Source: a virus. Taken from it: 27,354 bases of DNA. This document shows positions 1 through 27,354 of the stretch, piece by piece. Within the stretch, counting starts at the first letter, position 1, and every line of letters starts with the position of its first letter. The stretch spans positions 1 through 27,354 of IMG/VR virus record IMGVR_UViG_3300010042_000019; one strand, 5' to 3'. The notes below the pieces were generated by a model. That model did no database searches, was not told the DNA's origin, and saw only the letters and a list, made by a program, of their open reading frames with translations. A program made the translations under genes and the position numbers.

Positions 1-678
1 ATCCCTGTTTCTAGTAAAACTGCGAATTATGGAACCGCTGTCACTGATGGCGTGATTTTATGTAATGCTGTGGGTGGTGGTTTTAACATCACACTAAACT
101 CAGCGGCGACCCAAACTGGACAGATCATTGAAGTTAAGAAGATTGATTCAAGCGGGTCAAACTTCGTAACTATCGGCACAACAAGTTCTCAAACTATTGA
201 CGGTAGTTTAACGAAAGTTCTAACGGCGCAGTTTCAGTGGATAAGAATGCAATCTGATGGTGCGAATTGGCAGATCATTGGCTCATACACCGCTGGCGAG
301 TATATCCTATCTCAACAAATCACAGCCACAAATGCCACTACCTCGGCGACCGTGGATGATTTTTTAACTGCGACCATTTGGCCAGGTAAATGGCTTATGA
401 ACGCTGGCCTTGAGAATATGGCAAACGGCGCGACTGTAACAAACTGTTTGATGGGCTTAGGCCTTACTCTTGGGAACAACTTAACCGGGATTGATTTTGG
501 TTATAATGGTGCTGCGATTGAGCCACCTACATCTCTTGGCGCAAAAGATGGCCGTATTGTTGGTTATGCTTTAACAGTGACCACAAACACAGGGGTTTAT
601 TTAAAACGCAGACTTACTTACACGGTAGCAACACCACAGAGCACGGGATTTGTATCAGCTCAACGCATAGCTTTTTAA
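1..678 (+). CDS. Tail fibre / tail tip protein, C-terminal part (5' partial)
   Basis: The frame is open from base 1, so the gene starts left of the window; the GTG at 52 is only an internal codon. The opening residues (SKTANYGTAVTDGVIL, then a Gly-rich stretch and LNSAATQTGQIIEVKKIDSSG) resemble a module common in phage tail fibres and tip proteins, where an Asp-Gly-Val-Ile turn is followed by a TLPsA-like strand and an iiIKk strand. The remaining ~140 residues are rich in Thr, Gly and Asn and predicted beta-rich, as in receptor-binding or virion-decorating domains. It is followed by another likely structural gene 9 bp downstream. The structural assignment is fairly firm; the exact role (fibre, spike or tip) is inferred. 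Confidence 0.6.
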   Translation: MPVSSKTANYGTAVTDGVILCNAVGGGFNITLNSAATQTGQIIEVKKIDSSGSNFVTIGTTSSQTIDGSLTKVLTAQFQWIRMQSDGANWQIIGSYTAGEYILSQQITATNATTSATVDDFLTATIWPGKWLMNAGLENMANGATVTNCLMGLGLTLGNNLTGIDFGYNGAAIEPPTSLGAKDGRIVGYALTVTTNTGVYLKRRLTYTVATPQSTGFVSAQRIAF

Positions 679-687
679 GGGGATCAC

Positions 688-1080
688 ATGAAGATAGATA
701 ATTTTGCAATTTTCACAGATGGCGTAATGACCGGCACAACAACAATAAACTCTGATCCTATTTATTTAGGACACATTGCAAACTTCGCTGTGCAGTTATC
801 ATGGGTGAGGTCTGTAGCGGCACTTGTCGGAACCTATAAGATTCAGGTTTCAAACTCACCGCCAAGAGTTTCAGGCACAAACGCTTCTACTAAAGTGACT
901 CCGCCTGATGACATCGTGTGGTCTGATCTCACTAGCGCTACAGGCGCTGTAGTTGATGCGGCTTCAGGTAATGCTTTATTAAACTACTCAGATGTTGGTT
1001 ATTTATGGGCACGCCTTCAGTACACAAACACAACAGGGACTGGCGCACTACAGGCTCGCGCTAACTTAAAGGGAATCTAA
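688..1080 (+). CDS. Phage structural protein of unknown function
   Basis: A 130-aa protein rich in Ser, Thr, Val and Gly with the alternating pattern of a beta-sandwich and no signal peptide or TM helix. A good ribosome site (AAGGGG, 6 bp before ATG) fixes the start. It lies 9 bp after the tail-fibre-type gene and directly before a small coupled pair, so it is most likely a virion or fibre-associated protein. Phrases such as YKIQVSNSP and SYVGYLWARLQYTN-like strands recall small phage proteins that describe deviations from expected values in beta-rich folds, but no catalytic motif is visible. The function is not recognised. Confidence 0.55.
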   Translation: MKIDNFAIFTDGVMTGTTTINSDPIYLGHIANFAVQLSWVRSVAALVGTYKIQVSNSPPRVSGTNASTKVTPPDDIVWSDLTSATGAVVDAASGNALLNYSDVGYLWARLQYTNTTGTGALQARANLKGI

Positions 1081-1081
1081 T

Positions 1082-1387
1082 ATGTGGTTTATAGAGGTCT
1101 TAAAATTCTGCTGGTCTAATAAGTATAAAGGCATGACTTCTCTAGGTATCGTAATGGCAAACGCAAAATACACTGACTCTAAGGTGGATATTCTTGTCGC
1201 TGATGATGCTAAATATCGCCTTGAACATAAAGAAAAAGGCGACATCATTTTATCAGCTCTAAACTCCACTCTAAAGAATGTGGATGCGAACGTAAGAGAT
1301 ATTCGTGGATCTGTAAGGCGCACTGAAGGTCGCGTTGATTACCTTTACCAGGGTGAGCTTGAAGATTCTAAAAAGAAGCGCAGATGA
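1082..1387 (+). CDS. Small protein with charged helical C-terminal half
   Basis: A 101-aa protein. The N-terminal ~25 residues (MWFIEVLKFCWSNKYKG) are aromatic and mildly hydrophobic, perhaps membrane-associating. Residues ~45-101 are strongly charged with heptad-like hydrophobics (LEHKEKGDIILSALNSTLKN) and a basic end (KKKRR), suggesting a coiled coil. It starts 1 bp after the previous stop, and its own stop overlaps the next start by 4 bp, so the three are probably co-translated. The position at the end of the late structural genes and the hydrophobic-then-charged layout would also fit a small lysis or membrane accessory protein, but that is only a guess. Confidence 0.5.
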   Translation: MWFIEVLKFCWSNKYKGMTSLGIVMANAKYTDSKVDILVADDAKYRLEHKEKGDIILSALNSTLKNVDANVRDIRGSVRRTEGRVDYLYQGELEDSKKKRR

Positions 1388-1656
1388 CAAAACTTGAGAT
1401 CATTGAGAAGATGGCTATCATCATCCCTGAGATTATCAACACCGATAATCCAAGGCGCATTAAACGAGGCATTTTACACACGACCGTTAGCACTCTTTTA
1501 AATATTCCTAATAGCCCTGAGAACATCAGGCTTATGAAGGCAGTCCTCGCGGCATCAGGAGTAAGATCTATTAAAGCTGTGGGGTATATGTATTACACCT
1601 CTCATAAGGCGCGCTACTGCATGGGTCGCGGTAGACCAAAGCTCAATAAACGATAG
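1384..1656 (+). CDS. Small basic protein, unknown function
   Basis: A 90-aa basic protein whose ATGA start overlaps the stop of the upstream gene, indicating translational coupling. It looks mostly helical, with a basic C-terminus (GRGRPKLNKR) that recalls an AT-hook-like GRP patch, so nucleic-acid binding is possible. It is the last rightward gene before a convergent junction: its final 14 bp overlap the 3' end of the leftward DUF1064-like gene. No family was recognised. Confidence 0.5.
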   Translation: MTKLEIIEKMAIIIPEIINTDNPRRIKRGILHTTVSTLLNIPNSPENIRLMKAVLAASGVRSIKAVGYMYYTSHKARYCMGRGRPKLNKR

Positions 1657-1996
1657 TTATCTTAAGACCGAAGTCTCTTTCAAAGAAAGCTCGCTTAAGT
1701 TTGAAGTACTTATCTTTTGCTGTGAATGGGGATTTTACATCCTCAACTATAAACTCTGTTCCGATAAAATATGAAAAATCAGCGGTGTAACTTGCCTGTC
1801 TTTTTAATTTATCTCCAGCGATCCACGCGTCTTTAAAAGTCCACTTAGGGTGGATCTCAAGCTTGTCGATTCTACCGTGTTGTTCTAAAAGTTTTAGTTC
1901 ATGGTAACGCTTTTTCTCTTTTAAAGAATCAAACTTAAAATCATCGGCTGTGCATTTAGTATTGTTGTATTTAGATCTTTTTTTCTTATAGAACAA
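1643..1996 (-). CDS. DUF1064-family nuclease-like protein (possible Holliday-junction resolvase type)
   Basis: A 117-aa protein with the layout of DUF1064 phage proteins: basic N-terminus (KKKRSKYNNTK), F-DS-x-KE-KKRY-ELKLLE helix, HPKWTF strand, YTADFSYF strand and a V-E-DVKS strand. The candidate restriction-endonuclease-fold residues are Glu27 or Glu33, Asp73, and Glu85/Asp86 with Lys88. Members of this family sit in phage recombination/replication modules and are thought to be nucleases that process branched DNA; activity here is inferred. The start is TTG, set by GGGGGA 5 bp upstream, with an in-frame stop just before it. It lies downstream of Erf in the leftward operon, behind a terminator-like hairpin. 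Confidence 0.75.
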   Translation of the reverse strand: MFYKKKRSKYNNTKCTADDFKFDSLKEKKRYHELKLLEQHGRIDKLEIHPKWTFKDAWIAGDKLKRQASYTADFSYFIGTEFIVEDVKSPFTAKDKYFKLKRAFFERDFGLKITIVY

Positions 1997-2096
1997 TTAT
2001 CCCCCGACAATGGCCCAAAGCTCGCGCGAGTGTTATTCACACCAATTGCTGAAAGTGGCTAAACTACACAATTAGTCACCCGCGCTTACTCAGGAT

Positions 2097-2136
2097 AAAA
2101 GCGGGGCCCCTAGAGATACGGCTACCTCGGAGCCCC
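2097..2136 (-). terminator. Terminator-like hairpin on the minus strand
   Basis: Read leftward, GGGGCTCC-GAGGTA pairs with TATCTC-(TA)-GGGGCCCC around a GCCG loop: 14 pairs including two G-U pairs and a 2-base bulge. It is followed by GC and then TTTT. Read rightward there is no T-run, so it fits a leftward intrinsic terminator or attenuator placed between the Erf/membrane-peptide genes and the DUF1064-like nuclease gene. Confidence 0.6.
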
Positions 2137-2140
2137 AAGA

Positions 2141-2253
2141 AACACTAGCAAAGGAGTGCGAATCAAAAGTAGTGTCTCAGAAGAATGTTGTGGCGAAAGC
2201 TATTAGCTCCACACTTTCATGTGGCACAACACTAATCTCAAACACTAGTAAAG
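2141..2253. repeat. Pair of direct repeats AACACTAGYAAAG, 100 bp apart
   Basis: AACACTAGCAAAG at 2141-2153 and AACACTAGTAAAG at 2241-2253 differ at one base and start exactly 100 bp apart. The first lies next to the minus-strand hairpin; the second overlaps the end of a 35-aa minus-strand peptide gene. The interval 1997-2237 otherwise holds only the hairpin and a perfect palindrome CTCGCGCGAG (2021-2030). Protein-binding sites or recombination remnants are both possible. Confidence 0.35.
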
Positions 2254-2345
2254 TAAAACTTAAGATATAAAGCTATCAAGCAATAAAGCGCCATAGCGAC
2301 ACCAAAAGCTAAGCCCTTAAATCTCGTTTTACTACTAACTCGCAT
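2238..2345 (-). CDS. 35-aa single-pass membrane peptide
   Basis: This small reading frame starts with ATG at 2345, directly touching the TAG stop of the Erf-type gene (TAGATG), so it would be translated by re-initiation. The N-terminus is basic (MRVSSKTRFK) and is followed by a ~20-residue hydrophobic segment (GLAFGVAMALYCLIALYL), which predicts one TM helix. Coupling and a clean amphipathic layout support a real gene despite its length. The function is unknown; phages often carry such peptides as membrane regulators or inhibitors. Confidence 0.5.
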   Translation of the reverse strand: MRVSSKTRFKGLAFGVAMALYCLIALYLKFYFTSV

Positions 2346-3140
2346 CTACTCTCCCATGAACTTTCTATATTGCTCATCAAAAGTTTTAACCCAACCTTTT
2401 GGCTCGACACCAGGCTTAATTAAAAACTCATGATAACTTTTTAAGTGCGGTAACTCAACGGCAGACAATTTCTGCCCTGAATACTTACCGCCAGGGAACT
2501 CCCACGAACCTGCCGCTAAATTACGCATAGCCTTTACGGTGCTTAAAACTTTAGCAGGCTCACCATCAAAAGGCATCGGTTCTCGTAACCATTCAGGCTC
2601 TTCCACCTCAGAGGCTCGAGGTTGAGCTACAGTGGCCTTAAGCTTGTCGATAGCTACCGACACTTGGCTTTTAGCTGGCGTTGAACCTTGAGACCTTGGC
2701 GCCTCTTTAGATGGTGCCTGTTTATTGGGCTGGTTAGGGCGTTTTTTACCAGAAGCTCCATCGTCGTCGGTTTGCGTGAGCCCAATGGCCGCGCAATAAT
2801 AATATCTGCGCAAGTAGGTCATCGTAGAACCAAAACTCTGTGGATCTTTTTCCTCTTCAGGAGAGATAATAACCTCACCCGATTGCCACTCACCCGACTC
2901 TGCGTGCATGACGGTGGTCACAAGCAAATTCTTGCCCTCGCGCACACGGCCTGTTTGCGTAATGGCTAAGCCATACTTTACCGTGATGGGTCGAGAAGCA
3001 TCGTAACAAGCTTGTAAATCAGCGTACTTGTAACCGTAGCCTTGAGAATCTCTTGAAACACCTTCAAGCTCCGATTGCACGCCTAAGACGGCGGTAGCGA
3101 GATGTTTAATTGATTCAGATTGGTAGACCACGGTTAGCAC
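2346..3140 (-). CDS. erf: Erf-family single-strand annealing recombinase
   Basis: A 264-aa protein that matches the Erf superfamily: an N-terminal helix (SIKHLATAVLGVQSEL), GYKYADLQACYD, a GLAITQTGR strand, and the family hallmark FGSTMTYLRRYYYCAAIGLTQTDDDG at residues ~103-128 (Tyr-x-x-Arg-Arg-Tyr followed by an acidic DDDG). Erf proteins form rings that anneal complementary single strands and circularise or recombine phage genomes in the cytoplasm. Residues ~130-190 are a low-complexity Pro/Ser/Lys linker, and the C-terminal ~70 residues form a separate small domain (WEFPGGKYSGQKLSAVELPHL), perhaps for partner binding. SD AAGGAGT precedes the start; a near-consensus promoter lies just upstream. 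Neighbours are replication and nuclease genes. Confidence 0.88.
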   Translation of the reverse strand: MLTVVYQSESIKHLATAVLGVQSELEGVSRDSQGYGYKYADLQACYDASRPITVKYGLAITQTGRVREGKNLLVTTVMHAESGEWQSGEVIISPEEEKDPQSFGSTMTYLRRYYYCAAIGLTQTDDDGASGKKRPNQPNKQAPSKEAPRSQGSTPAKSQVSVAIDKLKATVAQPRASEVEEPEWLREPMPFDGEPAKVLSTVKAMRNLAAGSWEFPGGKYSGQKLSAVELPHLKSYHEFLIKPGVEPKGWVKTFDEQYRKFMGE

Positions 3141-3169
3141 TCCTTGTGAAATTAAGAGTTAAACAATAA

Positions 3170-3199
3170 ATTAAATGCAATCAAGTGGCATGGTGTCAA
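3170..3199 (-). promoter_or_regulatory. Sigma70-like promoter for the erf operon
   Basis: On the minus strand TTGACA (3199-3194) is a perfect -35, and TTTAAT (3175-3170) is a one-mismatch -10 with an 18-bp spacer. It ends ~30 bp before the erf start and overlaps the stop of the upstream gene. The spacer/-10 segment CTTGATTGCATT-AATT is shared with the rightward promoter region near 4217-4234. Confidence 0.65.
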
Positions 3200-3939
3200 C
3201 GCATGGTGAGCTTTGCCACGGTCTCTTTCAGGTTATCAGGCAACGGTACACCACGTGTCACCTCACTCACAAGCTTTTGAGTTTCCATCACCGCCCGCTG
3301 GCTTCTAACTCGTGAAGCACGGTCTTGCTTGTCGGACTTATCCTCACCCACTTTTGAGAGATAAGTAAACTGCCTAGAGAAATGGCTGACCAGGTAATCA
3401 GCCTCAGAGCCCATGTAACGCTGAATGTTGCGTTCAAGGTAAGTGATTCCCGTTATCAACTCCCGTTTTATAAAATCTATCGGATAAGTTTTGAAGAGGA
3501 GTTCTTTGGTTTCCGGCGATATGCGCTTAAAATACTTGTTGCCTAATATTTGGGCTTTATCGCTCTCCTCTTCTTTGTTCTGTTCTGTTCTGTTCTGTTC
3601 TGTAGCGGTACGCGTGTGTACGGATTCCGTACGGATTACGTACGTATCCGTTACGTCCCATCTCTTTCCTGAGAGTTTATTGATAGTTAGCTTAACCGTT
3701 TCAGTCGGTAAATTAAGCCTTCTTGCGCACAGCTCTACAAAAACCTTGATTCTTGATGTGTTTAATTTAGTGGCAACTCCACAGATCCAAGTGAACACTT
3801 TAAACTCATCCCCAGTGACATCGAAAAAATCAGGATGCTCTAAAATGTCATTAGGCATTGCGAACCATTGCGGGTTTTTAATGTCTTTCCGTTTAACAAG
3901 TGAGTCGAATTTTTTGAGTTCTATTTCTATGAAGTCCAT
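3196..3939 (-). CDS. Phage replication initiator / replisome-organiser-like protein
   Basis: A 247-aa protein beginning MDFIEIELKKFDS. Residues ~25-95 have the winged-helix layout of phage replication proteins (WFAMPNDILEHPDFFDVTGDEFKVFTWICGVA, then a LCARRLNLPTETVKLTINKL recognition-type helix). A disordered Thr/Glu/Asn/Arg linker follows, encoded by a pentanucleotide repeat, then a helical C-terminal half. This resembles lambda-O/DnaD-type initiators that bind origin iterons and load helicase; the assignment is from layout and from its place beside erf, not from a diagnostic motif. I chose the ATG at 3939 because AGGGGG lies ~8 bp upstream. An in-frame ATG at 4014 would add 25 residues but has a poor ribosome site. 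Confidence 0.6.
   Translation of the reverse strand: MDFIEIELKKFDSLVKRKDIKNPQWFAMPNDILEHPDFFDVTGDEFKVFTWICGVATKLNTSRIKVFVELCARRLNLPTETVKLTINKLSGKRWDVTDTYVIRTESVHTRTATEQNRTEQNKEEESDKAQILGNKYFKRISPETKELLFKTYPIDFIKRELITGITYLERNIQRYMGSEADYLVSHFSRQFTYLSKVGEDKSDKQDRASRVRSQRAVMETQKLVSEVTRGVPLPDNLKETVAKLTMR
3576..3603. repeat. Pentanucleotide microsatellite (TGTTC)5 inside a coding region
   Basis: Five perfect TGTTC units plus TGT. On the coding (minus) strand it is read as repeated GAACA and encodes the TEQNRTEQNK linker of the replication-protein-like gene. A gain or loss of one unit would shift the frame, so it is a candidate slippage site. Confidence 0.9.
3618..3654. repeat. Cluster of TACGGAT-type repeats, possible origin iterons
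   Basis: GTACGGATTC (3618-3627) and GTACGGATTA (3629-3638) are 11 bp apart, and an inverted related copy, GTAACGGATA on the minus strand, lies at 3654-3645. They include the palindromes CGTACG and ACGT and lie inside the replication-protein-like gene, next to the TGTTC repeat. Origin iterons inside the initiator gene are known from lambda O; here this is inference. Confidence 0.4.
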
Positions 3940-4163
3940 TTTGCTGCCCCCTGTTGATATTGACGTAGGAGCATTTTGTAAGGAAGGATAGTCCTTGTCG
4001 ATTGCTCTTATCATTCGACCGTCTGAGGGTGATTAGCGTCACGCCGAAGACCTAACGAACAAGGCGCAGGCACGCGCCAAGTCGTATAGTAAAACCTTAA
4101 ACGCATCCTCTAATAATTCAAGAAAGAAATTCAAAGTGTTGAACTTATTTACACCCGTATAAC

Positions 4164-4189
4164 TAATGGGCGGTAATGGTGACTAATGG
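4164..4189. promoter_or_regulatory. Three TAATGG boxes at exact 10-bp spacing (operator or iterons)
   Basis: TAATGG occurs at 4164-4169, 4174-4179 and 4184-4189. The first and third are embedded in ACTAATGGKG-like contexts and the middle one in GGTAATGGTG. The one-turn spacing places all copies on the same helix face in the divergent control region between the leftward replication operon and the rightward operon. A binding site for the XRE regulator at 4832 or for a replication protein is plausible. Confidence 0.5.
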
Positions 4190-4216
4190 TGCCCTATTTT
4201 AGAGCAGGATTGGCCC

Positions 4217-4238
4217 CTTGATTGCATTATAATTAAGC
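4217..4238 (+). promoter_or_regulatory. Candidate rightward promoter giving a near-leaderless message
   Basis: A perfect TATAAT (4228-4233) lies only 5 bp before the ATG at 4239, so transcription would start at or near the start codon. No good TTGACA is seen at the usual distance. The stretch CTTGATTGCATT before it is shared with the erf promoter and may be an activator or repressor site. The rest of 4015-4216 holds the TAATGG boxes and no convincing gene. Confidence 0.4.
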
Positions 4239-4388
4239 ATGAGAACATTATTTATAGCATTCCGTTTTAAGAAGTACCCCGATCAAATCTTTATCCAAGA
4301 GTTTCTAAACCGCGTTGAACTTCAGAAGTTTATTAATGGCGAAACATTAGAGCCGATTGAAGTTATAGCTATATGGAGTGAGTTGTGA
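4239..4388 (+). CDS. Small protein, 49 aa, unknown function
   Basis: The frame runs from ATG at 4239 to TGA at 4386, and its stop overlaps the GTG start of the lipoprotein gene (GTGA), the same coupling used throughout this genome. The sequence is a mix of aromatic, basic and acidic residues (FRFKKYPDQIFIQEFLNRVE) and appears globular-helical without a TM segment. There is no clear ribosome site, but a TATAAT lies 5 bp before the ATG, so leaderless translation is possible. First gene of the rightward operon; function not recognised. Confidence 0.55.
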   Translation: MRTLFIAFRFKKYPDQIFIQEFLNRVELQKFINGETLEPIEVIAIWSEL

Positions 4389-4720
4389 GAAACATCCAAT
4401 TTGCCTTTATCTTTGTAGCCCTCGTGGCTTGTGGCTCTAAGGGCTCAAGCTCCGCTCCTATTGAACAAACTCAATCACCAAGTGTGTCCATAGACCTTCC
4501 GTCTGATGTGGCAAGTGAGCGATGTGGTGATGTTGAGGAGTGCGCTCTGATTTGTGAGGGTTTACCGGATAACTCCACTCACACTCAGGTGAGTTGTTAT
4601 AAGTTAACGAACTCTCAGTGCGCGAGACAGAATGCTATTGCTCAGGCGTTTTTAGCGCAACAAGTGGCTAATGCGAAGTTTCAGTGTTTAGAGTCTAAAG
4701 CCTCTGACATTATTAACTGA
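4385..4720 (+). CDS. Secreted lipoprotein (possible superinfection-exclusion or envelope protein)
   Basis: A 111-aa protein with a type II signal peptide: a short basic start, hydrophobic FAFIFVALVA and lipobox LVAC with the lipidated Cys16. The mature part begins with a Ser/Gly linker, then a small domain with several Cys (CGDVEECALICEG, VSCYKL, NSQCARQ, FQCLE) that probably forms disulphides in the periplasm. GTG start, coupled to the upstream 49-aa gene. Early-region phage lipoproteins in other phages block receptors or DNA entry of related phages; that role is inferred only from position and type. Confidence 0.65.
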   Translation: MRNIQFAFIFVALVACGSKGSSSAPIEQTQSPSVSIDLPSDVASERCGDVEECALICEGLPDNSTHTQVSCYKLTNSQCARQNAIAQAFLAQQVANAKFQCLESKASDIIN

Positions 4721-4769
4721 TAACCATTATCATCTACTCACCACTTAATCTCCGCGTTAAATTATTTAT

Positions 4770-4801
4770 TTGACCACTTAACTATTTAAATAATACACAA
4801 C
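4770..4801 (+). promoter_or_regulatory. Promoter before the XRE / modification operon
   Basis: TTGACC (4770-4775) is a near-consensus -35, followed by an AT-rich stretch with TAATAC (4791-4796). The segment TAAATAATACACAAC (4787-4801) recurs with one change (TAAATAATACATAAC) at 15916-15930 before the lysis region. The XRE start follows ~30 bp later, with SD GGAG. Confidence 0.5.
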
Positions 4802-4831
4802 TTCAATAAATTATTAATTGGAGTTATGTAA

Positions 4832-5104
4832 ATGGTTAACAAGCGTCTATGTGAATACCTCAAAGAGTGCCGCCTTAAGTCTGGCGTCAAACAATCAGAA
4901 ATAGCTCAAAATCTAGGCATCGTGTCTGTGGCCATCTGTATGATGGAAAAAGGCGCTATCGCCGCAACACCCGAGAAAATCGCACAGTACATCAGGCACT
5001 GTAAGGCCGATCTATCTAGGGTCAGGATCGTAGAGAGTAATCATTTTAATGATCAAATTAAAAGTGAACTAAGTAAAATCAAAAAACAAAAAAGGAGCGC
5101 TTAA
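4832..5104 (+). CDS. XRE/Cro-type helix-turn-helix regulator
   Basis: A 90-aa protein whose residues ~5-58 form a Cro/C1-type HTH: LCEYLKECRLKSGVKQSEIAQNLGI for helices 1-2, VSVAICMMEKG for the recognition helix and turn, and PEKIAQYIRH for helix 5. The C-terminal third is charged and helical, ending in a basic tail. Such proteins bind operators as dimers and set phage early or lysogenic transcription. SD GGAG lies ~8 bp before ATG, and the last base overlaps the ATG of the next gene. It is the first gene of the run leading into the ubiquitin-like cassette, so it is a candidate regulator of that cassette and of the control region boxes (inference). Confidence 0.8.
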   Translation: MVNKRLCEYLKECRLKSGVKQSEIAQNLGIVSVAICMMEKGAIAATPEKIAQYIRHCKADLSRVRIVESNHFNDQIKSELSKIKKQKRSA

Positions 5105-5739
5105 TGAGTGAGTTTAAGAAGCTTGAGGAACTGCCACCAAAGATGCGTAGTAACTTTGAAACCATAACGGCCTATCAGGAGCAGCATCCTGGCGCCAATA
5201 TTCAAGCCGCTTTAAAAGAAACGGGCGTAACACCGTCTCAGTATTGGTTAGCTAGAAAGCTGATGGGCCTTCTCTCGACTAAACATAAAAATATTATGAA
5301 AGATAACTTCCCTGGGCGCAAGGCCATACAAAGAATGGGCAAGGCCCCCACTCAGGCGCAGCAAGAGATTTACGATAGGATGGTTCATTTAATGAAGGAC
5401 GATAAGTCTTTGTCAATCAATGCCGCCGCTACCATTATTGCACCATCTCGAGGGGTAACTAGAAGTGGGATTGTTCAACAGTACCATGAGGCGCGCAGGC
5501 GCCTTGGTTTTTCAAAAGAAGCTACGATTAATGATAAAACAATGAAGCCAAAGCGCGAATCCATCTCTATAGGCACTGCCGCTAAACTAATGAGCCGCCC
5601 ATCTGTTCAGAAGATCGCTTATGATGAGGTGCCGCTACCGCCGCCCATCGTAGAAAAACCACAAGCTAAAATGAAATTCATCTACGCGACCGGAAACGTA
5701 GAGGACCTTAAACAACTAATAGAAATGATGGGAGAGTAA
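5104..5739 (+). CDS. DNA-binding-like protein with two helix-turn-helix-like segments
   Basis: A 211-aa protein with no enzymatic motif. Residues ~17-55 (TITAYQEQHPGANIQAALKETGVTPSQYWLARKL) read as an HTH of the type in transposase-associated and recombinase proteins. A second HTH-like region spans ~85-135 (NAAATIIAPSRGVTRSGIVQQYHEARRRLG). A Pro-rich hinge (VPLPPPIVEKP) leads to a short C-terminal alpha/beta piece. It starts on the last base of the XRE stop and is followed 1 bp later by an IS66-Orf2-like gene, so the two may be a functional pair. DNA binding is inferred from the folds; no function is recognised. Confidence 0.5.
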   Translation: MSEFKKLEELPPKMRSNFETITAYQEQHPGANIQAALKETGVTPSQYWLARKLMGLLSTKHKNIMKDNFPGRKAIQRMGKAPTQAQQEIYDRMVHLMKDDKSLSINAAATIIAPSRGVTRSGIVQQYHEARRRLGFSKEATINDKTMKPKRESISIGTAAKLMSRPSVQKIAYDEVPLPPPIVEKPQAKMKFIYATGNVEDLKQLIEMMGE

Positions 5740-5740
5740 A

Positions 5741-6130
5741 TTGGGAGCACAAGTACAACAAAGAGAAGTTAATCCATTTGCCAATGTTTTAAAACAGGCC
5801 GCAAGTAACCCTCAGAAGATTTTATGGTTCTTCCCAGAGACAAATCTAGGGAATGGTCATAACGGCTTAACTGAGATCGCAAAAGAAGAGGCTGATCTTG
5901 ATCCTAAAGATCTACAAGAGGGCCAGTTCCTCGTGTTCTTAAACCGTGCCTGCACGCAAGTAAAGATGTACGCACCAGGAAATGTGATAGCGCACTTTAA
6001 GATGCCTAGTGGTGCGGGTAGAATTAACCCACAAGCGATTAAGTTCTTACCCCGTGTGTTTAACGGTAAAGAACTTAACTACACACAAGCTCTAGATCTG
6101 GCGATCAGAGAAGCTTTTAACAAAAACTAA
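5741..6130 (+). CDS. IS66 Orf2 (TnpB)-like protein, stand-alone
   Basis: A 129-aa protein. Residues ~25-110 follow the IS66 Orf2 pattern: a hydrophobic strand (KILWFF), a GNGHNGLTEIAKE motif resembling (R/N)GF(D/N)GLA, a spacer with DPKDLQEGQFLVFLNRA resembling DPF-SG-LFVF-NR, TQVKMYAPGNVIAHFKMPSGAGRI resembling (I/L)K-LWxDxxGLxLFxKRLExGRF, then a short TPAQL-like end. IS66 Orf2 is an accessory protein required for IS66 transposition, with unclear biochemistry. There is no IS66 transposase here, so this is a domesticated or ancestral relative. It starts with TTG, preceded by GGGAG. The function in the phage is unknown; DNA-associated or regulatory roles are possible. Confidence 0.55.
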   Translation: MGAQVQQREVNPFANVLKQAASNPQKILWFFPETNLGNGHNGLTEIAKEEADLDPKDLQEGQFLVFLNRACTQVKMYAPGNVIAHFKMPSGAGRINPQAIKFLPRVFNGKELNYTQALDLAIREAFNKN

Positions 6131-6181
6131 ATTAGCTTTAGAACAATAGGGTTTTAAAGTTTGTAACCAAAGGAGTAATAA

Positions 6182-6394
6182 ATGGCTAGCAGCGTATTCG
6201 CGCAAGTTCTCGGTGGAGATCGCAAAGAATTATCTGATGTGTCAACAGTAGGTGATGTTCGTCGCAAGATGGATGTTCCTCAAACTTACCAAGCAATGCT
6301 TAACAACAAAGCGGTAAGTGATTCAGAAAGCGTAGAGGCTTACAACTACGTTTCTTTTACTGAAAAAGTAAAAGGTGGATCTAAAAGTAAGTAG
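6182..6394 (+). CDS. Ubiquitin-like beta-grasp modifier with near-terminal Gly-Gly
   Basis: A 70-aa protein with the beta-grasp layout: strand 1 VFAQVLGG, strand 2 RKELSDVS, helix TVGDVRRKM, strand 3 YQAMLNN with the KAVSD turn, and a last strand YNYVSFTEKV ending in KGG (Gly65-Gly66) and four extra residues, SKSK. The GG near the end is typical of modifiers activated by E1 enzymes; the SKSK tail would have to be cut off by a peptidase, and a JAMM peptidase is encoded downstream. Such proteins are conjugated to targets or carry sulphur. The strong SD AAAGGAG and a terminator-like hairpin just after the stop suggest high expression. The family call rests on pattern and operon context; conjugation has not been shown. 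Confidence 0.75.
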   Translation: MASSVFAQVLGGDRKELSDVSTVGDVRRKMDVPQTYQAMLNNKAVSDSESVEAYNYVSFTEKVKGGSKSK

Positions 6395-6400
6395 TAACGT

Positions 6401-6432
6401 AGGGGCTCTAAATCATTAGGGCCTCTCTTTTT
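6401..6432 (+). terminator. Terminator/attenuator between the Ubl gene and the E2-like gene
   Basis: AGGGGCTCTAA pairs with TTAGGGCCTCT (11 pairs, two of them G-U) around an ATCA loop and is followed by C-TTTTT. The next gene starts 15 bp later on the same strand, so partial readthrough would yield more Ubl transcript than transcript for the enzymes. Confidence 0.8.
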
Positions 6433-6447
6433 AACGAGATAAATAAA

Positions 6448-8886
6448 ATGACCGAACAAGAGTTAGATATAGTTTTAAAAGTAAATAGGTGTGTCTTTGG
6501 CGTTCCCCTTCAGTGGTGGGCGCAGATCGCTGGCGTTTATACGGCCCCTCTTGATGTAGTAAATAAAACATACCGACTTTTTATGCCATCTAGGATTACG
6601 CTCGATGAGATCTATCTTAATGATGTCGAGGCGTGGGTGCTCAATAAGGTTCGCGCAAATAGTGTCATACGCACCCTAACACCTCAACAACTAGACTCAC
6701 TGTCCTCGGCACTATCAGTGGTGAACCACACCAGAGAGTACACCTTAAGTCTTGCGGTTATTGCTATGGAACACTGGTCAGGTAATGGATCATACATCCC
6801 TCAGGTTGTTGGTGACGCCACCCCGTTAAACCTGCCCTTAAGTGGCCCAACCGATCACTATGGCTTTCCTCTAGAGCTATGGGCTCAAACCAATGAGGTT
6901 GTTTTAAGCACAGGAGAAAGCGTTCTCTGGACTGGCGGCAACACCACCTATAGGTCACTTTCTGCTAATGAACTTATAGAATACTTAAGAGCTAGGGCTA
7001 TATTCTTGTACCAACAAAATATGGCGTTAATTAATACCCGTGGTGAGATATGGGCAGAGCTACGCCCGCCCAATATGTCTGTGTCTGGTGGTTTTGCGCA
7101 AACGCATATTACAAGAATAACGAGCGTTTTTTATTTCTCAAGCCAAGCGGCTCCGCGCTTTATATCAGGCTATAGAAGTTGGTTTGCCTCTCCTCGGCCC
7201 TCTGTGAGCGCTAATGATAGCATCTTCAATGTTGGAGCTGGCTTACGTGACTGGGCCGCTGTCGCTACCCCACCGTCAGCTCGAGAAGAGCCCGCGCGTC
7301 CAGTAAAGATTGCCGGTATATTTACGATACCTAGATTTAAGGATGAGCACCCTGAAGAGTATAAAAACTATCTCAAGATGGGTCTTCCATTTCTCACTTC
7401 TTTTATAAGAGAAGATTGCGAAGATAACAGCTATAACCGCGCACAGCTTCAAACGCTCTCGACAGTTAATGACCGAGCGATTGAGACGCGAACTGATATT
7501 TCCACATGGGATGTTTTAAAGATCTTTAATGAGGGTGATAGTATAATTATGAGCGACACTAATCAGGTAAACAGAAGGTTCTTTGAGCCTCGCGTAGATT
7601 CAGAGTTCTTAGGCGGTGAGCCACAGGCGGTAGAGGTAATTAAACCCCTCGATATTAGCGCCATCTTCTCAAGCGGGGTGAAGCGGTTAATTAAGGAAAA
7701 AGAAGCCTATCTCGCGCGAGCACAGAGAAAGATCCAGGCGACCTTGTCGCAGTTTGAAACTCAGCGCTTAAACTACATGAGAGAAAAAGAGATCTATAAC
7801 AACCTCACCTCTGAGTCAGAGACGGTGGCGACAGGGAAGATCGAGAAAGAGCTTAAAACCATCAACTTAACCGGCGTGTTTGAGGTGGTAAAATATGATA
7901 AAGAGAAAAACCAATTTACATTTAGGAACAGAAAACCCTTCCATATGAAGGTCGCGCCCTCATACCTTGCGAGGATGAGTGATCTCTATCGTGGTGTGCA
8001 GAGTGTGTACTTAGGCTTCTTTGATATTCATGTTGATTACTCCACGTTTAAAACCCACGTCTATCCTTATGGCGATGAATACGGTAAGTCGTTTTATTAC
8101 GGCAATTGCCCAACTCCCTTTGTGGGACCAGCAAAGAATCTCTGTTACGGTTCTGAGGCTGCAAAGCTTGATCGCATTTCTAGAGAGAAAGATCTCGTTG
8201 CCCTTATGCGCTTAATTGATCTCATCATGACCCAATACAGTGAGGGCGTGACACCCTACAGATCTATTGAGAAGTTCATTCGTGATCAGCGGCGCACAGA
8301 GAACTTAAATAAACACGACATCATCCCTACGTTTAGGAAATCTGGCCTTGCGGGCTTTACCCCCGAGCAGAGAGATGTGATTATCAACAATCACCGTGAG
8401 GTTCAAGATTACTGGTACGCTCGCAATCCAGATGGTTACGGTGAGGGAAGCATCGGCCAAAACCTTGTGATGTATGATTTTTGGAAAAATAAGTTTTCAG
8501 ATCCAAACAGACCACCACGCTGCATCTTCAAAGACGACCACACCATTAACCACTGTGACTGTCTTCTCTCAACAGAGACAGAAGCTAACCGTAGAGTTAT
8601 CGGTGGTGTTGGCGCATCTGCTGATGCAGAAGAGGATGGCGATGTCTTGGCGGTGAGAAGCGCTGGTTCGGCTCTAAGTGAATCGTGGCGTAGTGAAGTG
8701 CTCGCGGGATTATCCGCTGGTCTCGCTTCTTATAACACCGATCCGAGATCATTCGGTGTTGTCCTTGGTGAACATTACGACACTGATACTGGGCCCACGC
8801 CAGGGCCTCTAGCGCCTGAGGACGAAGAGGATGACGGTGATGAGGATGTTCAAGAATTACATGGCCACGCAGATATACCGTATTAA
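6448..8886 (+). CDS. 812-aa protein with possible divergent E2-like region (ubiquitin-like cassette)
   Basis: No full-length family was recognised. The N-terminal ~270 residues contain two related motifs (FGVPLQWWAQ at 17-26, YGFPLELWAQ at 138-147), suggesting a duplicated unit. Residues ~409-465 are a charged coiled coil. Residues ~475-610 alternate strands (GVFEVVKYDKEKNQFTF, VYLGFFDIHVDY), then THVYPYG, CPTPFVGP and LCYG (Cys566), then a helix (LVALMRLIDLIMTQYSE). This recalls the strand, HPHV-like, C-x-G and helix order of prokaryotic E2/UBC-like proteins, making Cys566 a candidate active site with His537 nearby. A Cys/His cluster (C692, H698, H702, C703, C705) may bind zinc, and the tail is very acidic. 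The E2 role is inferred mainly from operon position between Ubl and JAMM genes. Confidence 0.5.
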   Translation: MTEQELDIVLKVNRCVFGVPLQWWAQIAGVYTAPLDVVNKTYRLFMPSRITLDEIYLNDVEAWVLNKVRANSVIRTLTPQQLDSLSSALSVVNHTREYTLSLAVIAMEHWSGNGSYIPQVVGDATPLNLPLSGPTDHYGFPLELWAQTNEVVLSTGESVLWTGGNTTYRSLSANELIEYLRARAIFLYQQNMALINTRGEIWAELRPPNMSVSGGFAQTHITRITSVFYFSSQAAPRFISGYRSWFASPRPSVSANDSIFNVGAGLRDWAAVATPPSAREEPARPVKIAGIFTIPRFKDEHPEEYKNYLKMGLPFLTSFIREDCEDNSYNRAQLQTLSTVNDRAIETRTDISTWDVLKIFNEGDSIIMSDTNQVNRRFFEPRVDSEFLGGEPQAVEVIKPLDISAIFSSGVKRLIKEKEAYLARAQRKIQATLSQFETQRLNYMREKEIYNNLTSESETVATGKIEKELKTINLTGVFEVVKYDKEKNQFTFRNRKPFHMKVAPSYLARMSDLYRGVQSVYLGFFDIHVDYSTFKTHVYPYGDEYGKSFYYGNCPTPFVGPAKNLCYGSEAAKLDRISREKDLVALMRLIDLIMTQYSEGVTPYRSIEKFIRDQRRTENLNKHDIIPTFRKSGLAGFTPEQRDVIINNHREVQDYWYARNPDGYGEGSIGQNLVMYDFWKNKFSDPNRPPRCIFKDDHTINHCDCLLSTETEANRRVIGGVGASADAEEDGDVLAVRSAGSALSESWRSEVLAGLSAGLASYNTDPRSFGVVLGEHYDTDTGPTPGPLAPEDEEDDGDEDVQELHGHADIPY

Positions 8887-8896
8887 GGAGTGCTAA

Positions 8897-9922
8897 ATGT
8901 TTTCAGATTTTAAGATAGTTTTACCGCGAGAGATTGATCAGAAGATCATGTACATGGTTCATAAGGCTGATAAAGAAATATCAGGCCTAGGTGATGCCGA
9001 GATTGATCTTGAGAATAAGCTCATCATCATTAAGAGCGCCTTTCTCTTAAAGCAAGAGTGTGGTCCGACCGAGACCGAGATAGATGAACAAGCGGTAGGT
9101 GCGGCGATGTTTCAGGCCCATGAGGACTTTGTGGCCTCGCAAGGTGCGGTAAATCGCAGCATCAAGTTCTGGTGGCACTCTCATGTGAACATGGGTGTGT
9201 TCTGGTCAGGTACGGATAAAGAATCCATTGCGAAGCTCTCAAAGAATAGCTGGTTTAGCCACATCGTCTTTAATAAAAAAGGTGAACGGCTAGCTGCGAT
9301 TGGATACCCCGTCACCATGGAGTCTTGTGGTTTAACTAAGACCATCGTCCAGTATAACGACAAAATCGACATCATCCACGAGCCTAAAGCTCCATCAAAT
9401 AACGAAGCGTGGGACTTAGAGTTTAAAGAGAACTATAAAGAGAAGAGTCACGTAACCACACAGGGCAATTGGCGCTCGATCACCGATGTCGATGAGTCAA
9501 AACTTGATCCTAAAGACATACTTCATAAAGATGAATGGCACATTATCTACCTTGATAACAAAGAGCTTGTTTGGGGAAGAGGAGCTAAGGGCGTAAGGAG
9601 CTACCATAGAATGCGCTCTGATGTTTGTGTGCTTTACCCGTTCTTACTTAAAGAGATGTCTAACGAGGGCTTGCGCCGCCTTTGGGTTGGCATTAATGAG
9701 TTTGGTGGGAGCGCCCCATCAGATAAGAAGAACCTTGATCTTATAGGAGCTGAGGTTGCCGCAAGAACTCTACGTGCTTTGCGATCAGGAGAGGAGAGTC
9801 CTTTCCCTGATGATGATCTTGAGGGTGAGACCTACGATTTAGAAGATAAAGATTTTTACACACAACAAGAGCTTGATGATTTCTATAAAGAAGGCGGCTA
9901 CGGAAGAGGATATTCAACATGA
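8897..9922 (+). CDS. JAMM/JAB (MPN+) metallopeptidase, deubiquitinase-like
   Basis: A 341-aa protein. The N-terminal ~140 residues are a JAB/MPN domain with a complete zinc motif: Glu27 in KEISGLG, then HSHVNMGVFWSGTD, giving His94, His96, Ser104 and Asp107 in the exact H-x-H-x7-S-x2-D spacing. In prokaryotic ubiquitin-like systems such enzymes trim the modifier to expose Gly-Gly and may remove it from targets; the Ubl here ends GG-SKSK. The C-terminal ~190 residues form an extra unknown region (KDEWHIIYLDNKELVWG, a helical stretch, then a very acidic tail), much longer than a minimal JAB protein of ~150 aa. SD GGAG is 6 bp from ATG; the stop overlaps the E1 start (ATGA). Confidence 0.9.
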   Translation: MFSDFKIVLPREIDQKIMYMVHKADKEISGLGDAEIDLENKLIIIKSAFLLKQECGPTETEIDEQAVGAAMFQAHEDFVASQGAVNRSIKFWWHSHVNMGVFWSGTDKESIAKLSKNSWFSHIVFNKKGERLAAIGYPVTMESCGLTKTIVQYNDKIDIIHEPKAPSNNEAWDLEFKENYKEKSHVTTQGNWRSITDVDESKLDPKDILHKDEWHIIYLDNKELVWGRGAKGVRSYHRMRSDVCVLYPFLLKEMSNEGLRRLWVGINEFGGSAPSDKKNLDLIGAEVAARTLRALRSGEESPFPDDDLEGETYDLEDKDFYTQQELDDFYKEGGYGRGYST

Positions 9923-10587
9923 AACCAGAACAATTAGTAAGACAGTATGACATTTTACCACCATCCAAAACTGAGAAGATTATCGCCGTCATAGGTGCTG
10001 GCGCTATTGGGTCGCAAGTCGTTATGTGCTTAGCTAAAATGGGCTTTGATAACATCAGGGTGTTTGATGATGATGTGGTCTCAGAAGAGAATATCTCTAA
10101 CCAATGGTTTGGCGAGATAGATATTGGTTTTAAAAAAGTAGATGCTCTTGCTGAACACGCCTGTAGAATGGCGATGACCATGCCTGCCAGTTATCCGGTG
10201 AGAGTTACCGAAGACGCCGGTGATCTTGCGGCTGTGGAGCTTATAATTTCAGCAGTAGACTCGATGGAAGCTCGTAAGGTGATTTATGAACGCGCCCAAA
10301 CCACATCCACCGTGACCCACCTTATTGACCCTAGGATGAGCGCAGAGTCAGGGGCTATCTATGTGGTGGATATGATGGATAAGTCCTCACGTGAGGCCTA
10401 TGAGAGCTTTCTGCACACTGACGGTGAGGCAATACAAGAGCCATGTACAGCTAAAGCCACCATGTACTGTTCGATGGTCCTCGCTGGCCTTACTTGCGGC
10501 ATCGTAAAAGATGTTGTGACCGGCAATAAGCTTGTAAAGAGTTTGATGATTTCAATGAAGAATTTAGATGTTATGGTTTTTAGATAA
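9919..10587 (+). CDS. E1-like / ThiF-family adenylyltransferase
   Basis: A 222-aa ThiF/E1 fold protein. Nucleotide-binding glycines lie in VIGAGAIGS (Gly26, 28, 31); the strand end VFDDDVVSEENISNQWF matches the D-x-Ve-x-sN-x-nRQ block; GFKKVDAL supplies the conserved lysine region; IISAVDSMEARK matches the DaxDn-xaR block. Cys176 in EPCTAKATMYC is the candidate thioester cysteine; no CxxC zinc pairs are seen. These enzymes adenylate the C-terminal Gly of ubiquitin-like proteins and pass them to a cysteine. At 222 aa it is close to the minimal ThiF core. It is translationally coupled to the JAMM gene and ends the cassette; Ubl activation is inferred from context. Confidence 0.88.
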   Translation: MKPEQLVRQYDILPPSKTEKIIAVIGAGAIGSQVVMCLAKMGFDNIRVFDDDVVSEENISNQWFGEIDIGFKKVDALAEHACRMAMTMPASYPVRVTEDAGDLAAVELIISAVDSMEARKVIYERAQTTSTVTHLIDPRMSAESGAIYVVDMMDKSSREAYESFLHTDGEAIQEPCTAKATMYCSMVLAGLTCGIVKDVVTGNKLVKSLMISMKNLDVMVFR

Positions 10588-10831
10588 AAACTTCACAACG
10601 GAAACACAGTTTTCGTGGAGTTTCGTAGTTTTAGCACTAGCCTGCTAAGTGAGTGTGGTTATGAGCCCTTACCGGCTATGATTAACCCTGGCCCCGCAAG
10701 GGGGAGAACCGGCGCAAGCTTAGTATAGCAAAAAGGTGTAAGTATTCTAGGGTTTACTGCCGGATGGTCCTAGGTTCAACTGGCGTGGGTCGTGTGGCGG
10801 GGCCCTGACTATGTTTTTATAAGGAGATTTT
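10588..10831 (+). ncRNA. Structured intergenic RNA candidate after the E1 gene
   Basis: 244 bp without a convincing gene. It contains a hairpin ACGGAAAC-ACA-GTTTTCGT (10598-10616), a tetraloop hairpin CCCC-GCAA-GGGG (10692-10703), a stem GCCGG/CTGGC around 10759-10783, and an 8-bp GC-rich complement GGCCCCGC (10690-10697) with GCGGGGCC (10797-10804) that could close a ~115-nt domain. A T-run TTTTTAT follows at 10813-10820, right before the next SD AAGGAG. It may be a small RNA, a leader/riboregulator or a processed spacer. I could not fit a tRNA, tmRNA, HDV-like ribozyme or group I intron. Confidence 0.4.
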
Positions 10832-11227
10832 ATGAAGCAATTATGGGTAACGATCAAATTAGACAATATTGATGATAGCGTTTACGAAGAAAGGTTCGTT
10901 TGTGGGGTAGACCCTGTGGGTTTATCAGATGACCAAGATTATATGGATTTAAAAAGGCAGCCAGTAACTCACATGGTGGAGCACTCTGCTTTAGAGGCTG
11001 CTAATAATCGCATAAAGCAGCTTGAGACCGATAACGCCCTCCTTACCGAAACACTTAAGCGCTCGGCCCACGACACCGTGGAGTACGATGATGCCATAAA
11101 AACCATAGCCCACTTTCGTTTAAAAATAGCCAAACTTGAGAATGCCAAGGAAGAGGCTATAGGACTTATTACAACTATAAAAACAGAAATACAGGGCTTC
11201 TTTGACAAAAGGGGTTTTGACCAATGA
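10832..11227 (+). CDS. Coiled-coil protein, unknown function
   Basis: A 131-aa protein. The first ~45 residues are acidic and possibly strand-rich (MKQLWVTIKLDNIDDSVYEERF). Residues ~50-120 form a long coiled coil (AANNRIKQLETDNALLTETL, RLKIAKLENAKEEAIGL), a type common in small phage proteins of the mid-early region. The SD AAGGAG lies 8 bp before ATG, and the stop overlaps the next ATG by 4 bp. No family recognised. Confidence 0.55.
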   Translation: MKQLWVTIKLDNIDDSVYEERFVCGVDPVGLSDDQDYMDLKRQPVTHMVEHSALEAANNRIKQLETDNALLTETLKRSAHDTVEYDDAIKTIAHFRLKIAKLENAKEEAIGLITTIKTEIQGFFDKRGFDQ

Positions 11228-11502
11228 TGAAGCTAGAAAACTGGATACTCATTAACGATAAAGGCGAGCACATTCTTATTGGTGATGTTTATAATGATGT
11301 AAGAAAGAAATTCACGGATGGTGAGAACATAAGAACATCTGCCATTAAAATGATAAGCTTCGATAATAAGACCGCCATCACACAAAACAGTGTTTATGAC
11401 CTAGGCGAGCAGTCTAAGGGCACAAGAATGTGGCCATCAAAGAAAGATCAAGATGCTCAGCCGCCAGTGACTAGGTTTAACTACGATACGGTGGACAGAT
11501 AA
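11224..11502 (+). CDS. Small protein, unknown function
   Basis: A 92-aa protein with the start overlapping the upstream stop (ATGA). The N-terminus is strand-rich (LENWILINDKGEHILIGDVYND), the middle basic (RKKF), and a hydrophilic C-terminus (QPPVTRFNYDTVDR) follows. The layout resembles small phage proteins with an SH3-like or beta-barrel fold, but no motif supports a role. Confidence 0.5.
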   Translation: MMKLENWILINDKGEHILIGDVYNDVRKKFTDGENIRTSAIKMISFDNKTAITQNSVYDLGEQSKGTRMWPSKKDQDAQPPVTRFNYDTVDR

Positions 11503-11714
11503 TGCGCGACAGGCTCATAGGAGCTATTGAGATCTTACGTGAAGAGGGTTTAACCGCTCGAGAGATCGCCGTGAGATTAAACGATGGTGGCTTCACCACT
11601 CAGTCCGGCAAGAGATGGAACTGTTCACTCGTGAGTGCTTTTGTATCTAATAACGATTTTAGAAAGAGAGATTTATTATGGAAACGCAAGAGATCTGGCT
11701 TACGGTATTCATAG
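11502..11714 (+). CDS. Small helix-turn-helix protein, recombinase/resolvase-type
   Basis: A 70-aa protein. IEILREEGLTAREIAVRLNDGGFTTQSGKRWNCSLVSAFV follows the pattern of the HTH linker region of serine recombinases (G-xT-x-IA-x-LN-xxG-xxT-xxGkxW-xxxxV), without any catalytic domain, so it is a free-standing DNA-binding module. It starts on the last base of the previous stop codon and its end overlaps the next gene by 37 bp in another frame. A role as a small regulator is inferred. Confidence 0.6.
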   Translation: MRDRLIGAIEILREEGLTAREIAVRLNDGGFTTQSGKRWNCSLVSAFVSNNDFRKRDLLWKRKRSGLRYS

Positions 11715-11986
11715 TTCTATATGTGCTTGGGTGGATTATATCGCCCATCGTTTATGGCTATAAAGATAAGGGGCGGGGTTACTTAGCGGGGCAAAATTAT
11801 ATTCTAATACCTCTTATATGGCCACTTCTTATACCCATGGGCATTATAGCGCTCCCATTTATTGCCCTTTTTATTCTTGGCGCTTACCTTATAGATTCTT
11901 TAAATAAACTTGGCGCTCTAATCTACGAGAGACATAAAAGCCTCGTGTTGATGAGAGGCCTCGATCTGACTTACAAGATGCAATAA
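11678..11986 (+). CDS. Small membrane protein with about two TM helices
   Basis: A 102-aa protein with hydrophobic segments at residues ~7-26 (LTVFIVLYVLGWIISPIVYG) and ~42-70 (ILIPLIWPLLIPMGIIALPFIALFILGAYL), a basic loop between them (YKDKGRG) and a polar C-terminus. It is thus a likely inner-membrane protein. It overlaps the HTH gene by 37 bp, with GAGAG as a ribosome site. The function is unknown; it is distant from the endolysin, so a holin role is possible but not supported by context. Confidence 0.55.
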   Translation: METQEIWLTVFIVLYVLGWIISPIVYGYKDKGRGYLAGQNYILIPLIWPLLIPMGIIALPFIALFILGAYLIDSLNKLGALIYERHKSLVLMRGLDLTYKMQ

Positions 11987-12018
11987 CGGCGAGCGACAGA
12001 GCCCGATACGCTGCCGCA

Positions 12019-12111
12019 ATGGCCACTCAACAAGCTCAACAAAGAGCCATGCAAGAGTGGAGAGATCGCCCTTTTGAACAAAACGCCGCTAGAGGCAGGT
12101 ATCACTTATGA
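12019..12111 (+). CDS. Very small reading frame, 30 aa, unknown
   Basis: ATG at 12019 leads to a Gln/Arg/Ala-rich helical peptide (ATQQAQQRAMQEWRDRPFEQ) whose stop TGA overlaps the next ATG (ATGA at 12108). No Shine-Dalgarno precedes it. The frame is open back to 11938 with protein-like composition, so it could be the tail of a larger product formed by frameshift from the membrane-protein gene, or a decayed gene. Confidence 0.3.
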   Translation: MATQQAQQRAMQEWRDRPFEQNAARGRYHL

Positions 12112-12461
12112 AGAGTAGATTCTTTACTCGTGAATCAGCTAATGGTGATCATCCCGATAAATCTCCTACGGGTGAGCTTACTCAGGTGATGGGTAAGGAT
12201 GATGGGTTTATAACTAAGCCTGAGGATGATTTTGCTATAACAAAGTTAACGCCTATCTATAAAAGTAGATCAAAAAGATCAGCCGTTATTGACGGTAAAG
12301 AGATGATTCGCTGCTGCCGATGTAAAGAGTATAAAGAGCCAGAGGAGTTCTTTATGGTTAAGCAGGTTCAGTGGAATCAGATGAGGAAACAGCGCTACAA
12401 TAGTTACTGTAAAATATGCAACAGAACTTACGTGAAGGCAGCAACGAAGAGGAAATCATGA
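12108..12461 (+). CDS. Zinc-ribbon protein, possible HNH-related
   Basis: A 117-aa protein. The N-terminal 60 residues are polar and likely disordered. The C-terminal ~50 carry a four-cysteine site: CCRCKEYKEPEEFF (C-x-C/C-xx-C) and YCKICN, in a layout (CxxCkexkpxxeFy then CkxCn) widely seen in phage zinc proteins and in the N-terminal part of HNH endonucleases. The HNH histidines are absent, so only zinc/nucleic-acid binding is supported. Start and stop overlap neighbours by 4 bp, indicating translational coupling. Confidence 0.6.
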   Translation: MKSRFFTRESANGDHPDKSPTGELTQVMGKDDGFITKPEDDFAITKLTPIYKSRSKRSAVIDGKEMIRCCRCKEYKEPEEFFMVKQVQWNQMRKQRYNSYCKICNRTYVKAATKRKS

Positions 12462-12529
12462 CAGAACCAGAGATTTGGATAATGTGCTTCGTGTGTTTTG
12501 GAGTTATTGCGTGGGCGAGTTCGAGATGA
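12458..12529 (+). CDS. 23-aa single-pass membrane peptide
   Basis: ATG at 12458 has a good site (GAGGAAATC) and overlaps the stop of the zinc-ribbon gene; its TGA overlaps the next ATG (ATGA). The peptide is nearly all hydrophobic (IWIMCFVCFGVIAWA) with an acidic start (MTEPE) and ends SSR. It is one of several tiny membrane peptides in this operon; the coupling supports expression, the role is unknown. Confidence 0.45.
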   Translation: MTEPEIWIMCFVCFGVIAWASSR

Positions 12530-12882
12530 GTGAAACTATGACCCAAAAACCAATTGCTGAGATTATTTCTGAAGTTTCAAAGGACTACTGGTTAAATATT
12601 GAAGGCGATGCCAATACAAACGAGGGAACGTACTACACTGCCGATCAAATTAAAGAAGCCCACAAAGCAGGGGCAAACAAGATGCTCGAAGTCTTGGCGG
12701 GGCGTGCTGAATTGCCGTTCGATATGCCAGTCACGAAATGTATTTACACAAGCGAGCAAATAAAAGAACTTTCTGCCCTCACTGAATACGTTGATGAACT
12801 CCACACAGAAGCAGAGACCACAATCCAAGCGCAGAGAGAGCTTCTTGCTGAATGTTTGTCGGCTTTAAAAGAACTAGAGTAA
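12526..12882 (+). CDS. Small phage protein, unknown function
   Basis: A 118-aa protein starting at ATG 12526 (MSETMTQKP), which overlaps the upstream stop by 4 bp; an earlier in-frame ATG at 12475 lies inside the previous peptide gene and lacks context. It contains a TYYTADQIKEAHKAGANKMLEVL helix and a C-terminal coiled coil (TIQAQRELLAECLSALKELE), a layout common in small phage accessory proteins. After the TAA stop (12880-12882) the same frame stays open for 18 more codons and ends in a TGA that overlaps the next GTG, suggesting an ancestral longer form. Confidence 0.55.
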   Translation: MSETMTQKPIAEIISEVSKDYWLNIEGDANTNEGTYYTADQIKEAHKAGANKMLEVLAGRAELPFDMPVTKCIYTSEQIKELSALTEYVDELHTEAETTIQAQRELLAECLSALKELE

Positions 12883-12935
12883 GAAGATATTATTGAATTA
12901 CCCAAACTAAAAAAGAAACTAACAAAGGTGCTGGC

Positions 12936-13214
12936 GTGAAAACTTCTGAACCTATTACATATTACGTACAAATTGGTTGTTCTATTTCAGCTCCATATCT
13001 TTATGAGAAAAGCTGGGCGCCTTCTGATTTACTTAAAAAGAATTACCATGAACTTGTGGAGATTACGGAACTCACCGCCTACAAAGATATTGCGCGCAAG
13101 CTGGCTGAGGACCTTCGCTGGTTTTACAAATACATAGGGCGCGGACCAGAAGCGCATCACGCACTCAAAGAATACGAACAACTATCGCAAGATAATTCAG
13201 GAGAGAAGGAATGA
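12936..13214 (+). CDS. Small protein, unknown function
   Basis: A 92-aa protein starting with GTG (SD AAAGG ~9 bp upstream). It is mixed alpha/beta with aromatic residues (YYVQIGCSISAPYLYEKSW) and helical Lys-rich segments (ARKLAEDLRWFYKYIG); the stop overlaps the next gene by 4 bp. No family was recognised. Confidence 0.45.
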   Translation: MKTSEPITYYVQIGCSISAPYLYEKSWAPSDLLKKNYHELVEITELTAYKDIARKLAEDLRWFYKYIGRGPEAHHALKEYEQLSQDNSGEKE

Positions 13215-13294
13215 ACTTCTATCACTTACTACTTATAATTTTAACAACCTATTTTGTTTTCTTCATTTATAGACTATGGAGAATTAAGAAATGA
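13211..13294 (+). CDS. 27-aa single-pass membrane peptide
   Basis: MNFYHLLLIILTTYFVFFIYR followed by LWRIKK: one TM helix with a positive C-terminal end, giving an N-out/C-in orientation by the positive-inside rule. It has a very good ribosome site (AGGAGAGAAGG), and both ends are coupled to neighbours by ATGA overlaps. Role unknown. Confidence 0.5.
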   Translation: MNFYHLLLIILTTYFVFFIYRLWRIKK

Positions 13295-13578
13295 CCGAAA
13301 CTCTTAAAGATATTCTAAAGCGAGCGGAGTACACCGAACAAGTTATACGGTTTACTGATCTGACCGCATACAATATCGGCGGTAGTGATGAAAACAAAAG
13401 ACTCACGCCTATCATAACCGCGCTTGTTGAGGTGATTGAATCTCAACGACAAGCGCTTACGGTGATTTTAGGTGGGCATGAGTATAACATTCTAAAAGAG
13501 CCATATAAACTTGTTGCGGACGAAGCCCTCGCCCAATCCGATGATATTCTGAAAGGAGTTTTAGATGGGAAAACTTAA
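13291..13578 (+). CDS. Small helical protein, unknown function
   Basis: A 95-aa protein, mainly helical with coiled-coil-like stretches (LKDILKRAEYTEQVIRFTD, ITALVEVIESQRQALTVIL). Coupled to the upstream peptide gene by ATGA; its last 14 bp overlap the start of a zinc-ribbon gene. No family was recognised. Confidence 0.45.
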   Translation: MTETLKDILKRAEYTEQVIRFTDLTAYNIGGSDENKRLTPIITALVEVIESQRQALTVILGGHEYNILKEPYKLVADEALAQSDDILKGVLDGKT

Positions 13579-13714
13579 ATGCAAACATGAAGATGCCTAC
13601 ACTAGAAGTTGGCGTAACCTTGAAACTGACGAGTGGAACTGGGTTACTTACTGTCGTGATTGCCAGCGTGGGCACACTCATAAAGATAAAAAGAAATGGA
13701 ACAAATCAAAATGA
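13565..13714 (+). CDS. 49-aa zinc-ribbon protein
   Basis: ATG at 13565 with strong SD GAAAGGAG. Cys6 with His8 (CKHED) and a CRDC pair (residues 36-39), separated by a Trp-rich strand (SWRNLETDEWNWVTY), form a likely zinc ribbon. The C-terminus is strongly basic (KDKKKWNKSK). It may bind nucleic acid. The stop overlaps the next start by 4 bp. Confidence 0.5.
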   Translation: MGKLKCKHEDAYTRSWRNLETDEWNWVTYCRDCQRGHTHKDKKKWNKSK

Positions 13715-14094
13715 AAAACCTTGATGCGCTAAGAGATGAGTTTATCCTTAAAGAAAATAATTTTGGCGGAGGATATGCAGGTCCGAATATAGACCACTTG
13801 CAAAAGAGAGCTTGGAACGCAGCCCTCGAGGCCGCAGGGAATATGGCGGGTGAGTTTACGTTAGGCGATGTCGTTGGCAAAGCTGTAAATGATTACCCTT
13901 ACGCTATTATTGCCTTTAGAGAGGGCGCTAAATATCAGTATGAAAAACAAAAAGCCCGCGAAGGAATTCTGATCGGATTGTTGGAGGAGTGTCTTACTGA
14001 TTTAAAATTATGGAATGAAATTGAAAACTTAAAAAGTGGTGTCACTGAAAATCTGATTAATAAATTATCAGCACTTCAAAGGAAAAGCGAATGA
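13711..14094 (+). CDS. Small protein, unknown function
   Basis: A 127-aa protein from ATG 13711, chosen because it overlaps the upstream stop by ATGA as its neighbours do; ATG 13696 in frame would add five residues. It contains a Gly-rich turn (NNFGGGYAGPNI), a Trp/Ala helix, and helical C-terminal half (GILIGLLEECLTDLKLW). The stop is coupled to the next gene. No family was recognised. Confidence 0.45.
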   Translation: MKNLDALRDEFILKENNFGGGYAGPNIDHLQKRAWNAALEAAGNMAGEFTLGDVVGKAVNDYPYAIIAFREGAKYQYEKQKAREGILIGLLEECLTDLKLWNEIENLKSGVTENLINKLSALQRKSE

Positions 14095-14300
14095 GCGAAG
14101 ATAGATACAAAGAATTACCCCAGGTTAAGAATTTATCTGAGTTTTCATTAAAGCAATTTAACATTTTAATTGATGAGCTTAATATCTTAAAAGATGCTCA
14201 CGACAAACAAATGGCTGTGGTTCATAGGATTCAAAAGGATATGAATAGAGTAAACAAAGAGCTACAGTCTTTTTGGTCTCACATGAAGGAAACAAAATGA
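14091..14300 (+). CDS. Small coiled-coil protein
   Basis: A 69-aa, Lys/Glu-rich helical protein (LSEFSLKQFNILIDELNILK, then IQKDMNRVNKELQSF) that could dimerise by coiled coil. ATGA overlaps on both sides show translational coupling. No function assigned. Confidence 0.45.
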   Translation: MSEDRYKELPQVKNLSEFSLKQFNILIDELNILKDAHDKQMAVVHRIQKDMNRVNKELQSFWSHMKETK

Positions 14301-14416
14301 GTGAGGGATACAAAATATTTATTTGGTTAATGCTTGGTTATTGTATTGGGCTGACCTCTACTTGTGTTATCGAGACACGTTCTTTTAAATTATCATATGC
14401 AGAGGAAACAAAATGA
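14297..14416 (+). CDS. 39-aa single-pass membrane peptide
   Basis: MSEGYK then a hydrophobic segment (IFIWLMLGYCIGLTSTCVI) and a polar tail ending EETK. It lies between two coupled genes with 4-bp overlaps on each side; an AAGGAAACAAA-type site precedes it. It may span the inner membrane; the role is unknown. Confidence 0.45.
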   Translation: MSEGYKIFIWLMLGYCIGLTSTCVIETRSFKLSYAEETK

Positions 14417-15117
14417 CCCTAGACGAAAAACCGAAGTGTGATGACTGTGACTGCGAATCTCTTAACTTAGTGAAAGTCAAAAGCGGTGACTATTGCGAAA
14501 AGTGTATTCATAAAACTCACATAATACCAGAAACCCAACCTCTAGCGGCTGAGGCTGTGGCGCGGAAGTGGAAAGACGTAAAAGAATATTACCTTGCTGG
14601 GGGTAAAAACTATTTTTGCATTAAGCACAACACAGAGCATGGCACTGTGATTTGCCCGCGTTGTAAACCAGAGATTATTCAGTACGAACTCACAAGCGCC
14701 CTAGTCACTAGAGAGGCTTACCTCGCCAAGTGTGCTGAGGTTGAGAAATTAAAGGAAGCTTGTCAATTATCAGGTAAAGCCCTTATGAAATTAGCTAAAG
14801 ACTCACATGGTATTCTTAAAGAACAAAAAGAAGAAATCACCAAGCTTAAGCAGGAGAATGCTAAGTTAAAAACGACTGAAGGACTCCTCAACGAGCCAAT
14901 TGGGAATGAAGAAATCAGAGAAATGATACGCAGACTTAATTCGTGGGGTTATCATATTGGCCACAGAGAAATTAAAGAAGAAATAGAATCTCTGAAAGCT
15001 GAGTGTTTAGCGTTAAGGGCGGCGCTTGAAAAAGTTTGCTGGGAAACGGGTACATCAACTGAAGCTCATCATACAGCACTAAGTGCTTTGCAAAAATACA
15101 TAGCGAGGGACAAATGA
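14413..15117 (+). CDS. Zinc-ribbon plus coiled-coil protein
   Basis: A 234-aa protein. The N-terminus has Cys pairs CDDCDC and YCEKC (residues ~9-37), and a second set CIKH...CPRC (~75-92), so one or two zinc sites are likely. Residues ~100-160 form a coiled coil (CAEVEKLKEACQ, EEITKLKQENAKLK), and a helical C-terminal part follows. The layout suggests an oligomeric nucleic-acid- or protein-binding factor; no family was recognised. Start coupled to the membrane peptide upstream. Confidence 0.5.
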   Translation: MTLDEKPKCDDCDCESLNLVKVKSGDYCEKCIHKTHIIPETQPLAAEAVARKWKDVKEYYLAGGKNYFCIKHNTEHGTVICPRCKPEIIQYELTSALVTREAYLAKCAEVEKLKEACQLSGKALMKLAKDSHGILKEQKEEITKLKQENAKLKTTEGLLNEPIGNEEIREMIRRLNSWGYHIGHREIKEEIESLKAECLALRAALEKVCWETGTSTEAHHTALSALQKYIARDK

Positions 15118-15548
15118 AAGTATCCGCCCCAAATAAGCTTCAATGGCTAACACACAACAAGCAATTCACTCCCGAACAATGGGTTGAAATCGGCGACTTC
15201 ATAGTAGAGCACGAAGATTTAAAATTAGAACTGTCTGTCTTGAAACTCACAAGAGAAATGGAAAAGATGGCTAACACAAAAGAACTTTATTCTGGCTCCG
15301 AAATAATGAAACAAAACGAGAAACTCCAAGCCCAGCTCGCAGAGGCGAGGGAATGTATTGAGTTTTATGCTAAGCACGCCTATGAAGATCAGATCACCGG
15401 AACAAACATTGGGTTTCACTTTAATTTTGTAAAACAAGATGACATTGAAGAGTTTAGAACTGATCCAACACCGTCTCATCCAAATGGTGTTTTTCATCAC
15501 AAAAAAGCTGGCAAGAGAGCTAGGGCTTACCTTGAGAAATACAAATGA
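15114..15548 (+). CDS. Small helical protein, unknown function
   Basis: A 144-aa protein: an N-terminal region (KLQWLTHNKQFTPEQWVEIGDF), a coiled coil (KLELSVLKLTREMEKMAN, EKLQAQLAEARECIEFY), then an aromatic C-terminal region (GFHFNFVKQDDIEEF) with His-rich turn. Coupled at both ends. The coiled-coil-plus-small-domain design recurs in this operon. No function assigned. Confidence 0.45.
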   Translation: MKVSAPNKLQWLTHNKQFTPEQWVEIGDFIVEHEDLKLELSVLKLTREMEKMANTKELYSGSEIMKQNEKLQAQLAEARECIEFYAKHAYEDQITGTNIGFHFNFVKQDDIEEFRTDPTPSHPNGVFHHKKAGKRARAYLEKYK

Positions 15549-15823
15549 ATATTACAATACCTAAAGGCTGCTCTTGCGCTCCAAGTGTAGAGTGTGGGAG
15601 CTATGATAACCAAGTTGAACTTCAAACTCCTGAATTTATGCGCGGAAAAACCATTGGCTGCTTTGAAATTAGAGACATCACCTGTGTAGACGCGTGTCTC
15701 GTTGAAGTAGTTCAAGCACTTTGGGGTTTAAAAGTTTTCACTACGGGCTGTTGCTGCGGGCACAATAAACAAGATGGCTACGTTGGAATACTAGAAGGTA
15801 TAGGTCGAGGCGGAAATGAATAA
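15545..15823 (+). CDS. Phage Cys-rich small protein with CCGH motif
   Basis: A 92-aa protein rich in Cys. The block ITCVDACLVEVVQALWGLKVFTTGCCCGHNKQ-DGYVGI matches a small-protein family common in phages (iDxCla-Ei-xLw-xxgIxTxgsCCGHgk-xgyI). The Cys and His residues probably coordinate a metal; the function of that family is unknown. Coupled to the upstream gene by ATGA; a tiny membrane peptide gene overlaps its end. Confidence 0.6.
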   Translation: MNITIPKGCSCAPSVECGSYDNQVELQTPEFMRGKTIGCFEIRDITCVDACLVEVVQALWGLKVFTTGCCCGHNKQDGYVGILEGIGRGGNE

Positions 15824-15899
15824 GCTATTAGGTGATTTAGCTGTGCTTGGTATTTGCCTGATGTTAATAATCTTTAAGTGTGTAGCTGGACTATATTAA
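15816..15899 (+). CDS. 27-aa single-pass membrane peptide
   Basis: MNKLLGDLAVLGICLMLIIF followed by KCVAGLY: one TM helix. It overlaps the end of the Cys-rich gene by 8 bp and is the last gene before a promoter-like region. GAGGCGG lies just upstream. The role is unknown; its place near the lysis genes would also allow a membrane-active role. Confidence 0.4.
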   Translation: MNKLLGDLAVLGICLMLIIFKCVAGLY

Positions 15900-15930
15900 C
15901 ACACAGCACCTTGAGTAAATAATACATAAC
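15896..15930 (+). promoter_or_regulatory. Promoter-like region before the lysis genes
   Basis: TTAACA (15896-15901) is a possible -35, and TAAATAATACATAAC (15916-15930) repeats the box at 4787-4801 with one change (TAAATAATACACAAC). The shared box before two separate operons suggests a common promoter element or binding site. Confidence 0.45.
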
Positions 15931-15976
15931 CCTCATCCTTTAAAAAGTTAATCAACTTACAATTTAGGGGGCACAG

Positions 15977-16237
15977 ATGGCATTACTTGATGGCAAAGAA
16001 CTTGAGGGTCAAATTGGTAACGTAGGCACTTACGAGGTGGACGTTAGTATTGATGGGTCAGTAATCATGAAAGCCACTGTTGCCTATGTGACTGAGTATG
16101 GTGAGGCGTCATCTACAAACGCTATTAAAACCGACATCTTCAAAATCGCTGAAGCTCTAGCAAAGAAGACCGAGACCACTTGGGATGATGCTGCGGTTGA
16201 GGCTCTTAAAAAAGTACTAGGCATTAAGGCCGCGTAA
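15977..16237 (+). CDS. Small protein, unknown function
   Basis: An 86-aa protein with strong SD AGGGGG. The first half is strand-rich (EGQIGNVGTYEVDVSIDGSVIMKATVAYV) and the second helical (KTDIFKIAEALAKKT, DDAAVEALKKVLGIKAA). First gene after the promoter-like region and directly next to a membrane protein gene (0 bp gap), so it may be part of the lysis operon. No family was recognised. Confidence 0.5.
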   Translation: MALLDGKELEGQIGNVGTYEVDVSIDGSVIMKATVAYVTEYGEASSTNAIKTDIFKIAEALAKKTETTWDDAAVEALKKVLGIKAA

Positions 16238-16453
16238 ATGAACGCGCTCCTATCATGGATCTTAAAGGTCGTCCTATCTTGGGCGGCCTCTTGGGCAGAG
16301 AAAAAGATAAAAACCACCACAAAAGACATTAAGGCCGATAAAGAGGCTGGGGTTATAAATGAGACAAATGTTAAAAAACATGATTCAGCCACTTCACGCC
16401 TTGAACAAATTAAAGCCGCTGAAGATCTGCTTAATCGCTCTAACACTCCTTAG
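16238..16453 (+). CDS. Small membrane-anchored protein, holin or i-spanin candidate
   Basis: A 71-aa protein with a short hydrophobic N-terminus (LLSWILKVVLSWAASWA) and a charged helical C-terminus (EKKIKTTTKDIKADKEAG...SRLEQIKAAEDLL). That one-TM-plus-charged-helix layout fits an inner-membrane spanin subunit or a pinholin-type protein. It lies two genes before the endolysin and overlaps an out-of-frame lipoprotein gene by 95 bp, the arrangement known for Rz/Rz1. The length is short for an i-spanin, so the role is not settled. Confidence 0.5.
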   Translation: MNALLSWILKVVLSWAASWAEKKIKTTTKDIKADKEAGVINETNVKKHDSATSRLEQIKAAEDLLNRSNTP

Positions 16454-16691
16454 TGTTTCTTGCGGTAAAGCACCCGCCTTCCCTGTGAAAACCATTTGGG
16501 AGGTCTCTCTAAAGTTTAACGCCTGTGGTGAATATGCCTTAGTGGACATAGAGAACATGAAATATAAGCACGTTAAGGACTGGCCTTTAGAGAAGTGTGA
16601 GGGTGTGTTTGGCTTTCAAAAGGCCGATATTCCTAAGGTCACTCGATGGGGTATGCAGACCAGAGACTACGTAAAAGATCATTGCGAATAA
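16359..16691 (+). CDS. Lipoprotein overlapping the membrane protein gene (o-spanin-like)
   Basis: A 110-aa protein with a lipobox LSVSC preceded by a basic segment and hydrophobic ICLIALTLL. The mature part (~75 aa) has Cys pairs and predicted strands. It starts in a different frame inside the previous gene; another in-frame ATG at 16380 would give a tighter signal peptide. Outer-membrane lipoproteins embedded with a membrane protein gene before an endolysin suggest an o-spanin, which joins with the i-spanin to fuse the two membranes at lysis. The mature part is longer than typical Rz1 and not Pro-rich, so this stays inference. Confidence 0.5.
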   Translation: MRQMLKNMIQPLHALNKLKPLKICLIALTLLSVSCGKAPAFPVKTIWEVSLKFNACGEYALVDIENMKYKHVKDWPLEKCEGVFGFQKADIPKVTRWGMQTRDYVKDHCE

Positions 16692-16710
16692 CAACAAAAG
16701 GAACATTTAA

Positions 16711-17445
16711 ATGAAACTACAAGACCTGATCCGAGATCTAAAGCTTGAGCTTATTAAAAACGGCGAGAAGCTAGATGCCACTAACCCAAACTACCTTGAG
16801 GCCACAGAAGCTGCTGCCTCTAAATACGACATCAAGGTTGTTGTTCTGCCAAAGCTCATTACAAAGTCTCCGACCTTCGGGCCTGGTACGGCTGAGTGGT
16901 TAAAGAATGCGCAAGCGGAGCTAGGTAAGAAGGAGTCAGATCCTGAGTTTCAAAAGAAGATGAATCCAATGTGGGCTAAAGCCGGTCTTCCAAGCTTTAA
17001 GGGCTTAGTCGGTTCACCAAGAGCCTGGTGCTCGCTCTTTGTAGTAGCTGCACTCACATGGGGTGGTTATAAAACAAGCAAGCTTAATGCTGCCGCTATC
17101 AGTGGAGATAACTTTGGCCAAAAGATCGAGTGGAAAACTCAAGGCATACCTAAGGGCGCCATTGTTCGTATTAATCACTCTAGTAAATGCACATCTGCTA
17201 GCGGGAATCATATTGGTTTCTCTGGCGGTGATTGCACACCTACTGATGTAGCTTCTGGCTCGTTCAATATGCTTGGCGGTAATCAATCTGACAAAGTATC
17301 AATCGCAGCCTTCCCAGTAAACGACATCTGTTCTGTATCGTGGCCCGTAGAGACTGTGGAGGGCGTTAAGATCGCTTTACCAGGTAAGGTGCTAGTGTCT
17401 AATGGGTGCAAGGGTAAAGCTGAACCAACAGGGAGCACACGCTAA
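16711..17445 (+). CDS. CHAP-type endolysin (peptidoglycan hydrolase)
   Basis: A 244-aa protein. After an N-terminal ~55-residue helical region, residues ~60-205 follow the TIGR02594/CHAP-like cysteine peptidase pattern: W-LKNAQAELGKKE, then AWCSLFVVAALTWGGY with Cys107, IPKGAIVRI, GNHIGFSGG with His167, and MLGGNQSDKVSIAAFP with Asn191. In phages these enzymes cut the peptide stem or amide bond of peptidoglycan at the end of infection. There is no signal peptide, so release would need a holin. It lies just downstream of the membrane protein and lipoprotein genes of the lysis region. SD AAAGGAA, 9 bp from ATG. Confidence 0.8.
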   Translation: MKLQDLIRDLKLELIKNGEKLDATNPNYLEATEAAASKYDIKVVVLPKLITKSPTFGPGTAEWLKNAQAELGKKESDPEFQKKMNPMWAKAGLPSFKGLVGSPRAWCSLFVVAALTWGGYKTSKLNAAAISGDNFGQKIEWKTQGIPKGAIVRINHSSKCTSASGNHIGFSGGDCTPTDVASGSFNMLGGNQSDKVSIAAFPVNDICSVSWPVETVEGVKIALPGKVLVSNGCKGKAEPTGSTR

Positions 17446-17618
17446 TGTGGACACATAAAACAAAGTACAAAGGCATGATATATATCGGTGGCTACGAGGG
17501 TGGCAGATGTAAGGGTAGAAAGTTTAAACTTAAGAACTCAAAAACTCTTAAAGAGCTTAAGAATGAGTACACCTCAATCTTCCACGCTAAGCGAGATGGC
17601 TGGGTCTTATGCAAATAA
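17445..17618 (+). CDS. Small basic protein, 57 aa
   Basis: ATG at 17445 overlaps the endolysin stop (TAATG). The protein is basic and strand-rich (WTHKTKYKGMIYIGGYEGG, GRKFKLKNSKTLKELK) with an aromatic end (DGWVLCK), so nucleic-acid or cell-wall contact is possible. Its end overlaps the next gene by 10 bp in another frame. No family was recognised. Confidence 0.5.
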   Translation: MWTHKTKYKGMIYIGGYEGGRCKGRKFKLKNSKTLKELKNEYTSIFHAKRDGWVLCK

Positions 17619-17989
17619 GGTTACTTCGAGAATCAGGCCTACCACCAGATCCACAATCATTAGCTGCCTTTAATATAGGCATTAAAGAATCATATGATCT
17701 TATTGTAAAAGAGATGGGAGAGTTTCATACTCTTGATGACGATAACCAAAAGGTCTTTCAAGCAAAGCTCTTTGATGCCGAACAAGAACTCTACGCTAAG
17801 TATCCAAGAGAAGAGATGATCACCTTTACAAGCCATGAGAAGTTTAAAGAGGATATGTTTAAATATAGAGCACTTTGCTTTGTGTTTAGAGTAGAGGACG
17901 ACAAAGAGACTGATGAGATTGAGTGCTACATCATGGATCAAGCGCGCTCTTACCAGCAAGAGAGCATGAGTCCATTTCAACAAGGTTAG
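17609..17989 (+). CDS. Small acidic protein, unknown function
   Basis: A 126-aa protein, acidic and helical, with Tyr/Phe-rich blocks (FHTLDDDNQKVFQAKLFDAEQ, KFKEDMFKYRALCFVFR). The start lies in the end of the upstream gene. Its final residues (YQQESMSPFQQG) look disordered. A strong inverted repeat directly follows its stop, so it probably ends the lysis transcript. No family was recognised. Confidence 0.5.
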   Translation: MQIRLLRESGLPPDPQSLAAFNIGIKESYDLIVKEMGEFHTLDDDNQKVFQAKLFDAEQELYAKYPREEMITFTSHEKFKEDMFKYRALCFVFRVEDDKETDEIECYIMDQARSYQQESMSPFQQG

Positions 17990-17995
17990 TAAGCT

Positions 17996-18070
17996 TTACC
18001 CTAGGGGATGTTTAAGTAAGTTCGCATGATGCTGACTTCATACTTGAGCGCAAACCTCTAGGGTAATTTT
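17996..18070 (+). terminator. Large inverted repeat / structured terminator candidate
   Basis: TTACCCTAGGGG (17996-18007) pairs with CCTCTAGGGTAA (18055-18066), 12 pairs with one G-U, followed directly by TTTT. The 47-base loop holds a second stem (TTAAGTA with TACTTGA) and AGT/ACT pairs. It lies between the lysis and packaging operons. A terminator is likely, but the large folded loop would also fit a structured RNA or cruciform. Confidence 0.55.
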
Positions 18071-18084
18071 AAATACAGGGATGT

Positions 18085-18504
18085 ATGAGTGATAAGTTTT
18101 ACCAGACTAAAGACTTTATTGAGCTTCAGAAGAGGTGGTACGAAGACCTCGACGACAAAGGGTTTAGAGACATCGAGTTTGTCTACCCTGATGGTAACGC
18201 TTCACACTTCACGAGACCTGCCGTGGGCTCCTCGAGCTGGCCAGTTGATTACGCAAAAGCGCTTCCAACACTGGCTTACTTCCAATTCGCATCAAAGTTC
18301 CTCTGGGATTACCCATTTAAGAAACCAAAACACAAACACATCTGGCGACTACACTCGCAAGGAATGTCCATCAGGCAAATTGCAAAGCGTGTGGCTAAGA
18401 GCGAGAAGAGCCTTAACGGAGTTCACCTCGTGATCAACCGACTAAAGATAGATTTCTTTGTGTACATCAGAGACCAAGTAGAGTGGGAAGATGAGCAAAT
18501 CTAA
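18085..18504 (+). CDS. HTH protein, possible small terminase / packaging regulator
   Basis: A 139-aa protein. The C-terminal half carries an HTH of the resolvase/sigma-like type: HIWRLHSQGMSIRQIAKRVAKSEKSL then GVHLVINRL. The N-terminal half has aromatic residues (KRWYEDLDDKGFRDIEFVYPDG). As the first gene of the packaging operon, upstream of the large terminase, a small-terminase-like role (pac-site recognition) is possible; a transcription regulator is the alternative. The two following genes include another candidate. Start ATG overlaps a GGGATGT region. Confidence 0.5.
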   Translation: MSDKFYQTKDFIELQKRWYEDLDDKGFRDIEFVYPDGNASHFTRPAVGSSSWPVDYAKALPTLAYFQFASKFLWDYPFKKPKHKHIWRLHSQGMSIRQIAKRVAKSEKSLNGVHLVINRLKIDFFVYIRDQVEWEDEQI

Positions 18505-18799
18505 GAAACACTCAGTGATAGAGGAGATATTCCAGGTAGAAGTGGAGGTGCCTAATGCACGGGCACTATTAGATACCTCGATTGCTATCATCTCAGATGA
18601 GCTAAAGAAGATTAAGAAGATGTCAGAGATAGGTCTAGCGATCCCGCTTGATCCTGAGTACATGAATGCGCTTTTAAACATCACAAAGACTCTTGTGACC
18701 GTGGATAAGAACGAGAACGACAATCCTATTGAAGAGGACGACAAGCTCACTGATGAGCAATTAAAAGAAGCAGCTAGGAAGGCTTTAGGTTTACCATGA
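18491..18799 (+). CDS. Small acidic helical protein, possible small terminase partner
   Basis: A 102-aa, acidic, helical protein (IIEEIFQVEVEVPNARALLDTS; DELKKIKKMSEIGLAIPLDP; DEQLKEAARKALGLP). It overlaps the previous gene by 14 bp and the methyltransferase by 4 bp. Position in the packaging operon suggests a terminase-associated role; no motif confirms it. Confidence 0.4.
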   Translation: MSKSKKHSVIEEIFQVEVEVPNARALLDTSIAIISDELKKIKKMSEIGLAIPLDPEYMNALLNITKTLVTVDKNENDNPIEEDDKLTDEQLKEAARKALGLP

Positions 18800-19746
18800 G
18801 ATTATTACTTGGTGATTGCTTAGAACAGATGAAGACTTTAGACAGTCAGTCAGTAGACTGTTGCGTGACGTCACCGCCCTACTATGGGCTTCGCGACTAC
18901 GGTGTTTCCGGCCAACTTGGGCTAGAGGAAACACCGGAAGAGTTTGTTAATAATTTAGTAAAGGTATTCCAAGAGGTCAGGCGTGTACTTAAAGACGATG
19001 GGACGCTTTGGTTAAACCTTGGAGACAGCTATGTTGGTGGCGGGCGCGGCGGCAATAGTGACGCGATAACGGGCGAGGGTAAGAATAAAAGCCAAGTTTC
19101 AAAACTTCGCAAATCCTTTCGCCGTGATAAAGCGGAATGCGCACCAAACAACAAACAAAAAATCATTGATCTTAAAACAAAAGACTTAATGGGTATTCCG
19201 TGGCGAGTAGCTTTCGCGCTGCAAACAGATGGATGGTATTTACGCCAAGACATTATTTGGAATAAACCAAACGCCATGCCAGAGTCAGTCACCGATAGGT
19301 GTACAAAAGCGCACGAGTATATTTTTTTATTATCTAAATCTAAAAAATACTACTTTGATAGCAAATCAATCAAGGAGCCCGCCGTGTATTCTGGTAAATT
19401 TACAGAACCTACTCGCGGCATGGGTTACGGTGTTGCGCGTGGTGCAAACGGGCGTTCGCCAGATCGCGATGGCGGCTTTAAGCCGAATGATGGACTACGG
19501 AATAAGAGGTCTGTGTGGACGGTAAATACAAAGCCATTCAGGTGTGCGCACTTTGCCACGTTTCCGCAAGAGCTAGTGGAGCCATGTATTTTGGCGGGAA
19601 GCCCAGTTGGGGGAATCATTCTAGATCCTTTTTTTGGAGCAGGGACCACTGGCGTAGTAGCTAAAAAACTTGGTCGCGATTGGGTTGGGTGTGAACTGAA
19701 CGAAGAGTACCTCGAGATCGCTAAGCGTAGAATAGAGGCTGTGTGA
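18796..19746 (+). CDS. Orphan DNA methyltransferase (beta class, TSPPY)
   Basis: A 316-aa amino-methyltransferase of the N4-cytosine/N6-adenine class. The catalytic motif TSPPY (residues 25-29) precedes the AdoMet motif (ILDPFFGAGTTG, ~275-286), the order of the beta class. GDCLEQM near the start and GCELNEEYLEIAKRRI at the end fit the family; the region ~75-240 is the target-recognition part. The base modified cannot be read from this. No restriction enzyme is beside it, so it probably shields phage DNA from host restriction or marks it for packaging. Coupled to the genes on either side by 4-bp overlaps. Confidence 0.92.
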   Translation: MRLLLGDCLEQMKTLDSQSVDCCVTSPPYYGLRDYGVSGQLGLEETPEEFVNNLVKVFQEVRRVLKDDGTLWLNLGDSYVGGGRGGNSDAITGEGKNKSQVSKLRKSFRRDKAECAPNNKQKIIDLKTKDLMGIPWRVAFALQTDGWYLRQDIIWNKPNAMPESVTDRCTKAHEYIFLLSKSKKYYFDSKSIKEPAVYSGKFTEPTRGMGYGVARGANGRSPDRDGGFKPNDGLRNKRSVWTVNTKPFRCAHFATFPQELVEPCILAGSPVGGIILDPFFGAGTTGVVAKKLGRDWVGCELNEEYLEIAKRRIEAV

Positions 19747-20159
19747 TAGACATCGAGCTAAGACTAAACACACCCGCTGATGAGTCTTTCATCTACGACT
19801 CGTGGCTTAAGAGTTACCAAGAGCAGAACCGTGACTTTAAGCGCATGGGTATAAGAACTTACTATGCTGGCTACAAGAAGATCCTGATGGGTATCCTTGA
19901 TTCAGCACTCGTGGTGATCGCTTGTAACCCTGATGATAAGGACCAGATCTATGGCTTTATCGTAGCTGAAGCTGATGCCGATATAGTTCATTACCTTTAC
20001 GTGAAGTACACGTTTAGGAAGCTTGGTATCGCAAGACGGTTGTTGCTGAACGTGCATCCAGAGCTAAGAGAGAAGCCGCTCATCCACACGTTTGCTAATC
20101 CCATTTCAGATAAGAAACAGTCAGAGTATTTACTAACCTATAACCCATTTTTAAGGTGA
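19743..20159 (+). CDS. GNAT-family acetyltransferase
   Basis: A 138-aa protein with a compact GNAT fold: IELRLNTPADESFIYDSWLKSY at the start, ALVVIAC, QIYGFIVAE strands, VHYLYVKYTFRKLGIARRLL holding the acetyl-CoA motif A (R/Q-x-x-G-x-G/A variant: RKLGIA), and a C-terminal segment. It starts with GTG overlapping the methyltransferase stop. The substrate is unknown. GNAT genes in packaging modules recur in phages, where they may acetylate virion or host proteins; that is inference. Confidence 0.8.
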   Translation: MIDIELRLNTPADESFIYDSWLKSYQEQNRDFKRMGIRTYYAGYKKILMGILDSALVVIACNPDDKDQIYGFIVAEADADIVHYLYVKYTFRKLGIARRLLLNVHPELREKPLIHTFANPISDKKQSEYLLTYNPFLR

Positions 20160-20163
20160 TCAT

Positions 20164-20436
20164 ATGAAGATTAAAACTATCAAGCTCGCAAACGGCGTCA
20201 CTATCCCTGGGCTTGTATCAACCTCAGTGAGTGTTATCGCTAATAACGGTTCAAACCTTAAGCGTCACATCGACATGGAGCTAGTGAATGGCATCTTAAT
20301 TAAGATCTCACTCCCTGGTGAACCGGCGTGCTTCACATCTCTAATGAACACTATCTACTTCCACGAGGATAAGGCTAATGATGCTCCAGTTGAATCAACG
20401 GAAGCTCCTAAAGGAACTGGTAAAAAGAAGTCGTAA
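20164..20436 (+). CDS. Small structural or packaging-associated protein
   Basis: A 90-aa protein, beta-rich in its first two-thirds (TIKLANGVTIPGLVSTSVSVIAN, MELVNGILIKISL), with a basic Lys-rich end (GTGKKKS) after a Thr/Pro linker. Its 3' end overlaps the large terminase gene by 59 bp. The function is unrecognised. Confidence 0.45.
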   Translation: MKIKTIKLANGVTIPGLVSTSVSVIANNGSNLKRHIDMELVNGILIKISLPGEPACFTSLMNTIYFHEDKANDAPVESTEAPKGTGKKKS

Positions 20437-21793
20437 GACTGTAGACTTTTTAGCCGATGCTCTTCCCCAACAGAGAAAGTTCATTGAAGACCCAAATAGG
20501 CTTAAGGCCATCCTTGCTACACGAAGAGCATCGAAGTCTTTCACCTTTGGGCTTTATGCGTTCAAAGAGGCACTAGAGAACCCTGGTGTTTCTATTCTTT
20601 ATATTGCGCTTACTCGTGAATCGGCCAAGAAGATCATGGTCAAGGATGTGATGAATGTTATTAATCGCAAATACAAACTCGGTGCCGTCCACAACAAGTC
20701 TGACTTATCTTACACCCTCCCAAATGGAAGCGTTATATATCTCCTCGGAGCTGATGCCGATGACGGCGAAAAAGAGAAGCTACTTGGCCAGAAGTATAAG
20801 CTTGTGGGTATTGATGAAGCGGCTTCTTACTCGATTAATCTCGAAGATCTAGTTTATAGAATCTTAAAGCCCGCAATGGCTGATCTACGTGGAACAATTG
20901 TCATGATCGGGACACCTGGTAACGTGACCCGTGGCCTCTTCTTTGAGGTGACGACAAGTAAGCGTCCTGACTGGTCTTGGTATCATTGGAAGGCGCTAGA
21001 TAACCACTTTGTGTCTTTACAGATCAAAGAGGAGATGGCTGATCTCATCAGGGCAAACCCCCTCATTGTTGAAACCCCACTGTGGAAACAGATGTATCTC
21101 GGTGAGTGGTTCATTGATGAAGAGAAGCTCGTTTATAAGTACAAAGAGGAGCGCAACACGGTTGATAAGCTGCCAGAGCTTAAGGGTTCAAGCCAGTGGT
21201 ACTACGTAATGGGCATAGATCTAGGCTATGAGGATGAGTCAGCCTTTGTGGTGGGCGCGTATAACGATTACGACCGCAATCTCTACATTGTGCATGATGA
21301 GGCTAAGGCTAAGATGGATGTGACCGAGGTCGCTAATAGAATCAAAGCCATCAATAAGCTCTTTCCAATTCACAAATGGATAGTCGATGGGGCCGCAAAG
21401 CAAGCCGTTGAGGAGATTAGACGACGACACGCTATTCCCTTAGAGGCTGCTGATAAGATGGGCAAGTCTGACTTTATCGAGATCATGAACGCTGACTTCA
21501 TCCAAGGTTATGTGAAGCTGCTTAAGGATAAGGCGGCAGATCTTGCAAGCGAGTATCTGACTTTAGTGTGGGATGAGAAGAGTTTAAGGCGCCAAGAGAA
21601 TCCGGCGTGCCCGAACCATAGAGCTGATGCCGCGCTTTATATGTATCGTTATTGCTATCAATTCTTTGCTCAGAAGTTCACACCCACACCTTTAGCCCAC
21701 ACTAAGGAAGCAGTAGAGATGTTCTTTGAGCAAGAGGCCGAGAAGCTTGCTAACCCCGAGGGGGTGAAGCCTTGGTGGGAAGCTGAGTGGTGA
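20378..21793 (+). CDS. terL: Terminase large subunit (DNA packaging ATPase/nuclease)
   Basis: A 471-aa motor protein. The ATPase domain has a Walker A-like loop ATRRASKSF (residues 47-55) and Walker B KLVGIDEAA with Asp146-Glu147, followed by a coupling motif TPGNVTRG. The nuclease domain has Asp281 in VMGIDLGYEDES, Asp337 in KWIVDGAA and Asp417 in NHRADAAL, the RNase-H-like acidic triad that cuts concatemers. It pumps DNA into the prohead at the portal vertex. The start is within the previous gene; SD GAGG precedes ATGATG. The next genes are a small protein and the portal, the usual packaging order. Confidence 0.93.
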   Translation: MMLQLNQRKLLKELVKRSRKTVDFLADALPQQRKFIEDPNRLKAILATRRASKSFTFGLYAFKEALENPGVSILYIALTRESAKKIMVKDVMNVINRKYKLGAVHNKSDLSYTLPNGSVIYLLGADADDGEKEKLLGQKYKLVGIDEAASYSINLEDLVYRILKPAMADLRGTIVMIGTPGNVTRGLFFEVTTSKRPDWSWYHWKALDNHFVSLQIKEEMADLIRANPLIVETPLWKQMYLGEWFIDEEKLVYKYKEERNTVDKLPELKGSSQWYYVMGIDLGYEDESAFVVGAYNDYDRNLYIVHDEAKAKMDVTEVANRIKAINKLFPIHKWIVDGAAKQAVEEIRRRHAIPLEAADKMGKSDFIEIMNADFIQGYVKLLKDKAADLASEYLTLVWDEKSLRRQENPACPNHRADAALYMYRYCYQFFAQKFTPTPLAHTKEAVEMFFEQEAEKLANPEGVKPWWEAEW

Positions 21794-21796
21794 TAA

Positions 21797-21822
21797 TGGA
21801 ACGCTCTCCATATCTGTATGGA
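21797..21822 (+). promoter_or_regulatory. TGGAACGCTCTC-type hairpin over the start of the next gene
   Basis: TGGAACGCTCTCC followed by stem TCCATA-TCTG-TATGGA; the ATG at 21818 lies within the right arm and no SD is close to it. The first 12 bases recur at 24864-24875 before another hairpin. Translational control or processing is likely. Confidence 0.5.
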
Positions 21823-22042
21823 TGAGAAAACTCCCAAAAAGCTTATTAAAACGCTAAAAGACCTCGAAAAAGTGGTCATTTTAGCTAAGAAACACAATAT
21901 TGATTCTATCACTATCGAGGGAATTCAGATCTCGATACCTAAAGTAATCCCACCCATGACTAGAGCTGATGCCAAGGTAGACACTCGCTCTGCTGCCGAA
22001 AGAGATGAAGATTTACTCTTTAACGATTCTTTTGGAGATTAA
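21818..22042 (+). CDS. Small protein between terminase and portal
   Basis: A 74-aa Lys-rich protein with two helices (LIKTLKDLEKVVILAKKHNI) and a beta segment (SITIEGIQISIPK), then an acidic tail (ERDEDLLFNDSFGD). Its ATG lies inside a hairpin and lacks a near SD (GGA is 17 bp upstream), so expression may be weak or controlled. Located between terL and portal, as are small head accessory genes in other phages. Function unrecognised. Confidence 0.45.
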   Translation: MDEKTPKKLIKTLKDLEKVVILAKKHNIDSITIEGIQISIPKVIPPMTRADAKVDTRSAAERDEDLLFNDSFGD

Positions 22043-22046
22043 CTAA

Positions 22047-23951
22047 GTGAGCACAAAACCTATTCAGACCGCGACCTATGGTGACGTAGCCGATAAGAAG
22101 GACATCAAAGTTCAATGGTGGGGTGACGACATCCCAGAGAAGGATGTTTATCAGCACGTTAATGGTGTCTGTAAATCCATCATTGACCGGCAATCATGGC
22201 GCTATACCAATAACATCAGGTACGCGAGACTCTACGCAAACCTCGATCTCTTAGGCTTCTATGGGACTATGTTCAGCCGTGCGGCTAATACGCCGTTGAA
22301 AGCTGCGAGGATCACCTTAAACGTGTGTAAGGCAACGGTTGATACTGCGGCCTCAAAGATCGCAAAGAACCGCCCTAAGCCTCGATTCCTTACTAATGCT
22401 GGCGACTGGTCTCAAAAGAACAGAGCAAAGAAGCTGACTAAATATGTAGCAGGTAACTTTGAGGCCGAGAACCTTTACGAAAAAGGCCAAGCAAGCTTTG
22501 TGGACTCATGTGTAATGGGAACCGGCTTCATTAAGACCTATAAAGACAAGTCCTCAGGGAAGGTCTGTTATGACCGTGTGCTTACTGATGAGATGATCAT
22601 TGATGAGGCAGATGGAATGTATGGCGAGCCAAGAACCATCTACCAACAGAAGTATGTGGATCGCTCGGTCCTTATTGCCATGTTCCCTAACAAGCGCGAG
22701 ATGATTAAGAAAGCCACTGGCGGCATTGAGGGTGATGTTTCATCCCTAACCTCTTGTGATTTACTCTTAGTTCGCGAAGGGTGGCATTTAAGATCAAATG
22801 AACAAGCTAAAGATGGCCGTCACTGTATGGTCATTGATAACTGTACGCTATTTAGCGAAGAATATAAAAAAGACTACTTTCCGTTTTCATCCCTTAGATG
22901 GTCTCCTCGCCAAGTAGGTTACTTTGGCGCGGGTCTTATTGAAGAGATTACAGGCATTCAGCTAGAGCTTAATAAGCTCATGCGTAACGTACAGATGGGC
23001 CAACACCTATCATGTATTCCAAGAGTCTTTATTGAGAATGGTTCTCAGGTAAACCTAAAGGCTATCTCAAACGAGATCGGTGCGATCATTAAGTACTCGG
23101 GCACAAAACCCTCAAGTGAGGTGTGGCAGGGCATGGCCCCTGAGGTATATCAATACATTCAATATCTATTCATGAAGGCCTTTGAGGTTCCAGGCATAAG
23201 CCTTATGTCAGCGACATCAAAGAAACCTGAAGGATTAGACTCGGGCGTTGCCATTCGTGAAGCTCAGGACATCGAGACTGAACGCTTTATCTTGCAGGGC
23301 CAGCGCTATGAGAACTTCTATATGGAGATCGCTAAGCAAACGATAGATCTATCTAAAGACCTCTTTGAAGAGCTTAAAGAAGAGAACCGCGAGCTTAAAG
23401 TTAAGGCCAAGATGGGTAAGTTCATCGAGTCGATCAATTGGAAAGACGTTTGCTTAAAAGATGACGACTTCATCATGCAGGTCTTCCCAACATCACTCCT
23501 TCCATCAACTCCTGAGGGTCGTTTGCAAACCACGCAAGAGCTAATTGCTGCCGGATTCATTGATAAAGAAATGGGCATGGCGCTTTTAGATTTCCCAGAT
23601 CTCGAAGGGTTTATGTCTCTACAAACTGCCGCTATTGATGACATCACAATGCTTCTTGAGAACATGGTCGAGCACGGTGAGTACCAAGTGCCTGAGCCTT
23701 TCATGAACCTCGTGTTAGCTGTGAAGATGACTCAAAGTGCTTATCTACGAGGCAAAACAGAGAAGGTGCCAGAGGGAAGATTAGAACTCCTTCGCCAGTT
23801 CATGGATGATTGCAACACACTCATCAACATGGCGGCATCTGCTGCTCAACCTCAACCCCCGGCAATGCCTGAGATGCAAGGGGCGGCACCAATAGCTGTG
23901 CCTGAGGCACCACCTACAAGTGATTTATTACCGCCAATGCCTGCGGCGTAA
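22047..23951 (+). CDS. Portal protein
   Basis: A 634-aa protein starting with GTG, with SD GGAG 10 bp upstream. Features of podovirus-type portals: early QWWGDDIPEKDVYQHV, ARITLNVCKATVDTAASKIAKNRPKPRF, an LTDEMIIDE block, RWSPRQVGYFGAGLIEEITGIQLELNKLMRNVQ, and SGVAIREAQDIE, with a C-terminal Ala/Pro/Gln-rich tail. Twelve copies form the ring at one vertex through which DNA enters. It follows terL and precedes scaffold and capsid, in the standard order. No frame disruption seen. Confidence 0.9.
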   Translation: MSTKPIQTATYGDVADKKDIKVQWWGDDIPEKDVYQHVNGVCKSIIDRQSWRYTNNIRYARLYANLDLLGFYGTMFSRAANTPLKAARITLNVCKATVDTAASKIAKNRPKPRFLTNAGDWSQKNRAKKLTKYVAGNFEAENLYEKGQASFVDSCVMGTGFIKTYKDKSSGKVCYDRVLTDEMIIDEADGMYGEPRTIYQQKYVDRSVLIAMFPNKREMIKKATGGIEGDVSSLTSCDLLLVREGWHLRSNEQAKDGRHCMVIDNCTLFSEEYKKDYFPFSSLRWSPRQVGYFGAGLIEEITGIQLELNKLMRNVQMGQHLSCIPRVFIENGSQVNLKAISNEIGAIIKYSGTKPSSEVWQGMAPEVYQYIQYLFMKAFEVPGISLMSATSKKPEGLDSGVAIREAQDIETERFILQGQRYENFYMEIAKQTIDLSKDLFEELKEENRELKVKAKMGKFIESINWKDVCLKDDDFIMQVFPTSLLPSTPEGRLQTTQELIAAGFIDKEMGMALLDFPDLEGFMSLQTAAIDDITMLLENMVEHGEYQVPEPFMNLVLAVKMTQSAYLRGKTEKVPEGRLELLRQFMDDCNTLINMAASAAQPQPPAMPEMQGAAPIAVPEAPPTSDLLPPMPAA

Positions 23952-23987
23952 AGCACGGCTTAACCTAATAGACTAAGGAATGAACAA

Positions 23988-24863
23988 ATGAGTGAATTAG
24001 CACAGAACATAGTCGCGGGTGTTGCGCCCACGGCTCCGGTCACAGAAGCACCTGTCACGCCAGAAGCGGTCAGCCCCGAACAAGATATTAGCTCTGCTCG
24101 CTTTGCCCATCTCTCTAAGCGTGAAAACGAGTTACGTATTAGAGCAAAGGCTGTAGCTGATGCTGAGAAGCGCGCCAAGGACCTTGAAGACAAGTACACC
24201 ACAAGTCTCACTAAGTTCTCTAAAGACTCGATCATGAAGAGCCCTAAGACGTTCTTACAAGAGAACAGCATGAGCCTTGAGGACTTTATTAAAGCCTCTA
24301 TCGCTGAAGCCGATGGTGTTACTTTAGAGCCAGACCTTAAGGATGAGTTAGCTGAGATCAAAAAGCGCCTATCTGATAAGGAAGCAAAAGAGATTGCCGA
24401 TAAAGTAGCGGCTGATCAAGCGGCAGAGGTCGCAGCTAAAGCCACCTACATTAAAAGTCTCACGGCATTTATTACCGCCGATCAAGACGCCTATGAACTC
24501 ATCAACGCTTACGAAGCCTATGATTCCGTTTACGAGGTGATGGAGACCTATTTCACCGAGCATGGTAAAATGTATAGTGAAGATCCGGTGGAGCACGCGA
24601 AGTGGGCCTCTGAACAGGTTGAGGACTACATCTTTAAGTACATCGACAAGGGTCGTAACGCTAAGAAGTTCAAACCAAAAGAAGAACCAATTGTGGAAGA
24701 TCCAAATCTCGCTGAACCTTTTAAGGTCACTGAGAAGCTTGTGACTGCGCCCACTCTCACGAACAAAACAACAACTGCTACTCTTGCCACTCCAAATGTT
24801 GCTCAAACAGATGAAGATCGCATGAAAGCGGCCATTGCTTTAATGAAAGCCGGTAAAAAATAG
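23988..24863 (+). CDS. Scaffold / head assembly protein
   Basis: A 291-aa acidic, Ala/Glu/Lys-rich helical protein with long coiled-coil stretches (ENELRIRAKAVADAEKRAKD, LKDELAEIKKRLSDKEAKE), a Pro/Ala-rich N-terminus, a Thr-rich linker and a short basic end (MKAAIALMKAGKK). Directly between portal and major capsid genes, the expected place of a scaffolding protein that guides prohead assembly and leaves before packaging. The basic C-terminal end fits capsid-binding tails of scaffolds. No protease motif is seen. Confidence 0.82.
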   Translation: MSELAQNIVAGVAPTAPVTEAPVTPEAVSPEQDISSARFAHLSKRENELRIRAKAVADAEKRAKDLEDKYTTSLTKFSKDSIMKSPKTFLQENSMSLEDFIKASIAEADGVTLEPDLKDELAEIKKRLSDKEAKEIADKVAADQAAEVAAKATYIKSLTAFITADQDAYELINAYEAYDSVYEVMETYFTEHGKMYSEDPVEHAKWASEQVEDYIFKYIDKGRNAKKFKPKEEPIVEDPNLAEPFKVTEKLVTAPTLTNKTTTATLATPNVAQTDEDRMKAAIALMKAGKK

Positions 24864-24890
24864 TGGAACGCTCTCTACATTGGTAGAGAG
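24864..24890 (+). promoter_or_regulatory. TGGAACGCTCTC hairpin after the scaffold gene
   Basis: TGGAACG then the perfect stem CTCTCTAC-ATTG-GTAGAGAG (8 bp). It has no T-run. The same 12 bases start the hairpin at 21797. Both lie directly after a stop codon in the head operon, so an RNA-processing or stability site is a reasonable guess. Confidence 0.5.
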
Positions 24891-24943
24891 TTACTTAAAG
24901 AACTATTTTAGGCTCACGTTTAAGACCAATAAGAAGCCAAGCT

Positions 24944-24977
24944 CTAATTTTTAATCATCAAACAACTAAAAAATTAG
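24944..24977 (+). promoter_or_regulatory. AT-rich hairpin in the capsid gene leader
   Basis: CTAATTTTT (24944-24952) pairs perfectly with AAAAATTAG (24969-24977) and lies immediately before the SD GAGG (24979-24982). It would hold the region upstream of the SD as a helix and may protect or modulate the message for the capsid gene. Confidence 0.4.
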
Positions 24978-24989
24978 TGAGGTATTTTT

Positions 24990-26210
24990 ATGTCATTGAA
25001 TATGACCACATTCGCACCAGCCCTTAAACAACTTTACCCTCGTGATAAAGTATTAAACCTAGTTTACAAAGATAACCCATGGATGGCTTTATGCCCTAAG
25101 ATGGAATCATTCTATGGTGCAAACCTAGTGATTGCATTGATCTACGGAAACCCACAAGGTCGCTCTCAGGACTTCACACAAGCTCAAGCTCGTGGCCAAG
25201 TTACTAGCTCCCTCTTGCAGCGTTTTACTCTTGTTCGTGTTCACGATTACTCTATTGCTACTATTGATAACGAGACTTTGCTTGCATCTGAAAACGATGA
25301 AGGCGCTCTTTTATCAGCAGCTTCTACAGAGATTGATGGCGCGATTCAGTCACTTTCTCGCTCGATTGCAGTACAAATGTACAGAACAGGCTTCGGTGGT
25401 ATCGGTGTTATCGGCGCGGGCACTACTGGTTCATCTATTGTTCTTACTAACGCTGCTGACATCACAAACTTTGAAGTAGGTATGGTTCTTGTTGATTCTG
25501 CTGTTGAAAACACGGGCGCTCTAGCTAACGCTGGTGCATCAGTAACAATTCAAACAATCAACCGTGATGCCGGAACAATGACTGTTTCTGCAAACACTTT
25601 TGCGGCTGACATTGGCTACACTCTCTTTGTTAAAGGTGACAGACAAGATACAGCTAACCCTGTAGCTCTTATGACATCTGGTCTTAAGGCTTGGATCCCA
25701 GCTACTGCGCCTACATCAACATTGTTCTTCGGTGTGGATCGCTCGGTAGATGTTACTCGCCTTGGTGGCCAACGCTTTGACGGTCGTAACCTTCCAATTG
25801 AAGAGGCTCTAGTTCGCGCGGCGGCCCTAGTAGCTCGTGAAGGTGGAAAGCTTGATCATTACTTCATGGATTACGAGAAGTACTCTGATCTTGAGAACTC
25901 TTTAGGAGCGAAAGTTCAGTACATTGATTTGCTAGCCCCTGCACAAGTAGCGTTTAGAGGTATCGTGATCAATGGTCCTCGCGGCCCGATCAAAATCGTA
26001 CCTGATCAAAACTGTCCACAAGGTGCTGTGTTTGGTTTGCAGCTTGATACTTGGAAGCTCTACACGCTTGGAGACGCAGTTCGTGTTGTTGAAGCTGATG
26101 GCTTGCCATTACTTCGCCAAACAAACGCCGATGGTGTTGAGGTTCGTTACGCATACTACGGTAACTTAGGTTGTCGTGGTCCCGGCTATAATGTCCAAGT
26201 ACTTGTATAA
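24990..26210 (+). CDS. Major capsid protein
   Basis: A 406-aa protein with features of podovirus-type capsids: N-terminal ALKQLYPRDKVLNLVYKDNPWMALCPKMESF, early FTQAQARGQVTSS, an Ala/Gly/Thr-rich middle with repeated strands, and a C-terminal beta-rich part (GCRGPGYNVQVLV). It follows the scaffold gene, has its own leader with SD GAGG, and ends at a strong terminator, as expected for the most-expressed head gene. HK97-type fold is expected from family knowledge but not visible directly. Confidence 0.88.
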   Translation: MSLNMTTFAPALKQLYPRDKVLNLVYKDNPWMALCPKMESFYGANLVIALIYGNPQGRSQDFTQAQARGQVTSSLLQRFTLVRVHDYSIATIDNETLLASENDEGALLSAASTEIDGAIQSLSRSIAVQMYRTGFGGIGVIGAGTTGSSIVLTNAADITNFEVGMVLVDSAVENTGALANAGASVTIQTINRDAGTMTVSANTFAADIGYTLFVKGDRQDTANPVALMTSGLKAWIPATAPTSTLFFGVDRSVDVTRLGGQRFDGRNLPIEEALVRAAALVAREGGKLDHYFMDYEKYSDLENSLGAKVQYIDLLAPAQVAFRGIVINGPRGPIKIVPDQNCPQGAVFGLQLDTWKLYTLGDAVRVVEADGLPLLRQTNADGVEVRYAYYGNLGCRGPGYNVQVLV

Positions 26211-26219
26211 TTGATTTGA

Positions 26220-26243
26220 GGGAGAGTTTCGGCTCTCCTTTTT
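26220..26243 (+). terminator. Intrinsic terminator after the capsid gene
   Basis: GGAGAG-TTTCGG-CTCTCC followed by TTTTT, starting 10 bases after the capsid stop. A second small hairpin AAACC-TTCG-GGTTT (26270-26283) lies before the next SD. Head genes downstream may be read through or have their own promoter. Confidence 0.9.
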
Positions 26244-26295
26244 CCTTAGTAAGAGTTTAACAATATAAAAAACCTTCGGGTTTATGGGGTAAGAG

Positions 26296-26730
26296 ATGGC
26301 TTCACGCAGATTTCAACAATTCAGATACTCAATGGAACAACAAGTAGTCGAGCTATTCGGCACGCTCTCAATCGGCGCCTCTGGTGCTGTATCAGCTTTT
26401 TATGGTGGTGGGATTTCTAACATCGTAAAAGAGACAGCGGCTGGGCAATACTCAATCACGCTTGATGCAAAATACTACAAGTTCCTAGGTTTTGACTACA
26501 ATCTAGTCGATGATGGTATTTCACAAATCTCAGCAATTCAGATCCTAGAGGATCCGGCGACATTCCAAGCTGATGTAATGGCTGACTCTACATTTAAAAT
26601 TCAATTGCTCGCTCCGACAAGCTCATCTGTCACGACTTCAATCGCTGCAAACGCGGCTGATGGCGCTCAGGTTATGTTTAGAATCACAGTGAGAAACACT
26701 TCAATTAATTACAACGGATCTTCAACATGA
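26296..26730 (+). CDS. Head structural protein (decoration or fibre-like)
   Basis: A 144-aa protein just after the capsid terminator. It has a basic start (ASRRFQQFRYSMEQQVVELFG) then beta-rich segments with Ser/Gly/Ala (LSIGASGAVSAFYGGGI, AGQYSITLDAKYYKFLGF) and a C-terminal strand (MFRITVRNTSINY). This composition fits a capsid decoration or head-completion protein. The SD-like GGGG-TAAGAG precedes ATG; the stop is coupled to the next gene. Confidence 0.6.
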   Translation: MASRRFQQFRYSMEQQVVELFGTLSIGASGAVSAFYGGGISNIVKETAAGQYSITLDAKYYKFLGFDYNLVDDGISQISAIQILEDPATFQADVMADSTFKIQLLAPTSSSVTTSIAANAADGAQVMFRITVRNTSINYNGSST

Positions 26731-27002
26731 TGATGCTCGGTGGTGACAAGAAAAAGATGGCCACCGCTATCGTTAGTGGCTTGGGCGCAAGTAAAGAAAT
26801 TGATAGCGCTAAACCAGAAGTAGATGCTGATGCTGGTCATCACGCCGCTATGGATGAGTTTATCTCAGCAGTTCACTCGAAAGATTCTAAGGGCGCTCAC
26901 CGCGCTCTTATGAATCACAGAGCACTTTGTGACACGGCTGATGAATATCAAGCACAAGATACCGCTGGTAACGAAGCTAACCGTCAAAACTATAATGACT
27001 AG
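26727..27002 (+). CDS. Small head-module protein, unknown function
   Basis: A 91-aa protein, start coupled by ATGA to the previous gene. It has His/Asp/Ala-rich helical segments (GHHAAMDEFISAVHSKDSKGAHRALMNHRAL). The His pairs suggest metal binding but no known motif. Located between a head protein and the connector gene, so it probably belongs to head completion. The AVHSKDSKGAHRAL pattern resembles short proteins in phage head operons, without assigned function. Confidence 0.5.
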   Translation: MMMLGGDKKKMATAIVSGLGASKEIDSAKPEVDADAGHHAAMDEFISAVHSKDSKGAHRALMNHRALCDTADEYQAQDTAGNEANRQNYND

Positions 27003-27010
27003 GGGTATTC

Positions 27011-27354
27011 ATGGCAGTAACCCTTGCATCTCTTAACGAACAAGTTCGACAAAGAGCTGATATGCAGAACTCAGGCTTCGTTACTAACGAGGAGCTGAAT
27101 CTCTATATTAATAACTCGCAATTTGAGCTTTATGATCTCCTTGTGTCTCGTTACGAGGACTACTTCCTTAAGATTGATCTTCTCACGGGCCTTCCACCTG
27201 AGTTCACTTTAGCTGGTGGTGCGAACACTTATGATTTGCCTGAGGACTTCTATAAACTCCTAGGTCTTGATCTGCTTTTAGATGCTGGTTTGAACTCTTG
27301 GTACTCGCTTGTGAAGTGGAACTTTGCTGAGCGCTCGACACTTCAAAACTCAAA
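27011..27354 (+). CDS. Head-tail connector / adaptor protein, N-terminal part (3' partial)
   Basis: ATG at 27011 with an AGGGG site 6 bp upstream; the frame stays open to the window end, so the gene is cut. The 114 residues seen start TLASLNEQVRQRADM and have FVTNEELNLYINNSQFELYDLLVSRYEDYF, typical of phage connector/adaptor proteins (-qRaDmxxxxFVtdxElnxYIN-S-xELYDLLVs-yedYy). They form a ring between portal and tail. Confidence 0.75.
   Translation, partial: MAVTLASLNEQVRQRADMQNSGFVTNEELNLYINNSQFELYDLLVSRYEDYFLKIDLLTGLPPEFTLAGGANTYDLPEDFYKLLGLDLLLDAGLNSWYSLVKWNFAERSTLQNS

Follow-up and report, generated by a model that had tools for sequence, protein, structure and literature searches.

Four consecutive genes of a bacteriophage appear to encode a working, phage-specific and reversible ubiquitin-like protein-conjugation cascade, a reading to which we assign a probability of about 0.8. 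The genes lie on an IMG/VR virus record of 27,354 bases (hereafter the window) and specify a ubiquitin-like modifier (Ubl), an 812-aa E2-like protein, a JAMM metallopeptidase and an E1-type activating enzyme. Because the same four-gene set is found in the same order in many unrelated phages, we conclude that bacterial viruses probably attach protein tags of their own during infection. The conjugation reading is based on four homologies, on conserved catalytic residues, on predicted beta-grasp and E2-like folds, and on conservation of the genes both as a unit and in their order.

In the proposed cycle, each catalytic step of which we infer from the known chemistry of E1, E2 and JAMM enzymes, the JAMM peptidase would trim the SKSK tail of the Ubl to expose Gly66. 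The E1 would then adenylate the Ubl C-terminus and hold the Ubl as a thioester on Cys176, from which it would move to Cys566 of the E2-like protein. The E2-like protein would attach the Ubl to lysines of target proteins, and the JAMM peptidase would take the tag off again.

The cassette spans positions 6182-10587 on the plus strand, with the Ubl, 812-aa, JAMM and E1 genes following one another directly (Table 1). A sequence-only reading of this DNA had placed an 812-aa gene between Ubl and JAMM; that frame is present, as are the other three at the positions the reading gave, and all four are open. The Ubl and 812-aa genes are separated by 53 bp and the 812-aa and JAMM genes by 10 bp, while the JAMM and E1 genes share 4 bp, and AGGAG-type ribosome-binding sites precede Ubl and JAMM. 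The 4-base overlap suggests one translationally coupled operon. The assignment of the cassette to a phage genome was borne out by genes for a terminase large subunit (5e-42), a portal-type protein (3e-9) and a major head protein (1e-9) on the same contig, and a bacterial origin was rejected on these grounds.

Table 1. Positions in the window of the cassette genes, their key residues and one recombination gene.
Feature	Position	Strand	Description
Ubl	6182..6394	+	70-aa single beta-grasp modifier; GG = residues 65-66 (codons 6374-6379), then 4-residue tail SKSK
812-aa E2-like protein	6448..8886	+	~450-aa N-terminal region, E2-like domain, acidic C-terminal tail
E2/UBC-like domain	7798..8367	+	residues 451-640 of the 812-aa protein
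Candidate catalytic Cys566	8143..8145	+	TPFVGPAKNLCYGS; relatives HPHxxxxGxxC(W/L)G
JAMM/JAB metallopeptidase, 341 aa	8897..9922	+	Glu27 (8975-8977); H-x-H-x7-S-x2-D residues 94-107 (9176-9217)
E1/ThiF-fold single-domain activating enzyme, 222 aa	9919..10587	+	GAGAIG 26-31 (9994-10011); candidate Cys176 (10444-10446)
Erf-like ssDNA-annealing protein	2346..3140	-	recombination gene upstream, opposite strand; outside the cassette

Several other frames of the window were also assigned. A 129-aa frame directly 5' of the Ubl gene (5741-6130) has a weak match to IS66 Orf2 (TnpB_IS66, E 0.018). The 244-aa protein at 16711-17445 resembles a baseplate hub family (PHROG_1259, 5e-17) over the tail-lysozyme part of that family and is probably a cell-wall hydrolase. 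At 18796-20159, adjoining the terminase gene, a DNA methyltransferase (PHROG_67, 2e-86) is followed by a GNAT acetyltransferase-like frame.

The Ubl was described in the sequence-only reading as a 70-aa beta-grasp protein with a near-terminal GG, and the family evidence agrees. Searched alone, the window Ubl gave no Pfam match. Among 27 aligned family members, nine match ThiS (best 9.6e-5), and a profile of the family gives an almost full-length match to SAMP2 (4e-8). An AlphaFold2 model built with the alignment of these 27 members shows a beta-beta-alpha-beta-beta-beta order (pLDDT 85.7), and its best Foldseek matches in the PDB are NEDD8, Mth1743, ubiquitin and MoaD (probability 1.00, TM 0.6-0.75). 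Two Ubl types occur among the relatives: a short one, the type of the window, that ends at GG or close to it, versus one with KSG(A/G) and a long extension in crAss-like and Bacteroidetes phages. In the crAss-like and Flavobacterium phages L002-L011 this extension has ~100-200 aa, lacks a terminal GG and often ends in a motif like SxxEIDxMF.

The E1 assignment, a ThiF-type protein with a GxGxxG loop and a candidate Cys176, likewise held. The window E1 matches Pfam ThiF at 7e-22, and the candidate cysteine lies within EPCT and is present in 172 of 174 relatives; its PCT context resembles that of the active-site cysteine of eukaryotic E1s. In alignments of seven phage E1s and of the 174 relatives, G26, D50, D52, N58, K73 and R119 are near-invariant, and the family profile finds UBA1 (2.8e-15), UBA5 and MoeB. 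PADLOC matches of the window E1 to CBASS E1-E2 proteins are explained by the shared E1 domain only. Strict monophyly of the phage E1s was not obtained, with sequences from bacterial metagenome-assembled genomes (MAGs) falling among them; the node that contains them has 80/81 support.

The window JAMM protein carries the full H-x-H-x7-S-x2-D motif that had been read from it (HSHVNMGVFWSGTD, residues 94-107), and its upstream catalytic Glu27 lies within KEISGLG. Among 2000 random 341-aa strings matching the window in composition, none contained the motif. Glu27, His94, His96, Ser104 and Asp107 are invariant in eight phage JAMM proteins, a profile of the JAMMs of other phages recognizes the window protein with 96.9% probability, and CSN5 and archaeal JAMM1 are among the matches of the family profile. 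Pfam Prok-JAB matched the window protein alone at 0.03, short of the cut-off. In 25 relatives the Ubl ends exactly in GG and the adjacent JAMM gene is kept all the same, which argues that JAMM does not serve maturation alone and favors a role in tag removal.

The 812-aa protein, tentatively called an E2 in the sequence-only reading, gave no Pfam match reaching the cut-off when searched alone. Its residues 451-640 fall in a phage family with an invariant cysteine, Cys566 in the window, and 27 aligned sequences keep both Cys566 and Gly568 without exception; the cysteine also recurs in all 31 matches of the profile in a wider set, which shares some members with the 27. The classical E2 motif is HPNxxxxGxICLD, and the relatives' conserved HPHxxxxGxxC(W/L)G lies near it. 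One relative of the wider set reads HPNVNESGGICWG (HPN...ICWG), as in eukaryotic E2s. Pfam UQ_con matches six of the 27 family members (best 2.3e-4), and the PDB entries matched by a profile of the region are nearly all eukaryotic ubiquitin E2s (best 2.8e-4). The AlphaFold2 model of residues 451-640 (pLDDT 82.8, pTM 0.79) has the E2 order of helix, beta-meander, loop and helices, and its top Foldseek matches in the PDB are mostly E2s, though weak (best E 0.028; E2 TM-scores about 0.3-0.5). Together, these sequence and model results converge in support of the E2 identity, with no one test being decisive. An alternative composition of the 812-aa protein as a fusion of PRTRC-F and PRTRC-B was tested and not supported.

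Outside the E2-like domain, the N-terminal half of the protein is long and poorly conserved, and the acidic C-terminal tail holds a small C-x6-H-x3-H-C-x-C cluster from residue 692 on. Ten relatives (L023, L030, L031, L033, L045, L052, L055, L060, L108 and L005) have Cys-rich E2 tails with 12-30 cysteines and CxxC repeats. The Cys-rich tails of several phage E2-like proteins are possible fused zinc-binding, E3-like modules; a search for a RING or zinc identity in Pfam gave no convincing match.

Ubiquitin-like conjugation systems are recognized by a Ubl with a C-terminal glycine and a beta-grasp fold, an E1 with an adenylation site and a cysteine, and an E2 with a UBC fold and an active-site cysteine. 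By sequence and predicted fold the window encodes all three, the individual E2 matches being weak.

Related phages carry the cassette as a unit, as the earlier reading had anticipated. Single-sequence searches of IMG/VR and of genomes with the window E1 and the 812-aa protein returned no matches, so alignments were needed to find relatives. Scanning IMG/VR with E1 and JAMM alignments gave 197 E1 loci in 145 clusters at 90% identity, and the unit was counted over the 114 dereplicated viral E1 clusters with 4.5 kb or more of upstream sequence. A JAMM gene was detected in 100 of these, E2 in 91, Ubl in 104 and all four in 80; the order Ubl, E2, JAMM, E1 holds in all 80 complete viral loci. Many viral E1 loci with no detected E2 have a 480-660-aa frame in the E2 position, and limited profile sensitivity probably accounts in part for the undetected E2s. 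With shallow hhalign profiles, no link emerged between the window Ubl or E2 and crAss or PRTRC proteins; this was resolved with the IMG/VR relatives.

The cassette also occurs in cultured isolates, namely Flavobacterium phage FpV4 and crAss-like phages including the gut phage crAss001 (gp79-gp76). Some phages, such as L005, lack an adjacent JAMM gene. Xanthomonas jumbo phages carry the cassette in this form, and in Xanthomonas phage PhiXhv-12, which has no adjacent JAMM, the Ubl already ends in GG. Additionally, bacterial MAGs of Myxococcales, Planctomycetes and Zixiibacteriota carry the cassette. On Myxococcales and Planctomycetes MAG contigs it is seen at L177-L183 and L186-L190, and one Myxococcales MAG holds two copies (contigs of 240 and 414 kb).

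Several observations count against the conjugation reading. The crAss-type Ubls have KSG and a long extension rather than GG, and some phages lack an adjacent JAMM. The window E2 reads TPF, the E2 fold matches are weak, and the window Ubl, E2 and JAMM each fall below Pfam cut-offs when searched alone.

Among the closest known parallels are the PRTRC systems of plasmids, which we take to correspond to type 6d among the operons of Iyer et al. 2006 (PMC1779556) and which had been proposed to hold similar parts. PRTRC has the order Ubl (C), E2 (B), JAMM (A) and ThiF E1, and the phage cassette shares it, together with a single Ubl with a C-terminal glycine and a JAMM with HSH...FFS..D. Of the curated models, PRTRC_ThiF matches the window E1 best, but the 62.9 bits fall short of the curated cut-off of 144.75, and the window Ubl, E2 and JAMM gave no match to the curated PRTRC A, B and C models; ThiF and B from L012, used as positive controls, pass. 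The proposed similarity of parts stands, with the curated cut-offs unreached by the window. Furthermore, no E, F or ParB gene of PRTRC was seen with the phage cassette, the PRTRC E1s form a separate clade with 100/100 support, and type 6d E2s lack the HPx histidine, whereas most phage E2s have HPH and the window itself has TPF.

Bil tags phage virions, and a likeness to Bil had also been proposed from the sequence. BilABCD combines a Ubl, an E2, a JAMM deubiquitinase and an E1 in one operon (PMC11354881), its gene order being taken here from the operon name A-B-C-D. The likeness holds for the parts and their order and fails for the features that set Bil apart: two tandem, ISG15-like Ubl domains, an E2 CEHH motif (Cys, Glu+6, His+8, His+13), and an E1 with two adenylation domains, one inactive and one active, and a Cys domain (PMC11354881). 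In contrast, the window Ubl is a single domain of 70 aa, the 222-aa E1 has one ThiF domain, and the sequence after Cys566, YGSEAAKLDRISRE, lacks CEHH. Thus, the phage cassette is neither a PRTRC member by the curated models nor Bil by its published features, and by its parts and order it may work as both do.

Similarly, the archaeal SAMP/UbaA/JAMM1 system shares a MoaD-like Ubl (the SAMP2 profile match), a MoeB-like E1 and a JAMM1-like peptidase with the phage cassette, but SAMP conjugation uses no E2 (PMC11354881) and the phage cassette has one. The phage case in a 2006 survey of prokaryotic Ubl systems is the lambdoid tail-assembly pair TAPI/TAPK, a Ubl and a JAB peptidase (PMC1779556). It resembles the cassette in pairing a phage Ubl with JAB and differs in lacking E1 and E2, in lying among tail genes and in having JAB fused to NlpC, for which the window JAMM gave no match in Pfam. 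The crAss001 genes form the same cassette (gp79 Ubl, gp78 E2-like, gp77 JAMM, gp76 E1), differing in a Ubl with KSGA and a long C-terminal extension and in an E2-like motif HSH...CTG; its record annotates only ThiF (gp76) and a metalloprotease (gp77). No paper on a phage Ubl-E2-JAMM-E1 cassette was found in the open-access literature, a search outside which subscription papers and most preprints lie.

In the main phage clades the cassette lies among replication and recombination genes, apart from structural genes, with a Toprim primase, DnaB helicases, AAA_24 ATPases, a uracil-DNA glycosylase (UDG) and a PDDEXK-like nuclease as recurrent neighbor families. These counts come mostly from two clades, a large one of Bacteroidetes phages and one around L113-L175, and the window and L016 are in none of the largest neighbor clusters; for the window itself, a link to replication is thus a lead, whose one support there is the nearby Erf gene. 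Based on the position of the cassette within that gene module in the main clades, we tentatively and speculatively suggest that, given conjugation, proteins of replication or recombination may be the main targets. In eukaryotes PCNA and Rad51 are targets of SUMO and ubiquitin, a likeness for phages tagging their own replication and recombination proteins. That in several phage lineages a core Ubl system of the replication module does so, with an E2 sometimes fused to a Cys-rich, E3-like tail, is a conceivable but doubtful extension.

Alternatively, given conjugation, the phage could tag host proteins such as defense sensors, polymerase or proteases early in infection, for counter-defense or host takeover. 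We regard this as somewhat unlikely: the wide but patchy spread of the cassette and its place among early or replication genes agree with it, and a viral counterpart is plausible since immune proteins are tagged by the Ubl systems of hosts (CBASS; PMC10097602), but the synteny with replication genes points to a core role. Some role beyond all those named here is, given conjugation, similarly doubtful. Use of the cassette as a Bil-like weapon that tags structural proteins of competing phages, or as protection of the phage's own virion, is unlikely even if conjugation occurs; the four parts and their order are shared with Bil, which is active against phages (PMC11354881 for BilABCD), but the defining features of Bil are absent and the cassette lies with replication rather than structural genes in the examined clades.

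With TPF where relatives have HPH, the window E2 may be slow or inactive, which raises the prospect of a decaying cassette whose E2 is catalytically dead here while the family is active elsewhere. The poorly conserved N-terminal half of the 812-aa protein would fit such decay. It is nevertheless quite unlikely, given that the Cys-x-Gly motif is intact, as are the GG and the catalytic residues of JAMM and E1, that the four frames are open with the 4-bp overlap preserved, and that the near relatives L016 and L242 carry HPY at this position, so drift at the third position is typical of the lineage. Finally, a sulfur-carrier system, in which a ThiS/MoaD-like Ubl would donate a thiocarboxylate through a ThiF/MoeB-like E1 for phage cofactor, nucleotide or tRNA modification, draws on the ThiS and MoaD matches of the Ubl family, the ThiF resemblance of the E1 and the annotation of phage ThiF proteins as thiamine biosynthesis, but is very improbable in view of an E2 with an invariant cysteine that has no role in known sulfur transfer, a JAMM retained where the Ubl has no tail to trim, and the lack of a sulfur-transfer partner among the recurrent neighbor families examined, which are replication, recombination or unassigned.

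Bacterial ubiquitin-like conjugation has so far been known from host operons, notably those of anti-phage defense. If the conjugation reading is true, a complete Ubl-E2-JAMM-E1 set borne by phages of many lineages, including the cultured crAss001 and FpV4, would reverse this host-defense picture and lead one to ask which proteins are tagged by viruses. It would also bring a large new set of E2-containing systems into the debate on the origin of ubiquitin.
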